Shown: positions 1 to 64,000 of the stretch, piece after piece
Layout: the number at the start of each line of letters is the position of its first letter
Position numbering within the stretch: the first letter of the stretch is position 1
DNA from: Microcoleus sp. FACHB-1515
Lineage (GTDB): Bacteria > Cyanobacteriota > Cyanobacteriia > Elainellales > Elainellaceae
NCBI RefSeq assembly: GCF_014696105.1
Contig: NZ_JACJPO010000052.1
Coordinates: 62,001 to 126,000, forward strand
Length of the DNA stretch: 64,000 nt
Direction of reading: 5' to 3'
Program-made: the position numbers and the translations under genes
Notes under the pieces: generated by a model
Seen by the model: only the letters and a program-made list of their open reading frames with translations
The model's database searches: none
What the model was told of the DNA's origin: nothing

Positions 1-2
1 AT

Positions 3-1391
3 CCGGTTTATGTTTCACCACAGGAAGACCGAGATGCGATCGAACAGCATTTACAGCAAATTTTGCCGCCGGAAGAATGGCGGCAAATTGACTTGAGAAC
101 GCTGCCTGCTGAAGTCGGCATGATTGAGCAGCACGGGCTTTTGTATCTGCCGCATGACTATGTCGTTCCGGGCGGGCGCTTCAACGAAATGTACGGCTGG
201 GACAGCTATTTCATTCAGCTTGGACTGTTGCGAGATGGCGAAATTGAACTGGCAAAAAGCATGGTCGATCAGCTTGTCTATGAAGTACAGCATTATGGCA
301 TGGTGCTGAATGCGAATCGAACCTATCAACTCGCGCGATCGCAACCGCCTGTCCTAACTTTGATGATTCTCGCGCAGTTTGAACAGACGCAAGATGTTGA
401 CTGGCTGCGATCGATTTTGCCTGCTGTTGAAGCCTACTATTTCTTCTGGGTTGTGCCGCCGCATTTGAATCAGGCGACGGGACTTTCCCGCTATTTCGCT
501 TTAGGAGAAGGACCTGCACCGGAAGCAGTTGCAGATGAAATTGATGAAAGCGGACGGACACACTACGATCGCGTTAAGCAATATTATCGCGAACATGAAA
601 TTCTCGATTATGACGTCAGCCAATATTACAATCGCGAAACCGATGAGCTGACTGATTTGTTTTACAAAGGCGATCGATCGATGCGCGAATCCGGTTTCGA
701 TATCACCAATCGCTTTGGCCCGTTTAGCATCGATATCATTCACTACGCTCCGGTTTGTCTGAACGTTTTGCTCTATCAGATGGAGCTTGATACGGCAAAG
801 ATTAATGAGATTTTAGGGCATCCTGATTTGGCGCAGCAGTGGCGCGATCGCGCTACTGAACGTTGTCGCCGCATCGATCATTTCCTGTGGGATGAAGCTG
901 CCGGACAATATTTTGACTATAACTTTGCGACGGGAATGCGCCGCCCTTATGAATATGCGACGACGTTCTATCCGCTTTGGGCGGGCATTGCTTCAGAAGC
1001 GCAAGCGCGTCGCGTTGTTGAAAATTTACCGCGATTTGAAGCTCCGGGCGGGCTGCTGACGAGTACGACCGTGACCGGAAATCAGTGGGATGCACCGTTT
1101 GGCTGGGCACCGCTGGTTTTGCTGGCCGTGCAGGGACTCGATCGCTACGGCTACCGCAGCGAGGCCGAGCGCATCGCCCGCAAGTTCATCTCGATGCTGG
1201 TGGAAGATTTTGAGCAGACGGGAACGCTGGTCGAGAAATACGACGTTAACACGCGATCGTCTAACGTGGAAGCAGAAATTCTCTACGGCTACAGCAGCAA
1301 CCAAATCGGCTTTGGCTGGACAAACAGCGTTTTTCTTGAACTTCTTGCCCTGCTAGGACTTGAAGAAGACCTTGACCTAGCGGAACTTTGA
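3..1391 (+). CDS. Trehalase, GH37 family (5' end outside window)
   Basis: Hydrolyses alpha,alpha-trehalose to two glucose units. The frame is open to the left edge and reads PVYVSPQEDRD at its beginning, so the start lies upstream of the window. Both GH37 signatures are visible: PGGRFNEMYGWDSY near nucleotide 168 and QWDAPFGWAP near 1084, and an RxFNxxF-like aromatic-rich (alpha/alpha)6 barrel pattern runs between them. No signal peptide can be judged because the N-terminus is missing. In cyanobacteria, trehalase controls the compatible solute trehalose during desiccation or salt stress and is often next to trehalose synthesis genes; those would be upstream, out of view. It ends two bases before the stop of the convergent DUF4112 gene. 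Family call is firm; exact specificity is inferred. Confidence 0.93.
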   Translation, partial: PVYVSPQEDRDAIEQHLQQILPPEEWRQIDLRTLPAEVGMIEQHGLLYLPHDYVVPGGRFNEMYGWDSYFIQLGLLRDGEIELAKSMVDQLVYEVQHYGMVLNANRTYQLARSQPPVLTLMILAQFEQTQDVDWLRSILPAVEAYYFFWVVPPHLNQATGLSRYFALGEGPAPEAVADEIDESGRTHYDRVKQYYREHEILDYDVSQYYNRETDELTDLFYKGDRSMRESGFDITNRFGPFSIDIIHYAPVCLNVLLYQMELDTAKINEILGHPDLAQQWRDRATERCRRIDHFLWDEAAGQYFDYNFATGMRRPYEYATTFYPLWAGIASEAQARRVVENLPRFEAPGGLLTSTTVTGNQWDAPFGWAPLVLLAVQGLDRYGYRSEAERIARKFISMLVEDFEQTGTLVEKYDVNTRSSNVEAEILYGYSSNQIGFGWTNSVFLELLALLGLEEDLDLAEL

Positions 1392-1393
1392 AA

Positions 1394-1876
1394 CTAACCG
1401 CCGATCGCGCCCAAGAGACTCCGCAGCAGCAAGACCGAGAGTGTTGCAAATCCAATCACCACCAGCAAAACGATCGCAATCATCAGCGCAAAAAACAGCC
1501 AGTCGGTGCGGTGACGGCGCGATCGCGTCAGGTGGCGTTCCAGCAAGGCGACATTGCGGGCATTTGCCTTCCAGCCTGCATCAAAAAAATCGCCCAGAAA
1601 CGGAATGGAGCCGAGAACAGTTTCTAAAATGATGTTCCACGCCATTTGAAAGAGAATCGATCGAGGCAGTCCTATCCGGGCTGCCTCCCAAACGATATAG
1701 GCCGAGAGTGCTCCGCCGACCGTATCGCCCGCACCGGGAATCAAACCGATGAACGGGTCAAGACCGATTCGCCCGATGCCCGGAATCGGAATGGCATTAT
1801 CCAGCAAAAAACTGATCCGACGCAAACGTTGCAGAGCGTCAGTTTCAGATTGAATCGGCGGTTTCACAGGCGGCAC
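1394..1876 (-). CDS. DUF4112 membrane-associated protein (long paralogue)
   Basis: Protein of unknown function, about 160 residues from a GTG start. I chose GTG at 1876 because GGAG lies six bases upstream; the longer open frame is an antisense-type extension overlapping the neighbouring gene in another frame. The DUF4112 core carries GLDPFIGLIPGAGD followed by a segment with GSIPFLGDFFDAGW, and the conserved NxxLLERHL end. After a basic stretch there is one strong C-terminal transmembrane segment (LFFALMIAIVLLVVIGF), which the second DUF4112 protein in this window (15434-15862) lacks. It follows the 318-residue lipoprotein gene, overlapping its 3' end area by a shift of frame, so the two could be co-transcribed. 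Function not known. Confidence 0.8.
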   Translation of the reverse strand: MPPVKPPIQSETDALQRLRRISFLLDNAIPIPGIGRIGLDPFIGLIPGAGDTVGGALSAYIVWEAARIGLPRSILFQMAWNIILETVLGSIPFLGDFFDAGWKANARNVALLERHLTRSRRHRTDWLFFALMIAIVLLVVIGFATLSVLLLRSLLGAIGG

Positions 1877-1916
1877 AGCGATCTCCAGCGGGAAATTAAT
1901 TTGGATGAACTGTTGA

Positions 1917-2873
1917 TTAACGGCGTCTGCTGCCAAAGCTACGGCGTGGAGCGGCACGGCGCGAACTACCAAAGCCACCAGTTGAAGGCCGGACGCGCTC
2001 GGTCGGGCGATTGTTACGCCGCAGGGTGCTGTTGCCAAAACCGCTGCCCGATGGTCGGCTGGTGTTGGTGCGTGGCGTTGTGCCGATACCGGGGGAACGG
2101 CGGACGTTAGAGCCGCTGCCAAAGCCGGGAGTGCGGGCAGTACCAACGTTTGATCGCAGTCGTCCGGTCGATCGAAACTGGCGATTGCGATATTCAGCAG
2201 GCGGTGCTTGATAGCGCGACTGATAGCGCGACACGGCTTCGTTGTAGCTGCGGCCATAGCCACCATAGCCCGTGAGAACAACGCCAGGAGTGTAGACGGG
2301 TGGCATGTAGTATTGTGGACGGAACAGCAAACTACCGATCGCCTGACCCGCCAACGCTCCTGCAAACGGCGTCCAGAAACTCGGCTGCTGGCGAACGATC
2401 ACCACTTCTTGCTGTCCAGTTTGGGGATCGACCTGCGTTTCCGTGACGTTGTGGACGTATTCGATGCGGAAATCCGGCGTCAGATACAGTGCGGGCTGGT
2501 TGTTTTCAACGCGCAATTCGCTCGTTTTTCCGGCTGAAATTTCTTCATCGGTGAGTCGAGCCAGCGGCAGATTCGTACTGCGGAACATCGATTGTCCGGG
2601 CGGCGTGTTCAGCAGCATCAGGGTGTATTCCCCAGTGCTGTCATCATAGCTGGCCTGCTGGACGGGATATGTGCCGTTGGCGATCGCGCTGGTCGCTTGC
2701 TGTGATGCAGGCTGAGTTTGCGGCTGTGATGTGGTGGTCTGCGTGGGTTGCTGATTGTAGGCAGAAGTGTCGGATGCGCCACAGGCGAGCGTCGTCCAGA
2801 CAAGCGTGAGCGCCATTGAGGAAATGACTAATTTGCGAAGCATAGTTTTAAGGGAGAAAGAGCGGCGAGTCAT
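1917..2873 (-). CDS. Putative lipoprotein with Gly/Ser/Arg-rich tail
   Basis: No recognised enzymatic domain. The N-terminus (MTRRSFSLKTMLRKLV...) has a basic region, a hydrophobic stretch and a Cys after TTLA, giving a plausible lipoprotein signal with Cys near residue 31. A second Met at residue 11 (2843) is an alternative start. Residues 35-65 are Q/T/S-rich. The middle part includes a small hydrophobic GALAGQAIGSLLF motif, and the C-terminal third is low complexity, rich in R, S, G and N (FGSGSN, RRAAPRRSFGSRRR). It starts five bases after the stop of the DUF1517 gene, so they probably form an operon. Likely an exported, surface- or envelope-associated protein; role unknown. Confidence 0.7.
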   Translation of the reverse strand: MTRRSFSLKTMLRKLVISSMALTLVWTTLACGASDTSAYNQQPTQTTTSQPQTQPASQQATSAIANGTYPVQQASYDDSTGEYTLMLLNTPPGQSMFRSTNLPLARLTDEEISAGKTSELRVENNQPALYLTPDFRIEYVHNVTETQVDPQTGQQEVVIVRQQPSFWTPFAGALAGQAIGSLLFRPQYYMPPVYTPGVVLTGYGGYGRSYNEAVSRYQSRYQAPPAEYRNRQFRSTGRLRSNVGTARTPGFGSGSNVRRSPGIGTTPRTNTSRPSGSGFGNSTLRRNNRPTERVRPSTGGFGSSRRAAPRRSFGSRRR

Positions 2874-2878
2874 AACGA

Positions 2879-3472
2879 TTAGAGCGGAATCAATTCAGGG
2901 AAGTTTTCAATGAGCTGATCGGAGGTCAGTTCGTCTCCCAGTTGGGCAGGAGAAAAATGCACCTGAATGGCCCTCAGCGTTCCCCGATATTGCAGATTAA
3001 TCAGAGCTTTCAATCCTGCTTTGAGTGCATTCACATCAGCGAGGTTGGTTTCCAGTTCAGGAACTTCACCTTCAAAGGCAACAGCAATCATCACGACGAC
3101 GTTTTGCGTGACGGGAATTGCGAATTCGGTATTGTCTTCTATGGCAAAATCGGTGGCGCTGCCGTAGCGACTGGCGGAATCAGTAAACAGTTCGTTGACA
3201 TAATCTCCGGCTTCGCCTTCGTCCCACAGAACATCGCCTTCGTTGGCTGCCGATCGCCAAAACGTCTCATATTCCAGCAAACTTTCGCAAACTCGCACCA
3301 ACTGTTCGCCCAACACCTGCATGTCGCCTTCAGAGTCGATCGCTTCACGTCCGGCTTCGTTGAGTACGCCCAGCAAGGGGGCGACTTCGCGTCCGGCGAG
3401 ATGCACAAAAATTCGACTAACGACAAATCGCGTCCGGCCACTGAATTGATTGAAGCGATCGCGCAAGCTCAT
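2879..3472 (-). CDS. DUF1517 family protein
   Basis: A 197-residue protein. Its second half matches the DUF1517 pattern seen in cyanobacteria and chloroplasts: a hydrophobic strand (NVVVMIAVAFEGEVPEL), a helix with ALKAGLKALINL, and a C-terminal motif of the form LxxVxxSPxxxxDxLTSDxLxxxFPEL. Family members often have a signal or membrane segment, but none is obvious here, so it is probably soluble. It is the first gene of a two-gene unit with the lipoprotein at 1917-2873. The family has no established biochemical function. The upstream 196-base gap contains the psbH terminator on the same strand, so its promoter must lie between 3473 and about 3615. Confidence 0.75.
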   Translation of the reverse strand: MSLRDRFNQFSGRTRFVVSRIFVHLAGREVAPLLGVLNEAGREAIDSEGDMQVLGEQLVRVCESLLEYETFWRSAANEGDVLWDEGEAGDYVNELFTDSASRYGSATDFAIEDNTEFAIPVTQNVVVMIAVAFEGEVPELETNLADVNALKAGLKALINLQYRGTLRAIQVHFSPAQLGDELTSDQLIENFPELIPL

Positions 3473-3615
3473 GACGTTTTTGGTGAGTAATGTTGCTCAA
3501 GTTCTAGTCTAAGCAGTGGGGGTTACGATCGCCTTAGTCCAAAGGTCGATCAAGGCGGTGATTTCCGTATTGGTTTGGCAGAGATTTCCGCTGCGATCGA
3601 GTTTGGAATTAGCTG

Positions 3616-3643
3616 CAAAAAAGCCCCAGCTTGAGCTGAGGCT
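3616..3643 (-). terminator. Rho-independent terminator of psbH
   Basis: On the minus strand a 10-base stem AGCCTCAGCT / AGCTGGGGCT (one G-U pair) with a two-base loop is followed directly by six T residues. It lies 26 bases after the psbH stop codon and should separate psbH from the DUF1517 gene downstream on the same strand. Confidence 0.85.
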
Positions 3644-3668
3644 GACAAGTGCAAATTGTCTAAGTCGA

Positions 3669-3872
3669 TTAGCCGCCAAGCGATGTCCAATCGACGTTGA
3701 TGTCTTTGAGCAGCAAGGAGGAATTGTAAATCTGCAAGATGATCAGCAAAAACACGAAAAACAGCAGCATGAAAACCGCCATCAGCGGCGTTGTGCCCCA
3801 GCCCGGAGCCACTTTACCGTATTCGGAGTTCAGCGGCTTTAGAACGTCTCCCAACCAAGTCCGTTGTGCCAT
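3669..3872 (-). CDS. psbH: Photosystem II reaction centre protein H
   Basis: 67-residue thylakoid membrane subunit of photosystem II, involved in QA-to-QB electron transfer, stability of the core and bicarbonate binding. The sequence begins [20 protein letters not shown] and continues with [10 protein letters not shown] and a single transmembrane helix ending [11 protein letters not shown], all hallmarks of cyanobacterial PsbH. The N-terminal phosphorylation-site extension of plant PsbH is absent, as is normal in cyanobacteria. It is divergent from psbN with 78 bases between them, the arrangement known in Synechocystis. AGG lies about six bases before the ATG. A terminator hairpin follows the stop. 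Confidence 0.97.
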
Positions 3873-3913
3873 GAGTAACCTGCAAAAATTTTTGCTCTGT
3901 AAAGGTTTGTAAT

Positions 3914-3919
3914 ATTATA
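3914..3919 (-). promoter_or_regulatory. -10 element for psbH
   Basis: The minus strand reads TATAAT, a consensus -10 hexamer, 41-46 bases upstream of the psbH ATG. I see no good -35 hexamer at 16-18 bases, which is common for light-regulated cyanobacterial promoters. The same AT-rich gap must also hold the psbN promoter. Confidence 0.4.
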
Positions 3920-3950
3920 AGGTGATACGACTCATAATTAAAACCCAACA

Positions 3951-4082
3951 ATGGAACCTGCAACAGTTTTTAGTATTTCGATCGCTGCGCTTCTCGTGGC
4001 GGTGACGGGCTTTGCGATCTATACCTCGTTTGGGCCGCCTTCAAAGGAGCTAGAAGATCCGTTTGAGGATCATGAAGATTAG
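3951..4082 (+). CDS. psbN: PsbN, photosystem II assembly factor
   Basis: A 43-residue protein too short for usual ORF cut-offs. It begins [20 protein letters not shown], forming one transmembrane helix, and continues [23 protein letters not shown], the highly conserved stroma/cytoplasm-facing tail of PsbN. Despite the name it is not a stable photosystem II subunit; in plants it is needed for assembly and repair of PSII reaction centres. It is divergent from psbH. The sequence immediately after the stop contains a long-range inverted pair GGTTTGGG / CCCAAACC, then a dispersed repeat element, rather than a clear terminator. Confidence 0.96.
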
Positions 4083-4489
4083 CGGTTTGGGTTGCTGAGG
4101 GACGGGGCGATCGCCGTTTAGACTACTTTTGCTTTCCCAAACCCTTGACTGGAGGTTAGGCCGTGTTTTCAAACCCTTTGATCCTCCCCAACCCTCCTTT
4201 TCAAGGAGGGAGCCGAACCACCCCTCAAAGTCCCCCTTCCTAAGGGGGATTTGGGGGGACTCAGTAGAGAACTCTAACCATCAGGAGGTTTTAACACACC
4301 CCTAGGGGTGCTGCCCCTCCTTCATCCTGCAACTCTTCGGAGGCTCCATCTGCACTTCTACGCAAGGGCTGACTCGCAAGGTCAAGGTGCGCCACATTGG
4401 TGATGTCGTCCACGCCTCTCGTGTTGTTCGCTTTTCGCTAGCTTCCATCCTCTTGCCCTACAATCAAGCTGTATTTCTGGGGATATTCC
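4083..4489. other. Intergenic region between psbN and bcp
   Basis: 407 bases with no convincing gene. It holds copy 1 of a ~105-base dispersed repeat (4154-4260) and a perfect 14-base palindrome CACCCCTAGGGGTG at 4297-4310. The bcp promoter should lie in the last 150 bases; no clear -10/-35 pair was seen. Confidence 0.7.
4154..4260 (+). repeat. Dispersed palindromic repeat, family A, copy 1
   Basis: Reads GGTTAGGCCGTG...TTTGATCCTCCCCAACCC, then two hairpins (CCCTCCTT..AAGGAGGG and CCCCCTT..AAGGGGG) and GATTTGGGGGGAC. Three further copies occur at 12793-12899 and 61904-62009 (both inverted) and 56756-56850 (degenerate at its 3' end). All are intergenic. There is no coding capacity, so it is a MITE- or REP-like element. 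Confidence 0.8.
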
Positions 4490-4987
4490 ATGAGTTTGAA
4501 GGTTGGGGATGTTGCGCTGGAGTTTGCTTTGCCGGATGCGGAGGGGAAGTTGGTGCGGCTAGCGGATTTTCGAGGGCAGCGAGTGGTGCTGTATTTTTAT
4601 CCGCGTGACAATACGCCTGGATGTACAAAGGAGGCGTGTGGATTTCGCGATGCGTATGCAGACTATTTGGCAAGCGGAGCGATCGTGCTGGGCATCAGTA
4701 CGGACAATGCCAAGTCGCACACGAAGTTTGCTCAGAAATTTGATTTGCCGTTTCCGCTGCTGTGTGATGAGGACGCACAGGTGGCAACGGCTTATGAAAG
4801 CTATGGCCTCAAGAAATTTATGGGCAAGGAGTACATGGGCGTGAGCCGCAGTACCTTTGTGGTGGGGGCAGATGGTCGCATTGAAAAAATTTATCGGAAG
4901 GTAAAGCCTGAGGTTCATGCGGCTGAAGTTTTGGCAGACTTCGCTACACTGTCGTTTGAAGAATCAGGCGCAATACAGCAGCCCTAG
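4490..4987 (+). CDS. bcp: Peroxiredoxin Q / BCP (thiol peroxidase)
   Basis: Reduces hydrogen peroxide and alkyl hydroperoxides using thioredoxin as electron donor. 165 residues with a thioredoxin fold; the motif NTPGCTKEAC places the peroxidatic Cys at 45 and the resolving Cys at 50, the atypical 2-Cys arrangement of BCP/PrxQ. FYPRDNTPGC and GISTDNAKSH are characteristic. No signal peptide, so cytoplasmic. The start has GGGGA about six bases upstream. It is followed by a Nudix hydrolase after 93 bases, with no functional link implied. In cyanobacteria PrxQ proteins protect against photosynthesis-derived peroxide. Confidence 0.93.
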   Translation: MSLKVGDVALEFALPDAEGKLVRLADFRGQRVVLYFYPRDNTPGCTKEACGFRDAYADYLASGAIVLGISTDNAKSHTKFAQKFDLPFPLLCDEDAQVATAYESYGLKKFMGKEYMGVSRSTFVVGADGRIEKIYRKVKPEVHAAEVLADFATLSFEESGAIQQP

Positions 4988-5080
4988 TTCAGTCAAAATT
5001 CGGGTTTCACAATGTCTTGAGAATGGTGCTGCATCTTTTGAAGTTAGATAAACAATCGATTTAGCGTTCTTCTATTACTT

Positions 5081-5536
5081 ATGGATCGATTATGGCGGCT
5101 GGTTCAAACCGCGATCGGCGTAATTTTTCGCCATCCCATTACAGGCACGAGCATTATTCCCGTTTTGCCAGATGGCCGCATTGTTCTGGTGCAGCGGCAC
5201 GACAACGGCAGATGGAGTTTACCGGGTGGCATTGTGGACTGGGGCGAGGAAATTTCAGCTTCGGTTCAGCGTGAGCTGAAGGAAGAAACAGGCTTGGAAC
5301 TGCTGAAAATCAATCGGCTGGTGGGCGTGTATTCCGCGCCCGATCGCGACCCGCGCTTTCACTCGATTTGTGTGGTCGTTGAAGCCGCTGTGCAGGGAAC
5401 GATGCAGGTTCACGATAAGCTGGAAATTAGGGACGTGCAAGCATTTTTGCCGACGGCACTACCGATCGGTACGCTGTCGCACGACCACGATCGCCAGCTT
5501 CAAGATTATCTCAACGGTCAAACGACGCTGGCTTAG
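5081..5536 (+). CDS. Nudix hydrolase
   Basis: Hydrolyses a nucleoside diphosphate linked to another moiety; substrate unknown. The Nudix box is perfect: G50, E56, R64-E65-L66, E68-E69, G71-L72, preceded by SLPGG. Length (151 residues) is that of a minimal Nudix domain. The first 20 residues (MDRLWRLVQTAIGVIFRHPI) form an amphipathic or hydrophobic extension, typical of a cyanobacterial group of Nudix proteins; a role in membrane association would be inference. It precedes the alpha/beta hydrolase by 33 bases on the same strand and could be co-transcribed. Confidence 0.88.
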   Translation: MDRLWRLVQTAIGVIFRHPITGTSIIPVLPDGRIVLVQRHDNGRWSLPGGIVDWGEEISASVQRELKEETGLELLKINRLVGVYSAPDRDPRFHSICVVVEAAVQGTMQVHDKLEIRDVQAFLPTALPIGTLSHDHDRQLQDYLNGQTTLA

Positions 5537-5569
5537 CATCTACTGTTCTCTCAAATCGACTCATCAAAG

Positions 5570-6340
5570 ATGACACCGATTCGCAATGCTCGTCTGCGCC
5601 TGTCGCAAGGTCAATTGTTTTGGCGAGAAGGCGGGCGGGGGCAAACGCTCGTGTTTTTGCATGGCGCTTGGAGTGACGGCAACCAGTGGCGATCGTGGCT
5701 TTCCGATCTCAGTTCGCGCTATCACTGCATTGTGCCGGATCTGCTGGGCTTTGGTGAGTCGGAACGACCCAAGCTGCACTATTCGATCGAACTGGAAGTC
5801 GAGTGCTTGGCAGAACTGCTAGAAGCACTGCGCCTCCGCCAAGTTTGCCTGATTGGAGATTCGATCGGCGCGTGGATTGCGGCCAGCTATGCGCTGAGGT
5901 TTCCTGAACAGGTGCAGGCGATCGTTCTGCTCAACCCAGAAGGCGTATTTCTGGAAAATCAAGGCTGGCAGATGGCTCGCGTTTTGCATCGCTTTCCGGC
6001 TCTACTCAAACCGCTTCGCCTGGTTGCCAAACTGCTCAGGCGTGCAGACTGGCTCAATCAGCAACCGTTTGAGCAGTCGCCCGTCGGCTTTAAGCTGCTG
6101 CTTGGCCGCCGCGCCCGCGAAATTCAAGCAGAAGGCTGGCGCGATCGCCTCGCGTGGCTAAAAGTGCCGATTTTGCTGCTGCAAGGTGAACAGGATTCTG
6201 CGACTGTCAGGGCGGTGAACCAAACGATCGCTCGCGAAGCGCCTTCAGTGCAGGTGGAAACCTGTGTCGGAACCGACAGCAACTTGTGTGAACCCGAAGC
6301 AATTGCGGCGATCGATCGCTTTTTGCAAAATCTCGCCTAG
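5570..6340 (+). CDS. Alpha/beta-fold hydrolase lacking the usual catalytic His
   Basis: 256 residues. The oxyanion motif FLHG (29-32), DLLGFGES, nucleophile elbow GDSIG with Ser98, and the acid in LLQGEQD (about Asp208) are all in place. At the position where relatives have G-x-G-H-x-P-x-x-E-x-P the sequence reads VGTDSNLCEPE, so the catalytic His appears to be replaced by Thr. The enzyme may use another residue, act on an activated substrate, or be non-hydrolytic. It is likely soluble. It lies 33 bases after the Nudix gene. Fold assignment is firm; activity is open. Confidence 0.85.
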   Translation: MTPIRNARLRLSQGQLFWREGGRGQTLVFLHGAWSDGNQWRSWLSDLSSRYHCIVPDLLGFGESERPKLHYSIELEVECLAELLEALRLRQVCLIGDSIGAWIAASYALRFPEQVQAIVLLNPEGVFLENQGWQMARVLHRFPALLKPLRLVAKLLRRADWLNQQPFEQSPVGFKLLLGRRAREIQAEGWRDRLAWLKVPILLLQGEQDSATVRAVNQTIAREAPSVQVETCVGTDSNLCEPEAIAAIDRFLQNLA

Positions 6341-6351
6341 AGATTCATGAT

Positions 6352-6549
6352 TTAGCGCAATTCTTGACTGCGAATTCCAGCTAAAATTCCAGATCCAACG
6401 GCCAGCAAAACAAGTGCCCAAACTGCCGCACGCGGAATTGACGGCAGCACATTAAATGCTTGAAGCAGCAGCACGATCGCAAACATCACCAGCAAAATGC
6501 CAGCGATATAAAGAAAGATGGTGATACCAAGATTGGGCGATCGCCTCAC
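6352..6549 (-). CDS. Small membrane protein, two transmembrane segments
   Basis: 65 residues: MRRSPNLG, then two hydrophobic segments (ITIFLYIAGILLVMFAIVLLLQAF and AAVWALVLLAVGSGILAGI) separated by a short NVLPSIPR loop, and a charged tail. I do not recognise the family. The pattern is coding-like: conserved hydrophobic blocks and an unusual absence of the HIP1-type sequence inside. It lies convergent to the alpha/beta hydrolase. Probably a thylakoid or plasma membrane protein. Confidence 0.6.
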   Translation of the reverse strand: MRRSPNLGITIFLYIAGILLVMFAIVLLLQAFNVLPSIPRAAVWALVLLAVGSGILAGIRSQELR

Positions 6550-6748
6550 AGCAAATTCTCCTTCAAGTCTGCCGAATTTCCCCGGAATTTACATTGTGCC
6601 ACGCAGCTCGGTGTCGAGAGTCGGCACTCCAGCGTCTACTGACTTTCTGAATTCTTACCGAAACTTATTGACTGCTTCATCTTGGCCTTGTGTTATTCCG
6701 ATCGAGGCCGAGTAACGTTATGGATAGCGTGGTGGATGAGGTAGAAAA

Positions 6749-7285
6749 ATGGTCAGCGCGATCGATCGCCCGACAAGTGACAATCTGGCGGCTTTGCGAA
6801 GTGGCGAAGTGCAGATTCAAACGCGGGCGCATTCGGCTTGGGGCGGAGCGGTGACGGCACAACTGTTTTTACCGATCGATCGGGCATCGGCCTGGCAGCA
6901 GGTCACAAACTATCCGCGCTGGGTTGAATACTTTCCCGACATTGTGCGAAGTGACGTTTTGGGCAGCATTTCGCAGGGCAAGCGGCTGTATCAAGTCGGG
7001 CGCAAAGCGGTTTTGATGTTTGCGGCAGAAGTGGAAATTGTCTTAAGGGCGATCGACTCGACAACGGCTGACCAGCAGCAAATTTTGTTTCAGCTTGAGC
7101 GCGGCAGCTTCCGCGATTTTTCAGCCCAGCTTCGCCTGCAAGATTTTCACACCGGGACGCTGCTGACCTACTCGGTGCAGGCCACGCCAGCGATCCCCGT
7201 TCCCTCGCTGCTAATTCAAGAAGGCATGAAGCTCGATCTGCCTGCAAATTTGCGATCGATGCGGCACGTTCTTTGCAATCGATAG
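6749..7285 (+). CDS. SRPBCC / polyketide cyclase-like protein
   Basis: 178 residues. The core starting at residue 34 (AVTAQLFLPIDRASAWQQVTNYPRW) is the beta1-alpha1 unit of the START/SRPBCC fold, followed by VEYFPDIVRSDVL and a run of strands; such proteins bind hydrophobic ligands in a deep cavity. This subgroup, related to cyclase/dehydrase and coenzyme Q-binding proteins, is widespread in cyanobacteria without an assigned ligand. No signal peptide. The first 25 residues look disordered. It stands alone on its strand, 34 bases before the next ORF but 84 bases before that gene's likely start. Confidence 0.8.
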   Translation: MVSAIDRPTSDNLAALRSGEVQIQTRAHSAWGGAVTAQLFLPIDRASAWQQVTNYPRWVEYFPDIVRSDVLGSISQGKRLYQVGRKAVLMFAAEVEIVLRAIDSTTADQQQILFQLERGSFRDFSAQLRLQDFHTGTLLTYSVQATPAIPVPSLLIQEGMKLDLPANLRSMRHVLCNR

Positions 7286-7369
7286 TTCTTTGCAATCAGT
7301 AACGCTGTGACCTAGCCATTGCCAGCGACGATCGCTTATCGTGAATGGATTCTGGCAAAAAAGAGCGTT

Positions 7370-8086
7370 ATGGCAAGCAAAATTTTGAAGCGATCGATCG
7401 CTTGGGGCGGCATGGTGGCGATCGGGCTAAGTGGCGGTGTGGTTGTGGCTCCAGCCCACAGCCAGCCGGTTCGACAACCATCGCAGGAAGAACTGGATGG
7501 ATTAGGAAGCCGACTGGCCGAAATGTTTTCGCCCGATATTCGATCGACCCTATTCACCTGCGTCACGGCGGGCGGCGTCAATCTGGAGGCGAGTGCAGGC
7601 GGCGATTCGGTGATCTGCGGCGATGGCTCAACGGTGAACGTACCCTATGCTCGCTATCTTGATACGGCCTCTAATTTTTTTGCGGCCAGCTTTTTGCTCG
7701 GCGTGAGCGAAGGGGCAGCTAGAGAACCCGGATTAACGCCGAGAATGGCAGGTTCCTATCTGGCAGGTGGCGGAGCAGACGAGATTCGCCCCCGCCTAGA
7801 AGTGGCAGTTGCCAACGATATTTTTGTTCCGGCCAATTCGCCAGAATCCATCGATCTGCTCGTTGATGCCACGTTGCAAAAAGCCGCTGAAACCCTCAAC
7901 CGTTTAGACAGCTTTGAAGCACTGCTCGGCACGCCAGAGCAAACAAGCTTTGTAGTATCAAGCTTTTGCACGGCTCCAGGCATGACTGAAACAGAAGCTC
8001 AGCAGACTGTGCCCAATTTGAGTTCCACGCAGCTTTACGCCATTTGTCTGTATGACGCTGGCTTTGCTGAGGCGATCGGCAACTAG
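7370..8086 (+). CDS. Secreted protein of unknown function with four Cys
   Basis: 238 residues from the ATG at 7370; the upstream open frame (from 7319) lacks a ribosome-binding site and would spoil the signal peptide. The N-terminus has MASKILKRS, a hydrophobic stretch and APAHS before Q, a good Sec signal with cleavage near residue 31. The mature part has four Cys (FTCVTAG, VICGDG, SFCTAP, AICLYD), enough for two disulfides, consistent with an oxidising periplasm. I do not recognise a domain. It ends eight bases before surE, suggesting co-transcription. Confidence 0.7.
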   Translation: MASKILKRSIAWGGMVAIGLSGGVVVAPAHSQPVRQPSQEELDGLGSRLAEMFSPDIRSTLFTCVTAGGVNLEASAGGDSVICGDGSTVNVPYARYLDTASNFFAASFLLGVSEGAAREPGLTPRMAGSYLAGGGADEIRPRLEVAVANDIFVPANSPESIDLLVDATLQKAAETLNRLDSFEALLGTPEQTSFVVSSFCTAPGMTETEAQQTVPNLSSTQLYAICLYDAGFAEAIGN

Positions 8087-8094
8087 TTGGGATC

Positions 8095-8772
8095 ATGACC
8101 TTCGTACTCACGAACGATGACGGCATTGATGCGCCCGGACTGCAAGCACTTTTGCAAGCGATCGATGGCAAAGGCATTGTCGTAGCACCGCTGCATCACC
8201 ATTCCGGCTGTAGTCATCAGGTCACGACGACGCGATCGATCCCAGTTCACAAACGCAATGAATTTCGCTATGCCGTCGATGGCACACCTGCCGACTGCAC
8301 CCGCCTCGCCCTCAGCCAGCTTGTGCCAGACGTCAGCTATGTGCTTTCCGGCATCAATGCGGGCGGCAATTTAGGCTCGGATACCTACATCTCTGGTACG
8401 GTGGCGGCTGTGCGAGAAGCGGCAATGCTGGGCATTCCGGGCATTGCCGTTTCGCACTATATCAAGCGTGGACTGGCGATCGATTGGGACATGGCCGCGA
8501 AGCAAGCCGCTCGCGTCTTCGATAAGCTCTTGCCGCAATCGATCGAACCTGGCAGCTTTTGGAACGTCAATTTTCCACATCTCGCACCGGGATCGCCCGA
8601 ACCGGAAATTGTCTTTTGTCCGCTGTGCCGTCAGCCGCTTCCGGTGGCCTATGAGCGAGACGGCGACAATTTTCGCTACAGCGGCGAATACAGCCAGCGC
8701 AAACGCGATCCGCAATCGGATGTGGATGTGTGCTTTTCGGGCAGCATTGCCATCACGCTGATCCGCCTTTGA
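8095..8772 (+). CDS. surE: 5'/3'-nucleotidase SurE
   Basis: Metal-dependent nucleoside monophosphate phosphatase of stationary-phase survival. The N-terminal TNDDGIDAPG (Asp8, Asp9), the NxxH-like region ending SHQVTTTRSI, and the SGINAGGNLGSDTYISGTVAAVREA block are diagnostic. At 225 residues it is slightly short, as in several cyanobacterial SurE proteins, but all metal-site segments are present. The product is cytoplasmic. It begins eight bases after the secreted-protein gene and is followed after 40 bases by the CSP41b-like gene. Confidence 0.93.
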   Translation: MTFVLTNDDGIDAPGLQALLQAIDGKGIVVAPLHHHSGCSHQVTTTRSIPVHKRNEFRYAVDGTPADCTRLALSQLVPDVSYVLSGINAGGNLGSDTYISGTVAAVREAAMLGIPGIAVSHYIKRGLAIDWDMAAKQAARVFDKLLPQSIEPGSFWNVNFPHLAPGSPEPEIVFCPLCRQPLPVAYERDGDNFRYSGEYSQRKRDPQSDVDVCFSGSIAITLIRL

Positions 8773-8812
8773 CCGTAGGATCAAACATGACGGTTTGATC
8801 GGGAGGCGATCG

Positions 8813-9742
8813 ATGCGAATTTTGGTGATGGGCGGCACGCGCTTTATTGGCGTTTACCTGACGCGAATCCTGCTGGAGCAAGGGCACGAAGTCGTGCTGT
8901 TTAATCGCGGCAACAAGCCCGCTCCGGCTGGCGTCGAGCAGATTCAAGGCGATCGCACCGATGCGGCTCAGCTTCGAGACAAGCTGGCAGGCGAATCGTT
9001 CGACGCCATTTTCGACAACAACGGACGCGAACTGAGCGATACTGCGCCACTGGTCGAACTTGGCGATAAAGTGCGGCATTTTGTCTACGTCAGTTCGGCA
9101 GGCGTCTATCGCAAATCTGACCAGATGCCGCACGTTGAAGGCGATCCGGTCGATCCGAAAAGTCGTCACAAAGGCAAATTTGAAACAGAAGACTATCTCG
9201 ATTCGCAGGGCGTTCCCTTCACTTCAATTCGCCCGGTCTATATCTATGGCCCGCAAAACTACAACGACCTCGAAGCGTGGTTTTTCGATCGCATCGTTCG
9301 CGATCGCCCCGTTCCCATTCCCGGTTCGGGCGTTCACCTGACGCAGTTCGGCCATGTGCAGGATTTGGCAGCGGCAATGGCAGCCGTGTTAGGAAATCAG
9401 CAGGCGATCGGGCAAATTTACAATATTTCTGGCGATCGCGCCGTCAGCTTTGATGGTTTGGCAAAAGCTTGTGCGATCGCAGTGGGCAAATCCGCCGACG
9501 ATCTCAAAATCGTCCACTACGATCCGACAGCCTTTGACTTCGGCAAGCGCAAAGCCTTTCCGATGCGGGCTCAGCACTTTTTCACCGACATCCACAAAGC
9601 CAAACAGGAACTCAATTGGAAACCGCAGTTTGATTTGGTTTCCGGCCTCAAAGATTCGTTCCAAAACGATTATCTGGCGAGTGGACGCGATCGCGCTGAG
9701 ATCGATTTCTCCGTCGATGACGAAATCCTCGCCGCTTCGTAA
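8813..9742 (+). CDS. NAD-dependent epimerase/dehydratase, CSP41b-like
   Basis: 309 residues. An extended short-chain dehydrogenase fold begins MRILVMGGTRFIG (GxxxxxG Rossmann motif) and is followed by VYVSSAGVY and SIRPVYIYGP. Close relatives are the chloroplast stem-loop-binding proteins CSP41a/b, which bind RNA and are found only in plants, algae and cyanobacteria; the canonical YxxxK is not evident in a normal position (RHKGKFETEDYL), as in CSP41. I chose ATG 8813 because GGGAGG lies six bases upstream; the longer start at 8795 would place that site inside the gene. Likely cytoplasmic, possibly ribosome- or mRNA-associated. Confidence 0.85.
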   Translation: MRILVMGGTRFIGVYLTRILLEQGHEVVLFNRGNKPAPAGVEQIQGDRTDAAQLRDKLAGESFDAIFDNNGRELSDTAPLVELGDKVRHFVYVSSAGVYRKSDQMPHVEGDPVDPKSRHKGKFETEDYLDSQGVPFTSIRPVYIYGPQNYNDLEAWFFDRIVRDRPVPIPGSGVHLTQFGHVQDLAAAMAAVLGNQQAIGQIYNISGDRAVSFDGLAKACAIAVGKSADDLKIVHYDPTAFDFGKRKAFPMRAQHFFTDIHKAKQELNWKPQFDLVSGLKDSFQNDYLASGRDRAEIDFSVDDEILAAS

Positions 9743-9887
9743 TCAGTTAGCTGTGAATTTCGGGCGATCGAGGTTTAAGCGCTTCGATCGCCCGTAAACT
9801 TCAGCGTCTATGTTTGCTTTTCAATCTTGCGATCGATTTCCCACTGCCGCCCCGACGCTACGCTGGGCAAAAAACACCGTGACTTTT

Positions 9888-10097
9888 ATGGAGCCTTCCA
9901 AAAACTCGATCGAGTCGTCCATGTCGGCAGAGCAAGCCTACACGATCACCGTTCGTGAGTTCAAAAGCCTTGAAGCGCAGGGAATTACGGACTTTCAAAT
10001 TTTCAACTCGCTAGCTGACCTGTTTCACAAGCGCGGCAGACCTGACATTTCTGAACTGATGGCCGAAGCTGCTTACCGCTGTTTCGATCGCGACTAA
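9888..10097 (+). CDS. Small conserved-looking cytoplasmic protein
   Basis: 69 residues from ATG 9888 (MEPSKNSIESSMSAEQ...); another Met at 9921 is possible, and the frame is open upstream to 9810. The body (AYTITVREFKSLEAQGITDFQIFNSLADLFHKRG) is predicted helical and charged. No known domain recognised. Its stop codon overlaps the stop of the convergent helicase gene by three bases (10094-10097). Composition is like that of neighbouring genes. Probably real, but unassigned. Confidence 0.55.
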   Translation: MEPSKNSIESSMSAEQAYTITVREFKSLEAQGITDFQIFNSLADLFHKRGRPDISELMAEAAYRCFDRD

Positions 10098-11554
10098 GGT
10101 TCCTCCTGAAGCCATTTCGTTCCCGATTCCGCCGCGCGAAACTGCTGCGGGCGATCGGGCACAAGTTCAAGCTGCTGGGGCGATTGCGGCTTCACGTCGC
10201 GTCGTCTTCGTGAAATGCCCTCTTCGGTCGTTTCTTCCGCAATCACTTCATAGAGAATGGCGCGTTTGCCAACTTGTCCTTTTCGCAGCACGCGGCCTAG
10301 ACGCTGAATGTATTCGCGAGTTGAGCCTGTGCCCGACAGCAAAATTGCGATGCTTGCTTCTGGCACATCGACGCCTTCATTGAGGACGTGAGAGGCAACG
10401 ATCGCTCGATATTGACCCTCGCGAAACTGCTGCAAAATGTCGTGTCGCTCTTTGACGGGCGTTTGGTGTGTCAGGGCAGGAATCAAAAAATCCTGTGAAA
10501 TCCGGTAAACGGTGGCGTTGTCGTTGGTGAAAATCAAGGTTTGTTCGGGAAAGTGTCGCGCCATCAGTTCTGTCAGCGTCCGCAGTTTGCCTTCAGTGCC
10601 GAGGGCGATCGCTCTTGACTCTCGATGCGCCAGCATTGCCCGCCTGCCCGCTTGCGACTGAGCGCTTGCCATCACAAATCGCTGCCAGCCCTGCACCGAA
10701 CCAAGCCGAATTCGCGCCTGCTCTAAGAAAGCATTTCGCACTCCCATCAGGTGATCGTAGCGATCGCGCTCTTCGTCCGTCAGCTTCACCTTGATCTGCA
10801 CAATGTCATGCTCGGCCAAGGCGTGACCCGCCAAATCTTCTGCCGTGCGAGCGTAGACGACCTGTCCCAGCAGAAAATCCAGATCGGCATGGCGACCATC
10901 GGCGCGATCGGGTGTAGCTGTTAAACCGAGGCGATACGGCGCGATCGCATATTCGGCAATCACGCGATTGAAGTCGCTGGGCAAGTGATGGCACTCGTCG
11001 CAGATCAGCAGACCGTAGCGATTGCCCAAGCTTTCAGCGTGGATGGCCGCACTGTCGTAAGTGGCAACGAGGATAGGAGTGCGATCGCGTGAGCCACCGC
11101 CCAACAGTCCCACTTCGACATCTGGAAAGGTTTCCAGCAGTTGGGCGTACCACTGATGCATCAAGTCCAGCGTCGGCACGGTAATCAGCGTACTGCGAGG
11201 CGTAGCCTGCATTGCCATCTGTGCCAAAAAGGTTTTGCCTGCGGCAGTGGGTAGAACAACGACACCGCGCCGTCCGGCCTGCACCCAAGCGTCGAGGGCT
11301 TCTTGCTGGTGCGGATAAGGTTGGCGATCGAGCAGGTTGCCCAAGGCGATCGGCGCAAATTCCTTGGCTTCGTCGGTAAATGGGGTTCCTTCGGCCTGCA
11401 AAGTTTCAACCAGCGATCGATACTGGTTGGCCGGAATCCGAAAGCGCTCGATGCGATCGTCCCAGGTCGCAAAATCGATCCAGGCTTTGCCTTTGGGCGG
11501 TGGATGCAAAACGAGCGTGCCGCGATCGAACTTCAAAATGGCAGGGCGAGGCAT
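10094..11554 (-). CDS. SF2 DNA helicase, XPB/Rad25-like
   Basis: 486 residues from ATG 11554 (a TTG at 11578 is also in frame). Motifs in order: PHQQEALDAW (Q-like/I upstream), Walker A PTAAGKT, VPTLDLMHQW (Ia), DECHH (II, DEAH-like), GLTATPDR (III), TLIFTNDN (IV), and motif VI STREYIQRLGRVLRKG. The N-terminal 80 residues resemble the damage-recognition-like region of bacterial XPB. Known bacterial and archaeal XPB proteins are often paired with a Bax1/DUF790 nuclease; no such gene is next to it here. Likely function: DNA repair or unwinding, 3'-5' polarity, by family inference. Confidence 0.88.
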   Translation of the reverse strand: MPRPAILKFDRGTLVLHPPPKGKAWIDFATWDDRIERFRIPANQYRSLVETLQAEGTPFTDEAKEFAPIALGNLLDRQPYPHQQEALDAWVQAGRRGVVVLPTAAGKTFLAQMAMQATPRSTLITVPTLDLMHQWYAQLLETFPDVEVGLLGGGSRDRTPILVATYDSAAIHAESLGNRYGLLICDECHHLPSDFNRVIAEYAIAPYRLGLTATPDRADGRHADLDFLLGQVVYARTAEDLAGHALAEHDIVQIKVKLTDEERDRYDHLMGVRNAFLEQARIRLGSVQGWQRFVMASAQSQAGRRAMLAHRESRAIALGTEGKLRTLTELMARHFPEQTLIFTNDNATVYRISQDFLIPALTHQTPVKERHDILQQFREGQYRAIVASHVLNEGVDVPEASIAILLSGTGSTREYIQRLGRVLRKGQVGKRAILYEVIAEETTEEGISRRRRDVKPQSPQQLELVPDRPQQFRAAESGTKWLQEEP

Positions 11555-11716
11555 TGTACGAAGGAAAGGGGGTTTCAACCTATTGTAGGCCTGGCGAGGC
11601 TGGCGATCGCTGGTGGGTTAGCGGGATGAATTGTCGTGGGGCACGGCGTGCCCTGCCTCTACCGTTCGATCGTGGGCGATAATAGGGGAACCGTTCATCA
11701 TCCGCACTCAATCGCT

Positions 11717-12727
11717 ATGGGCAAGCCACGTATTCTTTCTGGAATTCAGACGACCGGAGGCTTGCACCTGGGAAACTATCTGGGTGCAATTCGCAACTGG
11801 GTCGAACTGCAAGAAGACTACGACAGCTTTTTCTTCATGGCCGATTTGCACGCCATCACCGTGCCGCACGACCCGAAAGTGCTGGCCGAAAATACCTACG
11901 GGGTGGCAGCGATGTATCTCGCGTGCGGCATTGATCTGGCGCGATCGACCGTTTTCGTTCAGTCCCATGTTCCTGCCCATCCCGAACTTGCGTGGCTGCT
12001 CACCTGCATCACGCCCTTGAACTGGCTGGACGACATGGTGCAGTTTAAGGAAAAAGCGATCAAGCAAGGGGAAAATGTTGGAACCGGACTGCTCACCTAT
12101 CCGGTGTTGCAGGCGGCAGACATTTTGCTGTATGAGCCGGATAAAGTTCCAGTTGGGGAAGACCAAAAGCAGCATCTTGAGCTGACTCGCGACATTGCGG
12201 CTCGCTTGAACTATCAGTTTGGCAAAGAAGATGAGCCGATCTTGAAGCTGCCGGAACCGATGATTCGGGCAGAAGGTGCGCGGGTGATGAGCCTGACGGA
12301 CGGTACCAAGAAGATGTCAAAGTCTGATCCGTCAGATTTGAGTCGAATTAATTTGCTCGATCCGCCCGATCAGATTCAGTACAAAATTAAGCGCTGCAAA
12401 ACCGACCCGATTCGCGGCTTGGTGTTTGGCGATGTCGATCGCCCCGAATGCAACAACCTGTTGACGCTCTACATGATGCTGTCGAACCAAACGAAAGCAG
12501 CAGTCGCGGCAGAATGCGCCGATATGGGTTGGGGACAGTTCAAACCGCTCTTAACCGAGGCGACGATCGCCGCCCTCAAACCGATTCAAGATCGATATCA
12601 CGCAATCATGGCGGAACCGGGATACATTCAGTCGGTGCTGCGCGAAGGTAAAGAGAAGGCGGAGGCGATCGCCAACGTGACGCTTGCCAAAGTGAAAAAT
12701 GCGCTTGGCTACACCATTCCTGAGTGA
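11717..12727 (+). CDS. trpS: Tryptophan--tRNA ligase
   Basis: Charges tRNA-Trp. 336 residues, class Ic aminoacyl-tRNA synthetase. TTGGLHLGN is the HIGH-type motif near residue 12, and KKMSKSDPS is the KMSKS loop. The start is ATG 11717 (MGKPRILSGIQ); the upstream open frame is non-coding. Length agrees with bacterial TrpRS. It is transcribed alone, divergent from the helicase with about 160 bases between starts, and followed by an inverted copy of the dispersed repeat. Confidence 0.97.
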   Translation: MGKPRILSGIQTTGGLHLGNYLGAIRNWVELQEDYDSFFFMADLHAITVPHDPKVLAENTYGVAAMYLACGIDLARSTVFVQSHVPAHPELAWLLTCITPLNWLDDMVQFKEKAIKQGENVGTGLLTYPVLQAADILLYEPDKVPVGEDQKQHLELTRDIAARLNYQFGKEDEPILKLPEPMIRAEGARVMSLTDGTKKMSKSDPSDLSRINLLDPPDQIQYKIKRCKTDPIRGLVFGDVDRPECNNLLTLYMMLSNQTKAAVAAECADMGWGQFKPLLTEATIAALKPIQDRYHAIMAEPGYIQSVLREGKEKAEAIANVTLAKVKNALGYTIPE

Positions 12728-12792
12728 GCGGTTCGGCGTTGGGGCTTAGGGCGTGTTGTAAAAGCTCCAAAAGAGGTGCATCGTTTGCGATC

Positions 12793-12899
12793 GATCCCCC
12801 TGTCCCCTTGCTAAGGGGGACTTTGAGGATGACTCCCTCCTTGGTAAGGAGGGTTGGGGAGGATCAAGTGGGCTTTAAAGCACGGCCTAGAGGTTAGGG
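12793..12899 (-). repeat. Dispersed palindromic repeat, family A, copy 2
   Basis: Reverse complement of the element at 4154-4260: on the minus strand CTAGGCCGTGCTTTAAAGCCC, TTGATCCTCCCCAACCC, a CCCTCCTTACCAAGGAGGG hairpin, and CTCAAAGTCCCCC with a second hairpin. It occupies most of the gap between trpS and the MTHFR-like gene. A partial head-like motif (GGGCGTGTTGTAAAAGC) also lies at 12749. Confidence 0.8.
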
Positions 12900-12969
12900 T
12901 AGAAGAGTCTACCTCTTTTCCCTGCCCTCGTTATTCTGTTCGACGATTCAAATCCATATTTATTAGCTC

Positions 12970-13920
12970 ATGTCCGATCGCCCAACTCCCCAACTTCTCA
13001 CGCCTTTAACTCGCTTTCGTGCCGCCGCTCAAGCGCAAGAATTTCTGATTACGGCGGAAGCAATGCCGCCGAAGGGAGGCGATCCCTGCCACATGATCGA
13101 GATGGCAAAACTGCTGCGCGATCGCGTCCATGCCGTCAACATCACCGATGGCAGTCGTGCCGTTTTGCGGATGTCGTCGCTGACGGCTTCGGCCATTTTG
13201 CTTCAGCATGGAATTGAGCCAATCTGTCAAATGGCCTGCCGCGATCGCAACTCGATCGCGCTGCAAGCGGATTTGATGGGCGCTCAGGCATTGGGGATTC
13301 GCAATATTCTGGCGCTGACGGGCGATCCGATTAAGGCGGGCGATCATCCCAAGGCGCGAGGCGTGTTTGAACTCGAATCGGTGCGCCTGATCAAGCTGAT
13401 CCACAAGCTCAATCAAGGAGTGGACGCGAACGATACACCGCTGCCTGACAGCGCGATCGATATGTTTGTCGGGGCGGCGATTGATCCGCAGTGTGGAAGC
13501 TGGTCGGGTTTGCAGTCGCGCTTTGAGCGCAAGCTCTCAGCCGGAGCGCAATTCTTTCAAAGCCAACTGATTTGCGATTTCGATCGCCTGGAAAAATTCA
13601 TGGATCAAATTGCGGCAGGCTGCAATAAGCCGATCTTGGCCGGAATTTTTCTGCTCAAGTCGGCCAAGAATGCACAGTTCATCAACCGCAACGTTCCAGG
13701 CGTGCAGATTTCGCAAACAATTATCGATCGCCTCGAAGCCGCTCGCGATCCGCTGCAAGAAGGCGTAACGATCGCTGCCGAACAGGTGCAGCAGGCAAAA
13801 CAGCTTTGTCAGGGCGTTCACCTGATGGCCGTGCGCCGCGAAGATCTAATTCCCGAAATTCTCGATCGCGCTGGAATTCCCTCGCTGCACAGCTATGAGC
13901 GATTCGTTTCCCCGACTTGA
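12970..13920 (+). CDS. Methylenetetrahydrofolate reductase-like protein (MetF superfamily)
   Basis: 316 residues with the MTHFR (beta/alpha)8 pattern: ITAEAMPPKGGD with the catalytic-type Glu at the end of strand 1, HAVNITDG, a conserved CRDRN after strand 4, and NILALTGDP, typical of FAD-binding in MTHFR. Diverged from E. coli MetF, it belongs to the group of MTHFR-like proteins common in cyanobacteria. Likely acts in one-carbon metabolism (5,10-methylene-THF to 5-methyl-THF). The 3' end overlaps the next gene by 26 bases, so the two are translationally linked. Confidence 0.83.
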   Translation: MSDRPTPQLLTPLTRFRAAAQAQEFLITAEAMPPKGGDPCHMIEMAKLLRDRVHAVNITDGSRAVLRMSSLTASAILLQHGIEPICQMACRDRNSIALQADLMGAQALGIRNILALTGDPIKAGDHPKARGVFELESVRLIKLIHKLNQGVDANDTPLPDSAIDMFVGAAIDPQCGSWSGLQSRFERKLSAGAQFFQSQLICDFDRLEKFMDQIAAGCNKPILAGIFLLKSAKNAQFINRNVPGVQISQTIIDRLEAARDPLQEGVTIAAEQVQQAKQLCQGVHLMAVRREDLIPEILDRAGIPSLHSYERFVSPT

Positions 13921-14440
13921 AACCGATCGCTTAATTCTACGGGCGGCAAAGCTTTCAGATGCCGAAGCGCTGTATCACGTTTATGCGGATGCTGACGTGA
14001 CGCGCTACCTTGACTTGGAGGCGATCGCCTCGATCGAGCAGGCTAGACGCATCATTTTGCATCGCAGCGATCGCTTCCGCAGCGGTCAGGCCGTTCGCTG
14101 GGGCATTGCGCTCAAGTCCAGCTATCGTCTCATTGGGTCGTGCGGCTTCTCCTTGCGTCCGGGCTTTCGCGCCGAAATAGGCTATGAACTTGCCCCTGCC
14201 TACTGGCGACAAGGCATCATGAGTGAAGCGCTCACCGCGATCATTGGCTACGGTTGGCGATCGACCCACATCAACCGCTTTGAAGCATTTACAATGCTGG
14301 AGAACACGGCATCTGCCCAACTGCTACTAAAGCTCGGCTTTCAAGAAGAAGGCATTTTGCGCGACTATGGATTTTGGAAAGGCACATTTCACGATTTGCG
14401 ATCGTTTGCACTGCTGCGGGGCGATCGATCAGCAAAATGA
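13895..14440 (+). CDS. GNAT N-acetyltransferase, RimJ/RimL type
   Basis: 181 residues. Begins with the RimJ/L family opening LETDRLILRAAKLSDAEALY, and has the acetyl-CoA-binding segment YELAPAYWRQGIMSEAL (Q/RxxGx/A variant) and ENTASAQLLLKLGFQEEGILRDY. Transfers acetyl from acetyl-CoA to an amine, probably a protein N-terminus or small molecule; the substrate is unknown. The ATG at 13895 lies inside the end of the MTHFR-like gene in another frame, a 26-base overlap. Cytoplasmic. Confidence 0.88.
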   Translation: MSDSFPRLETDRLILRAAKLSDAEALYHVYADADVTRYLDLEAIASIEQARRIILHRSDRFRSGQAVRWGIALKSSYRLIGSCGFSLRPGFRAEIGYELAPAYWRQGIMSEALTAIIGYGWRSTHINRFEAFTMLENTASAQLLLKLGFQEEGILRDYGFWKGTFHDLRSFALLRGDRSAK

Positions 14441-14656
14441 AGCTACCTTTTTGAGATTCGCAATTCGGTTAAACGAAAAGTGAAGAATGCAAGCTTGATT
14501 TTGCAATGTTCCTGTTAACGTTCTTAAAAAGTGGGTAATCTTTTGTAGGAGCGATGGATAGTTGCAGGAAAAGTGCTGATATGCAGCCGAGGAGTTGGAT
14601 CGATCGAGTCTGTTCGATAACTCGCTCAGAAACAATAGCCAATTAGACGGTTAATT

Positions 14657-15388
14657 ATGACACCTAAATCTTCTTTGCTGAATTTCTTTGAAAAGTCTTA
14701 CGTTATTAATCTTCCTGAAAGAATCGATCGGCGCAAGAAGATGGAGCAGGAACTGAAAATGCTTGGTTCTGTTGAGCCATCACGAGTCGTTTTCTTTCCC
14801 GCCATCAAGCCTGCCGATCAAGGTGATTTTCCTAGCCTTGGTGCGAGGGGTTGCTTCCTAAGTCATCTGGCGGTGCTGAAGGAAGCAAAACGCGAAAATT
14901 TAAACAACGTGCTGATCCTGGAAGATGATTTGCTGTTTACTCGCTTCTTAATCAAGCAGCAAGCTCAAATTGTGAATGAGCTAGAGTCTTTGAACTGGGA
15001 TATTGTTTATCCTGGACATGGCGAAAACTTAGCTCCTAGCACTAAAGGAATCTTTCAACAATATTCTCAGCCCTTAGTGCTTGCTCATTTTATTGCTTTC
15101 AATCGAAACACGATCGCTCAACTGGTCGATTTCTTGGAAGCAGTGTTAAGCCGTCCGCCTGGACATCCACAAGGTGGCCCCATGCATGTTGATGGTGCAT
15201 ACACGACTTTTCGGATGCTGCATCCCGAATTGACCACGTTAATTGCCAACCCAAGTTTGGGATTGCAGCGATCGTCACCCAGCAGTATCGCAGGCTACAA
15301 GTGGTTTGAAACGCTGCCCGCATTTGCCCAACTTTTGAGCACATTACGAACCGTGAAAGACTGGCGCAGGCGTAATTCAACTGTCTAG
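14657..15388 (+). CDS. Glycosyltransferase family 25
   Basis: 243 residues. GT25 hallmarks are visible: YVINLPERIDRRKKM near the start, ARGCFLSHLAVL (the G-C-x-x-S-H motif), and LILEDDLLF carrying the metal-binding acidic cluster. GT25 enzymes transfer galactose or related sugars in LPS/capsule synthesis. No transmembrane segment. Composition is somewhat more AT-rich and with fewer HIP1 sites than its neighbours, which may reflect transfer, as is common for surface polysaccharide genes. It stands alone; no LPS cluster surrounds it. Confidence 0.87.
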   Translation: MTPKSSLLNFFEKSYVINLPERIDRRKKMEQELKMLGSVEPSRVVFFPAIKPADQGDFPSLGARGCFLSHLAVLKEAKRENLNNVLILEDDLLFTRFLIKQQAQIVNELESLNWDIVYPGHGENLAPSTKGIFQQYSQPLVLAHFIAFNRNTIAQLVDFLEAVLSRPPGHPQGGPMHVDGAYTTFRMLHPELTTLIANPSLGLQRSSPSSIAGYKWFETLPAFAQLLSTLRTVKDWRRRNSTV

Positions 15389-15433
15389 CATTTGCAGAGC
15401 GATCGAAATGCAAAGCCGCTTTCTGCCTAATGG

Positions 15434-15862
15434 CTAAACGCCCGTTTGAGAGCCTGCACCCACCATTGTTTTTGCACTGTCGAGATTTTCTGAATCGGCT
15501 TCGGTCAAATCCGGTTCAGTTTCTTGCAGATGTTTTTCTAGTAATGCCAAGTTGCGAATGTTTGACTTGAAATAGGCATCGAATAGATCGCCAGCGATAG
15601 GAACCGTTCCAACAACGGCTTCTAATCCAATGTTGAAAATCATCTTTTGTAGCGTTTTTCCTGGCAGACCAAACTGCGTTGCCAGATAGATCAAATAGGC
15701 CGAGAAAATTGTATCGATGATATCGCCTGCACCAGGAATCAAACCAATAATCGGATCAAGTCCAAAGCGAAATCCGGTGAATGGAATGCGAAAGGAACTG
15801 TCTAACAGGCGGCTGAGTTTGCGAATTCGATTTAGCGTCGCGATACGTTGTACGGTATTCAT
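15434..15862 (-). CDS. DUF4112 protein (short paralogue)
   Basis: 142 residues from ATG 15862 (an in-frame TTG at 15874 adds four residues). The DUF4112 core is complete: LDSSFRIPFTGFRFGLDP, IIGLIPGAGDIIDTIFSAY, and VPIAGDLFDAYFKSNIRN followed by LLEKHLQET. Unlike the paralogue at 1394-1876 there is no C-terminal transmembrane helix; the tail is acidic (TEPDLTEADSEN). Hydrophobic segments within the core could still give membrane association. Function unknown. It is convergent with the GT25 gene. Confidence 0.85.
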   Translation of the reverse strand: MNTVQRIATLNRIRKLSRLLDSSFRIPFTGFRFGLDPIIGLIPGAGDIIDTIFSAYLIYLATQFGLPGKTLQKMIFNIGLEAVVGTVPIAGDLFDAYFKSNIRNLALLEKHLQETEPDLTEADSENLDSAKTMVGAGSQTGV

Positions 15863-16046
15863 CCGTCGGCACAATAATATTGATATTTCTGATTCTATGG
15901 ACTGGGCGATCGATCGCCCAGTTCCACAGGACAGAACTTTTTACCTATCAAGAGAAATACGCAGTTTTCCAATGTCGCTCTTGCGAAGGATGTGAAATGT
16001 GAGGCGATCGATTGATGATCCACACAAAATCATATTGGAGCGCACT

Positions 16047-16466
16047 ATGGCAAATTTGGTAGAAACAGCATCGCAGGCCGGATCGTTCACCACTTTACTT
16101 GCTGCCGCCGAAGCTGCCGGACTCGTCGATTTTCTCAACGGCCCTGGCCCGTTTACGATCTTGGCTCCCACTGATGATGCATTTGCGGCACTGCCGGAAG
16201 GTACGGTTGACGCACTGCTGCAAGATGTACCCAAGCTAAAGCGGATTTTGATGTATCACGTGCTGCCTGGAGAAGTGCTGGCTGAAAACCTGGCAGAACT
16301 CGAAGAAGCTGAAACCGAAGAAGGTTCGGTCGTGGCGATCGAGCATGGCGACAGCCTCAAGGTCAACGAAGCCACCGTCACGAAAACTGACATCTTGGCT
16401 GACAACGGCGTGATTCACATTATTGACGGTGTGATCATGCCTGCCATGCTTGCAGGTGGCACCTAA
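16047..16466 (+). CDS. Fasciclin (FAS1) domain protein
   Basis: 139 residues forming one FAS1 domain, with the conserved blocks FTILAPTDDAFAALP and LMYHVLPGEV and the C-terminal NGVIHIIDGVIMP. FAS1 proteins mediate adhesion or cell-surface contacts, but this one has no signal peptide, like several short cyanobacterial homologues, so its location is uncertain. ATG 16047 has GGAG six bases upstream; an open frame from 15999 is not supported. A single transcription unit, convergent with the membrane protein that follows. Confidence 0.9.
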   Translation: MANLVETASQAGSFTTLLAAAEAAGLVDFLNGPGPFTILAPTDDAFAALPEGTVDALLQDVPKLKRILMYHVLPGEVLAENLAELEEAETEEGSVVAIEHGDSLKVNEATVTKTDILADNGVIHIIDGVIMPAMLAGGT

Positions 16467-16477
16467 ACAAGCTCAAC

Positions 16478-17554
16478 CTAATCGGCATATCCTAATCCGA
16501 GCAGCAGAAATAGAAAGAAGTTCGTCGCGATTGCCACTGCACCAAACCCGCTGCTAATTGCGAGGAATGCTTTGATCGATCGAGGAGTGCGCGACCATAG
16601 CAAAACGGCGGCTACGATCGCAGGAGCGATCGCCGCTGCGCTCAGCCAAGTTTGCAGAATTGTCGTGGCAATGGTCGAAGTATCAATTCCAAAACTGAAG
16701 CCGACAAATCCCGCAATTTCTCTGATTACCCAGCCAAAAACCTGCCAGCACAAACCAAAAATGCTTGCACTGATTCCCAGACTCAGCAGCACTCTAATTG
16801 CGCGGTTCGATCGCTGCCCCAACAGAGCAATGGTGGCGATCGTGGCCGCAATTCCGGTAGCGATCGCAAGCACCTGAACCATCAGGCTCCAAGTTTCTGG
16901 AACGATTCCGTAAGGCGTGACTGCATCGAACGGAACACGTCCCAAAAAGCTCCACCCAATCTGATACGCTCCCAATCCACACATCAAGCTCGCAAAGATT
17001 TTGGTCAGCTTGTTCGGACACTGCCAAGCGAAACTAGCGGCAATCAGACCAGCGGCGATCGACAGCCCTGTGCTAATCCAAAAGATACGAATTTCTCCTA
17101 ACTGCATCAGCAAATTGATTCCCCAATATTGCTGCTGAATCGATCGCAGTTCGGAAGCACTTAAACCCAAGTTCTTGACTTCATAAAGCTGAGAAATTAC
17201 GGGCGCATAAGTTGAGCCGACGTTCTCACACTCGATCGATTTGCCGTCAAAAAAAGCGTCGCAACGGCTGAACTGATAGTCATCAAATTGATATTGGGAA
17301 TCGCGACTTAAGTTTACTTTAAGCAGGCGATTTTGAATCTCAGCTTGACACTCGAACTGTTGATTTTCACGAGTACAAGTGAAGATGCGATTTGGTAAAT
17401 GGACGATCGAATCGGCGCGAATTGCCAAGCTTGCAAACGGCGTGTACTTCGGAACGCGGGGCGCGTTGGACGTGAGCAGCATCAAAAATGCGATCGTCAC
17501 AACAGCCCACAGCGCGATCGCAAATCGAGAGAAAAATAATCTGGCTCTTCGCAT
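16478..17554 (-). CDS. Multi-pass membrane protein of unknown family
   Basis: 358 residues. A first hydrophobic segment at 10-30 is followed by an extracytoplasmic region of about 120 residues with three Cys (FTCTREN, FECQAE, FSRCDAF, and a fourth in IECENVG), which may form disulfides. Then come six or so transmembrane helices up to the C-terminus. I recognise no domain. The extracellular Cys-rich loop plus multiple helices suggests a sensor or transporter component, but that is speculation. It is convergent with the FAS1 gene; its upstream region has a 23-base tandem repeat. Confidence 0.65.
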   Translation of the reverse strand: MRRARLFFSRFAIALWAVVTIAFLMLLTSNAPRVPKYTPFASLAIRADSIVHLPNRIFTCTRENQQFECQAEIQNRLLKVNLSRDSQYQFDDYQFSRCDAFFDGKSIECENVGSTYAPVISQLYEVKNLGLSASELRSIQQQYWGINLLMQLGEIRIFWISTGLSIAAGLIAASFAWQCPNKLTKIFASLMCGLGAYQIGWSFLGRVPFDAVTPYGIVPETWSLMVQVLAIATGIAATIATIALLGQRSNRAIRVLLSLGISASIFGLCWQVFGWVIREIAGFVGFSFGIDTSTIATTILQTWLSAAAIAPAIVAAVLLWSRTPRSIKAFLAISSGFGAVAIATNFFLFLLLGLGYAD

Positions 17555-17628
17555 CGTTTTTCCTCATGCGGTTTGAATCGATGCGCTCCCTGACTTTCTG
17601 GGTTCAATTCATTCTCCTGCTTTATATT

Positions 17629-17669
17629 CGCTTTATGCAATCTTTGCTCTTCGCTTCATGCAATCTTTA
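17629..17669. repeat. 23-base tandem direct repeat, two units
   Basis: CGCTTTATGCAATCTTTG at 17629 and CGCTTCATGCAATCTTTA at 17652, differing at two of 18 positions, with the units 23 bases apart. Lies in the divergent gap between the membrane protein (16478-17554) and the M20 amidohydrolase; could be a regulator site. Confidence 0.45.
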
Positions 17670-17819
17670 ATTACTAAATTAAAAATCACTCAATTGAAGT
17701 GAGATGGGCAAAATCCCGCTTTCAGGAACGGGCGATCGCTGTTATCTGCATCACGAAAGACGGTAAAGAATCTTAACTTCTGCATATCATGAGGGAATGT
17801 TCCTCCGCATGATCCGCCG

Positions 17820-18998
17820 ATGCTCAGCCGAATTAAAGACCTTGCCGCCAACCTTGCCCCTCGCCTGATCGAGATTCGCCGCCACCTGCACAGTCATCCG
17901 GAACTGAGCGGGCAGGAATATCAAACTGCCGCGTATGTGGCAGGCGTTCTCTCCTCATCTGGACTGCATGTGCAAGAGCTAGTCGGCAAAACTGGGGTAG
18001 TCGGTGAACTTGACGGCACAGGACAAGACGATCGCCTGCTTGCCATCCGCACAGACATGGACGCTCTGCCGATTCAAGAACGCACCGGATTAGACTACGC
18101 TTCGCGCCAGCCGGGAATCATGCACGCTTGCGGTCACGATGTCCACACGACGGTCGGTTTGGGAACGGCGATGATTTTGGCGCAGTTGGGCGAACCGCTG
18201 CCGGGAAAAATTCGCTTTTTGTTTCAGCCTGCCGAGGAGACAGCACAAGGATCGTCGTGGATGGTGAAAGATGGCGTTATGCAAAACGTCAGTTCAATTT
18301 TTAGCGTTCATGTGTTTCCTACAATTCCCGGCGGATCGATCGGCATTCGCTACGGCGCACTCACCGCTGCCGCCGACGATTTGGAACTGGTGATCATGGG
18401 CGAATCGGGTCACGGCGCAAGACCACATGAAGCGATCGATGCTATCTGGATCGCTTCTCAGGTGATCACCGCTCTTCAGCAGGCAATTAGCCGCACCCAA
18501 AATCCGCTTAGACCGATTGTGCTGACGATCGGGCAGATCAGTGGCGGACGTGCGCCAAACGTGATTGCCGATCAGGTGCGACTGCTGGGGACGGTGCGAT
18601 CGCTCGATCCAGAAACCAGTGCCATGCTGCCAACCTGGATTGAAAACATTGTGGCGAGCGTCTGTCAAACTTACGGCGCCAAGTATGAAATGAACTATCG
18701 GCGCGGCGTACCTTCGGTGCAGAACGATCCGGCCTTGACGCAACTGATGGAAGCTGCTGCTGAAGAAGCATGGGGGCGCGATCGCGTGCAGCTTCTCATG
18801 GAGCCGTCTTTGGGAGCCGAAGATTTTTCGATCTACCTCGACCATGCGCCCGGAACCATGTTTCGCTTGGGCGTCGCTTTTGCCGATCGTCCCAACTACC
18901 CACTGCACCATCCACAGTTTCACGTCGAAGAATCCTGCATTGTTACGGGTGTCGTCACAATGGCGTATGCCGCCTATCGGTACTGGCAGACTCGATGA
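17820..18998 (+). CDS. M20 family amidohydrolase
   Basis: 392 residues. M20D-type peptidase/amidohydrolase with RRHLHSHPELSGQEYQTA at the start, the metal-ligand motif HACGHDVHTT (about 100-109), FQPAEETAQGS with the catalytic Glu, and the final LHHPQFHVEE. Likely an N-acyl-amino acid, IAA-amino acid or hippurate-type amidohydrolase releasing an amino acid; the substrate cannot be read from sequence. Cytoplasmic, with two zinc or manganese ions in the active site. Monocistronic from position and spacing. Confidence 0.9.
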   Translation: MLSRIKDLAANLAPRLIEIRRHLHSHPELSGQEYQTAAYVAGVLSSSGLHVQELVGKTGVVGELDGTGQDDRLLAIRTDMDALPIQERTGLDYASRQPGIMHACGHDVHTTVGLGTAMILAQLGEPLPGKIRFLFQPAEETAQGSSWMVKDGVMQNVSSIFSVHVFPTIPGGSIGIRYGALTAAADDLELVIMGESGHGARPHEAIDAIWIASQVITALQQAISRTQNPLRPIVLTIGQISGGRAPNVIADQVRLLGTVRSLDPETSAMLPTWIENIVASVCQTYGAKYEMNYRRGVPSVQNDPALTQLMEAAAEEAWGRDRVQLLMEPSLGAEDFSIYLDHAPGTMFRLGVAFADRPNYPLHHPQFHVEESCIVTGVVTMAYAAYRYWQTR

Positions 18999-19068
18999 AT
19001 TCCTCCAGAGAGATGCGATCGCCCTTGCAAGCAGGTAACTTACTTGAAACATAACAGAGGAATTTGCG

Positions 19069-19338
19069 ATGGCTTCACCTACACCGCTCAAAGGCTTGGA
19101 ACTGATCGACTGCGCGAAGGCCAATGCGAAACAGGGCATTGAAACGGCGGCTGAACTATGCGGCTACGGCAGCGACTACAGCCAGTTTCAGCAGGAACTC
19201 AAGCAGGCTTGTCAAGCGATCGGCGTGGAGGTGAATGAACTAAGCGATTTGCTCACGGATGTCGATCGCCCCACTGCGACCATTCAGCTTGACCCGCCCG
19301 GAGTCGAAATTGGACCAGGATTAGACGGAAATTTGTGA
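19069..19338 (+). CDS. Small protein of unknown function
   Basis: 89 residues, MASPTPLKGLELIDCAKANAK followed by a helical segment rich in A, Q and E with CGYGSDYSQFQQELKQACQ, and a proline-rich acidic tail (IQLDPPGVEIGPGLDGNL). GAGG lies about eight bases before the ATG. Resembles a family of small cyanobacterial proteins without a known function, but I cannot name it. It lies between the M20 gene and sigF (convergent). Confidence 0.6.
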   Translation: MASPTPLKGLELIDCAKANAKQGIETAAELCGYGSDYSQFQQELKQACQAIGVEVNELSDLLTDVDRPTATIQLDPPGVEIGPGLDGNL

Positions 19339-19401
19339 AGCGCAAAACGGCGATCGATTCCGTTAGGGCGATCGCTGTTTTACCAATCTTGCTAGCCAAA
19401 A

Positions 19402-20181
19402 CTAGCTGCCTAAGCCAAGCATCGACTTTTTCAGCAGATGCAGTCCTTTCTTGACGCGACGCGAAACGGTGACAGCGCTGATGCCTAATCGCTCTGCCGT
19501 TTCTTTTTGCGTCAGGTCGTGTAGGAAAACAAATTCCAAAACTTCGCGAGTGCGCTTCTCAAGCTGAATTAGCGCTTGCTGCAAGCGAATTTGGTCTTCT
19601 TGAGCAAGCTGGAAGCTGCGGTATTGCGGGTCGGGCAGCAGTTCAACTAGCGAGGCGGAGCCTTCTTCTTCGTCGCGCATGGGCGCATCGAGGCTGAGGG
19701 GCGATCGATTGCGGTGCGCCAAGCGAATTTCTTGCCACTCTTCGATCGGAATGTCAAGGGCGGCGGCAAGTTCGGCATCGGTCGGCTGGCGATCGAGTTG
19801 CTGCCGTAGTTCGCGCGTCATGTGGACGGCCTGACGCTGCAAAGCTTGCCAGCGGCGGGGAATGCGGACGGGACAGCCTTTGTCGCGCAGGTAGTGCTGA
19901 ATCTCGCCACGAATGTAGGGAATGGCGAACGAGCTAAAGGCGTGGCCTTTGGCCATATCGAAACGCTCGATCGCGCGAATTAGCCCTAAACTGCCAACCT
20001 GTAGCAAATCCTCATAACTCTCAGTGCACTGATTGATCCAGTGATGCGCTTCTTTCCGAACCAAGCCGAGGTTGAGCTGCACAAGCTGATTGCGAACAGA
20101 GGCGGAAGGCGACTTTTGATATTCTCGCAGCAGTTGCAGGCTTTCGCTCTTTAGCTCTTTCGTGACGGAGGTAGGCATCAT
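19402..20181 (-). CDS. sigF: RNA polymerase sigma factor SigF (group 3)
   Basis: 259 residues from ATG 20181 (GTG at 20205 is in frame but adds an atypical leader). Region 2 shows NLGLVRKEAHHWINQCTESYEDLLQVG, GLIRAIERFDMAKGHAFSSFA and IRGEIQHYLRDKG; region 4 has EKRTREVLEFVFLHDLTQKETAERLGISAVTVSRR, the HTH for -35 recognition. It matches cyanobacterial SigF, which in Synechocystis controls pilus formation, motility and phototaxis genes. The factor is transcribed away from the natD-like gene, with a 376-base shared upstream region. No anti-sigma factor gene is adjacent. Confidence 0.93.
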   Translation of the reverse strand: MMPTSVTKELKSESLQLLREYQKSPSASVRNQLVQLNLGLVRKEAHHWINQCTESYEDLLQVGSLGLIRAIERFDMAKGHAFSSFAIPYIRGEIQHYLRDKGCPVRIPRRWQALQRQAVHMTRELRQQLDRQPTDAELAAALDIPIEEWQEIRLAHRNRSPLSLDAPMRDEEEGSASLVELLPDPQYRSFQLAQEDQIRLQQALIQLEKRTREVLEFVFLHDLTQKETAERLGISAVTVSRRVKKGLHLLKKSMLGLGS

Positions 20182-20557
20182 AGACGATTTCAGGTAGGTA
20201 AGCACTCGATTTGATAGTCTTCGTTCAGCAAGCGGGTTGCGATCGAAATCATCACCTGCTGCCGCTGAAGCTGCCCAATGCAGATAAAGTTATTCGTTCG
20301 CTTGATTCGCGTACAACTGCAATTTCACGGAACTCAATTCCTGATGTGCCTCGGAATTTCCTAGACTATTGTTACATCGATTGCCGAGATCAGCGTTGCT
20401 TGCAGTAAGAAAGCAAAGTGCGATCGCAATCTGTTAAAGAGAGTGTGAAGCAGCAGCAACATCTTCTTTCAGACAGATGACTAAACTTGAGATGCTCTTA
20501 GCCCTGATTTCGTGTAGACTCCATCTTCTCACAGAACGACGATTCGACTGAAAATTT
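20182..20557. other. Divergent intergenic region between sigF and natD
   Basis: 376 bases without a convincing gene. A short open frame at 20211-20408 is not supported by codon use or a ribosome-binding site. Promoters for both genes must lie here. A TAGACT (20514-20519) about 40 bases before natD is a possible -10, with no clear -35. Confidence 0.6.
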
Positions 20558-21424
20558 ATGACGGCAGAAATTATTCAACTTCTTATGAACGGCATTGCCG
20601 TTGGCAGCATTATTGCGCTGGCCGCTGTTGGCTTGACGCTCACTTATGGAATTTTGCGGCTCTCCAATTTCGCACATGGCGACTTCATGACCTTGGGCGC
20701 GTACTTTAGCTTGCTGATGAACGCGATCGGCCTTCCGATTTGGCTGGCGATCGCCGTCGGTGCCGCTTTGACCATTGCTGTCGCCCTTTTATGCGAAAAA
20801 CTGCTGTGGTCGCCCATGCGCGATCGCCGCGCCACCTCGACTACGCTGATCATCATTTCGATCGGACTCGCTTTATTTCTACGCAACGGCATTATCTTGA
20901 TTTGGGGCGGCGCTAACCAGTCGTATGAACTGCCTGTGATCAGCGCGATCAATTTTTTTGGTCTGCGGATTCCGTTCTACCGTCTGATCGTGGTTGGATT
21001 GGCACTGCTGGCGATCGTCAGCCTGCATTTGCTGCTGCAAAATACCAAAATTGGCAAGGCGATGCGAGCGGTTGCGGACAACACCGACCTGGCGCGAGTG
21101 TCGGGGATCAACGTCGATCGCGTTGTGATTTGGACTTGGGTGATTGCGGCGGGACTGACTGCCTTGGGTGGCGGCATGTACGGCATCATTACCGCTGTGC
21201 GTCCGAATATGGGCTGGTTTTTGATTTTGCCGATGTTTGCCTCGGTGATTTTGGGCGGAATTGGCAATCCGTATGGCGCGATCGCCGGAGCGTTTGTGAT
21301 TGGCATTGCCCAAGAAGTGAGCAGCTATTGGCTTCCTTCGGAATACAAGCTAGGGATTGCCCTAATGATCATGGTGGCCGTGCTGCTGGTGCGTCCGCAG
21401 GGCATTTTTCGCGGCACAATGTAG
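20558..21424 (+). CDS. natD: Branched-chain/neutral amino acid ABC permease, NatD/LivH type
   Basis: 288 residues, eight or so transmembrane helices. The LivH opening GIAVGSIIALAAVGLTLTYGILRLSNFAHGDF and the EAA-like loop KAMRAVADNTDLARVSGINVDRV with LGGIGNPYGAIAGAF are clear. In cyanobacteria the N-I neutral amino acid transporter (NatABCDE) has its genes scattered through the genome, and NatD is the stand-alone LivH-like permease of this length; UrtB, the other candidate, is longer and sits in the urt cluster. Plasma membrane. A hairpin after the stop could terminate both natD and, on the other strand, psaX. Confidence 0.85.
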   Translation: MTAEIIQLLMNGIAVGSIIALAAVGLTLTYGILRLSNFAHGDFMTLGAYFSLLMNAIGLPIWLAIAVGAALTIAVALLCEKLLWSPMRDRRATSTTLIIISIGLALFLRNGIILIWGGANQSYELPVISAINFFGLRIPFYRLIVVGLALLAIVSLHLLLQNTKIGKAMRAVADNTDLARVSGINVDRVVIWTWVIAAGLTALGGGMYGIITAVRPNMGWFLILPMFASVILGGIGNPYGAIAGAFVIGIAQEVSSYWLPSEYKLGIALMIMVAVLLVRPQGIFRGTM

Positions 21425-21435
21425 CCGGAATTCAA

Positions 21436-21470
21436 CAAAAAGCTGGAGACGCAAAATTGCAGCCTCCAGC
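21436..21470 (-). terminator. Terminator of psaX (possibly bidirectional)
   Basis: On the minus strand GCTGGAG (21464-21470) pairs with CTCCAGC, followed by TTTTT. The inner part also pairs (GCAATTTTGC). On the plus strand, the same stem is followed by GATCGAATTTTTG, so it may also end natD transcripts. Confidence 0.7.
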
Positions 21471-21490
21471 GATCGAATTTTTGATGCAGT

Positions 21491-21634
21491 TTAGTGAAGA
21501 ATGCCGAAGTAAAAAGCGGCAATCAAAAAGTTACCTGCCAGCAGCAGCAGCGCCCAAAAGGTGCGGTAGGGGTAGGGCGGTTTTCTGCCGCCGATCACAG
21601 GAGGTTCTGACCCAGGAGCAGATTTAGCAGTCAT
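21491..21634 (-). CDS. psaX: Photosystem I subunit PsaX
   Basis: A 47-residue protein too short for the usual cut-offs. It has a soluble N-terminus (MTAKSAPGSEPPVIGG), then KPPYPYRTFWALLLLAGNF and LIAAFYFGILH. The core YxxRTFWAxLLLAxNFLxAAxYFGIL matches the single-helix PsaX seen in the Thermosynechococcus photosystem I structure, where it binds a chlorophyll at the periphery of the PsaA/PsaB core. AGAGGA lies about ten bases before the ATG. PsaX occurs in only part of the cyanobacteria. The N-terminal extension is about ten residues longer than in Thermosynechococcus. It is downstream of lipA's upstream gap and is convergent with natD. Confidence 0.92.
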   Translation of the reverse strand: MTAKSAPGSEPPVIGGRKPPYPYRTFWALLLLAGNFLIAAFYFGILH

Positions 21635-21774
21635 ACGTGAAATTTCCTCTAGTAAACTTCAGTAATCCCATGCGGGATCGTTTACTCATTATTCAATTAA
21701 ACGTACCCCGACAAATCTTCCTTGTGGCAAAATTCAATCTTGCTGTTTCTGCTTCTCAAGGCGAATTTTGCGAG

Positions 21775-22674
21775 TTACGACTCCTCTCCCGCATGATAGG
21801 AACTGCGGACTAGCGGAGCAGAGCGGACATGTGAAAAGCCCATTTCGCGTGCAATGTTGCCCAGTCGATCGAATTCTTTTGGCGTCCAATATCTCTGCAC
21901 AGGCAGATGCAAAAGCGAAGGACGCATGTACTGCCCGATCGTGACGCGATCGCAATCGATCGCCCGGAGATCTCGCAAGGTTTCGATAATTTCAGCCTCC
22001 GTTTCACCATGACCGACCATCAAACCGGACTTGGTGGGAATCGTGGGATCGATCGATTTAACCGTTTGAAGGACTTGGAGAGATCGATCGTATTTTGCGC
22101 CGCGCCGGACAGGAGCTTGCAGGCGACGAACCGTTTCAATGTTGTGGTTATAGCAGGCGGGTCGGGCGCGAACGACAGTGGCAATGCGATCGATTTGTGA
22201 ACCGTGACCGCCCCAGAAATCCGGCGTCAGAACTTCGATTTGCGTGTCGGGATTGGAATTACGAATCGTCTGCATCGTTTGTGCGAACCAACCTGCACCT
22301 TGATCCGGCAAATCATCCCGCGCAACCGAAGTCAGAACAACGTAGCGCAAACCGAGGAGGGCAACTGATTCTGCGACTTTTTGCGGTTCGTCGGGGTCGA
22401 GCGGCATCGGAGCGTGGCCTTTATCGACCTGACAAAAGCCGCACGATCGCGTGCAGGTTGGTCCCATCAGCAGAAACGTGGCGGTTTTTTGGGCGTAACA
22501 TTCGCCGCGATTTGGGCAGCGGCCTTCTTCACAAATCGTGTGAATCTGCCGCTGCTTGATGACTTGCTGAACAGTAGAAATTTCGCTGGCTTTGCCGATC
22601 GAGCCTTTCAACCAAGTAGGCAGTTTTTCGGATGGCGGTTCGATCGGGCGGCGAGAAGAAGTCGGTGGATTCAC
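21775..22674 (-). CDS. lipA: Lipoyl synthase
   Basis: 299 residues, radical SAM enzyme that inserts two sulfur atoms into octanoyl-lipoyl domains. Auxiliary cluster motif [12 protein letters not shown] (CX4CX5C) near 49-60 and the radical SAM motif CTRSCGFC (CX3CX2C), then [15 protein letters not shown], and the RSSYHAGE tail, whose Arg-Ser-Ser-Tyr motif is also conserved. Cyanobacteria usually carry two LipA paralogues; this is of the shorter type. Cytoplasmic. Monocistronic, transcribed towards psaX. Confidence 0.96.
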
Positions 22675-22950
22675 AGCAAATGGAAGACGATCGGGACTGT
22701 TTCGATTCTAATGAGCAATCTGGCTGTGGAGAAACTTGGTAATTTGGGCTATCTAATGAAAGTGTGGCGTTTGCCGCAAGCTGAAGTCAGTCGATCGCAG
22801 CAACGCTGCCAGCAGTTAAACTAGTTGCTGTTGGCGCAAGTTAGCCCGATCGCGGCTTCTCGCTGCTTTGCACTCTACCTTGGCTTTGCTCCATCCCAAA
22901 TTGCAGGAGAAAAGCTTTCGATCGTTCCAGTCACTTCACAGGAGTCCGTT

Positions 22951-23487
22951 GTGGCAAGTCACAAAATTCTCGTCATTGATGACAGCCGAGTCATTCGCAA
23001 CATGGTACGCGATATGTTGCCGAAAGGTAACTTTCAAGTCCTGGAAGCCAAAGACGGAGTGGAAGGACTCAACGCCATTCAGCAAGAGCGGCCAAATTTG
23101 ATCATGCTCGACTTTCTGCTGCCGCGCTTGAGCGGTTGGGAAGTGTTTCAAAAGATTAATGCACAGGCGAATTTGCGAGCGCCCTTGGTGCTGATGTCCG
23201 GTCGCAAAGAAGAAGTGACCGAAAAAATTCCCGAACCGTTCGAGTATTTCGAGTTCATCGAAAAGCCGTTTGAGCAGCGCGAACTCGTCGAGGCGATTCG
23301 ATCGGCAATGGCGAAGTACAAGAAATGGCCGCAGCCGACGCCTGCACAGGTCGCCACCGTCGCCGACGCGGGCAGCGCAGATGTTGCCGCGCTCAACCAA
23401 AAGGTCGAAAAAATGCAGGCCGAAATTGACCTGCTCAAAAAGCAAATGGGTCAGCTTTTGACATTCATTCGCCAGAAGTTAAAGTAG
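22951..23487 (+). CDS. Response regulator, receiver domain with C-terminal coiled coil
   Basis: 178 residues from GTG 22951, chosen because AGGAG lies six bases before it and the receiver begins at once (KILVIDDS). The longer frame from 22825 is not supported. Acidic pair Asp10-Asp11, phosphoacceptor Asp54 in IMLDFLLPRLSG, Ser in place of Thr in LMSGRKEE, and Lys in FIEKPF. After residue 115 there is an alanine/proline linker, then a short coiled coil (LNQKVEKMQAEIDLLKKQMGQLL). No DNA-binding domain, so it probably signals through protein contacts. No kinase is adjacent. It precedes the cold-shock gene by 33 bases. Confidence 0.85.
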   Translation: MASHKILVIDDSRVIRNMVRDMLPKGNFQVLEAKDGVEGLNAIQQERPNLIMLDFLLPRLSGWEVFQKINAQANLRAPLVLMSGRKEEVTEKIPEPFEYFEFIEKPFEQRELVEAIRSAMAKYKKWPQPTPAQVATVADAGSADVAALNQKVEKMQAEIDLLKKQMGQLLTFIRQKLK

Positions 23488-23520
23488 ACCAACAGCAAGT
23501 TCGTTTGACTCAAAGTCAGC

Positions 23521-23838
23521 ATGAAATCCGATTTGCACAAGGGTCAACTCGTTACTTGGAAGGACGACCGAGGTTTTGGATTCATTCAGCCCAGCGAGGG
23601 CGGCAAAGAAGTTTTTCTCCATATTTCTCAGGTGAAAACCGTAACTCGCCGTCCTCAAGTCGGAGACACAATTTTCTATCAGTTGGCAACTGATCAAGCT
23701 GGCAAAATTTACGCCTCTAACGCTCGAATTGTTGGAGCAACCGCCCAAGCTCTGGCAACCAGTGCCAGCGATCGCCGCAACGAACCACTTCATCTTCAAC
23801 TTGGATTGAGGTTGCGCTGCTGTCTACGTTGCCTGTAG
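23521..23838 (+). CDS. Cold-shock domain protein (probably 5' half of a CSD-DUF1294 gene)
   Basis: 105 residues; the first 70 form a CSD with the RNP-like WKDDRGFGFIQPSEGGKEVFLHISQV. The rest (residues 80-105, NEPLHLQLGLRLRCCLRCL) looks like out-of-frame reading. Many bacteria, including cyanobacteria, have one protein with an N-terminal CSD, a variable linker and a C-terminal DUF1294 membrane domain; here the DUF1294 part is in another frame from 23721 on. A one-base deletion between 23721 and about 23838 would explain this. Binds RNA/DNA by family inference. Confidence 0.7.
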   Translation: MKSDLHKGQLVTWKDDRGFGFIQPSEGGKEVFLHISQVKTVTRRPQVGDTIFYQLATDQAGKIYASNARIVGATAQALATSASDRRNEPLHLQLGLRLRCCLRCL

Positions 23839-24179
23839 GGGGAGTGATTCATCTGGCATTAACAGCGGTCAACTCAATTCCGCTGCTTTTGTACTGCGTC
23901 ATGAGTCTGCTGAGCTTTGCGCTGTATCGTGACGATAAATATCGTGCTGAGCAAGGCAAATGGCGAGTTCCAGAAGGCAATTTGCTTCTGTTCGACCTGC
24001 TGGGTGGCTGGATCGGCGGCTTCGTTGCACAGCGAACGTTTCACCACAAGATCAGCAAGACCTCATATCAGTTTTTGTTTCGATCGATCGTCGCTCTCCA
24101 CCTTGCTTTTTGGTTTGACTCACTCCTCTTGAGTGAAGCGCTGTTGAAGTTGATCGGGAATCGTCTTTTAATAAGTTGA
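23829..24179 (+). CDS. DUF1294 membrane domain (probable frameshifted 3' half)
   Basis: 116 residues from TTG 23829, which has no ribosome-binding site; the same frame is open from 23721. The body has the DUF1294 pattern LLLYCVMSLLSFALYRDDKYRA, GKWRVPEGNLLLFDLLGGWIGGFVAQR and FHHKISKTSYQ, with three transmembrane segments. It lies in the -1 frame relative to the CSD and overlaps its end by ten bases. Either a disrupted CSD-DUF1294 gene, a sequencing error, or two coupled ORFs. Function of DUF1294 is unknown. Confidence 0.65.
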   Translation: MPVGGVIHLALTAVNSIPLLLYCVMSLLSFALYRDDKYRAEQGKWRVPEGNLLLFDLLGGWIGGFVAQRTFHHKISKTSYQFLFRSIVALHLAFWFDSLLLSEALLKLIGNRLLIS

Positions 24180-24196
24180 GGAGTGCGATCGCACTT

Positions 24197-24766
24197 CTAC
24201 TCCAGCTCGCGCCGACCTTCCAATGCCCGCGCCAGCGTCACCTCGTCGGCATATTCCAGGTCGCCGCCCATCGGCAAACCAAAAGCAATTCGCGTCACTT
24301 TCGTAAACGGCTTGAGCAGTTGGCCGACATACAGCGTTGTGGTGTCGCCTTCAACGCTCGGACTGATCGCCAAAATTACTTCTTTAATGCTCTGCTGGCT
24401 GACGCGCCGGACGAGCGAAACAATGTGAAGCTGGTCGGGACCGATGCCGTCCATCGGTGAGATCAAGCCGCCCAAGACGTGATATTTGCCGCGATATTCT
24501 CGCGTTTTCTCCAGAGCGATTACGTCACGCGAATCGGCAACGACGCAAATCGTGTTTTGATCGCGGCTGGGCGATCGACAAATTTCGCAAACGGGTTCAG
24601 CCGAAAAGTGAAAGCACACCGAACACAGGCCGACTTGCGATCGCGCCTCGACAAGGGCTTGAGCCAGCGCATGAACTTCGGCTTCGGGGCGTTTGAGGAC
24701 ATGCAGCGCCAGCCGTTGAGCCGTTTTGGGGCCAACACCAGGCAAGCGCTGAAACTGCTCGATCAA
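24197..24766 (-). CDS. recR: Recombination protein RecR
   Basis: Acts with RecF/RecO in loading RecA at gaps. 189 residues from TTG 24766: the HhH motif [15 protein letters not shown], a Cys4 zinc finger (CSVC...CEIC), Toprim strand ICVVADSRD, and the conserved [16 protein letters not shown]. The start is odd. Homologues have [10 protein letters not shown] before IEQ, and those codons are present up to 24793 (TVYTRPLAR), with GGAGGA at 24800-24805 in the right place for a start at CTC 24796 or ACG 24793; but there is no ATG, GTG or TTG there, and an in-frame TGA lies at 24809-24811. TTG 24766 has no ribosome-binding site but overlaps (TTGA) the stop of a 21-codon ORF starting at ATG 24828. 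Confidence 0.93.
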
Positions 24767-24914
24767 GCGAGCGAGGGGGCGTGTGTAAACCGTGAGTCTT
24801 CCTCCAATTCAACCCAAAGCTTGATCATAGCGACTGGTGGCGCACTGGTGCGATCGCATCCACAGCCGAACTTGTTCGCCTTGCCGAACTTTGGCAGCAG
24901 CAATCTCCGATCGA

Positions 24915-26099
24915 TTAGCGAGAAAGGAAAATCGATTTTTGCTGCCGCAGCCACAGAACCGCAATCAGCACAACGGCAACCATCGGTAAGCCCGCCCAGT
25001 TCACCGCATACCAGCCCATCTGCTGGAAAACCGTGCCTGAGAGCATTGTTGCCAGGGCGACAAAGGCGAACATGAGAAAGTCGTGCAGGGCTTGCGTTTT
25101 GGCACGTTCTTCCGGCTGATAGGTTTCGGTGAGTAGCGTGGTGGAGCCGATATAGAGGAAGTTCCAGCCGATGCCAAGGAGGAGGAGGGCGATCGAAAAA
25201 TTCACCAGTCCCGATCCGAGCAGATTCATTGCCAAACACATCAAGCTCAGCACGCCACCCACACCGATGATGTTCAGCACGCCAAAGCGAGCGATCAGAT
25301 AGCCCGTGAAAAACGACGGGGTGAACATGCCCAGGACGTGCCACTGAATCACCAGTGCGGCTTCTTGGAACGGATGTGCCTGCGCTACCATTGCCAACGG
25401 TGTTGCCGTCATCACCAGCACCATGACGCCATAGCCCAACATGCTGCCCAAGATGGCGACGAGGAAGACGGGCTGCTGAACAACTTCTGGAATCGATCGC
25501 CCCGAATAGCCCCGCTCTGCTTGAGCAGGACGCGGCATTTTCAGCAGCAGGAGAACGGCCAGCGAGAGAATTTGCAGCAGGGCGATCGCCGCGTAGGAAC
25601 CTGCAAAGGTTGCGGTCAGAGCATCTTTTGACCAAGTGGCAAGCTGCGGCCCCAACAGAGCAGCGATCACCCCGCCTGCTACCACCCACGCGATCGCCTG
25701 CGATCGAAATTTCTCGCTGGCAATTTCGGCAGCGGCAAAGCGGTAGAAGCCGACAAAGCCGTTGAAGCTGCCAAACAAAATGGTGGAGAAGCAAAACAGC
25801 GGGAAGTTGGCGGCAAAGATGGCTGCGATCGCCAAACTTGCTCCAGCCAAACCGATTAAAACGCCGACCATGAATCCAAGCTGTCGCCCGATGCGCTGCA
25901 TCAGCAAAGAAGCGGGAATCGTGGTGAGCATTGTGGCAATTTGTAGCAGAGCTAGCGGCAGTGTTGCCAGTGCTTTGTTGGCCGCAAGCGACTGACCAAC
26001 CAGTGCAGCAGTGGTAAACAGCACAATGCTTCCGGTCATGGCGAGTGCTTGACACAAAGCCAGCAGCAGCACTTTGGCGCGAGGCGTATCGATCGACAT
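24915..26099 (-). CDS. MFS transporter
   Basis: 394 residues from ATG 26099, which has AGGA seven bases upstream; the frame extends to 26129. Twelve predicted transmembrane helices. After TM2 comes the MFS loop motif LLMQRIGRQLG, a variant of GxxxDRxGRR, and the second-half repeat has GYLIARFGVLN. Substrate unknown; the family resembles sugar/drug permeases such as the NNP or YfcJ-like groups with MFS_1 signature. It is monocistronic; no clear regulator is adjacent. Plasma membrane, proton-coupled by inference. Confidence 0.85.
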   Translation of the reverse strand: MSIDTPRAKVLLLALCQALAMTGSIVLFTTAALVGQSLAANKALATLPLALLQIATMLTTIPASLLMQRIGRQLGFMVGVLIGLAGASLAIAAIFAANFPLFCFSTILFGSFNGFVGFYRFAAAEIASEKFRSQAIAWVVAGGVIAALLGPQLATWSKDALTATFAGSYAAIALLQILSLAVLLLLKMPRPAQAERGYSGRSIPEVVQQPVFLVAILGSMLGYGVMVLVMTATPLAMVAQAHPFQEAALVIQWHVLGMFTPSFFTGYLIARFGVLNIIGVGGVLSLMCLAMNLLGSGLVNFSIALLLLGIGWNFLYIGSTTLLTETYQPEERAKTQALHDFLMFAFVALATMLSGTVFQQMGWYAVNWAGLPMVAVVLIAVLWLRQQKSIFLSR

Positions 26100-26141
26100 C
26101 ACAATTCCTGCAAAATGAGTGGAAATCAAATCGTAGACGTT

Positions 26142-26432
26142 TTAGGGTGACGCATTGCGATCGCCCAACGCCTGAGCGATCAGGGCTTCTGCTTCAGCCG
26201 GGTTGGTGTGAATCAGCATCAGCAACGCTTGAGGATCAAGTCCAGCTTGAGCGGCGTAGTATTTCAGTTCGCTGATCACTCGCGATTCTGACTGGCGCAG
26301 ATACATCGATAAGCAGTTGAGCGCTTGCGTTTCGCGGGGCTGTTGGCGAAAGAAGGCCAGGGCTGAAAGCAAAGCATCTTCATAAGCGGATGGCGGCGAG
26401 AGATGCAGCGGATTTCCAATTTGAAAGCGCAT
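26142..26432 (-). CDS. Small helical protein of unknown function
   Basis: 96 residues from ATG 26432; the frame is open to 26486. Residues 18-30 are SAYEDALLSALAF, followed by predicted helices rich in Leu, Gln and Ala (TQALNCLSMYLRQSESRV, ISELKYYAAQAGLDPQAL). No known domain. It precedes the MFS gene on the same strand with 43 bases between them and may form an operon with it. Confidence 0.6.
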   Translation of the reverse strand: MRFQIGNPLHLSPPSAYEDALLSALAFFRQQPRETQALNCLSMYLRQSESRVISELKYYAAQAGLDPQALLMLIHTNPAEAEALIAQALGDRNASP

Positions 26433-26567
26433 GATTTGGGTTGAGAGTAGCCGGACAAAATCCAATTTTAGGAATGCCTGCCTCAATAAGATCCATTGAT
26501 TTTGCCAACGGTCTCTAAAAGCAAAACTGTAGACTGAGTTTTAGTGCAGCGATCGCGAGGTGGAGCA

Positions 26568-29108
26568 ATGAATGCGGAACGTCAGCAGTGGCTAAAAGAC
26601 AATACGCTGCTCGGATCGCTCTCGAATGTCGCTTTGGCGGCGATCGCTGAGGCCGTTTCGATCGAGATCGTTCAGGCAAATCGCCGTCTTGTCTTGGAAG
26701 ATACGGCTCCGCCTGCGCTCTACATTCTCAAAGACGGACATCTTGAAAGCTATCGCACCAGCCCGACGAGTGCGGCCAACGCGACGAGCTTGCTGGCGGG
26801 CAGCGTCCTCTGTCTGCGTGAACTGCTGCTCGATCGACTGGCGGAACAAACAATCATCACGCTGACCGAGTGTGAACTGTGGACGATCGATCGCTCGAAG
26901 TTTGAGGCGATCGCCCAGCAGTTTCCCGAAATTGGCCTGACGGTTTCGCGTCAGCTTGCGGCTGAACTGAGCGAAATTTCTTCAAAGCTGGCGTTTGAGC
27001 AAGCTAGACAAACGGCTTTGCGGCCTTATCTAGTTCCAAAAGTGCGGCGCGGCATTGTTGGGTCGAGTCGGTATGCGGTGCGATTGCGAAGTGATATTAA
27101 AAAGGCGGCAAGCGATCGCCGTCCGGTTGTGATTTTGGGCGAGCCAGGATTGGGAAAAGACAACATTGCCGCGCTAATTCACTTTGGGTCGAGCGATCGC
27201 CACGAGCCGCTGATCAAGGTGAACTGCGACACGTTGCAGTCTAGTGGCGCGGATTTGTTTGGGCGCGTGGGCGGCAAACCTGGGCTGCTTGAATGGCTCG
27301 GCAGGGGAACGCTGATGCTCAACAACATGCAGGATTTTCCGATCGAGCTAGAAGCCAAACTGATTCGTCTGCTGGAAACGGGTGAATACACACCCATTGG
27401 TCAGCCGGATGCCACTGTGAAGCGATCGGAAGCTCGAATTATGTTGACAACCGAGCGATCGCTGCCCAAGATCGATCGCAAATCGCTGATCGGCCATTCG
27501 ATCAAAGTGCCGCCGCTGCGGGTGCGAAAAGCAGACATTGCCGCGCAGGTGAAGTATTACCTCAGCTTGATTGCGCGATCGCGGGGCATTACGCCGCCGG
27601 ACGTTGCCCCAGAAGCGTTGCGGCGACTGCAAGGCTACGATTTTCCCGGAAATTTGGCAGAACTAGAAGGTTTGCTGGCACGGGCGATCGTGCAGTGCGA
27701 CCGCGCTGCTGTCCTCACCGAAGAAGTATTTTGGTCAGCGAGTACCCGCAGCAAACGGTTTCGCGTCAATTTGCTCAACACATATCCGCGTCTGCGGCAG
27801 TTTTTGCGGAGCGACTGGTGGCCGGATCGAATTAACTATGGCTTTACCTTAACGGCGTTTGCGATCGTCGTTGCCATCTTGTTTCTCGCACCGCAGTCTC
27901 GCGACTCTAACATCGGGCTAAATCTATTTTGGGCGTGGTGGTGGCCGATTATCCTGATCGGATTTCCGTTTGTTGGGCGATTGTGGTGTGCATTTTGTCC
28001 GTTCATGATTTACGGCGAACTGGCGCAGACCATTTCGTTGAAGCTGTGGCCGCGTCAGCTATTGCCTTGGCCGCGTCAGCAGGCAGAACGATGGGGCGGC
28101 TGGTTTTTGTTCGGCCTGTTTGCCTTGATTTTGCTGTGGGAAGAGTTGTGGAATCTCGAAAACGTTGCGTATCTGTCGGCCTGTTTGCTGCTGCTCATTA
28201 CCTCCGGTGCGGTGATCTTTTCGCTTTTATTTGAGCGCAGGTTTTGGTGTCGATATTTGTGTCCGATCGGTGGCATGAATGGATTGTTTGCGAAGCTGTC
28301 GATCGTGGAACTGCGAGCGCAGCAGGGCATTTGCTCGGCCACCTGCACGACCTATCAGTGCTACAAAGGCGGGCCGCAAAAAGGCGAAGGCATGGAAACG
28401 AATGGCTGTCCGGTCTATTCGCATCCGGCGCAGCTTCAAGACAATCGCAACTGCGTGTTGTGTATGACCTGTTTGAAGGCTTGTCCGCATCGATCGGTCG
28501 AACTGAATTTGCGGCCACCGGGCATTGAACTGTGGACGACGCACACGGCAACAGCCGCAGAAGTCTCGCTGTTATTTTTGCTGTTTGGCGCGGTTTTGCT
28601 GCATCGTCTGCCAGAAATTGAGGCGCAGTTTGGCTGGCAGTTGGGACTTGAAAATTTTGGCGTTCATGCGGGCGTTTCGATGGTTGCGCTGTCGGTTCCG
28701 GGTGCGATCGCTCTAACTGCCCATGCCATTCTGCAACTGGTCGATCGCGCAGCGCCGGAACGGTATCGCCTCAAGCCCAAACCGTTTCTAGAACTAGCTT
28801 ATGGATATCTACCGCTTGTGTTGGGCGGCAGCTTGGCACACTATCTCAGATTGGGTTTGACGGAAGCGGGGCGGGTTGTGCCCGTGACGCTGGCAACCTT
28901 TGGCCTGTCGAACGTGGGAATGCCTGTGGCGGTGGCTGACCCGATCATCATTGCTTTTTTGCAGGGTGTGACGCTGATTGTTTCGGTTTGGCTGAGTGTG
29001 CTGCTGACTCAAAATATTGCGCGACAGCCGATCGCGAATTTGCTGCCGCAGCATTTGGCAACCCTGGCGATCGGGTGTTTGTTTTGGAAGTTGATTGTGG
29101 GATGGTAG
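26568..29108 (+). CDS. cNMP-binding-like / degenerate sigma54-AAA+ / membrane polyferredoxin fusion
   Basis: 846 residues from ATG 26568 (GGAG four bases upstream). Residues 10-140 resemble a Crp-type cNMP-binding beta-roll. Residues 165-385 match the sigma54-interaction AAA+ domain: Walker A GEPGLGKD (191-198), LFGRV, GTLMLNNM (247-254), PPLRVRKADI (315-324), YDFPGNLAELE. But the GAFTGA loop is absent, with GGKPG following FGRV directly, and the Walker B Asp-Glu is Asn252-Asn253. Residues 420-846 have about nine transmembrane helices with WCAFCP (473-478), WCRYLCP (560-566), Cys589/593/598/614 and a 4Fe-4S motif CxxCxxCxxxCP at 629-640, like NapH/NosR/CcoG. No HTH. Cyanobacteria lack sigma54, so this is probably a redox-linked membrane sensor or electron-transfer protein whose AAA+ part is structural. 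Function unknown. Confidence 0.85.
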   Translation: MNAERQQWLKDNTLLGSLSNVALAAIAEAVSIEIVQANRRLVLEDTAPPALYILKDGHLESYRTSPTSAANATSLLAGSVLCLRELLLDRLAEQTIITLTECELWTIDRSKFEAIAQQFPEIGLTVSRQLAAELSEISSKLAFEQARQTALRPYLVPKVRRGIVGSSRYAVRLRSDIKKAASDRRPVVILGEPGLGKDNIAALIHFGSSDRHEPLIKVNCDTLQSSGADLFGRVGGKPGLLEWLGRGTLMLNNMQDFPIELEAKLIRLLETGEYTPIGQPDATVKRSEARIMLTTERSLPKIDRKSLIGHSIKVPPLRVRKADIAAQVKYYLSLIARSRGITPPDVAPEALRRLQGYDFPGNLAELEGLLARAIVQCDRAAVLTEEVFWSASTRSKRFRVNLLNTYPRLRQFLRSDWWPDRINYGFTLTAFAIVVAILFLAPQSRDSNIGLNLFWAWWWPIILIGFPFVGRLWCAFCPFMIYGELAQTISLKLWPRQLLPWPRQQAERWGGWFLFGLFALILLWEELWNLENVAYLSACLLLLITSGAVIFSLLFERRFWCRYLCPIGGMNGLFAKLSIVELRAQQGICSATCTTYQCYKGGPQKGEGMETNGCPVYSHPAQLQDNRNCVLCMTCLKACPHRSVELNLRPPGIELWTTHTATAAEVSLLFLLFGAVLLHRLPEIEAQFGWQLGLENFGVHAGVSMVALSVPGAIALTAHAILQLVDRAAPERYRLKPKPFLELAYGYLPLVLGGSLAHYLRLGLTEAGRVVPVTLATFGLSNVGMPVAVADPIIIAFLQGVTLIVSVWLSVLLTQNIARQPIANLLPQHLATLAIGCLFWKLIVGW

Positions 29109-29292
29109 GAAAATGGAACTGGGGCTGTGATGTAGTACCTGCCGCCCTGCTCACCACAGTTAAACGCGATCGAGAACTGGTAGTTTGTGCGGAAGATGGA
29201 ATGGAGCAGCGCTGAGATGAGTTTGATAGCTTCCGCGTGTGTGGATGCTGCTTGTCGGCATTGTCCGATCCTCCAGTCGTCGTGTGATGCAG

Positions 29293-30762
29293 CTAGAATC
29301 GATCGACGCTCGGAAATAATGCCGGATCGATCGCTCTTGCTGCCTCGCCACAGGTGCGCGGCGTAGGAAAGATTTTTTCGGGGTTGGCGAGTCCTTTGGG
29401 GTTGAAGGTCGATCGCACCCACTGCATCGTTTCGAGATCCGTTTCGCTGAACATTTCCGGCATGTAGCAGCGTTTATCTGCACCGATGCCGTGTTCGCCT
29501 GAAATGCTGCCGCCGACCTTGACACAGAGTTTGAGAATTTCACCGCCCAGTTCTTCAACCTGCTCAAGCTGACCGGGGATGGCGTTGTTGTAGAGAATGA
29601 GCGGATGTAAATTGCCGTCTCCGGCGTGGAAAACGTTGGCGACCGGATATCCGTGCTTTTGGCTGAGCGCTTCGATTTCGGCTAAAACTTCTTGAAGTTT
29701 CGTGCGGGGAATTACGCCGTCTTGCACATAGTAGTCAGGGCTGATTTTTCCCATTGCAGCGAAAGCAGCTTTGCGGCCTTTCCATAAGGTGAGGCGTTCG
29801 ATCGAATCGGTGGCAATGCGAATGTTTCGCGCTCCATTTTGGCGGCAGATCGCTTCGACGCGCTGACTGTTGGCTGCGACTTCGACTTCTAATCCGTCCA
29901 GTTCGATCAGCAAAATTGCAGTTGCGTCGCGCGGATAGCAATTGGTAGCGACGACATCTTCAACCGCGTTGATGCTGAAGTTGTCCATCATTTCCATGCC
30001 GCCCGGAATGATGCCCGCGCTAATGATATCGGAAACAGCTTGTCCTGCCGCTTCGACGCTCGTAAAGTCCGCGAGTAAAACGTGAATCGCTTCAGAAACT
30101 TTTAAAATTCGCAGGGTGATCTCAGTGGCAATACCGAGTGTGCCTTCTGAGCCGACAAATAATCCGGTAAGGTCGTATCCGGGCGTTTCAGGAATTTTGC
30201 TGCCGATATCCGCGATCGATCCGTCGGGCAGAACCACCTTCAGCCCCAAAACGTGATTTGTCGTCACCCCATATTTGAGACAGTGAACGCCGCCGGAATT
30301 TTCAGCGACGTTGCCGCCGATCGAACAGACAATCTGACTGGACGGATCGGGCGCGTAGTAAAATCCGGCTCCGCTGACCGCCTGCGTTACCCAGTTATTA
30401 ATGACTCCGGGCTGCACAACGACTCGCTGATTTTCCAAGTCAATATCAAGAATTTTCTGCATCCGTGCGGTCACGATCAAAACGCAGTTTTCGATCGGCA
30501 GTGCGCCGCCCGACAATCCGGTTCCGGCTCCTCTGGCGATAAACGGAATGTTGTGGCGATCGCAGATTTTGACGGCGGCGGCAACTTCCTCGGTCGTGCG
30601 CGGCAAAACTACGACTTGGGGACGTTGGCGATAGCTGGTCAAACCATCACACTCATAGACAAGCAGTTCTTCACGCTTGGCAATCACGCCCGCTTTGCCG
30701 ATCGCAGCTTCAAACTCGCGGACGATCGGTTTCCAGTCTCGGTGAAGATCTTGAGCAAGCAT
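29293..30762 (-). CDS. glcD: Glycolate dehydrogenase subunit GlcD (FAD-binding)
   Basis: 489 residues, oxidises glycolate to glyoxylate in the photorespiratory pathway. FAD-binding type 4 (PCMH) domain with VVVLPRTTEEV, PFIARGAGTGLSGGALPIE, DPSSQIVCSIGGNVAENSGG, and the C-terminal FAD-linked oxidase domain with VFHAGDGNLHPLI and ISGEHGIGADK. Closely matches cyanobacterial GlcD1. GlcE and GlcF subunits are not adjacent; in cyanobacteria they are usually elsewhere. It has a 30-base imperfect direct repeat immediately upstream. Cytoplasmic or membrane-associated. Confidence 0.95.
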   Translation of the reverse strand: MLAQDLHRDWKPIVREFEAAIGKAGVIAKREELLVYECDGLTSYRQRPQVVVLPRTTEEVAAAVKICDRHNIPFIARGAGTGLSGGALPIENCVLIVTARMQKILDIDLENQRVVVQPGVINNWVTQAVSGAGFYYAPDPSSQIVCSIGGNVAENSGGVHCLKYGVTTNHVLGLKVVLPDGSIADIGSKIPETPGYDLTGLFVGSEGTLGIATEITLRILKVSEAIHVLLADFTSVEAAGQAVSDIISAGIIPGGMEMMDNFSINAVEDVVATNCYPRDATAILLIELDGLEVEVAANSQRVEAICRQNGARNIRIATDSIERLTLWKGRKAAFAAMGKISPDYYVQDGVIPRTKLQEVLAEIEALSQKHGYPVANVFHAGDGNLHPLILYNNAIPGQLEQVEELGGEILKLCVKVGGSISGEHGIGADKRCYMPEMFSETDLETMQWVRSTFNPKGLANPEKIFPTPRTCGEAARAIDPALFPSVDRF

Positions 30763-31047
30763 AAAGTATCAGAGGAACTACTGAACCAACATGAAATATC
30801 AGAGAAATTGACTAGTCAAATCATAAAGATTTGAAAGTGCTAATTGCTCAAAGTCACCCCATCATAATTGTAGGGTACATCGGCAGAGAAGTGTATCCCC
30901 CGAAACTTTTTTCACACTCCTAACCCGGTTAAGAAACGGTAAATCCCTGTAGAAGCACGTGACCCTGAATTGTTGGAACAGTTAGATTCTCAGTAGTTCT
31001 CTGGATGAAATCCCGCCGCTTCTGGTAGACCTCACCAACAATCGTTT
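30763..31047. other. Divergent gap between glcD and GT2, with a 30-base direct repeat
   Basis: 285 bases. Two imperfect 30-base units with AAAGTATCAGAGGAACTACT and GAAATATCAGAGAAATTGACT (TATCAGAG at 30767 and 30797) lie right before the glcD start. No gene seen. Promoters of both genes must be here. Confidence 0.5.
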
Positions 31048-32136
31048 ATGAAGAATAACACTGTGCCCCGTATTACTTTGGGGATGCCCGTATACAACGG
31101 AGCAAAGCATATCCGTGAAACGCTCGACTCGATCTTGGCGCAAACGGTAACGGACTTCCGTTTAGTGATTAGCGACAACGCCTCAACCGATACAACAGGT
31201 GAGATCTGTCGCGAATACGCTCAGCGAGACGATCGCATCCGCTACTATCGGCAGTCAGAGAATCTCGGTTTTGTTAACAACTTCAATTTCGTTTTTCAGC
31301 CTGAGGGATCGCCCTACTTCAAGTGGGTTGCTCACGACGATTTGCTGAAACCTACCTATTTGCAGCGGTGCTTGGAACTGCTTGAACAGGACGACTCTCT
31401 GTCGATGGCGCACTGCATCACCCTGCAAATTGATGAACAGAGTCAAGAAATCGGCAAATACAATAATTTGCGGCTCAGTGGCGATCGAGTCCGCGATCGC
31501 TTTTGGGCAATTTTGTGGACGATTGACATCTACGAAGTTTATGGCGTCATGCGATCGGATCTGCTCACCAAAACGCAGCTAGCGGGTAACTACGTGGGTT
31601 CCGAGCGGACAATGCTGGCGAAAATGCTGCTGCAAGGCAACATTGGCTACGTTGAGGAAGGGCTGTTTAGCCGTCGTGACCATGCAGGTGCTCAAACCGC
31701 AATTCATATTCAGGCTCGGAACGCCGGAAACTACGCAGTCATGCGTAAATGTCAAGCGCCCAAGTCAAAAGTTCCCCGCGTGCTTGCACCTGTGGTGCGC
31801 TTTGGGAAGTACCTCGAAGCAATTTCGATGTTTTCCATGCCTGTGGGCGATCGCCTCGCCTGCTTGAAAATGCTCACGGAGTGGGTCATTCACCGCACCG
31901 TAGAAAGTGCAACAGGTAATACTGAGCGCTACCGCTACAAGTTCTATGCTGACCTGTGGGCAGCCGAGCCTGTCACGACCGAACAAGGCTCTGTTGAGCC
32001 ACAGACTGATGCTGCCGAAGAACAAGAGCGCAAGGAAAGTACCGCTGCGTTGCTTTCTGGTGCTCCGGTGCTGATGTGTGAAGCGACTGCTCAACTCACA
32101 CCATTTGCACAGCCGTTGAGCAACGCAAAATTCTAA
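31048..32136 (+). CDS. Glycosyltransferase family 2
   Basis: 362 residues. GT-A fold: ITLGMPVYNGAKHIRETLDSIL at the N-terminus, VISDNASTD with the nucleotide-binding Asp, and the metal-ligand motif in WVAHDDLL (DxD-like) about residue 95. The remainder, about 150 residues after the core, is less conserved and includes a C-terminal acidic, Glu-rich region (EPQTDAAEEQERKEST) with no membrane helix. It probably makes a surface or exopolysaccharide linkage; donor and acceptor are unknown. Single gene, upstream of the alkaline phosphatase. Confidence 0.87.
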   Translation: MKNNTVPRITLGMPVYNGAKHIRETLDSILAQTVTDFRLVISDNASTDTTGEICREYAQRDDRIRYYRQSENLGFVNNFNFVFQPEGSPYFKWVAHDDLLKPTYLQRCLELLEQDDSLSMAHCITLQIDEQSQEIGKYNNLRLSGDRVRDRFWAILWTIDIYEVYGVMRSDLLTKTQLAGNYVGSERTMLAKMLLQGNIGYVEEGLFSRRDHAGAQTAIHIQARNAGNYAVMRKCQAPKSKVPRVLAPVVRFGKYLEAISMFSMPVGDRLACLKMLTEWVIHRTVESATGNTERYRYKFYADLWAAEPVTTEQGSVEPQTDAAEEQERKESTAALLSGAPVLMCEATAQLTPFAQPLSNAKF

Positions 32137-32324
32137 ATTCGTGCTGTCGGGGTGCACGCAGAACTCGCTTCACTGCGGTGCAGTTTTCCATCTACAAGCT
32201 TGACGTTTAACTTATATTTTTGTCTCCGTGCCTTGGTGCTGGTGCGGAGAAACTGCTGTATTGGGGTGCATCATTTCAAGGCGGCGATCGCTGTCCAACC
32301 GCGTTCCAAACCATCTTGGCCTCA

Positions 32325-32347
32325 GAAGCGATCGACTCGATCGCTTC
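32325..32347. repeat. Perfect palindrome with HIP1 cores
   Basis: GAAGCGATCGA C TCGATCGCTTC: two 11-base arms around one central base. It lies twelve bases before the 33-base hairpin at 32359. Confidence 0.75.
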
Positions 32348-32358
32348 AAGCAAAGCCT

Positions 32359-32391
32359 GAACTCTATCGATTGAATGAATCGATAGAGTTC
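32359..32391. repeat. Perfect 14-base inverted repeat (hairpin)
   Basis: GAACTCTATCGATT and AATCGATAGAGTTC around the loop GAATG. The following bases (TACTTTGTC) are not a T run, so a rho-independent terminator for the GT2 gene is not well supported; a regulator site or RNA structure is possible. Confidence 0.8.
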
Positions 32392-32704
32392 TACTTTGTC
32401 TTAATCGAAGTCATTGCAATTCTTAGAAATTTATTAATCGTGAGCTAATACTGAACTGAAATTCTAGAAGGTAGGTGCGATCGACTCCACAATTTCACGG
32501 TTGCTAGTCGATCGAAGCTGCGAACATTCGACTCAGGTTGCGCTTGCAGCAATCTAGGTTGGCGTAGCGCGAACGGATTCGGGATGCATTTCGATCCCAA
32601 CACCAGCAGGCTGCTAGGAATTTAGCTGACCTAATAGCGGCTGGAAGTTGCGATCGCGTTAATTCGTCGGTCATCCACATTATCTACCTTCAAATTCAGA
32701 AGAC

Positions 32705-35700
32705 ATGACAGGCAATCACGTCATTTTTATTCATCCCGACGGAACCAGTCCGGCAACTTTTGCATTTGCGCGGTTTGTCGCTCAAGGCCCAGATGGTCGG
32801 CTTAACTGGGACAACCTTGATGAGGCGCGAGTTTACCTGGGGCACATGGAAGACCAGCTTACGGGCACTTCCAATGCGGGCGCTGTCACTCACGCTACCG
32901 GAGTGAAAGCTTATGCCGAATCGTTTGGCCTGGAAGTGGTTCGGGACGCCAACGGCAATCCCACTGTTGGCGCCAATGGCCGCGCCCTGGAAACACCGCT
33001 GACGGCTTTGTCGGGCAAGCAGCAGACGATCGTGGAAGAAGCCGTCGCCGCCAATAAAGCAACGGCTTTGATCAACTCTGGCGCGATCGCAGAACCGGGT
33101 ACAGGTGCGTTTGTGGCACAGGTCGGACAAACCGATGTTCCTCCGGGCTTATCGGGCTTTGAGAATTTTCCGCGATCGCAATTCGCCAAGATTACCGAGC
33201 AAGTGGTGCGATCGGGTGTTGATGTGATTTTGGGCGGCGGCTTGGTCAACTATCTGCCTGTTGGCACTCAGCCGCCAGCCGGAGCGACCTACGCCACCTC
33301 CGCCGCTCAGCTTGATGCCATTTCGAGATCTGCCAGTCAGCGTCCGAACATCAACCTGATTGAACTGGCACAGTCGCTCGGCTACACGATCGTTTATACC
33401 GAAGAGCAGCTTAACGCCGTTGTTGCCGATGGCCGCACGACAAAAGTTCTCGGTATCTTCGCCAATGAAGACACCTTTAACGACAACGTTCGTACTGGCA
33501 CGGGCAACCTCAGCGGCGTTGAGGAAAATTTGATTGCGACCGGAAATGCTCCCTACGTGCCTTCTGCGCCGACGGTGGGCGAAATGCTGGCAGCGGCGCA
33601 AACGCTAATGGAGCGCAATCCCAAGTTTCAAAATGGCTCGCTCACCGTTTTGGAAGAAGAGGGAACCGACAACTTCGGCAACATCAACAACGCAGCGGGA
33701 ATGCTCGAAGCGCTGCGGCGGACGGATGGCGCGATCGGTCAAGCCTTGGCGTTTCACGATCGCCATCCCAACACGCTGATCATCACAGCGGCAGACAGCG
33801 AAGCGGGCGGCTTACAGGTTCGCGATCCGCTGCCTGCGGGCAATGTCGGCACGGTTCCCGCCAACCCGACGAACATTCCCGGTCAACCATCGGGCGCGTT
33901 CAACAATCCGCTAGATGGGCGATCGGGTTCTCGAACCGAGCCGTTCACTTCAGCCCCAGACGCGCAGGGCAATTCGTTTAACTTTGGCGTCGGCTGGGTT
34001 GGTACGCCGGACTTTGCAGGCAACATCGTCACGAAAGCGCACGGTTTGAACGCCGATACGCTGCCTGTGACCGTAGACAACACCGACATCTACCGCGCCA
34101 TGTACTTGACGCTGTTCGGGGTCGATCTGCCTGCTCGCGTTGCCGATGCCCCTGAAGCGCCTGCCGCCACCAGCACAACGGGCAACGTGATCTTCTTCCA
34201 TCCCGACGGTCACAGTCCGGCGATGTTTGGCGCGGCTCGCTTTGTCAGCGAGGGGCCAGATGGTCGCCTCAACTGGGACAGAATGAGCAACACGGGCGTT
34301 TATCTGGGACATTTGACTGACCAGTTGACTGGTGCTTCAGATGGCAGCGGTGTCGTTCATGCCAATGGCGTCAAGGTGTTCCAAGATTCCTACGGCCTGA
34401 ACGAAGACGGTAGCCGTGTGACACCGTTCTCCGGAAAGGTGGGCAGCACGATTTTGGAAGAAGCTCGCGATCGCGGCAAAGCCGTTGTCATGATCAACTC
34501 TGGCCGCATCAGCGAACCGGGATCGGGCGCATTTGCTGCTGAAGTGTCCAGCCGAGGCGACAACAACGAAATCGTCCGCCAGCACATCATGGAGTCGGGC
34601 GCTCAGGTGATCATGGGCGGCGGCGAACGCTGGATGCTGCCGGAAGGCGTGGCCGGACGTTTTGGTGTGGGTGCGCGGACGGACGGGCTGAACCTGATTG
34701 CGGAAGCGCAGCAGCTTGGCTATCGCGTGATTTTTACCCGCGAAGAACTCGCGACGATTCAACCGGGCGAGAAAATCCTCGGCGTGTTTGCCTGGGAAGA
34801 CACCTACAACACCGCGACCGAGGAAAACTTGCAGGCGCGAGGCTTGCAGCCCTACGGTCAGCCCGGAAATCCGAATCCGCCGACTGTGGCCGAAATGATG
34901 GAAGGGGCACTGCGATCGGTTCGCAACGCGCCCAACGGCTTCTTCATTGCCTCCGAGGAAGAAGGAACCGACAACTTCCCCAACAGCAACAATGCTGCCG
35001 CCACGATTCAGGCGACGCTGCGAGCCGATGCTGCGATCGGAGTTGCCCAAAACTTCGTGAACACGGTAGACCCGAACACGATGATTTTGACAGCCGCAGA
35101 CAGCGAGGCGGGCGGCCTGCAAGTTTGGCAGCCGACTCCGTTCGCTCCGGGTTTCCCCACCACGCCGCTACCGACCACGCCCACCATTCCCGTCAACCCG
35201 ACGAATGTGGGAACCAACCAAAATCCGCTAGACGGCCAAAACGGTCGGCTGGCTCCCTGGACGGCTTTCCAGTCGCAGCCGAGTCTGGATGGCGCGATGG
35301 GTGGCTTTGGCATCGGCTGGGTCGGAACGCCCGACTTCCCTGGCAACATCGTCGCCAAATCCTACGGCTTGAACGCCGATCGCCTCCCCTCGACGCTGGA
35401 CAACACCGAGATCTACAAGCAAATGTACTTCTCGCTGTTCGGTGAACTGGGTGATTCCAGCGCGATCGACGGCACGTCCGGAAACGACACGCTGTTTGGC
35501 AATTCTTCCGATGAAGCGTTCATCGGTGGCGGCGGCAACGACATCGTTTATGCCGGAGAAGGCAACAACCGTGTCTACATCGGCGTGGGTAACAGCACCG
35601 TCTATGTCGGCGCAGGCAACGATGTGGTCAGCACTGATGACGGCAACCAAACGATCTACGCGGGAGAAGGTAACAACCGTCTCTCAGTCGGTCGCGGCAA

Positions 35701-36283
35701 CAGCACCCTGTACGCCGGAGCGGGCAACGATATCATCAGCCTGCTGGGTGGCAACAACACCGTCTACGCCGGAGAAGGCCGCAACGTGATCACGGTGGGC
35801 GCGGGAACCGATACCAACGCCGCAGGGGACGATCGCATCTTCACCGGAGCAGGCAACGATTACATCAACGCCAGCGGCGGCAACAACACGATCTACGCCG
35901 GAGAAGGCGCAAACAACATCGTGACCGGAGCGGGTGACGACCTGATCGATGTCGGGGCGGGCGATGACTTCATCCGCGCAGGCGCAGGCAACAACACGAT
36001 CTACGCCGGAGAAGGCAACAACACGATCGCCTCGTCGGGCAACGACTTGATCTACATTGGGTCGGGTCGCGATCGCCTCCAACTCGGACGCGGAACCGGA
36101 AACGCAACGGTGATTACCTTCAACAGCGCGATCGATCGAATTGCGCTGGGTGGCGGCTTGCAGTTTAGCGATTTGTCGATCGCCCAAAACGGCGGCGACA
36201 CCACGATCAGCGCAGGCAGCGATCGACTTGCCACCTTAAAATCGGTGCAGGCTAGCTCGATTACCAGTTCTGTGTTTGCCTAA
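32705..36283 (+). CDS. Atypical alkaline phosphatase, two tandem domains plus RTX repeats
   Basis: 1192 residues. Two homologous alkaline phosphatase domains of about 470 residues each (1-470 and 485-915). Each has HVIFIHPDGTSPATF or VIFFHPDGHSPAMF (metal-ligand Asp), a nucleophile-type GTSNAGA or GASDGSG, EEEGTDNFxNxNNAA and TAADSEAGGLQ. The last motif has Ser where classical PhoA has His (TADH). The family is that of the very large atypical PhoA known from Synechococcus 7942 and Nostoc. From residue 922 there are RTX-type Ca-binding repeats (GNDTLFGN, GNNTIYAGEGNN, GAGNDYI) and then a SDLSIAQ-type end. No Sec signal; secretion by a type I system is therefore likely. Releases phosphate from extracellular organic phosphate, by family inference. 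A terminator hairpin follows. Confidence 0.9.
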   Translation: MTGNHVIFIHPDGTSPATFAFARFVAQGPDGRLNWDNLDEARVYLGHMEDQLTGTSNAGAVTHATGVKAYAESFGLEVVRDANGNPTVGANGRALETPLTALSGKQQTIVEEAVAANKATALINSGAIAEPGTGAFVAQVGQTDVPPGLSGFENFPRSQFAKITEQVVRSGVDVILGGGLVNYLPVGTQPPAGATYATSAAQLDAISRSASQRPNINLIELAQSLGYTIVYTEEQLNAVVADGRTTKVLGIFANEDTFNDNVRTGTGNLSGVEENLIATGNAPYVPSAPTVGEMLAAAQTLMERNPKFQNGSLTVLEEEGTDNFGNINNAAGMLEALRRTDGAIGQALAFHDRHPNTLIITAADSEAGGLQVRDPLPAGNVGTVPANPTNIPGQPSGAFNNPLDGRSGSRTEPFTSAPDAQGNSFNFGVGWVGTPDFAGNIVTKAHGLNADTLPVTVDNTDIYRAMYLTLFGVDLPARVADAPEAPAATSTTGNVIFFHPDGHSPAMFGAARFVSEGPDGRLNWDRMSNTGVYLGHLTDQLTGASDGSGVVHANGVKVFQDSYGLNEDGSRVTPFSGKVGSTILEEARDRGKAVVMINSGRISEPGSGAFAAEVSSRGDNNEIVRQHIMESGAQVIMGGGERWMLPEGVAGRFGVGARTDGLNLIAEAQQLGYRVIFTREELATIQPGEKILGVFAWEDTYNTATEENLQARGLQPYGQPGNPNPPTVAEMMEGALRSVRNAPNGFFIASEEEGTDNFPNSNNAAATIQATLRADAAIGVAQNFVNTVDPNTMILTAADSEAGGLQVWQPTPFAPGFPTTPLPTTPTIPVNPTNVGTNQNPLDGQNGRLAPWTAFQSQPSLDGAMGGFGIGWVGTPDFPGNIVAKSYGLNADRLPSTLDNTEIYKQMYFSLFGELGDSSAIDGTSGNDTLFGNSSDEAFIGGGGNDIVYAGEGNNRVYIGVGNSTVYVGAGNDVVSTDDGNQTIYAGEGNNRLSVGRGNSTLYAGAGNDIISLLGGNNTVYAGEGRNVITVGAGTDTNAAGDDRIFTGAGNDYINASGGNNTIYAGEGANNIVTGAGDDLIDVGAGDDFIRAGAGNNTIYAGEGNNTIASSGNDLIYIGSGRDRLQLGRGTGNATVITFNSAIDRIALGGGLQFSDLSIAQNGGDTTISAGSDRLATLKSVQASSITSSVFA
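35470..36100 (+). repeat. RTX-encoding tandem repeats
   Basis: Imperfect nucleotide repeats of the type AACAACACGATCTACGCC with GGAGAAGGC at about 35661, 35765, 35893 and 36001, which encode the NNTIYAGEGNN units in the C-terminal part of the phosphatase. They look like a hemolysin-type Ca-binding region and explain the repeat signal; no CRISPR character. Confidence 0.8.
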
Positions 36284-36309
36284 TCGCTTGAATTAAAAGC
36301 TGTGCGATT

Positions 36310-36346
36310 CGTAGGGGCGGGATTTTCTGCTCCTACGATTTCTTTT
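36310..36346 (+). terminator. Rho-independent terminator after the alkaline phosphatase
   Basis: CGTAGGGGC (36310-36318) pairs with GCTCCTACG (36329-36337), one G-U pair, loop of ten, followed by ATTTCTTTT. Twenty-seven bases after the stop codon. Confidence 0.75.
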
Positions 36347-36421
36347 GCAACGGTTTGTTGAATCAGCAACGTAAAATGATTAACACGCTAACGATCTGCT
36401 GCAATCGCCGCTTCGATATCA

Positions 36422-36889
36422 ATGCCTGATTCATCTTCAAACGCTGAATTTCTTCAGCAATGGCGATATGCCCTTGCGCCTTACAACCTGGGATACAAGC
36501 TGAAACTCGCTTCTCAACTGATGTATCGCGATTTTCTAGACCGACTTGCGCCCTACGGTCTGACCCCGTTTCACTATCTGGTTCTCTGCTGTTTGTGGGA
36601 GGAAGATGGCCTTTCGACAACCGGAATTGCGGACAAACTGAAGCAGTTAGGCGCAACTTTAACGGGAGTCGTCGATCGCATGGAAGATCGCAATCTTGTT
36701 TACCGAGAACGCGACTCGATCGATCGCCGGATTGTCCGAGTCTGGCTGACGAATGAAGGAAAGCAACTGATGAAAGTGCTGCCTCCACTGGGCGCGGAAA
36801 CGATTCAATGCGCTACGAATGATCTATCTGAAGCAGAACAGACAACGGTTTTGAAGCTGCTCGATCGAATCATTGAAAATTTTTTATAG
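36422..36889 (+). CDS. MarR-family transcriptional regulator
   Basis: 155 residues. Winged helix: YGLTPFHYLVLCCLWEEDGLSTTGIADKL, with the recognition region TLTGVVDRMEDRNLVYRERDSIDRRIVRVWLTNEGKQL (the D-x-R wing motif DRRIVRVxLT). Dimeric repressor that responds to small ligands. It precedes a membrane protein at 37032 by 142 bases on the same strand and likely controls it. Its own upstream gap is AT-rich and short, after the phosphatase terminator. Confidence 0.92.
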   Translation: MPDSSSNAEFLQQWRYALAPYNLGYKLKLASQLMYRDFLDRLAPYGLTPFHYLVLCCLWEEDGLSTTGIADKLKQLGATLTGVVDRMEDRNLVYRERDSIDRRIVRVWLTNEGKQLMKVLPPLGAETIQCATNDLSEAEQTTVLKLLDRIIENFL

Positions 36890-37031
36890 TGTTTTTAGCT
36901 CGATGAGCTTGCTTTTTTGAAAATTACTTCATATATTAACTATCAATACGCTGATTTTTTGTTCTGCACAGCTTGAATTCGTGCAGGCTCAACGTTTTGC
37001 GGCTTTCAATTACAACAATTCAGGAGGACAA

Positions 37032-37559
37032 ATGCCAAAACTTACTATCCATCAGAAAAACTGGCTGCTGTCAGCACATATTGGTTTTGCAGCACTTTGG
37101 ACAGGAGCCGTTTTGAGTATGTTTCTGCTGTCACTGAGAAACACCCATTCAACTGATGCAGAAGTTTTGTACACGCTGGATTCTGCAATTACGCTGCTCG
37201 ATGACTGGATTGTGATTCCTGCTGCGATCGGTTCAGTTGTGACCGCAACTTTCCTTTGCTGGGTAACAAATTATGGCTTTGTGAAATTCTACTGGGTGAT
37301 TACAAAATGGATATTGACAACTGGACTGGTCATCTTTGGCACGTTCTGGCTATTTCCCTGGGGCAATGTTGCGGCTAGACTTTCTGGCCGCGAAGGGTTA
37401 CAAGCCCTTGAAAATCCGATCTACACTTTTGATGCAAAAGGTGTGTTGCTAGGGACAATCATTCAGGTGCTTTTCCTATTTGTGATCATTGGAATTTCAG
37501 TCTTGAAACCTTGGGGAAGACGACCCACTCAGGCAAAGAACCAAACAAGTTCAAATTAG
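37032..37559 (+). CDS. Four-helix membrane protein, DUF2269-like
   Basis: 175 residues from ATG 37032, with AGGAGGAC just upstream; the frame extends to 36981 but without a ribosome-binding site. Helices: IHQKNWLLSAHIGFAALWTGAVL, IVIPAAIGSVVTATFLCWV, WVITKWILTTGLVIFGTFWLF and GVLLGTIIQVLFLFVIIGISVL. Conserved His and Trp residues in the first helix are reminiscent of DUF2269 proteins. Probable target or partner of the MarR gene. A hairpin follows the stop. Substrate or function unknown. Confidence 0.7.
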   Translation: MPKLTIHQKNWLLSAHIGFAALWTGAVLSMFLLSLRNTHSTDAEVLYTLDSAITLLDDWIVIPAAIGSVVTATFLCWVTNYGFVKFYWVITKWILTTGLVIFGTFWLFPWGNVAARLSGREGLQALENPIYTFDAKGVLLGTIIQVLFLFVIIGISVLKPWGRRPTQAKNQTSSN

Positions 37560-37576
37560 TCAAATCAGCATCATAT

Positions 37577-37618
37577 TTCACCGCTGACTTGAGCCGTTCT
37601 AACTGAGTCAGCGGTGAA
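37577..37618. terminator. Hairpin after the membrane protein gene
   Basis: TTCACCGCTGACT (37577-37589) pairs perfectly with AGTCAGCGGTGAA (37606-37618), loop of 16. The tail GCAAATTTTG is only weakly T-rich, so it is a terminator-like structure rather than a classical one. Confidence 0.55.
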
Positions 37619-37746
37619 GCAAATTTTGTAACGAAAACTGAAGGGTGATTTATCTTTCTCGATGATTCGATCGAGAAACTTCACGATCGTCCATCGGGTC
37701 GCAAACCTGCGTACAATGGCGATCGCAAGCGTTGTCGAGGTGAACT

Positions 37747-38055
37747 GTGCCGCAGGCCGTTGGAGTGATTGAAACACTAGGGTTTCCCGCTGTGCTGGCG
37801 GCGGCGGATGCGATGGTGAAAGCGGGACGGGTGACGATCGTGTATTACGGCATTGCCGAGCGGGGCAATATGCTGGTTGCCGTTCGCGGCGGTGTGCAGG
37901 AAGTCAAAGTGGCAATGGATGCAGGATTGGCGGCGGCAGAAAGCACGTTTGGCGGCGAGGTGATGGTTCACTACATGATCCCGAATCCGCCCGAAAATGT
38001 CGTTGCCGTGTTGCCGATCGACTTCACCGATAAAGACCTACCGTTCCGCGTTTGA
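37747..38055 (+). CDS. ccmK3: Carboxysome shell protein CcmK3 type
   Basis: 102 residues from GTG 37747 with GAGG six to seven bases upstream. BMC domain: [33 protein letters not shown] and VRGGVQEVKVAMDAG, with HYMIPNPPENVVAVLPIDF. It lacks the G-S-G loop region of CcmK1/2 and resembles the CcmK3 of Synechocystis, which forms mixed hexamers with CcmK4. The paired gene ccmK4 lies 152 bases downstream. This satellite K3-K4 locus is separate from the main ccm operon. In Synechocystis it modulates shell permeability under changing conditions. Confidence 0.93.
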   Translation: MPQAVGVIETLGFPAVLAAADAMVKAGRVTIVYYGIAERGNMLVAVRGGVQEVKVAMDAGLAAAESTFGGEVMVHYMIPNPPENVVAVLPIDFTDKDLPFRV

Positions 38056-38059
38056 AATG

Positions 38060-38154
38060 CCCTCATCCCCTAACCCCTTCTCCCCAAGGGAGAAGGGGGA
38101 CAAGAACCGGATCGGAAGTCCCTCTCCCTTGGGGAGAGGGATTTAGGGTGAGGG
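38060..38154. repeat. Palindromic intergenic element, family B, copy 1
   Basis: CCCTCATCCCCTAA at one end and TTAGGGTGAGGG at the other, enclosing two perfect hairpins: CCCCTTCTCCC/GGGAGAAGGGG with loop CAA, and TCCCTCTCCC/GGGAGAGGGA with loop TTG. It sits between ccmK3 and ccmK4. Copy 2, inverted, lies at 63513-63598. Confidence 0.8.
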
Positions 38155-38207
38155 AAAGGCACGTACAATAAAGCTTGGGTTTACTTCGTAGAACTTGGGA
38201 GAGAGTC

Positions 38208-38567
38208 ATGTCGTCGGTTGCAGTTGGTTCGCTTGAAACAAAAGGATTTCCCGCTGTGCTGGCGGCAGCAGACGCGATGATCAAAGCAGGTCGCGTCACG
38301 CTGGTCGGATACATTCGCGTCGGGAGCGCCCGCTTCACGGTCAACATTCGCGGCGATGTGTCCGAAGTCAAAACCGCAATGGAAGCGGGGATCGCCGCAG
38401 TCGAAAACGTCTACGGTGGAACCCTCGAATCCTGGGTGATCATTCCCCGTCCGCACGAAAACGTCGAAGCCGTCTTGCCGATCGCCTACAGCGACAGCGT
38501 GGAGCGCTTCCGCGATGCCGTCGAACAGCCGCGCATCATTGGCCGACTCAACGGCAGCAATTCCTAA
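38208..38567 (+). CDS. ccmK4: Carboxysome shell protein CcmK4 type
   Basis: 119 residues from ATG 38208 (GGGAGAG upstream; the frame is open back to 38175). BMC domain with [45 protein letters not shown] and [21 protein letters not shown], and the longer C-terminal tail of CcmK4 ([20 protein letters not shown]). Forms shell hexamers with CcmK3. The stop overlaps the stop of the convergent glutamine synthetase-like gene by four bases. An element of repeat family B lies in front of it, perhaps affecting the K3:K4 ratio. Confidence 0.93.
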
Positions 38568-39883
38568 TACCGCTCAATTAGCAGCTTCACTTCGTCGGCA
38601 AGGTCGATGTTTCGCATCGCTTCCCACTCGGCACGGCGAACGGCGAGGAACGCTTTTGCGAGGTCGGAACCCAGCGCATCGAGCAATACTTGGTCTTGGC
38701 TGAGACGATCGATCGCTTCGCCTAAATTCGTGGGGAGGCGATCGATCTGGCGAAACTGACGGTCATATTCGCTCAAATCACCCGGATCTTGATTCACAGG
38801 TTCACCGAGTTGGAGATTGTGGCGGATGCCGTCGAGTCCGGCTGCGATCGTCCCTGCCATTGCCAGATACGGATTTGCTGTCGCGTCAACGGTTTTGAGT
38901 TCGATGTGCGTTGGGCTGGGAGCGATCGGATTGCTGGGTACACGCACCGCTGCTTCGCGATTGTCCACCCCCCAACAGCGAAACGCCCCGCTCCAGAAGT
39001 GCGGCTGAAGGCGGCGATAGGAATTCGGGCTGGGCGTGGTGATTGCCATCAGTGCGGGAAGGTGATGCAAAATTCCGGCAACAAAGGCGCGTCCGATCGA
39101 ACTCAAGCCGTTCTCGCTGGGAAACAAATTTTCTCCGTCGCGCCACAAACTGAGATGCAAATGACAGCCGCTTCCTGCTGCATCTGCAAAGATTTTCGGC
39201 AGAAAAGAAGCGCGGAGATGGTGTTGCAAAGCGACGCCGCGAACGGTTTCTCGAAACGCAATTTGGCGATCGCAAGCGGCCATTGCATCCGTATAGCGAA
39301 TCGCGATTTCATGCTGTCCCCAACCGGATTCAGGATAGTAGCGTTCAACTGGAATATTCTGTGCAATTAGTGCTTCGGTAATGTCATTAATGACGGCGTA
39401 ATTGAGATCCATGCCAAGCGTCGCGGCAAAGACCGATCGATCCACCGGAGTCAGCGAATCAATATCTTTGAACAGATAAAACTCATTTTCAAAAGATGCT
39501 TTCGCCTGCAAACCAAAGGCAGCGAGAGCGCGAATCGATCGCCTGAGACACTCACGCGGACACAACGCCCAAGGCCGACCATTCACCACCAAATTGCCGA
39601 TCACGCGAGCATGTCCGGGCGCGTAGGGCAAAGCATTGAGCGTTGACCAGTCGGGGATCAGCCATGCTTCGCCCACTGGAGTCAGGCCACTATCGGGAGC
39701 CAGCGCATCGTACATGACGGGGATCGCCTGCTGTGCCATTGCGATACCGATGCCAGTCGATCGATGCGCTTTCAAAAATTTGCGATGAAACGCTTTGCCG
39801 CGAATGATGTTGGCATTGTCGCACCACAAAATTCGGACAAAGCGAATCTTTTGAGCATCCAAAAATTTAGAAAGCTTGCTCAT
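38564..39883 (-). CDS. Glutamine synthetase-family ligase
   Basis: 439 residues. All catalytic blocks of the GS fold are there: [10 protein letters not shown] with the metal-binding Glu pair, [24 protein letters not shown] with the ATP-site His, [21 protein letters not shown] and [17 protein letters not shown]. It lacks the beta-grasp-rich opening typical of GlnA and is shorter. This fits the gamma-glutamyl-amine (PuuA-like) or uncharacterised GS-like class, so it may ligate glutamate to an amine rather than to ammonia. It starts directly (one base) after the M16 gene and forms an operon with the protease pair upstream. Confidence 0.85.
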
Positions 39884-41359
39884 TCAGGGCGCAGGTGGAA
39901 TCGTAATGTCGATCGATTCGATCGGTCTGCCTAACTCGCTTAAAGGTGGACTAATCGCGGCATTATTTCCCACAACCAGCGTTACAAGCTGCTCTGGCTT
40001 TAGATAGGTTTCGGCAGCGATTTGGACTTGTTCGGCTGTGGTTTCTTCCACCTGTTTTTGATAGCGGAAAATGAAGTCGGACGGATAGCCGTAATATTCG
40101 TAGCGCATCAGTCGAGAGAGCGTTTGGGCGGGCGTTTGGAAGTTGAAAATAAACGCATTTAGAACTGAATCTTTGGCGCGATCGAGTTCTGCTTGACTCA
40201 CTAATGTCGTCCGCGCTTTTTCGATTTCTGCACCGAGCGATCGAATAAACGGAACAGTCGCTTCCGATCGCGTTTGTCCACCACCAACGAACAAGCCCGG
40301 ATAGTCAAAGCGCGGACTCCAAAAAGCGTAGACAACGTAGGCTAAACCTTGGCGCGATCGCACTTCATTCACCAGTCGTCCGCCAAAGTTATTTAGCACT
40401 TCATTCAGCACAGACAAAGCGGCATGAGCCGGATTATCTAAGCGTCCGCCCAAGTGTCCGATTTGAATCGTACTTTGGGTTAGCTGCGGCTGATCGACCA
40501 GGAAAATTTTGCCTGCTTGCGCTTGATTGACGGTCGGTAATGTTTGTTCTTGCGACAGGTCGGGGTCGGGTTGCCAATCACCAAAAGCGGCTTCAATTAG
40601 CGATCGCATCTGAGTCGGATCAAAATCGCCCACGATGCCCAACAGCATATTGTTGGGGTGGAAATAACTGCGGTAGAAGTTGACAATATCCTCGCGGTTG
40701 ATGTTAGCAAGCGAGGCATATTCGATCGTGCGGGCATAAGGACTTTCTGCGCCGTAGATCAACTTTTGAAATTCGCGTCCGGCAATTTCGTCAGGGTCGT
40801 CGTTGCGTCTAGCAATGCCGCCCGATCGCTGCGTTTTTGCCAGGTCAATTTTGTCTTGTGGAAACGCAGGCTGGCGCAACACTTCCGCAAACAAATTGAA
40901 GACTTCCGGCAAATCTTCGGTCAGCGATCCGAAACTGGCCGACCCAACAGCAATATCGATCCCGGTTTCAACCGAGGCGGCTCGCTGTTCCAATAGTTGA
41001 TTGAGTTCATCGGCGGAATGCTCGGTTGTGCCGCCGCTCCGCATCACTTCACCCACAATGCCCGCCAGTCCGACTTTATCGGCAGGTTCCAGTCGATCGC
41101 CCGTGCGAATCATCGCTGACCCGCTGACGATCGGCAGTTCGTGATCCTCCATCAAATACACGACTAGCCCATTCTCCAACTCAAAGCGAGTGTAGTCGGG
41201 CAATCGGACTTCGGGGGCGGGTGCGAATTGCAGTTCAGTATAGTGGCGCGGCGTGTCGGCCAAAGCGCGATCGCGACCCCATCCAGTTAGCGTGATTGCA
41301 AAGACTGCGATCGCCATCAGCAAATAGGCGATCGTCCGATTTCGACGCGGCATTTTCAA
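39884..41359 (-). CDS. M16-family protein without the zinc motif (inactive protease subunit)
   Basis: 491 residues. Signal peptide: MKMPRRNRTIAYLLMAIAVFAI..., ending near ALA-D. M16 fold with FELENGLVVYLMED, and the place of HxxEH reads GIVGE (LAGIVGEVMRSGGT), so the zinc ligands are missing. The C-terminal half has SRQGLAYVVYAFW, the conserved substrate-binding Arg/Tyr region. It is the partner of the active gene at 41366-42919, seven bases upstream, like the alpha/beta pair of mitochondrial processing peptidase or bacterial M16 heterodimers. Located in the periplasm. Confidence 0.9.
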   Translation of the reverse strand: MKMPRRNRTIAYLLMAIAVFAITLTGWGRDRALADTPRHYTELQFAPAPEVRLPDYTRFELENGLVVYLMEDHELPIVSGSAMIRTGDRLEPADKVGLAGIVGEVMRSGGTTEHSADELNQLLEQRAASVETGIDIAVGSASFGSLTEDLPEVFNLFAEVLRQPAFPQDKIDLAKTQRSGGIARRNDDPDEIAGREFQKLIYGAESPYARTIEYASLANINREDIVNFYRSYFHPNNMLLGIVGDFDPTQMRSLIEAAFGDWQPDPDLSQEQTLPTVNQAQAGKIFLVDQPQLTQSTIQIGHLGGRLDNPAHAALSVLNEVLNNFGGRLVNEVRSRQGLAYVVYAFWSPRFDYPGLFVGGGQTRSEATVPFIRSLGAEIEKARTTLVSQAELDRAKDSVLNAFIFNFQTPAQTLSRLMRYEYYGYPSDFIFRYQKQVEETTAEQVQIAAETYLKPEQLVTLVVGNNAAISPPLSELGRPIESIDITIPPAP

Positions 41360-41365
41360 GAACTC

Positions 41366-42919
41366 CTATGAATTGGGTTGCGGTTCAGCCGTAGGCAGTA
41401 GGCGGCCTACCGTGCGATTTTCGGCGCGAAAGGTCGATCGCGCCACGCGCTGCACATCTGCGGCAGTCACAGCTTCGATCGCCTTGAGATCGTCAAAGAG
41501 ATTTCGCCAGCTTCCGGTTTTGGCTTCGTATTCGGGCAGCAAACTCGCCATGCCTTCGTTGGAAGCCAGCGTGTAGAGCAGTCCGGCGCGGGCTTGCGTT
41601 TTGATGCGATCGAGTTCGTTGGGCGAAACCAGTTCGGTTTTCAGCTTTTCGAGTTCGGCTGCAAAGGCGGTGGCGATCTCGTCAACCGTGTGACCGGGAG
41701 CAGTGAGAGCGTAGATCAGCATCATCGTGGGGTAGCGATCGCCCGGAAATCCGTTCGCCGTTGCCACATCAAGGGCAAGCTGCTGTTCTTGCACGATCGA
41801 TTGATACAGCCGCGAAGTTCGTCCACCGACCAGCAAGCCGTCGATCATCTGATACACCACGTTGTCGGGATTGGTGATCGGTGGGCGGTGATAGCCTTCG
41901 AGATACCAAGGTTGGCTGGGCAGTTGCAGCGTGAATTCTCGTGGTTCGGTTTGTGCAATGTCGGCAACGGTTAGATCTGGCGCACCCGATCGCGCCTCAT
42001 ACCGACCAAAGTAAATCTCGGCCAGTCGCCGCACTTCGTTGGGATCAACATCGCCAACAACGGCAGCAACGATGTTATCTGGCGTGTAGTAGGTGTCAAA
42101 GAGTTCCTGAATGTCGCGGCGGGTCATGTTCCGCAAGTCTTCTTCTGTACCAATCACGGGACGACCATAGGGATGATTGGGAAATCCAGTTTCGAGGAAG
42201 GCTTCGATCATTCTGCCGATCGGGGAGTTATCTGTTCGCATCCGGCGCTCTTCCAAAATCACGTCTTTTTCTTCGTAGAATTCGCGAAAGACCGGATCGA
42301 GAAAGCGCTCAGACTCCAGCGACATCCACAGTTCCAGCTTGTTTGAGGGAAAGCTGTAGAAATAGCGCGTTGCATCTGCGGAAGTGGTTGCATTCAGACC
42401 GACGCCGCCCGCCTGCTCGACAATTTGTCCGTATTCGTTTTGCTTCACGTACTGCGCGGCTTCTGCCCGGACGCGATCGAACTCCGCCTGAAGCCGATCG
42501 ACGCTTGCCGTATCGTTCGCCGCTCTTGCCGCCAGAATTTGATCAAATAAGGCATCCATGCGATCGAGCAAGGGTTTCTCGGCTTCATAGTTCGTCGTCC
42601 CAATCCGCGATGTGCCCTTAAATGCCAAGTGTTCTAAGTAGTGCGCGGCTCCGGTTTTTCCCATCTCTTCATAGGCTGCGCCGATGTTCACATAGGTCAT
42701 AAACGAGATCACCGGAGCTTGATGCCGCTCCAGCACGATGAACTTCATGCCGTTGTCCAGCGTAAATTCCGTGACGCGATCGACCACGCGATCAAGATAC
42801 GGTTGAATATTCGGTTGGGCAAACGCACTCAGCGGCCAACCGCCCCAAGCAAACAGGCTCAGCAGCAAACACAGCAGCGCAGTGACGTGACGAACAAGGA
42901 CGAAACGAAATTGCTTCAT
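41366..42919 (-). CDS. M16-family zinc peptidase, active subunit
   Basis: 517 residues from ATG 42919; the frame extends to 43093, but that would place the signal peptide inside. Signal peptide MKQFRFVLVRHVTALLCLLLSLFAWGG..SAFA-Q. Zinc motif HYLEH at 93-97, followed by LAFKGT; an insertion of about 60 residues (EAEKPLLDRM...AAQYVKQNEY) follows. Third ligand likely Glu in ERFLDPVFREFYEEKDVILEE. Endopeptidase of degraded or unfolded peptides by family. Heterodimer partner is the inactive protein encoded right after it. Both are secreted. Confidence 0.93.
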   Translation of the reverse strand: MKQFRFVLVRHVTALLCLLLSLFAWGGWPLSAFAQPNIQPYLDRVVDRVTEFTLDNGMKFIVLERHQAPVISFMTYVNIGAAYEEMGKTGAAHYLEHLAFKGTSRIGTTNYEAEKPLLDRMDALFDQILAARAANDTASVDRLQAEFDRVRAEAAQYVKQNEYGQIVEQAGGVGLNATTSADATRYFYSFPSNKLELWMSLESERFLDPVFREFYEEKDVILEERRMRTDNSPIGRMIEAFLETGFPNHPYGRPVIGTEEDLRNMTRRDIQELFDTYYTPDNIVAAVVGDVDPNEVRRLAEIYFGRYEARSGAPDLTVADIAQTEPREFTLQLPSQPWYLEGYHRPPITNPDNVVYQMIDGLLVGGRTSRLYQSIVQEQQLALDVATANGFPGDRYPTMMLIYALTAPGHTVDEIATAFAAELEKLKTELVSPNELDRIKTQARAGLLYTLASNEGMASLLPEYEAKTGSWRNLFDDLKAIEAVTAADVQRVARSTFRAENRTVGRLLPTAEPQPNS

Positions 42920-43042
42920 AGCAGGCGATCGATCAACACTATCCAGCATAAAGATTTTTACGAACATCAGCGGATGACGGAGCTTCCACCGCTGGGGAAG
43001 CAATCTTGTTATATTTCTTAACAAAACCTGTTGAGTCAACCG

Positions 43043-43234
43043 ATGGCACGGCGAACCTACACCACCGATCTTCACAGTTGGGACGATGCCCAAGACCTCG
43101 ATCGCATCGTGATCGACAAGCGATCAATCAAGCGAGCCACCCCTGCCAAAGGTCGCCGCCGCAATCGCCGCTACGAAAATCAATTGCTGAATGCTCAAAC
43201 TCAGAACATCGATGAGTTAGAGGAACTGGAGTGA
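43043..43234 (+). CDS. Small highly charged protein
   Basis: 63 residues from ATG 43043. MARRTYTTDLHSWDDAQDLDRIVIDKRS, then a basic KRATPAKGRRRNRRYEN stretch, and an acidic end (NIDELEELE). This charge pattern and the WDDAQDLDRIVxDKR motif recall a small conserved cyanobacterial protein of unknown function. The basic middle part could bind nucleic acid. It lies on the opposite strand, 123 bases upstream of the protease start, so they are divergent; it ends four bases before the stop of the convergent lipoprotein gene. Confidence 0.65.
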   Translation: MARRTYTTDLHSWDDAQDLDRIVIDKRSIKRATPAKGRRRNRRYENQLLNAQTQNIDELEELE

Positions 43235-43238
43235 ATTT

Positions 43239-44507
43239 TCACTGCATCGCCTCAATTTGCTGATTCGCTGCCTCTTCTGCCCGCTGCATTGCCTCAGAAA
43301 GCGACTGCTCACCCAGCAGCGCACTGATGAACTGATTGTCAAAGTTATTCATCAACGTTTCCGCATACGCTCCCGCCTGCCAAGGTTGCGCGTAAGGTAC
43401 GCCCGCAATGAACGCCGATCGCAACGGGTCGCGATCGAATCCTAACGTTTTCGCTACCGATTTTCGCGTCGGTAAAGCGAATCCGGTACTTGTCCATCGC
43501 TGCATTCCGGCTTTGCTCGTCAGGTAAGAAATCAGTTGCCATGCTTCCGATTTGTGCTCCGATTGCTGATTCATCACGTAGGCAACGGTAAAGGCCGTAT
43601 TGCTGCGGCGATCGCCCAGCTTCGGAACTTCCGCTGTCCCAAATTCGATATCCGCAAAGGTTTCTTGTAGATAAGGAATTGCCCAATTTCCTTCAATCAC
43701 CATCGCCACTTTTCCCTGTCCAAACATCTCGCTACCGGAGTTTGTCCCGACGTCAGATTTTTGCGCCGAGGTGCGGTCTTGGCGATACTGATCGATCACA
43801 GGTTGCAGTCCCACTATTGCTTTTTCACTTGCAAAAGTTGCTCTCCCTTCGGAGTTTGCGAGTTCGCCGCCCGCTGCTCGAATCATCATGGCTTGACGCG
43901 CTAATTCCGGTGCAACCCCAAAGCCATATTGTTCGATTCTTCCATCTTTGTTGGAGTCGATCGTCAGCTTCTTAGAAAATTCCCGCAGTTCATCCCAGGT
44001 TTCCGGTGGACGCGACAATCCGGCAGCGGCGAACATTGTTTTGTTGTAGAACAATGCCAACGTTGAGAAGTCTTTCGGAAAGCCGTAAATGCGATTCTCA
44101 TAGCGAAATGCATTCAGCAATGGTGCTTCAAAATCAGCCGAATCAAAGTCTGAGCCGACATAAGAATCAAGTGGTTCTAGAACGTTTTGACTCACCAAAA
44201 ACGGTGCTTGAAACACATCCAAATAAAATACATCCGGCGCAGCATCACCGATCAATCGCGTTTTGATCACGTCCATGTATTGATCGTTGATCACTTCATA
44301 GCGAATCTTGATTTTTGGATGCGTCTGCTCAAAATCTTGTAAAAGCTGCTGCATCAAACTTTGCTCAGTCGGACTTGCGCCCCAACCGCTGAGCTTCACT
44401 GTCACAGCATTCGCATCTAGAGGCGTGGCACTTTGGCAGCTAATCAGCGCGATCGCCACTGCCCACGCGATCGCCACATATCGTAATAACTTTGACTTCA
44501 ACATCAA
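43239..44507 (-). CDS. Extracellular solute-binding lipoprotein of an ABC transporter (sugar type)
   Basis: 422 residues. N-terminal signal with lipobox ALISC (Cys at about 24), anchoring it to the plasma membrane. The SBP family 1 pattern follows: VTVKLSGWGASPTEQ, LLQDFEQTHPKIKIRYEV, DVFYLDV, FPKDFSTLALFYNKTMF and GNWAIPYLQE, and C-terminal MQRWTSTGFALPTRKSV. Likely binds a sugar, sugar alcohol or polyol. No permease or ATPase gene lies near, so it must work with components encoded elsewhere. Confidence 0.92.
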   Translation of the reverse strand: MMLKSKLLRYVAIAWAVAIALISCQSATPLDANAVTVKLSGWGASPTEQSLMQQLLQDFEQTHPKIKIRYEVINDQYMDVIKTRLIGDAAPDVFYLDVFQAPFLVSQNVLEPLDSYVGSDFDSADFEAPLLNAFRYENRIYGFPKDFSTLALFYNKTMFAAAGLSRPPETWDELREFSKKLTIDSNKDGRIEQYGFGVAPELARQAMMIRAAGGELANSEGRATFASEKAIVGLQPVIDQYRQDRTSAQKSDVGTNSGSEMFGQGKVAMVIEGNWAIPYLQETFADIEFGTAEVPKLGDRRSNTAFTVAYVMNQQSEHKSEAWQLISYLTSKAGMQRWTSTGFALPTRKSVAKTLGFDRDPLRSAFIAGVPYAQPWQAGAYAETLMNNFDNQFISALLGEQSLSEAMQRAEEAANQQIEAMQ

Positions 44508-44596
44508 ATCAAATTTCTAACCGTTGTCCTGCCTCAAATTTTATCGAACCTGCTTCGATCGAAATAGGATCAGTGAAGCTTTACTAATTACAAAAG

Positions 44597-44851
44597 ATGA
44601 CGACCATTACCGTAACGCTCAAGCTATTTGCCGCCTATCAAGAAGCGTATCAAGTGCCGGAAATGCAGCTTGAATTGCCTGCTGATGCAACGGTTGCCTC
44701 GGTACGCGATCGCCTAATCACCGAACACCCCGAACTTGCAAAATGGCGCGATCTCACCCGATTCGGCGTCAATTTACAGTTCGTCGAACCCGAAACACAA
44801 CTCAAAAACGGCGATGAAGTCGTCCTAATTCCCCCCGTCAGCGGCGGATAA
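44597..44851 (+). CDS. moaD: Molybdopterin synthase sulfur carrier MoaD
   Basis: 84 residues, ubiquitin-like beta-grasp protein that carries sulfur as a thiocarboxylate on its C-terminal Gly-Gly (VSGG). Sequence VTLKLFAAYQEAY, VRDRLITEHPEL and NGDEVVLIPPVSGG are typical. It acts with MoaE to insert sulfur into precursor Z in molybdenum cofactor synthesis. moaE is not adjacent. Distinguished from ThiS by the lack of the usual 66-residue length and by FVEPETxLKNGDEV. It stands before the TIR-like gene by 107 bases. Confidence 0.9.
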   Translation: MTTITVTLKLFAAYQEAYQVPEMQLELPADATVASVRDRLITEHPELAKWRDLTRFGVNLQFVEPETQLKNGDEVVLIPPVSGG

Positions 44852-44958
44852 CGATCGATCGCCCTCTAGCCGACACCCGATCGAAATTCCGCGATCGCCC
44901 TCGAAATGCGATTCAATTTCCGATATGATAAACTAACCTAAATGAGTACAGGTGTATT

Positions 44959-45723
44959 ATGGCGATCATTGCGCTGAAAGCCTGGTATTTGCGCGAATAT
45001 GAACCCGTCCGCGACCTTGAAAAACGCCCGCACGATCTGCGCCTGAGCAAAAACAGCCTGCTCAAATCCGCGCTCAGAGCCGATTTTCTGGAAGACAGCG
45101 AAGAGGTGAAGCAGTCCGAATGGTTTCAGCGCTACCTCGAAGGCGAACCGATCGAGTTTTACATCGAAGGCAGCGGCGGCTACGCGATTTCCAACATCGA
45201 CCTGATCAGCCACGAAATCTACTTCACCAAGCAAGACATCATGGCGACGCTAGAGCCGATCGTGTTCTTGTGCTATCAAACGCAGTTCAAGGAATCGAGC
45301 GAACTGCTCCGCAACGAAATTCAAGCCTACCTCGACAAAGCCAACCGTCGATCGCGCCTGCCCTTGATGCTGGAAGAATCGCACCGTCTCAGCGATGGCC
45401 CGATCCGCATGAGCAGTACCCTGATGCGAAAAATTCGCCAAAGTTTGCTGTTCATCGCGGATGGCACGGCGATCGATCGACTGAACACCACGCCCGCCCA
45501 GCTAATTCCCAGTCCCAACGTCTGTGTCGAACTCGGCTACGCGCTTCAGTGCAAGCGATCCGAGCAAATTTTGCTGACTCAGATGGAGCGATCGGAATTC
45601 GGCGGACAGTTTCCCTTCGATTTGCCCGGACGCAACCGCATCGTCTACAGCAGCAAAACCGATTTGCACAAAAGCTTGCCGGACGCGATCGATCTTCAGC
45701 TTCAGCGCTTCAACTTGCTGTAA
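44959..45723 (+). CDS. Protein with TIR-like / nucleotide-binding Rossmann domain
   Basis: 254 residues. C-terminal part: [19 protein letters not shown] (136-154), a strand [14 protein letters not shown] (162-175), [13 protein letters not shown] (185-196) and a final [12 protein letters not shown] (219-230). This order is that of TIR-like and DUF4062-type nucleotide-binding domains ("NPNVxxELGYA"; Glu191 candidate catalytic residue). The first 130 residues hold an unassigned region with an acidic helix ([11 protein letters not shown]). No membrane segment. Neighbours are housekeeping genes (moaD, queA), with which it overlaps convergently by 14 bases at queA. Possible NAD- or nucleotide-hydrolysing activity is inference. 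A TATGAT (44934-44939) is upstream. Confidence 0.7.
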
Positions 45724-46795
45724 GCCGAGCTTCGGGCAAAATCAGCGTCGCATCACCAAACGAATAGAAGCGATACTTTTCTCGGATCGCCTCTTCGTAT
45801 AGGGCAAGCAGGCGCGATCGCCCAATTAGCGCACTCACTAGCATCATCAGGCTGGACTTGGGCAAATGGAAATTCGTGATCAGCCCATCAATTACGCGCC
45901 ACTCAAAGCCCGGATAGATAAACAAATTCGTTTTGCCGCAGAACGGCTCCAGCTTGCCGCTTTCGGCTGCGGCTCCTTCGAGAGCACGAATTACCGTTGT
46001 GCCAACGGCGATGATCCGACCGCCTTGCGATCGCGCCTGCTCAATCCGCTCAACCGTTGCCTTGGGAACTTCCAGCCATTCGCCGTGCATCGGATGCGTC
46101 GTAATGTCCTCGACTTCGACCGGGCGAAACGTGCCGATTCCAGTATGCAGCGTCACAAAAGCGCGATCGATTCCTTGTTCTCGAAGGCGATCGAGCAGAT
46201 CGGGCGTGAAGTGCAAGCCCGCAGTCGGCGCGGCAACGGCTCCCGGTTGCGCGGCGTACACGGTTTGATATTGCTCTGGGTCGATTTCCGCCTGCGTGAT
46301 GTAGGGCGGCAGGGGAACAACTCCTAGATCCGGCAGCACTTGCAGCAGCGATTTTCCTTCGGGTACGTCGAACTTGAGGATGCGTCCGCCTGTGGCGCGA
46401 TCGACCGACTGAACGACCGCCTGCACCCACCCGTCACCAAATTCGATCGCCGCACCAGGTTTCAAACGCTTTCCAGGCTTCACCAAGGCCAACCACTGAT
46501 TCACCTGTTGTTCCTCCAGCAGCAGCACTTCCACCTCAACGCCATTTGACTTACGCCCATACAGTCGGGCGGGAATCACACGAGTATCGTTTAAGACCAG
46601 TAGATCGTGCGGGCGCAGCAACTCCGGCAGATCGCGAAAGATGCGATGCTGATGCGTGGTGGGTGAATCGACGACGAGCAGTCGAGCGCTATCTCTGGGT
46701 ACGACGGGATTTTGAGCGATGCGATCGAGTGGCAGGTCATAGTCGTAGCTGCTCAGTAAGCGATCGAGGTTGGTCGTGGTGTCGGCGTGGGTCAT
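45710..46795 (-). CDS. queA: tRNA preQ1(34) S-adenosylmethionine ribosyltransferase-isomerase
   Basis: 361 residues. Transfers the ribosyl of SAM to preQ1 in tRNA, making epoxyqueuosine. Recognisable blocks: [64 protein letters not shown] and [17 protein letters not shown]. Length normal. Its 3' end overlaps the TIR-like gene by 14 bases. Upstream gap of 159 bases to the next gene on the plus strand holds the promoter. Confidence 0.97.
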
Positions 46796-46954
46796 GGATT
46801 ATCAGGCGATCGAGCAATTGCAATCCGCAAAGTTGCTGAAATTGGGGAGAATTCCCTATGCGAGATCGGGGAGCATTCCCCTACTCGACAGGTCAGCTTT
46901 CCTTAACAATAGGAGATGTCGAATTGTTTCGTAACTGCTGGGGTGTTCGCTTCT

Positions 46955-47344
46955 ATGGAATTTCTCTATCACCTCGCGAATGCCAGTTTAACCTTGAGGG
47001 TGGTTGAACATCTTCATGGCAGTCCTTGGCTCTCTCTGCGCTTCATCACCGTCATTCACCAGATCGACGGCTGGGTGGTCAAGGTCAAGCTGCTCCACCC
47101 GCTGACGGAAGCGGAAGAAGGCAATCTCCGCGCCTATCTCAACGAGCTTGGCATCCCTTGCGAACCGGATATTCGCGTCCGCATGGCGCTGTGGGGTTTG
47201 GAAACCGGACAGTCGCCCGTTGAGGTGATGCGTCGCTATCAGGTGGCGATCGTTTCGCACGGTCAGCCCGATCGCACCGAAATCGAAGAATTCCGCCAGC
47301 AGTTCGTCCAGGGACTCGGCTATTGCCCGGAAACGCTGGCCTGA
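46955..47344 (+). CDS. Conserved-looking protein of unknown function
   Basis: 129 residues from ATG 46955 (MEFLYHLANASLTLRVVEHLHG). A compact alpha/beta pattern: IDGWVVKVKLLHPLTEAEEGNLRAYLNELG with a second half of VRMALWGLETGQSPVEVMRRYQVAIVSHGQPDRTEIEEF. The frame is open back to 46916, but without support. I do not recognise the family. No signal or transmembrane segment. Positioned alone on the plus strand with about 130 bases before the pentapeptide gene. Confidence 0.6.
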   Translation: MEFLYHLANASLTLRVVEHLHGSPWLSLRFITVIHQIDGWVVKVKLLHPLTEAEEGNLRAYLNELGIPCEPDIRVRMALWGLETGQSPVEVMRRYQVAIVSHGQPDRTEIEEFRQQFVQGLGYCPETLA

Positions 47345-47477
47345 TCAGGTTAGAAAAATTGAGCAGATGAGTTGGGGGCGTGGGGCTTACGCTCCTTTTT
47401 TGTGGTCTTTTGTGATCGATCGCCCTGAAAAACGGGGCATACTGCAAGCTAGCCGTTTTTTGTTTGACAAGACAACC

Positions 47478-47960
47478 ATGTTGAATTCGATTCGGTGTTC
47501 GATCGCGATGTTCCGGGAGATTTTAAGTTTGCAACGTGCGATCGTGGCGTTCCGAAGCGGTATCGCGATCGTGCTTCTGGTTTTTTGGGTTTGGATTCCG
47601 CCTGCTCAAGCTGCAAATCTCGATCAGATGCAAAAGCTGCTGCAAGAGCGAATTTGCGTCAAGTGTGACCTCAGCGGGGCAGACCTCAAGGACGCAGATT
47701 TGCGCGGCGTCAATCTCAATCATGCCAACTTGCAAAGGGCAAACTTGGAGGGTGCAAACTTGGCCGCTGCCAATTTGCGAGATGCTGATTTACGCAAAGC
47801 CAATTTGACGCTTGCCAATCTGGTTGCGACTGACTTCAGCGGCGCAAATCTCAAAGAGGCGAACATCTCCAAATCTCGCTATGCCGAGTTGCGCTTGTGC
47901 CACACGATCGAACCCAACGGCAAAATGGCCGATCGCAACTGCCCTCGTTCGTCTCGCTGA
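47478..47960 (+). CDS. Secreted pentapeptide-repeat protein
   Basis: 160 residues from ATG 47478 (the frame opens at 47367, but those residues are poor). Signal peptide with a hydrophobic core IAIVLLVFWVWIPPAQA, cleaved before AN. After MQKLLQERICVKCDLSG, A(D/N)Lxx repeats run from CDLSGADLKDADLRG to FSGANLKEANI, about twelve pentapeptides forming a right-handed beta-helix. Ends with three Cys-containing segments. Periplasmic or lumenal. The stop overlaps the start of the next gene (TGATG), so the two are translationally coupled. Confidence 0.9.
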   Translation: MLNSIRCSIAMFREILSLQRAIVAFRSGIAIVLLVFWVWIPPAQAANLDQMQKLLQERICVKCDLSGADLKDADLRGVNLNHANLQRANLEGANLAAANLRDADLRKANLTLANLVATDFSGANLKEANISKSRYAELRLCHTIEPNGKMADRNCPRSSR

Positions 47961-48565
47961 TGCTGAGTGAACCCGCAACTACGCTGACCGACTATGCGCT
48001 TGCTCTAGAAGCGATCGTTTTTGCAGGCTGTTTGATTCCACTTCGGCAAACGGCCTGCCATTTCTGGAGCGGAGCATTTGTCTGTCTCGCGATCGCGGCC
48101 ATTTTGGGCGGCACATTTCACGGCTTCATCTTCTGGCTTGATCCGACGCTGCACAATTGGCTGTGGCGGCTGATGCTCTGTGCGCTGAGCGGCGTCAGCT
48201 TTTGCCTGCTGGCCGCTAGCGTGGTGAGTGCTGTGCCGCGATCGCAGCAGTTTGGCTGGTGGACGATCGCGGCTGTTAAAGCTGTTTGCTTCATTGGTCT
48301 AGCGCTCTATTTGGCAAATTTCGGGCTGGGCGTTGCGGACTATCTTTCGGCAATGGTGCTAATGTTGATGCTTCAGCTTTGGGGCAGTTCTCTTCGGATT
48401 GCAGGCTGGATTGCGGCGGGCGTCTTGGTTTCGGGTTTTGCGGCAGGCGTTCAGCAAAGCGGCTGGGCGATCGGTGTGTTCGATGCGAACGGCCTGTTTC
48501 ATCTGGTGCAAATGGGCGCGATCGGTTTGTTTTTTCAAGGCGCAAGATTGAGTCAAGATCTCTGA
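47960..48565 (+). CDS. Seven-helix membrane protein
   Basis: 201 residues from ATG 47960; the reading frame begins at 47897. Helices with LEAIVFAGCLIPL, FVCLAIAAILGGTFHGFIFW, LWRLMLCALSGVSFCLLAAS, WWTIAAVKAVCFIGLALYL, YLSAMVLMLMLQLW, IAGWIAAGVLVSGFAAG, and FHLVQMGAIGLFFQ. Conserved His residues at GTFHGF and GLFHLVQMG may matter. I cannot name the family with confidence. It is linked by TGATG overlap to the pentapeptide gene and is followed ten bases later by the NTF2-like gene. Confidence 0.65.
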   Translation: MLSEPATTLTDYALALEAIVFAGCLIPLRQTACHFWSGAFVCLAIAAILGGTFHGFIFWLDPTLHNWLWRLMLCALSGVSFCLLAASVVSAVPRSQQFGWWTIAAVKAVCFIGLALYLANFGLGVADYLSAMVLMLMLQLWGSSLRIAGWIAAGVLVSGFAAGVQQSGWAIGVFDANGLFHLVQMGAIGLFFQGARLSQDL

Positions 48566-48575
48566 GTCGATCGCC

Positions 48576-49061
48576 ATGCAAAATTTAGCCGAAGTTCAGT
48601 GGTTGATTGACCGCACCAAAATTATCGAGACGATTGTTCGTTTTGCGAATGCGCTCGATCGCAAAGACTGGCAAAAGCTGCGCGATTTGCTCACTGAGGA
48701 AGTCGCGATCGACTACTCAGAGTTTCGCGGTGAAGCGCCCAAACGCATTGCGGCAGCGGAATATGTACAGCAGCGATCGAAAAGCCTTGCTCATCTGCGA
48801 ACGCTCCACATCAGCACAAATCATGCAGTCAAAATTCAAGGCAGTTCTGCGGAATGCGATTCCGCCTACTACATTTTTCGACTCGATCCGACGCGCGAAA
48901 TCAATGCACAGCGGCTTGATACAGCCGGAAATTACTACCATCAGTTCGTCCAAATCGATGAACGCTGGTTGATTTGTGGAATTCGGCAGACGGTGACGGT
49001 GAGTGAGGGCGATCGCTCGATTCATCCAGCTTTGCAAGGACAGGCTTTGCAAGGACAATAG
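48576..49061 (+). CDS. NTF2-like / SnoaL-like protein
   Basis: 161 residues. The NTF2-like cone fold pattern: VQWLIDRTKIIETIVRFANALDRKDWQKLRDLLTEEVAIDYSEF, then a long helix and strand pair with HLRTLHISTNHAV, AYYIFRLD, and YHQFVQIDERWLICGIRQTV. Typical of SnoaL-like polyketide cyclases or dehydratases, in which a pocket His/Asp acts; DYSEF and HISTNH are candidates. Substrate unknown. Repetitive C-terminus (LQGQALQGQ). It starts ten bases after the membrane protein and likely belongs to the same operon. Confidence 0.82.
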   Translation: MQNLAEVQWLIDRTKIIETIVRFANALDRKDWQKLRDLLTEEVAIDYSEFRGEAPKRIAAAEYVQQRSKSLAHLRTLHISTNHAVKIQGSSAECDSAYYIFRLDPTREINAQRLDTAGNYYHQFVQIDERWLICGIRQTVTVSEGDRSIHPALQGQALQGQ

Positions 49062-49176
49062 AGGGCTGTGAAGCGGTGACTCGATCGCGCTGTAGCCGCT
49101 CGCAGAACATGCGCTAGGCTAGATAGGTATCGAGCTTTGCAAAAATCAATACCGCACTCAACGCGAGGACAGCCTC

Positions 49177-50064
49177 ATGAGTCAAACGCTAACGCCACCC
49201 CCCGCCAATCTTCAAGATGCTCCGCTTCGTCCGGCTCAAGCCCAACAGTCTGCGGGCTTCCCCGAATTTGTGCAGGAAACCGGAGCGCTGACTCGCCGCT
49301 TGTTCATTCAGCTTCAGCGGCGTCCGACGACGCTGATTGCAGGCGTGATTCAGCCGCTGATGTGGCTTTTGCTGTTTGGTGCACTGTTTCAAAATGCGCC
49401 GCAGGGCTTGTTTGGCGAGAGCACGAACTACGGTCAGTTTCTGGGCGCAGGCGTAATCGTCTTCACGGCGTTTGCCGGAGCGCTGAACGCCGGATTGCCT
49501 GTGATGTTCGATCGCGAATTTGGCTTTCTCAATCGGCTGCTGGTCGCCCCGTTGACTTCGCGCTTTTCGATCGTCCTTGCCTCCGCCATCTTCATCGCCA
49601 CGCTGAGCATGATTCAAACAGCGGCGATCGTAGCGGCAAGTGCCGCCTTGGGCGCAGGTTTGCCCGGAGCGATCGAACTGTTGCTCGTTGCGGCGATCGT
49701 GCTCCTGCTAGTTTTGGGCGTGACGGCGTTGAGCTTGGGTTTAGCGTTTGCGCTGCCTGGTCACGTTGAACTGATTGCGGCCATTTTTGTGACAAACTTG
49801 CCGCTTTTGTTTGCAAGTACGGCGCTGGCGCCGCTGGCGTTTATGCCGCGCTGGTTGCAGTGGGTAGCAAGCCTTAATCCCTTGAGCTACGCGATCGAGC
49901 CGATCCGCTACCTCTATTTGCATTCCGACTGGTCGCTGGGCAGCGTCGTGATGAATGCGCCGTTTGGTGATGTGACGCTGGGAGCCGCACTGCTGGTTTT
50001 GATCGGGTTTGATGCGATCGCCTTTTTGAGCATTCGCGGCTTGCTGCGGCGCACTTTTGCCTGA
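49177..50064 (+). CDS. ABC-2 type transporter permease
   Basis: 295 residues. N-terminal 45 residues are cytoplasmic, then six transmembrane helices with the ABC-2 pattern PLMWLLLFGALFQN, GPVMFDREFGFLNRLLVAPL-like motif (LPVMFDREFGFLNRLLVAP), AIFVTNLPLLFAS, APLAFMPRWLQWVASLNPLSYAIEPIRYL. Similar to DrrB-type exporters. No ATPase gene is adjacent, so it pairs with one encoded elsewhere, or the ATPase at 57653 serves a different permease. Plasma or thylakoid membrane. Confidence 0.9.
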   Translation: MSQTLTPPPANLQDAPLRPAQAQQSAGFPEFVQETGALTRRLFIQLQRRPTTLIAGVIQPLMWLLLFGALFQNAPQGLFGESTNYGQFLGAGVIVFTAFAGALNAGLPVMFDREFGFLNRLLVAPLTSRFSIVLASAIFIATLSMIQTAAIVAASAALGAGLPGAIELLLVAAIVLLLVLGVTALSLGLAFALPGHVELIAAIFVTNLPLLFASTALAPLAFMPRWLQWVASLNPLSYAIEPIRYLYLHSDWSLGSVVMNAPFGDVTLGAALLVLIGFDAIAFLSIRGLLRRTFA

Positions 50065-50131
50065 TCGGAATCCTTTCAAACTCCACTACGTCAGCTAGAC
50101 TAAGCATTAACTCACTCTTTTCAAGCTTGCT

Positions 50132-50497
50132 ATGAAGATTTCTACAGTGCGTGCTGCTGGATTAATGGTCGGAGTGATGGCCTGTGCGATCGCCGCGCCT
50201 GCTTTTGCTCAAGCGCCTGTGCAGCCTCCGGCTCGTGGTGGAACAGATGCCCTGCTGCTCAATCCTCAAAGTGGTGACGGTGCTTTCACATCTGATCCGT
50301 TTTCGGAGAACGGTAGTGGGCAGATGGGCAGCGTCATGGATTTGGTACAGCGAGCAATTTCGGGCGGATACATGCCCCCCGACGAGTTCAATCGGCAGCA
50401 GAGCGAAACGATCAACAGCGAAGCGTCGGATTTTCGATCGCGCCAGCTTGAACTGTTGCAGCAGCAAGTTCAGCCTGCACCTGTGACCACGCCCTAA
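50132..50497 (+). CDS. Small secreted protein of unknown function
   Basis: 121 residues. Clear Sec signal (MKISTVRAAGLMVGVMACAIAAPAFA, cleavage near residue 26 before QAPV). The mature part is Pro/Gln-rich at both ends, with a central GSVMDLVQRAISGGYMPPDEF that looks helical. No Cys in the mature part. I recognise no family. Probably periplasmic. Confidence 0.6.
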   Translation: MKISTVRAAGLMVGVMACAIAAPAFAQAPVQPPARGGTDALLLNPQSGDGAFTSDPFSENGSGQMGSVMDLVQRAISGGYMPPDEFNRQQSETINSEASDFRSRQLELLQQQVQPAPVTTP

Positions 50498-50743
50498 TTC
50501 GGCTTCACCTATCAAGAAATTCCACTTCACTCAATGCCCGCTATCATGGCAGGCATTCAGGAAGCCATTTCAATGCGTTTGCGCTTTCAGCCGGAATTTT
50601 AATTCGCGGCTTTGCTTCAGTCCTGTATGCAAATTCAAGTGTGAGACGGGCAGCATTACCCAATCGATTCCACGCCTACAGGCAGCGGCAAAACAAGCCT
50701 TGCGAAGGGCGATCGCGCAAAGTGGCATTGTTGGCGATTTAGC

Positions 50744-51721
50744 TTAGCGGCGACTGGTGGTGTCGAGATTCCAGCAGCCGACAACGCGATTGCGGCCTTG
50801 CGACTTGGCTTGCAGCAAGTTTTCGTCGGCTCGCCTCAGTAAGCTGATGCCTTTAGCGTCGTCGTCATCCAGCAGCGTTGAAATTCCGGCACTAATTGTG
50901 ATTTGCAGTTCCAAGCCAGCATTGATTTCAAACGGCTGATCGCCGATCAAGCGACAAATGCGCTGTGCAATCCGTGACGCTCCTTTGCAGTTGGTGTTGC
51001 CCAAAATAATCACAAATTCTTCGCCGCCATAGCGAAACGGCGTGTCATAGAAGCGTAGGTTATAGCGCAGCCGCGCTGCTAGCAGCGTCAGAACGCGATC
51101 GCCAACCAGATGCCCATAGGTGTCATTGACGTGCTTGAAGAAATCAACATCGAGCATCATCAGGCTAATCGGCGTTTTTTGCGATCGCGCACTGTGTATT
51201 TGGCGCGGCAGTTCCCATTCCAAGGCGCGACGGTTGTTCAGTTCGGTAAGCGGGTCGGATAGCGCGATCGCCGACAGCAAATCGTTGGCTCGCATCAGTT
51301 CGCGATGGTTTTGCACGCGCCGCAGACCCGATCGAATATGAGCCTGAAGCAAACGCTGCTGTGAAAGAATTTCGGTGTTTGAAGGTTGAAGTACAATCCA
51401 GTCATAGCCGTCGGCACTTGCTTCGAGCGCATCGGCGGCGATTGCCTGCTGAATTTGGCGAGCGGGGCAGGGGCGATCGTCAAGCAGAATGCAGCAAATC
51501 CACGCGAGTCGGCTTTGGTTTTTCGTTTGGCGACACAGCTCCAGGCAACCGGGCAAGCTTGCCTGCATCACCAAAATGTCCGGCTGTTGAGCTTGAATGA
51601 GCGGCGCAGCTTCGTCCGGGTTCGGCGCAACCTCAACGGTAAAAGCGGCCAGTTCTTGAATCGATTTCAGCAGCAACGATCGAAATGCACCGTTGCCGAC
51701 CAAGAGAATTGATGCATCCAT
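50744..51721 (-). CDS. Diguanylate cyclase (GGDEF) with degenerate receiver domain
   Basis: 325 residues. C-terminal GGDEF domain: DPLTELNNRRALEWELPRQ, MLDVDFFKHVNDTYGHLVGD, and FRYGGEEFVIIL (active-site GGEEF) with an RxxD allosteric site five residues before (RFYD), then ITISAGISTL. Makes c-di-GMP from two GTP, with likely product inhibition. The N-terminal 120 residues look like a response-regulator receiver (PILL-like MDASILLVGNGAF, ILVMQASLPGCLE) but the acidic pair is VGNG and the phospho-Asp is Gln, so it cannot be phosphorylated in the normal way. Single gene; no kinase adjacent. Confidence 0.93.
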   Translation of the reverse strand: MDASILLVGNGAFRSLLLKSIQELAAFTVEVAPNPDEAAPLIQAQQPDILVMQASLPGCLELCRQTKNQSRLAWICCILLDDRPCPARQIQQAIAADALEASADGYDWIVLQPSNTEILSQQRLLQAHIRSGLRRVQNHRELMRANDLLSAIALSDPLTELNNRRALEWELPRQIHSARSQKTPISLMMLDVDFFKHVNDTYGHLVGDRVLTLLAARLRYNLRFYDTPFRYGGEEFVIILGNTNCKGASRIAQRICRLIGDQPFEINAGLELQITISAGISTLLDDDDAKGISLLRRADENLLQAKSQGRNRVVGCWNLDTTSRR

Positions 51722-52217
51722 TCAGGGATTTGTAGATCAAAAAATAACACGGATGGAACGGGGATAAATGCAACAACGGCAGCAGCGCCAAACAAAACAA
51801 CTCCACGCCATCGATCGCAATCAAAAACGACTGGGGGCGATCGGCAGCAAGGAGTGAGGGCGTTTACAAAAGGAGCGTTATCTTAGCATTATTGCTTAAC
51901 AGGCCAGAAGAAGAAAACTCTTGGAAACAAATTTGCTAGTAGCGAAACTCAATCGAACTCATAAGATTAGACTGCTGCTTTTGACAATTACTCTCATAGT
52001 GCCCATTGCCAGCAAGCAAGATGAGATGCGCCATTGAGAGATTTGTCGAATCGAACTGTGATGATTGAAAATGGAAGTCTATCACGCCTGCGCCTGCTCG
52101 ATCGCTTTTGTCTTCAGTCAAACACATCCCCCTCCCTGGGATTGAAAATGAATTCAAGCGATCGCGTTCCGGTCCATCTTTTTGATTTTTTGTTCGTCCT
52201 TCTCTAGTTGCACCACC
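51722..52217. other. Intergenic region upstream of alaS
   Basis: 496 bases with no supported gene. Promoters of the divergent GGDEF gene and alaS lie here. An AT-rich stretch around 51890-52000 and a pair of similar octamers (ATTGAAAATG at 52066 and 52141) are visible; no terminator or repeat element was found. Confidence 0.55.
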
Positions 52218-54845
52218 ATGTCCCCAACGCTGAGCGGCTCCGAAATTCGGCAAACCTTTCTTGACTTCTATGCAGCCAGAGGCCACCAGCCCTTGCCCAG
52301 TGCCTCACTGGTTCCCGAAGATCCAACTGTGCTGTTGACGATCGCGGGAATGCTGCCGTTTAAGCCGATTTTCCTGGGACAGCGGCAGGCCGAGTTCGAT
52401 CGCGCCACCACGTCGCAAAAGTGCATCCGCACCAACGATATCGAGAACGTCGGGCGGACGGCGCGTCACCACACTTTCTTTGAAATGCTGGGCAACTTCA
52501 GCTTTGGCGACTACTTCAAAGAGCAGGCGATCGCGTGGGCGTGGGAACTTTCGACTCAGGTGTTTGGACTGCCAGCCGATCGACTGGTCGTCAGCGTGTT
52601 TCGCGAAGATGACGAAGCCTTCGCAATTTGGCGCGACCAGATTGGCATTCCCGCGCATCGCATTCAGCGCTTAGATGAAGCCGATAACTTTTGGAATTCA
52701 GGACCGACTGGTCCCTGTGGGCCTTGCTCTGAGATTTACTACGACTTTCATCCGGAACTGGGAGATGAATCGATCGATCTCGAAGACGATTCGCGCTTCA
52801 TCGAGTTCTATAACCTCGTGTTCATGCAGTACAACCAGGATGCCGAGGGCAATCTGACGCCGCTGCAAGCGCAAAACATCGACACAGGACTGGGACTGGA
52901 GCGGATGGCGCAAATTCTTCAGCGCGTCCCGAACAACTACGAGACAGATTTAATCTTTCCGATCATCAAAACCGCTGCTGAAATCGCCAAAATCGACTAC
53001 ACCCAAGCCGACGAATCCACCAAAGTTTCCCTCAAAGTAATTGGGGATCACGTCCGGGCAGTCGTTCACATGATCGCGGACGGTATCTCCGCCTCGAACT
53101 TGGGTCGCGGCTACGTTCTCCGCCGACTGATTCGGCGCGTGGTGCGACACGGGCGACTGGTGGGGATCGATCGCCCCTTCATTCAGGAAGTGGCGGAGAC
53201 GGCGATCGCCCTGTCCGAGTCGCCCTACCCCGAAGTTCGCGCCCGTGAAGACGCGATCAAAGCCGAACTGCTACTGGAAGAATCGCGCTTTTTGGAAACC
53301 TTGGAGCGCGGCGAAAAGCTGCTAAATGAGATCATTGAAAAGCTTCCGCAGGGTTGGCAAATTTCGGGCCACGACGCATTTGTTCTCTATGACACTTATG
53401 GTTTTCCACTTGAATTAACTGAGGAAATTGCAGCCGAGAAAAATCGTACTGTTGATGTCACAGAATTCATACTGGAGATGGAAAAGCAGCGCGATCGCTC
53501 TCGCGCCGCCCACGAAACGATCGATCTCACCGTCCAAGGCACGATCGACTCGCTGGCTGCCGATCTGCACGAAACCGAATTTTTGGGCTACACGCAGCCG
53601 TCCACTCCGGCAGAAGTCAAGCTGTTGCTTGTCGCAGGTCAGCCTGTCGAATCGGCTTCAGCCGGAACGCAAGTCCAAATTGCGCTGGACAAAACGCCGT
53701 TTTATGCCGAATCGGGCGGGCAAATTGGCGATCGCGGCTACCTGTCCGGGGCAGATACGCTCGTGCGAATCGAAGATGTCAAAAAAGACGGCGCGATTTT
53801 TGTTCACTTTGGCCGCATCGAGCGGGGGTCGCTGAAGCTGGGCGATCGCGTTACGGCTCAAATTGACATTGCCTGTCGCCGTCGCGCTCAAGCGAATCAC
53901 ACCGCTACGCACCTCTTGCAGGCGGCACTGAAGCAAATTGTCGATGACAAGATTTCGCAAGCGGGATCGCTCGTCGCGTTCGATCGCCTCCGCTTCGACT
54001 TCAACTGTCCGCGTCCCGTCACGCCCGATGAACTTCAGCAGATTGAAACGCAGGTCAACACTTGGATTGCCGAAGCGCATCAGGCCGATGTGTCGCTGAT
54101 GCCGCTGACCGAAGCGAAAGCCAAAGGCGCAACCGCGATGTTTGGCGAAAAATACGGCGATGAAGTGCGCGTGATCGATTTTCCGGGCGTGTCGATGGAG
54201 CTTTGTGGCGGCACACATGTCAGCAACACGGCAGAAATTGGCTTGTTCAAAATCGTTTCCGAAACCGGAGTTGCAGCCGGAATTCGCCGGATTGAAGCGA
54301 TCGCTGGCCCCTCGGTTCTGGAATATCTCAACGTTCGCGATCGCGTCGTCCGTGACTTGAGCGATCGCTTCAAGGCCAAACCCGAAGAAGTTCTCGATCG
54401 CGTTACGGGACTGCAAACCGAACTCAAATCCACGCAAAAGCAGCTAGAGCAACTGAAAGCAGAACTGGCGATCGCCAAATCCGACGCGCTTTTGTCGGAA
54501 GCGCAATCGATCGGGGATCTGAAAGTTCTCGTTGCTCAGCTTGATGGCGTCGATGCAGATGCGCTCAAGGTTGTAGCGGAACGACTCTTGCAAAAGCTAG
54601 GCGAGGGCGCGATCGTCCTCGGTTCCGCCGTTGATCCTAACAAGGTCAGCTTGGTTGCCGCTTTCAGTTCGGCTGTGAACCAAAAAGGCTTGCAGGCCGG
54701 AAAGTTCATCGGCGGAATTGCCAAAATCTGCGGCGGCGGCGGCGGCGGGCGTCCCAACTTCGCGCAGGCGGGCGGACGCGATGCTAGCAAACTACCTGAC
54801 GCGATCGCCACCGCCCGCCAGCAAATTGAAGCCAGCCTAACGTGA
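52218..54845 (+). CDS. alaS: Alanine--tRNA ligase
   Basis: 875 residues from ATG 52218 (the frame is open to 52182). Class II synthetase: [67 protein letters not shown]; editing domain with [13 protein letters not shown] and the zinc motif [15 protein letters not shown]1 C-terminal domain with the glycine run [17 protein letters not shown]. Length and motif order are normal. Convergent with the His-rich protein, with a 9-base overlap. Confidence 0.97.
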
Positions 54846-55349
54846 GGCCGACTGCGGCACGTCGATCGAAACGGTGGATTCGATCGGCACTCCGTTGTGC
54901 GTCAAAGCTTCATGTCCGTTGGCGTTGAGGCTGACGGTAATCTCGTGTCTGCCCGGAGGCAAACTTTCCAGGTAGTACCAGTTGCCGTACAGCCGCACAA
55001 TTTTCTCGCCGCCCACATACAGATGCGCGTGTCCCTCGGTCGGGACGCTCGTCTGGTTGACGCGCTCTGGCGCAAACGCAAAATTCGTCAGTTGCACTTC
55101 CAGATTCCAGCCGCGTCGATCGTCCGGGTGAACGACAAGGTTCACCGTTGGCACAGGCTGACCTGGGGGAATTTCCAGCGTTCCGTGTGCATGGTCTTCG
55201 CCGTGTGCATGATCTTCGCCATGACCGTGACGGGGCATTGTTTCAGCGGATGGATGGCCGGATTCTTCGTGAGCCACATCTTCGTGAGCCACAACAGGCG
55301 TCATGAAAAACATGAAAATTCCAGCGGCAATCAACAGCGATCGATTCAT
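54837..55349 (-). CDS. Periplasmic His-rich protein, probably metal-binding
   Basis: 170 residues from ATG 55349 ([15 protein letters not shown]); a GTG-type extension to 55361 is possible. Sec signal ending near VVA-HEDVA. Residues 26-62 are very rich in His, Glu and Asp, with repeated [12 protein letters not shown] (tandem DNA repeats at about 55190-55225). The C-terminal half ([29 protein letters not shown]...) resembles a beta-sandwich found in putative copper-handling proteins. It is divergent (about 145 bases) from a BlaI/BlaR1-type regulator pair. A role in copper or other metal buffering is inference. Confidence 0.72.
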
Positions 55350-55494
55350 AGTGAGAGACAAACTGCGAAATCAAAACTTCTACATCGATCGATATTGACG
55401 ATCGATCGAGTCCGCAGTCAAAAGACAACCTGTCAAACTGCTTCTGTCTCCATTCCTCGCTAAACTAAATCGAAGAACCTCTCCTTGTTTCGCC

Positions 55495-55914
55495 ATGCCA
55501 CCGCTGCCTGAACCGCGTCCGCGTCAGCTATCGCTGGGGCCACTGGAAACCGAAATTCTCGAAATCATCTGGTCGCTTGGTACGGCCACCGTCAAGGAAA
55601 TTCACGATCGCATCCTGGCCGATCCCGATCGCGAGCTTGCCTACACGTCCGTCACAACCGTTCTGCGCCGACTGGCCGAAAAAGGCTGGCTGGTCTGCGA
55701 CAAGCAGGATCGGGCATTTGTGTGGCGGGCGATCGTCTCGCAGGAAGAAGCCCAAATTCATCAGGCACACGATCGCCTGCATCGCTTTTTGGCAGTGGGC
55801 AATCCTGATGTTGTCGCCGCCTTTGCCGACAGTTTGGATGCCGCCAGCCTCAATCAGCTTGAAGCGATCGCCCAGCGGATCAAAGCCGCCCGACAGAAGC
55901 GGGAGGAAGCATAA
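55495..55914 (+). CDS. BlaI/CopY-family repressor, PetR-like
   Basis: 139 residues. Winged-helix: SLGPLETEILEIIWSLGTATVKEIHDRIL, TSVTTVLRRLAEKGWLVCDKQDRAFVWRAIVSQEE, and a C-terminal dimer helix. In Synechocystis, the homologue PetR with its protease PetP controls the copper-dependent switch between plastocyanin and cytochrome c6. The following gene encodes the M56 protease, with stop and start sharing one base (TAATG), so they are coupled. The divergent His-rich gene could be a target. Ligand and targets here are inferred from the homologue. Confidence 0.85.
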   Translation: MPPLPEPRPRQLSLGPLETEILEIIWSLGTATVKEIHDRILADPDRELAYTSVTTVLRRLAEKGWLVCDKQDRAFVWRAIVSQEEAQIHQAHDRLHRFLAVGNPDVVAAFADSLDAASLNQLEAIAQRIKAARQKREEA

Positions 55915-56756
55915 TGCACCTGAGCTTGATTTTGGTTGCGATCGCGCTGGCCTGGAGCATTCGCCGCTGGGCATTTCGTCCGCTGAACGGGCATCGCTGG
56001 CAGCAAACGCTAGAGCAATTTTTGCTGCCGCCCTTACTGTTTTTGCTGGCGATCGTTGCCGTCCTGTGCATGGGCACACAAGGGCAGATGCTCGGTTTGC
56101 CTGCGGGCTGGCTCGGTTGCGGCTTGGCGTGGGGCGCGATCGCATACGCTCTGCTGCGCGGCGTTCTGCTGGCAGGACAGGCGGCAAACTCGATCGCGCA
56201 GGTGCGATCGATTCCCATCGTGACGATTTCCACAGGGGAAGTTGCTCAAACGCCCGTTCGTTTAGTTGAAAGTGAAAGTGCGATCGCGGCTCAGATTGGC
56301 TTTTGGCAACCCGACCTCGTCATCAGTCGCGGCCTGATCGAGTTGCTGACGCCCGATCAGCTTGCCGCCGTTTTGACACATGAACAAGCGCACCAGCAGT
56401 ATCGCGATACCTTCTGGTTTTTCTGGCTGGGCTGGGTGCGACAGTTGACCGCTTGGCTTCCACGCACCGAAGCGCTGTGGCAAGAACTGCTGCTGCTGCG
56501 CGAACTGAGAGCCGATCGATGGGCTTCCCAACAGGTTGATCCCCTGCTGCTAGCCGAATCGCTGCTGTTGGTGGTGCAGTCGCCTTTGCAGGAGGAAGAA
56601 TATTGTGCGGCGTTTAGCGCAATTGCTCCCGCAACTCGATTAGAAGAACGCATCGACGCCCTATTGAGTGAACCCATAGCCGAAGCAGGCCTTACTTTAT
56701 CTTGGCGGTGGCTGCTGCCGATTTTGCCACTGTTGACTTTGTTGTTGCATCGTTAG
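55914..56756 (+). CDS. M56-family membrane protease, BlaR1/PetP-like
   Basis: 280 residues. Four transmembrane segments (about 1-17, 35-53, 62-83, 257-279). The zinc motif HEQAH is at 156-160 (VLTHEQAHQQYRDTF) and the third ligand Glu is in ELRADRWA (about 197). No periplasmic sensor domain like that of BlaR1. It is expected to cleave the BlaI-type repressor, when copper rises, as shown for PetP in Synechocystis. Ribosome-binding site GGAGG lies just before the ATG, inside the repressor gene. A copy of repeat family A begins at its stop codon. Confidence 0.85.
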   Translation: MHLSLILVAIALAWSIRRWAFRPLNGHRWQQTLEQFLLPPLLFLLAIVAVLCMGTQGQMLGLPAGWLGCGLAWGAIAYALLRGVLLAGQAANSIAQVRSIPIVTISTGEVAQTPVRLVESESAIAAQIGFWQPDLVISRGLIELLTPDQLAAVLTHEQAHQQYRDTFWFFWLGWVRQLTAWLPRTEALWQELLLLRELRADRWASQQVDPLLLAESLLLVVQSPLQEEEYCAAFSAIAPATRLEERIDALLSEPIAEAGLTLSWRWLLPILPLLTLLLHR

Positions 56757-56850
56757 CGCGTGGTTTCAAACCGCATGATCCTCCCCGACCCTCCTTAGCA
56801 AGGAGGGAGCTAAACCCCGCACTCTCCACCTTGTTAAGAGCAGGGCGAAT
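56756..56850 (+). repeat. Dispersed palindromic repeat, family A, copy 3 (degenerate)
   Basis: GCGCGTGGTTTCAAACC and GATCCTCCCCGACCC, then CCCTCCTTAGCAAGGAGGG as a clear hairpin; the rest (CACTCTCCACCTTGTTAAGAGCAGGG) is degenerate. Same orientation as copy 1. It starts at the stop codon of the M56 gene. Confidence 0.7.
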
Positions 56851-56917
56851 TCGTTGACAGAAGGAAAATGAGCGGCGCGAGTTGTCGGATAGCAATTGCG
56901 AAGATCAGTCCATTTGA

Positions 56918-57604
56918 ATGAGTTTAAGCTTTCAGCCGGAAATTGATCTCACGGCCTCTGCCGCTGTCCTGACTCATTCGACTGCTTCACGTTCTAGGCG
57001 ATCGCACCTCATGCAGAATTCCAACTTCAGCGATCGCGCAGCGCTCCGGGAACCGTATCGCGCAGCGCAGAGTGAACGGTATTGCCCCACCTTGCCGCTC
57101 ATCCTTTTGATCGGACTTCCTGGCAGCGGCAAAACCACGATCGCGCAACACATCCAAACCCTCAACAGCGGCTACCTAGTGATCTCAACCGATCGCATCC
57201 GTGCCGAACTGTTTGGCGACGAAGCCATCCAAGGAGCTTGGCCGCTGATCGAGCGATCGCTTCACCAGAAAATGCAGCAGGCGATTCGGCAAATTCAGCA
57301 GCAGCAGGCGATCGCCGTTCTCTACGATGCCACGAATGCCGTCAGGCGCGATCGACGGCGATTTTTACAGCAGGCGCGATCGATCGGCTTCAATCACCTG
57401 ACGGGCTTGTGGATCGATACGCCACTCGACTTGTGTTTGCAGCGCAATCAGCAGCGATCGCGCCAAGTTCCTGAACCTGTGATTTTACGGATGCATCGCC
57501 GCCTGATGGGAGCGCCGCCCTCGCTAGCTGAAGGATTGGACTGTTTGATTCGCTACCCTACGATCGAAGCTCTGCCTTGCGATAGAGCGATCGCACCGTC
57601 ATAA
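56918..57604 (+). CDS. P-loop kinase-like protein (AAA_33 / zeta-toxin-like fold)
   Basis: 228 residues. Walker A GLPGSGKTT at about 66-74, then LVISTDRIRAELFGDE (polynucleotide kinase-like motif), VLYDATNAVRRDRRRFL, and the LID-like RNQQRSRQVPEPVILRMHRRL. Likely transfers phosphate to a nucleotide, nucleic acid or small molecule; no partner antitoxin is adjacent, so a toxin role is not supported. The first 55 residues are low-complexity and another Met at 57011 is possible as the start. Confidence 0.82.
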   Translation: MSLSFQPEIDLTASAAVLTHSTASRSRRSHLMQNSNFSDRAALREPYRAAQSERYCPTLPLILLIGLPGSGKTTIAQHIQTLNSGYLVISTDRIRAELFGDEAIQGAWPLIERSLHQKMQQAIRQIQQQQAIAVLYDATNAVRRDRRRFLQQARSIGFNHLTGLWIDTPLDLCLQRNQQRSRQVPEPVILRMHRRLMGAPPSLAEGLDCLIRYPTIEALPCDRAIAPS

Positions 57605-57652
57605 TTCAGCGTCACGTCTGACAATAGAAAATGCATCCTTCAGGTCGTCATC

Positions 57653-58636
57653 ATGCCCATCATCTCGGTCGAAGCGCTCAACAAAACCTATCCCGTTGCC
57701 GTCAAACAGCCGGGATTCAAAGGCACGATCGAGCATTTCTTTCGCCGCACCTACCGCAGCATCCACGCCGTTCAAGATGTTTCGTTTGCGATCGAACCCG
57801 GAGAAGTCGTTGGCTTTTTGGGACCAAACGGAGCCGGAAAAACCACGACGCTGAAAATGCTTACCGGATTGATTCGTCCGTCTTCTGGTCAGGTGAGCGT
57901 GGCGGGACAAATTCCCTTTCGGCGCGATCGCGATTTTCTGCAAAAAATTACGCTCGTTATGGGGCAAAAGCAGCAGCTTATTTGGGATCTGCCTGCGCTC
58001 GATTCACTTCGCATTAATGCCGCCGTTTATGGCATTGGCGATCGTGAATTTGCGGGGCGCGTTGAAGAACTAACGGAAATGCTTTCCCTGCAAACCAAGC
58101 TGACTCAACCTGTCCGCAAACTCTCGCTCGGTGAACGCATGAAAGCCGAATTAATGGCTGCACTGATTCACCGACCGAAAGTTCTATTTCTCGATGAACC
58201 GACCTTGGGCCTTGACGTAAATGCACAAGTTAATGTCCGCGATTTCTTGCGGGAATATAACGAACGCTATCAGGCGACCGTATTGCTCACCAGTCACTAT
58301 ATGGCCGATATCACGGCACTTTGCGATCGCGTCCTGCTGATCTACAGCGGCAAATTGATCTACGACGGTAGCCTCGATTCGCTGCTAGAACGGTTCGCTC
58401 CATATCGTGAAGTCAAAGTGGAACTCGCGGAAGGTTGCGCGACTGAGCAGTTGAAAAGTTATGGTGAGATAGGATCGATCGAAGGTTGCGTGGTCAGCTT
58501 CATCGTTCGTCGGGAAGATTTAACAAATACGATTTCTCGCATTCTTGCCGACCTAAAAGTATTAGATATGACCGTTACTGATCCGCCTGTTGAAGAAGTG
58601 ATCGGGCGTGTTTTTGCCGCAGGAGCCGTTGCATGA
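57653..58636 (+). CDS. ABC transporter ATP-binding protein
   Basis: 327 residues. Walker A GPNGAGKTT (about 62-70), signature variant LSLGERMKAELMAAL, Walker B VLFLDEPTLGLD, and H-loop TSHYM. The N-terminal segment (VAVKQPGFKGTIEHFFRRTYRSIHAVQDVSF) is the extension typical of the ABC-2 group used with DUF990-like permeases. The stop overlaps the start of the permease gene by four bases (ATGA). Exporter of unknown substrate. Confidence 0.93.
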   Translation: MPIISVEALNKTYPVAVKQPGFKGTIEHFFRRTYRSIHAVQDVSFAIEPGEVVGFLGPNGAGKTTTLKMLTGLIRPSSGQVSVAGQIPFRRDRDFLQKITLVMGQKQQLIWDLPALDSLRINAAVYGIGDREFAGRVEELTEMLSLQTKLTQPVRKLSLGERMKAELMAALIHRPKVLFLDEPTLGLDVNAQVNVRDFLREYNERYQATVLLTSHYMADITALCDRVLLIYSGKLIYDGSLDSLLERFAPYREVKVELAEGCATEQLKSYGEIGSIEGCVVSFIVRREDLTNTISRILADLKVLDMTVTDPPVEEVIGRVFAAGAVA

Positions 58637-59421
58637 ATTGGATTTGGCGCAAAGCAAGAACAATCCTAACTGTCTACTATGCCTACATGCTTGAATATCG
58701 AGCAGAACTGATTTTATGGGTGCTGTCTGGAACGCTGCCGCTGATTTTGATGGGCGTTTGGGTTGAAGCATCACAGACTGGAGATTTTGCTTTATCTCCT
58801 GAACAGTTTGTTCGCTATTTTTTGGCCGTTTTTCTAGTGCGACAGTTCACGGTTGTCTGGGTAATTTGGGAGTTTGAGCGCGAAATTGTTGAGGGTCGCT
58901 TATCGATGCGACTGCTACAGCCGATCGATCCTGGTTGGCATCATCTCGCATCACATTTTGCTGAAAAATTTGCCCGTTTGCCGTTTGCATTTCTGCTGAT
59001 TGGATTATTTTTCTGGCTCTATCCGCAAGCCGCTTGGATTCCCTCGCTCGCCCAGCTTCTTCTCTTTTTGATCAGCGTCACGTTCGCCTTTTTGCTGCGA
59101 TTTATCATGCAGTACACGATGGCAATGTTGGCCTTTTGGACAGAAAGAGCGAGCGCGATCGAAAACTTTTCGTTCCTGTTTTTTCTCTTCCTTTCCGGCA
59201 TGATTGCTCCGCTAGAAACTTTTCCGCCGATCGTGCGGGCGATCGCTTTGTGGACGCCGTTTCCCTACCTGATTGCTTTTCCCGCCAGTCTCCTCGTCGG
59301 TTTGCCGCAAAATATTCCGGCTGGATTTGCCGCAATGATCGGCTGGGGCGTGATTTTCTTTGGGCTAAATCGCTGGCTGTGGCGGCGTGGCCTGCGGCAA
59401 TATTCTGGCATGGGCGCATAA
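58633..59421 (+). CDS. ABC-2 family permease (partner of the ATPase)
   Basis: 262 residues, about six transmembrane helices: ILTVYYAYMLEYRAELILWVLSG at the start and a final FAAMIGWGVIFFGLNRWLW. It resembles the ABC-2 permeases of DUF990/ABC2_membrane_6. In many bacteria two permeases follow the ATPase; only one is seen here, so it is either a homodimer or the second lies elsewhere. Coupled to the ATPase gene by overlap. Plasma membrane. Confidence 0.85.
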   Translation: MNWIWRKARTILTVYYAYMLEYRAELILWVLSGTLPLILMGVWVEASQTGDFALSPEQFVRYFLAVFLVRQFTVVWVIWEFEREIVEGRLSMRLLQPIDPGWHHLASHFAEKFARLPFAFLLIGLFFWLYPQAAWIPSLAQLLLFLISVTFAFLLRFIMQYTMAMLAFWTERASAIENFSFLFFLFLSGMIAPLETFPPIVRAIALWTPFPYLIAFPASLLVGLPQNIPAGFAAMIGWGVIFFGLNRWLWRRGLRQYSGMGA

Positions 59422-59429
59422 GACCGAAG

Positions 59430-61631
59430 CTAGATGGTTGCTGCTTGGGAATCTTCGACCTGACTAGGCGGATTTTGCAGCTTCAGCGGCAGTTCGATCG
59501 AGAACTGCGTTCCCTCATTCACTGTAGAGATGCAGTGCAGTTGACCTTGATGCTGCTCGACAATGATTTGATAGCTGATGGCTAAGCCCAATCCGGTTCC
59601 GTCGCCCACAGGTTTTGTGGTGAAAAACGGATCAAACATGCGCGATCGCACTGCTTCCGGCATGCCGCAGCCATTGTCTGAAATGTGAATTGCAACTCCT
59701 GTTGCGCGGGTGGCCGTTGCGATCGTAATCCTGGGAACTTCATCCAGCGAGCGATTGCAAAACTTCGCGTCAATCGCGTCGATCGCGTTGTCAATCAGGT
59801 TCATCACTACTTGATTGAGTTGACCCGCAAAGCATTCGATCGGCGGCAGCGGCGCGTACTGCTTGGTCAGGACGATTGCAGAGCGATTGGGCAGCGCTTT
59901 GAAGCGATGCTGAAGTAACAGCAATGTGCTGTCGATGCCGTCATGCAAATTCACGAGTTTTTGCTGCGCTTCATCAAGCCGCGAGAAGTTACGCAAACTC
60001 AAAACAATTTCACAGATGCGATCGGTTCCGGTTCGCATGGAATCGATTAGGTGGGGCAGATCTTGCAGCACAAACGGCAAATCGACGGCTTGGGCATGAA
60101 CTTGAATTGGGCTACAAGGCTGCGGATAGTGCTGCTGATACAGTTCGATCGCCTGCACCAGATCGTCAACGTAGCGGCTCAAGGGGGCAAGATTGCCGTG
60201 AATAAAGCTGACCGGATTGTTGATTTCATGGGCAATTCCCGCCACCATTTGCCCCAGAGACGACATTTTTTCTTGCTGCACCAGTTGCGCCTGCGCCTGC
60301 TTGAGCGTTTGCAGCGCCTGCGATAGTTCCTCGGTGCGATCGCGCACTTTGGTTTCCAAATCTTCGTTGCTGGTTTCGAGTGACACAAACGAATTGCGAA
60401 GCTGCTCGCTCATGCGGTTGAACGATCGCGCCAGCACGTCCAGTTCGCGAATGGGCGATCGCGCGACTTGCTGATCAAGCTGGCCGTTTGCCATCGCTGC
60501 GGATGCCGCGCTTAGCCGCCGCACAGGTTGGGCAATCCAGCGGGCTGTCAGCAAACCGAGCAGCGTCGAGACCAGCAAAGCCAGCAGGCACAGCAAAATC
60601 GTGGTGCGCCGATTAGCGTGAATTTGCGCCATGAAGTCAGATTCGGGCACGGTGATCACAACAAGCCAATCCAAACCGAACGCATCGCGCCAAGGCGTCA
60701 CCTGCACATACTGATGTTCGCCCTCGAAATTAAAATCAAGCTGCTGGCTGGTTTGGATGCCAGGAAGATTGCCCTGTTCCAGCAGAAAGCGGCTGGTCGA
60801 TCGAATCAGCGGATCGCGGCTGTCGATCGCCTGCAACCGTTTTGCCACTTCTCCATCCCGCTCCACAAACGGCTGCTCAGCACTGGAACTGGCGACCAGT
60901 AGGCTGTTGCGCTCGATGATGAAGGCTTTTCCATTCGGGCTGACTTGAAGCTGTCGGAGAAAATCACTAATCTTCGACAGCAGTAGATCAACGCCAATCA
61001 CCCCAACGATTTGATCTTGAGCATCATAAATCGGCTGACTAAAAGCGATCGAAATATTGATCGGAGGTGCGTCCCCATCCCAGATATAAATTTTGCTCCA
61101 GGTGGGTTTGCCAGCAGCCAGCGCATCCACGTACCATGCTTCTCGACGGTAATCGTAGGTGGGATCGGTTCCGCTCTCCACGCGATCGCCTCGGTCGTTC
61201 ACGATGCTGTAGCTCATCACCTGATTGGTTGCGGCGGAGATTTGGCTGATTGCCATGCCGTCCGCCGGATTGTTTGTGACTTGACCTGCTCCAGCAAACT
61301 CGCCTGTTACTTTTCCATAGTTAATATAGCCAGCATTAAATAGCTTGGCCTGCCGCCAGAAATAGCGACCAATTGATGCATAGTCATTCGGCCTGAGCAA
61401 GCCTTGATCGATTGCGTCGATCGTCATCTGATTAATTTGTCTGGGCGTTTCCAGATAGCTGTCAAGATGCTGATCGATGCGGTTGCTCATCTCGCTACGC
61501 AGTTGGCTTGCCAGCGATTCAACGGCTTTTTGCCCGTTTCGGAGCGAGAAATATCCGGTTAGTCCCACAGCCGTAAAGATTTGCAGCACAAATGGAACCA
61601 CCAGCACCAATCGAAGAGAAACAGGTTTCAT
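59430..61631 (-). CDS. Sensor histidine kinase with Cache, HAMP and kinase core
   Basis: 733 residues from ATG 61631 (TTG at 61664 also in frame). TM1 at about 5-28, extracellular double-Cache domain (about 40-320; WYVDALAAGKPTWSKIYIWDGD and GVIGVDLLLSKISDFLRQL), TM2 (about 336-358; LLCLLALLVSTLLGLLTA), HAMP (RWIAQPVRRLSAASAAMANG), a coiled coil (LETKVRDRTEELSQAL), the phospho-accepting His in AGIAHEINNPVSFIHG (about 466), N-box NLIDNAIDAID and G-boxes DNGCGMPE and GDGTGLGLAIS. It senses a small extracellular ligand and phosphorylates an unknown regulator; no response regulator is adjacent. Confidence 0.93.
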   Translation of the reverse strand: MKPVSLRLVLVVPFVLQIFTAVGLTGYFSLRNGQKAVESLASQLRSEMSNRIDQHLDSYLETPRQINQMTIDAIDQGLLRPNDYASIGRYFWRQAKLFNAGYINYGKVTGEFAGAGQVTNNPADGMAISQISAATNQVMSYSIVNDRGDRVESGTDPTYDYRREAWYVDALAAGKPTWSKIYIWDGDAPPINISIAFSQPIYDAQDQIVGVIGVDLLLSKISDFLRQLQVSPNGKAFIIERNSLLVASSSAEQPFVERDGEVAKRLQAIDSRDPLIRSTSRFLLEQGNLPGIQTSQQLDFNFEGEHQYVQVTPWRDAFGLDWLVVITVPESDFMAQIHANRRTTILLCLLALLVSTLLGLLTARWIAQPVRRLSAASAAMANGQLDQQVARSPIRELDVLARSFNRMSEQLRNSFVSLETSNEDLETKVRDRTEELSQALQTLKQAQAQLVQQEKMSSLGQMVAGIAHEINNPVSFIHGNLAPLSRYVDDLVQAIELYQQHYPQPCSPIQVHAQAVDLPFVLQDLPHLIDSMRTGTDRICEIVLSLRNFSRLDEAQQKLVNLHDGIDSTLLLLQHRFKALPNRSAIVLTKQYAPLPPIECFAGQLNQVVMNLIDNAIDAIDAKFCNRSLDEVPRITIATATRATGVAIHISDNGCGMPEAVRSRMFDPFFTTKPVGDGTGLGLAISYQIIVEQHQGQLHCISTVNEGTQFSIELPLKLQNPPSQVEDSQAATI

Positions 61632-62221
61632 AAGAACAACAGCGATCGCTGCAAACAACTTCAAAACTAGCTGAGATAGGCTGAAACAGAAAATCGATCG
61701 CTTTTCTAGTACTCCCTAACTACTCTGAAACGATGCCGAAAATACTTGCAGCTCAAGCAAATGTTCCCCAATGTCCTCTTGCGAACATTATTACTCGCAG
61801 TGTTGCATTTCGCAAAAAAGCCTCAGTACGCTGCGGTTGAAGCTGCCCTGTTTCTGTTCTGGGGTGCGTTTAAAGAATCTTTTGATGGTTAGATTGCCTG
61901 ATGGAGATCCCCCTAAATCCCCCTTGAGAACCCGGACTTTGAGGGGTGGTTCGGCTCCCTCCTTGTTATGGGCTGGGGAGGATCAAGCGGGTTTTAAGGC
62001 ACGCCCTAGTTCTGCTGGCTGGTAGAAAGAATCCTGATTCAAATCAAGCTTGCAATACAGCGCGATCGATTCATCCAGCCAAGCGGCTGCAAAAAGCTTG
62101 ATATCAGTGGTAATTCGTATCCTTAGCTACTGCAAATTATCTCAGCTTGTATACAGTATGCACTAGCGCTACGATACAAGCAGCATCTCAATATCTGCCG
62201 CTTTTTGGAGGTTTGTCCAAC
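61632..62221. other. Divergent gap between the kinase and the M20 hydrolase
   Basis: 590 bases. It contains copy 4 of repeat family A (61904-62009) and no supported gene; the open frame at 61771-62025 is non-coding by composition and spans the repeat. Promoters for both flanking genes are not distinguishable. Confidence 0.6.
61904..62009 (-). repeat. Dispersed palindromic repeat, family A, copy 4
   Basis: On the minus strand CTAGGGCGTGCCTTAAAACCCG and TTGATCCTCCCCAGCCC, AACAAGGAGGGAGCCGAACC, ACCCCTCAAAGTCC and AAGGGGGATTTAGGGGGATC. Compared with copy 1, the first hairpin's left arm is altered (CCCATAAC), so the stem is partly lost. Confidence 0.8.
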
Positions 62222-63469
62222 ATGGTCACAAGCTACCGCCCCACGCTGTCAATTAATCGCGATCGCCTCGCGCAAAGCATTGTCCAGCTTGCGGCGATCG
62301 GCGCACTTCCCAATGGCGGCGTCCGGCGAATTGCCTACAATTCCAAAGATGTGCAGGCGCGACGCTTGGTGCAAGACTGGATGCAGGCAACCGGAATGAG
62401 CGTGCGGCTCGATTCGGCAGGCAACATCATCGGGCGCTATCCGGGACGAATCGCCGACGCGCCTGCTTTGGCAACCGGATCGCACATCGACACTGTGCCA
62501 ATGGGCGGACGATATGACGGCGCTTTCGGCGTTTTGGCCGGATTAGAAGTGGTGCGGACGCTGAACGAAAGCAGATCGCAGCTTGACCATCCGATCGAAG
62601 TTATCGTCTTCACTGACGAAGAAGGCAGCATGATCGGCAGCAAGGCAATGGCGGGTCATGTCAATCCCGACCCCGACTACTATCGCCGTCCCGACGGCAC
62701 GTCGATTCAAGCGTGTCTCGATCGCGTCGGTGGCAACTGGGACACGATCGCCCAAGCGCGTCGCACCAGTCAGGACATTGCGGCGTTTGTCGAACTGCAT
62801 GTCGAGCAAGGGCCAATTTTGGAATCGATGGGCAAAGCGATCGGCGTTGTGGAAGGCATTGTCGGCCAGCGACGCTTCACCATTACGGTCGAAGGACGAG
62901 CCAATCACGCAGGCACAACGCCAATGTCGATGCGGCAAGATGCGCTTGTGGCTGCGTCGCAAATCGTGCTGGCAATTAACCGATTGGCCTTGACTCCAGG
63001 GCAGCAGGTGGCAACGGTCGGACAGATGCAGGTGACTCCGAACGCTGCGAACGTTGTTCCAGGCAAAGTTGAGATGAGTTTGGACATTCGCGATATGTCA
63101 AATTTGCATCTCGATCGCCTGCTGGAACAGTTGCGGATGCGAATCGATGCGATCGCGTTTGAAACACAATGCACCATTCAAATGTCACCCCGTTTGCACA
63201 ACGAACCTGCTCCTGCAAAGCTGCATATTCAGCAGGCGATCGTGCAGGTCTGCCAAGAATTCGGCTTGAGCTACACGCATCTGCCGAGTCGTGCCAGCCA
63301 CGATGCTCAAGAAATGGCGCGATTTACTGACATGGGGATGATTTTTGTTCCCAGTCAGGAAGGCTTGAGCCATGCGGAGGCGGAATATACCTCACCAGAA
63401 CACTGTACACAGGGTGCAGATACGCTGCTGCAAACGCTGCTGAAGCTCGATCAGCATTATTCTTGCTAG
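62222..63469 (+). CDS. M20 Zn-dependent hydrolase, N-carbamoyl-amino acid hydrolase / allantoate amidohydrolase type
   Basis: 415 residues from ATG 62222 (GGAGG ten bases upstream; open to 62147). Conserved blocks: ATGSHIDTVPMGGRYDGAFGVLAGLE, VFTDEEGS with the catalytic Glu, ELHVEQGPILE, GRANHAGTTPMSMRQDA and SRASHDAQEMAR, the HDA ligand motif. Hydrolyses N-carbamoyl-L-amino acids, allantoate, ureidoglycolate or similar; the substrate cannot be assigned. Forms a homodimer. Single gene; downstream is an intergenic stretch with repeat family B. Confidence 0.92.
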   Translation: MVTSYRPTLSINRDRLAQSIVQLAAIGALPNGGVRRIAYNSKDVQARRLVQDWMQATGMSVRLDSAGNIIGRYPGRIADAPALATGSHIDTVPMGGRYDGAFGVLAGLEVVRTLNESRSQLDHPIEVIVFTDEEGSMIGSKAMAGHVNPDPDYYRRPDGTSIQACLDRVGGNWDTIAQARRTSQDIAAFVELHVEQGPILESMGKAIGVVEGIVGQRRFTITVEGRANHAGTTPMSMRQDALVAASQIVLAINRLALTPGQQVATVGQMQVTPNAANVVPGKVEMSLDIRDMSNLHLDRLLEQLRMRIDAIAFETQCTIQMSPRLHNEPAPAKLHIQQAIVQVCQEFGLSYTHLPSRASHDAQEMARFTDMGMIFVPSQEGLSHAEAEYTSPEHCTQGADTLLQTLLKLDQHYSC

Positions 63470-63917
63470 GTTCTCAGTAGCGGAACACCATTCAATTTAA
63501 GATGCCTTCGTTCCCCTCACCCCTCACCCTCAGGGAGAGGAGGGCAACAGCGCTTCTGGTTCCTGTTCTCCTCCAAGGAGTTGGGTAAGGGATGAGGGCG
63601 ATTTCGCTTCTGACAACTCATCTTGGCTTCCTACTGAGTAGCTTAATTCGCTTTACATCTCAGCTCTTACAGGCTCAATCTCCCTAGCCCGACTACCCCT
63701 TTCAATTACACCAAAGAGAGGCGCGATCGCTCCACAATTCGTCCGCATTGGTACGAACAAAACAGTCCAGAAATTGTCAGACTAGTGGGCAAATTCTCGG
63801 AAGAACTTTGTGAATCAACAAGGTTTTGCCTGGAATTGCAATTCATCTTCAGCTCGCGTTCATCTGAAGAAGTTATCGGGAACTCTGAACGTAGTGAATC
63901 ACTCTATCTCAGTTCAC
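63470..63917. other. Intergenic region at the right end
   Basis: 448 bases, with copy 2 of repeat family B (63513-63598) and no supported gene. The AT-rich part after 63750 may hold the promoter of the gene cut by the right edge. Confidence 0.55.
63513..63598 (-). repeat. Palindromic intergenic element, family B, copy 2
   Basis: Minus strand reads CCCTCATCCCTTACCCAACTCC, ends CTGAGGGTGAGGGG, and shows the same central GAACAGGAACC-like section as the copy at 38060-38154. The internal hairpins are degenerate here. Confidence 0.6.
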
Positions 63918-64000
63918 ATGGTTCATTTTGTCCCCGTCCGGCAGGTTGATATGACAGGCTCTGAAGATTCCGTGTCGCTCTCAGAGCATTTGAAGGATGC
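63918..64000 (+). CDS. 5' end of an unidentified protein (cut by the right edge)
   Basis: Open frame from ATG 63918 (an in-frame GTG at 63894 is also possible) to the window end: MVHFVPVRQVDMTGSEDS and VSLSEHLKDA. Twenty-seven or so residues are too few to assign a family. Existence as a gene is only tentative. Confidence 0.3.
   Translation, partial: MVHFVPVRQVDMTGSEDSVSLSEHLKD

Follow-up and report, generated by a model that had tools for sequence, protein, structure and literature searches.

A putative cyanobacterial membrane electron-transfer protein combining a NapH/NosR-like polyferredoxin with a degenerate sigma54-activator-type AAA+ domain

What might a sigma54-activator-type AAA+ domain do when it is joined to a membrane polyferredoxin in a lineage that lacks sigma54? 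The question is posed by a gene in a 64,000-nucleotide stretch of the Microcoleus sp. FACHB-1515 genome (the window), for which an earlier interpretation of the letters by themselves (the sequence-only reading) had described one open reading frame encoding a Crp-like domain, a AAA+ domain and a polyferredoxin, in that order and with no DNA-binding domain. Both the open frame and Pfam searches bear this description out. One intact gene at 26568-29108 on the forward strand, lying in an open frame of 26544-29108 with its likely ATG at 26568, encodes 846 amino acids. Pfam identifies, from N- to C-terminus and in every case above the curated cut-off, cNMP_binding (PF00027, residues 35-118; 37.7 bits against a cut-off of 27.5), Sigma54_activat (PF00158; 70.5 bits against 20.2), AAA_lid_14 (41.4 bits against 27) and Fer4_5 (PF12801; two stretches, one at residues 541-577, with a protein score of 32.9 against 22). 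Ferredoxin-type cluster models match weakly, and the same search returns no DNA-binding or helix-turn-helix (HTH) domain. The features of the gene are as follows.

26568-29108, forward strand: whole gene, 846 residues, ATG at 26568, stop included; a single open frame, as in 80 full-length single-frame orthologues.
26568-26972, forward strand: residues 1-135, Crp-like beta-roll without HTH (PF00027 match).
27051-27731, forward strand: residues 162-388, degenerate sigma54-activator-type AAA+ domain with lid (PF00158, AAA_lid_14; PDB relatives NifA and NtrX).
27138-27161, forward strand: residues 191-198, Walker A motif GEPGLGKD, its Lys present in 120/120 relatives.
27258-27287, forward strand: residues 231-240, FGRVGGKPGL, the point at which the GAFTGA (L1) loop has been deleted, with an 8-residue gap relative to a canonical activator.
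27312-27326, forward strand: residues 249-253, LMLNN, the Walker B position, where Asn252-Asn253 replace Asp-Glu.
27831-28229, forward strand: first four membrane helices (residues ~422-440, 451-469, 506-530 and 536-554; hydropathy, AlphaFold).
27987-28001, forward strand: residues 474-478, CAFCP, first membrane Cys motif (CX2CP), both Cys invariant.
28248-28265, forward strand: residues 561-566, CRYLCP, second membrane Cys motif (CX3CP), Cys invariant, in the Fer4_5 match at 541-577.
28332-28412, forward strand: cluster motif I, C589-x3-C593-x4-C598-x15-C614-P, four invariant Cys.
28452-28487, forward strand: cluster motif II, C629xxC632xxC635xxxC639P, of [4Fe-4S] type, four invariant Cys.
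28554-29102, forward strand: five C-terminal membrane helices (residues ~663-684, 697-728, 740-777, 792-818 and 822-845; AlphaFold, pLDDT mostly 80-95).

That two genes had been joined by a sequencing or assembly error, a possibility which the sequence-only reading had raised against itself, is ruled out because the 80 orthologues retrieved are all single frames, 61-74% identical to the window protein over nearly the whole length; this is a real gene family and not an assembly artefact. At least 379 loci encode relatives in a genome scan, and the best 80 of the 379 are all cyanobacterial. From a sample of 386 genomes of the phylum 109 matched, of which 106 carry the family and all belong to the same class as the window genome; the other three (family f37) match through the AAA+ part only, and the two of these that were inspected are separate, ordinary-looking activators. 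In an order-level sample the family is present in 33 of 36 genomes. No relatives were found in viral contigs, and the distribution beyond the cyanobacteria is under-sampled because other phyla were covered by plasmid records only.

The relatives fall into three types, namely type A, which includes the window protein; type B, a paralogue of about 40% identity that coexists with type A in some genomes; and type C, which lacks the Crp domain and was found in a single family (f19) of small-genome cyanobacteria, probably marine Synechococcus to judge from genome size and lineage pattern. Types B and C each form a single well-supported clade, and the AAA+ tree groups C with A (98/99). A root placed with Deinococcus, whose branch is very long, is unreliable. 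Type B copies go under the annotation 'nitrogen assimilation regulatory protein' or 'cyclic nucleotide-binding domain-containing protein', and the open-licence papers searched yielded no description of this architecture.

Sigma54 and its activators were absent from all 29 cyanobacteria sequenced at the time of an earlier survey (PMC3162934), and the sequence-only reading had argued that an activator would find no partner here. In agreement with this, the RpoN DNA-binding domain (PF04552) has no match in the window's own genome (5.79 Mb, 100% complete, 0.25% contaminated), where an rpoN gene had been named as counter-evidence. Across the class, one orphan DNA-binding fragment and nothing else scores above the PF04552 cut-off; this is a 202-residue protein of genome G153 (L165:6915-7523, reverse strand) that has a clear sigma54 DNA-binding domain (62 bits) with the rest of RpoN missing. 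Two further genomes of the phylum, G134 and G353, in which no RpoN DNA-binding domain was found, encode tandem double sigma54-activator AAA+ proteins (L123:8752-10731 and L124:8754-11087, respectively) with GAFTGA and Walker motifs intact or near-intact.

To assess the state of the AAA+ domain, 120 relatives (99 type A, 16 type B and 5 type C) were aligned to a canonical activator that belongs to their phylum. The best PDB relatives of the domain are NifA by sequence (E 2e-24) and NtrX and NtrC1 by Foldseek, NtrX being the closest fold. Proper alignment upholds the earlier observations that the GAFTGA loop is missing (in 99/99 type A proteins, with effective deletion also in types B and C) and that Asn252-Asn253 occupy the place of the Walker B Asp-Glu, no Walker B acids being found; each of the two Asn residues is present in 98/99 type A proteins, whilst this position is mostly Asp-Asn in type B and variable in type C. 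Neither the sensor I Asn nor the arginine-finger segment remains, the latter having been deleted, and most A and B proteins have lost the sensor II Arg, leaving the Walker A Lys (Lys197), which is present in all 120 relatives, as the sole AAA+ catalytic feature retained among those tested. The Walker A motif had been called intact, which is true of the window protein (GEPGLGKD) but not of its subfamily, for the last Gly is replaced, mostly by Glu, in 72/99 type A proteins and kept in 27/99; it is also replaced in 5/5 type C proteins, and type B has the canonical GKT.

Sigma54 activators (bEBPs, such as NifA, NtrC, NtrX, NorR and PspF) thus share with the window protein the AAA+ fold and lid, but, in line with the sequence-only reading, the domain cannot be such an activator, because sigma54, GAFTGA, the Walker B acids, the sensor I Asn, the arginine finger and a DNA-binding domain are all missing. 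A C-terminal DNA-binding domain is usual, though not universal, among bEBPs, and the best reading is that the window protein is not a transcription factor.

Selection was gauged from median dN/dS values over 322 type A pairs, which are simple Nei-Gojobori estimates from non-independent pairs. The median for the AAA+ domain (0.091) indicates purifying selection and lies below those for helices 5-9 (0.121) and the Crp domain (0.235), with helices 1-4 at 0.057 and the cluster segment, the most constrained part of the protein, at 0.008. The domain looks catalytically dead yet maintained, its catalytic features having been lost while dN/dS is low, near 0.09, and it would be expected to have lost ATP hydrolysis; that it is maintained says nothing of its role. 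Were the AAA+ domain a passive leftover of fusion, with the membrane module alone mattering, the loss of all tested catalytic features save the Walker A Lys would be accounted for. Such a relic is nevertheless very improbable in view of the dN/dS of 0.091, the near-invariance of the GEPGL.KD motif, Lys197, Asn252 and Asn253 across distant genera, and the fact that no full-length copy without the AAA+ part was seen, the broken loci L182 and L187 having it in another frame.

The earlier suggestion that this part has become a nucleotide-sensing or structural module survives in its second half, a structural or gating role now being favoured, whereas nucleotide sensing is weakened. For type A it is weak because about 70% of the proteins have a broken P-loop, and also because the Walker B Asp has been lost; from the motifs, nucleotide binding is plausible mainly in type B and in the minority that keep GLGKD. 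We consider it unlikely that the protein is a nucleotide-gated redox switch, in which the AAA+ part would bind ATP or ADP without hydrolysis and the nucleotide or ring state would open or close the path for electrons and so couple redox flow to energy charge. The Walker A Lys, the last Gly kept by the window protein and 26 other type A proteins, and the combination of GKT with an Asp-Asn Walker B in most type B copies, which is the pattern expected for binding without hydrolysis, all speak for such a switch; against it stand the P-loop Gly replacements in types A and C, the change of the type A Walker B Asp to Asn, and the missing sensors and arginine finger.

The Crp-like domain resembles Crp/FNR regulators in its cNMP-type beta-roll, scored above the Pfam cut-off, and differs from them in having no HTH. 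It is the fastest-evolving domain, and the classic cAMP-pocket residues (Gly-Glu...Arg) are not evident in types A and B when judged by eye, unscored. It is absent, with the AAA+ domain retained, from L128, L184, L185/L186 and type C, that is, from at least four separate lineages, and since some of the families with Crp-less copies also include relatives that still have it, it has probably been lost several times.

These features bear on whether the protein signals, the Fe-S module sensing redox state and the Crp/AAA+ half relaying it to a sigma70-type RNA polymerase, a kinase or a transporter. TyrR, DhaR, HupR and VpsR are regulators that bind DNA and have no redox membrane part. In these GAFTGA-defective activators the sigma54-contacting loop is altered or lost (PMC3162934), as it is in the window protein, which carries a membrane polyferredoxin in place of the output domain. 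The sigma70 dependence of TyrR and HupR (PMC3162934), the signal-domain architecture with NtrX as closest fold match, and the history of RdhC, which was initially proposed as a transcriptional regulator (PMC5928378), would all suit redox signalling. Yet we regard this as distinctly improbable, there being no DNA-binding domain, the Crp domain being dispensable, and the Fe-S segment (dN/dS 0.008) being more constrained than the putative output half.

The membrane part has about nine helices, a number given by the sequence-only reading and supported by family-averaged hydropathy and by AlphaFold models, and in this topology the N-terminus and the Cys motifs are predicted to share one side of the membrane. 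Of the Cys motifs noted earlier, WCRYLCP (CX3CP) and CxxCxxCxxxCP stand as described; the first (WCAFCP) is CX2CP and not CX3CP, and the C589-x3-C593-x4-C598-x15-C614-P motif had been overlooked. Twelve Cys residues (474, 477, 561, 565, 589, 593, 598, 614, 629, 632, 635 and 639) are invariant in 120/120 relatives, so that the membrane part looks redox-active, as had been supposed. All twelve are also present in a stand-alone relative from Deinococcus ficus (33% identity), which, like stand-alone haloarchaeal 4Fe-4S proteins (about 27%), aligns over most of the membrane module, with tblastn matches extending into the five C-terminal helices, and is without Crp or AAA+ domains; the module can therefore be a redox unit alone.

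Two side observations concern related polyferredoxins. On the Deinococcus ficus plasmid, the polyferredoxin gene overlaps with another (L133:9042-9968) whose His-rich product has a single helix and no Pfam match, and a heavy-metal P-type ATPase is encoded on the same stretch. The window's own genome encodes a second Fer4_5 polyferredoxin of 935 residues (L163:3257-6064, reverse strand, contig C42), which shares the polyferredoxin membrane part and a cNMP_binding domain but has the latter at the C-terminus, lacks the AAA+ domain and differs in Cys pattern; the pairing of polyferredoxin with Crp thus occurs twice in this genome, with the domain order reversed.

Among characterised systems, a four-helix core with two Cys motifs is common to NapH, NosR and RdhC. 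The literature links these proteins with quinol-dependent electron transfer (PMC5928378; PMC8238504), and mutations in the Cys motifs of NapH or NosR impair function (PMC5928378). The window protein resembles NapH, NosR and RdhC (PceC) in its membrane helices with two Cys-Pro motifs, in PF12801 and in weak matches to NapH models, and resembles NapH and NosR in having two [4Fe-4S] cluster motifs. It differs in its CX2CP first motif, its five extra C-terminal helices, its Crp and AAA+ fusion and the lack of both an FMN domain and an FMN_bind partner; neighbours of the nap, nos or rdh kind were not seen, and the NCBIfam NapH/MauN model (TIGR02163) scores 53.6 bits, well below its cut-off of 213.05. 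NapH-like systems with FMN-domain partners are widely catalogued, and extracytosolic flavinylation is under-represented in cyanobacteria (PMC8238504); FMN_bind (PF04205) was found in none of the 11 cyanobacterial genomes of the class that were searched, the window's own included. A PDB sequence search with the membrane part gave short ferredoxin-type matches only, with no solved homologue, and a fold search with its model, which is weak around the clusters (the cluster region being unmodelled, pLDDT <50), matched no solved structure (E >0.5). Given its Fer4_5 features and its score below the NapH cut-off, we place the window protein as a fusion of a NapH/NosR-like polyferredoxin with a pseudo-ATPase derived from an activator.

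Genomic neighbourhoods offer no conserved partner for type A: none was found across the carriers' loci, and the window neighbours (a 114-residue ORF, an MFS transporter and glcD) have no matches near the gene in other carriers. A gene further along the window (32705-36283, forward strand) encodes a 1192-residue protein whose two N-terminal halves resemble each other and look phosphatase-like by eye, and whose C-terminus has Gly/Asn-rich repeats. Among 20 type C loci, when overlapping ORFs in the wrong frame are disregarded, even the commonest neighbour recurs in no more than about a third, a test limited by GC-rich ORF noise, and single copies lie, by eye, near znu-like or fur-like genes.

The latter observation touches on the acceptor. 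CcoG belongs to the same general class of module as the Fer4_5 membrane part, and its hallmark is Cu(II) reduction for cbb3 assembly. A CcoG-like reductase, which would use quinol electrons to reduce a Cu or Fe ion either at the membrane or across it, is a narrower form of the electron-transfer reading, with its acceptor named, and would be in keeping with that general kinship, with the His-rich protein and P-type ATPase genes accompanying the Deinococcus ficus relative and with the type C copies just mentioned; such metal-related neighbours are not conserved, however, and we think this version quite unlikely.

The loci of type B are different in character from those of type A, being enriched in cysK (7/16 against 4/98), psbA (7/16 against 2/98), rhodanese (6/16 against 0/98), aldehyde decarbonylase (5/16 against 0/98) and NifX (4/16 against 0/98), with Fisher p from 3e-6 to 3e-4, values that near-duplication within two pairs of the type B loci makes somewhat optimistic. 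In Pseudanabaena galeata the type B gene is on plasmid pPg_03 (L136), where it lies 6 bases from cysK and is surrounded by a cluster that includes a variant psbA, petC and genes for NifX-like, Pyr_redox_2 and arsR products, several of them within about 12 kb, the Pyr_redox_2 protein being a likely sulfide:quinone reductase. The psbA products near L136 and L129 are changed at several Mn-cluster ligand positions (placed by eye) and in this resemble the 'rogue' D1 type, which is associated with anoxic conditions (PMC5061849); hdr-like genes occur at two other type B loci (L118 and L141). Such surroundings suggest that type B may act in redox metabolism at low oxygen or with sulfide, and they bear less on type A, the type of the window protein.

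Taken together, these results lead us to favour, at a probability of about 0.55, a NapH/NosR-like (Fer4_5) protein that transfers electrons in the membrane and has its Crp and dead AAA+ domains on the cytosolic face as scaffold or gate. The electron source would be membrane plastoquinol or a soluble ferredoxin; from there the electrons would travel by way of two putative [4Fe-4S] clusters (C589/593/598/614 and C629/632/635/639) together with the pair of Cys-Pro motifs at the membrane edge, and be delivered onward to an acceptor. The pseudo-AAA+ domain would neither hydrolyse ATP nor contact sigma54. Its likeliest tasks are to bring the protein into oligomers and to dock or gate the electron donor, and the Crp-like domain would add an input that is optional; the membrane side, electron flow, cluster assembly, loss of ATP hydrolysis, oligomerisation and the docking or gating role are all parts that we infer. 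Against this electron-transfer reading count the lack of a conserved neighbour for types A and C, of a match to a solved structure, and of a NapH score above cut-off. A more specific version, a membrane redox enzyme gated by an assembly of pseudo-ATPases derived from sigma54 activators, with type B tuned to microoxic or sulfidic conditions, is put forward tentatively and is rather unlikely.

If that version is true, an activator fold is used outside transcription. The family represents a widespread and strongly conserved cyanobacterial membrane redox protein, apparently undescribed in the open-licence literature searched, the redox part of which is masked by the current annotations of type B. 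A AAA+ domain of transcription activators has here been kept for an apparently non-transcriptional role in a lineage without sigma54, and the position of type B beside rogue D1, cysK and sulfide-type genes makes a role in adaptation to low oxygen or sulfide directly testable.
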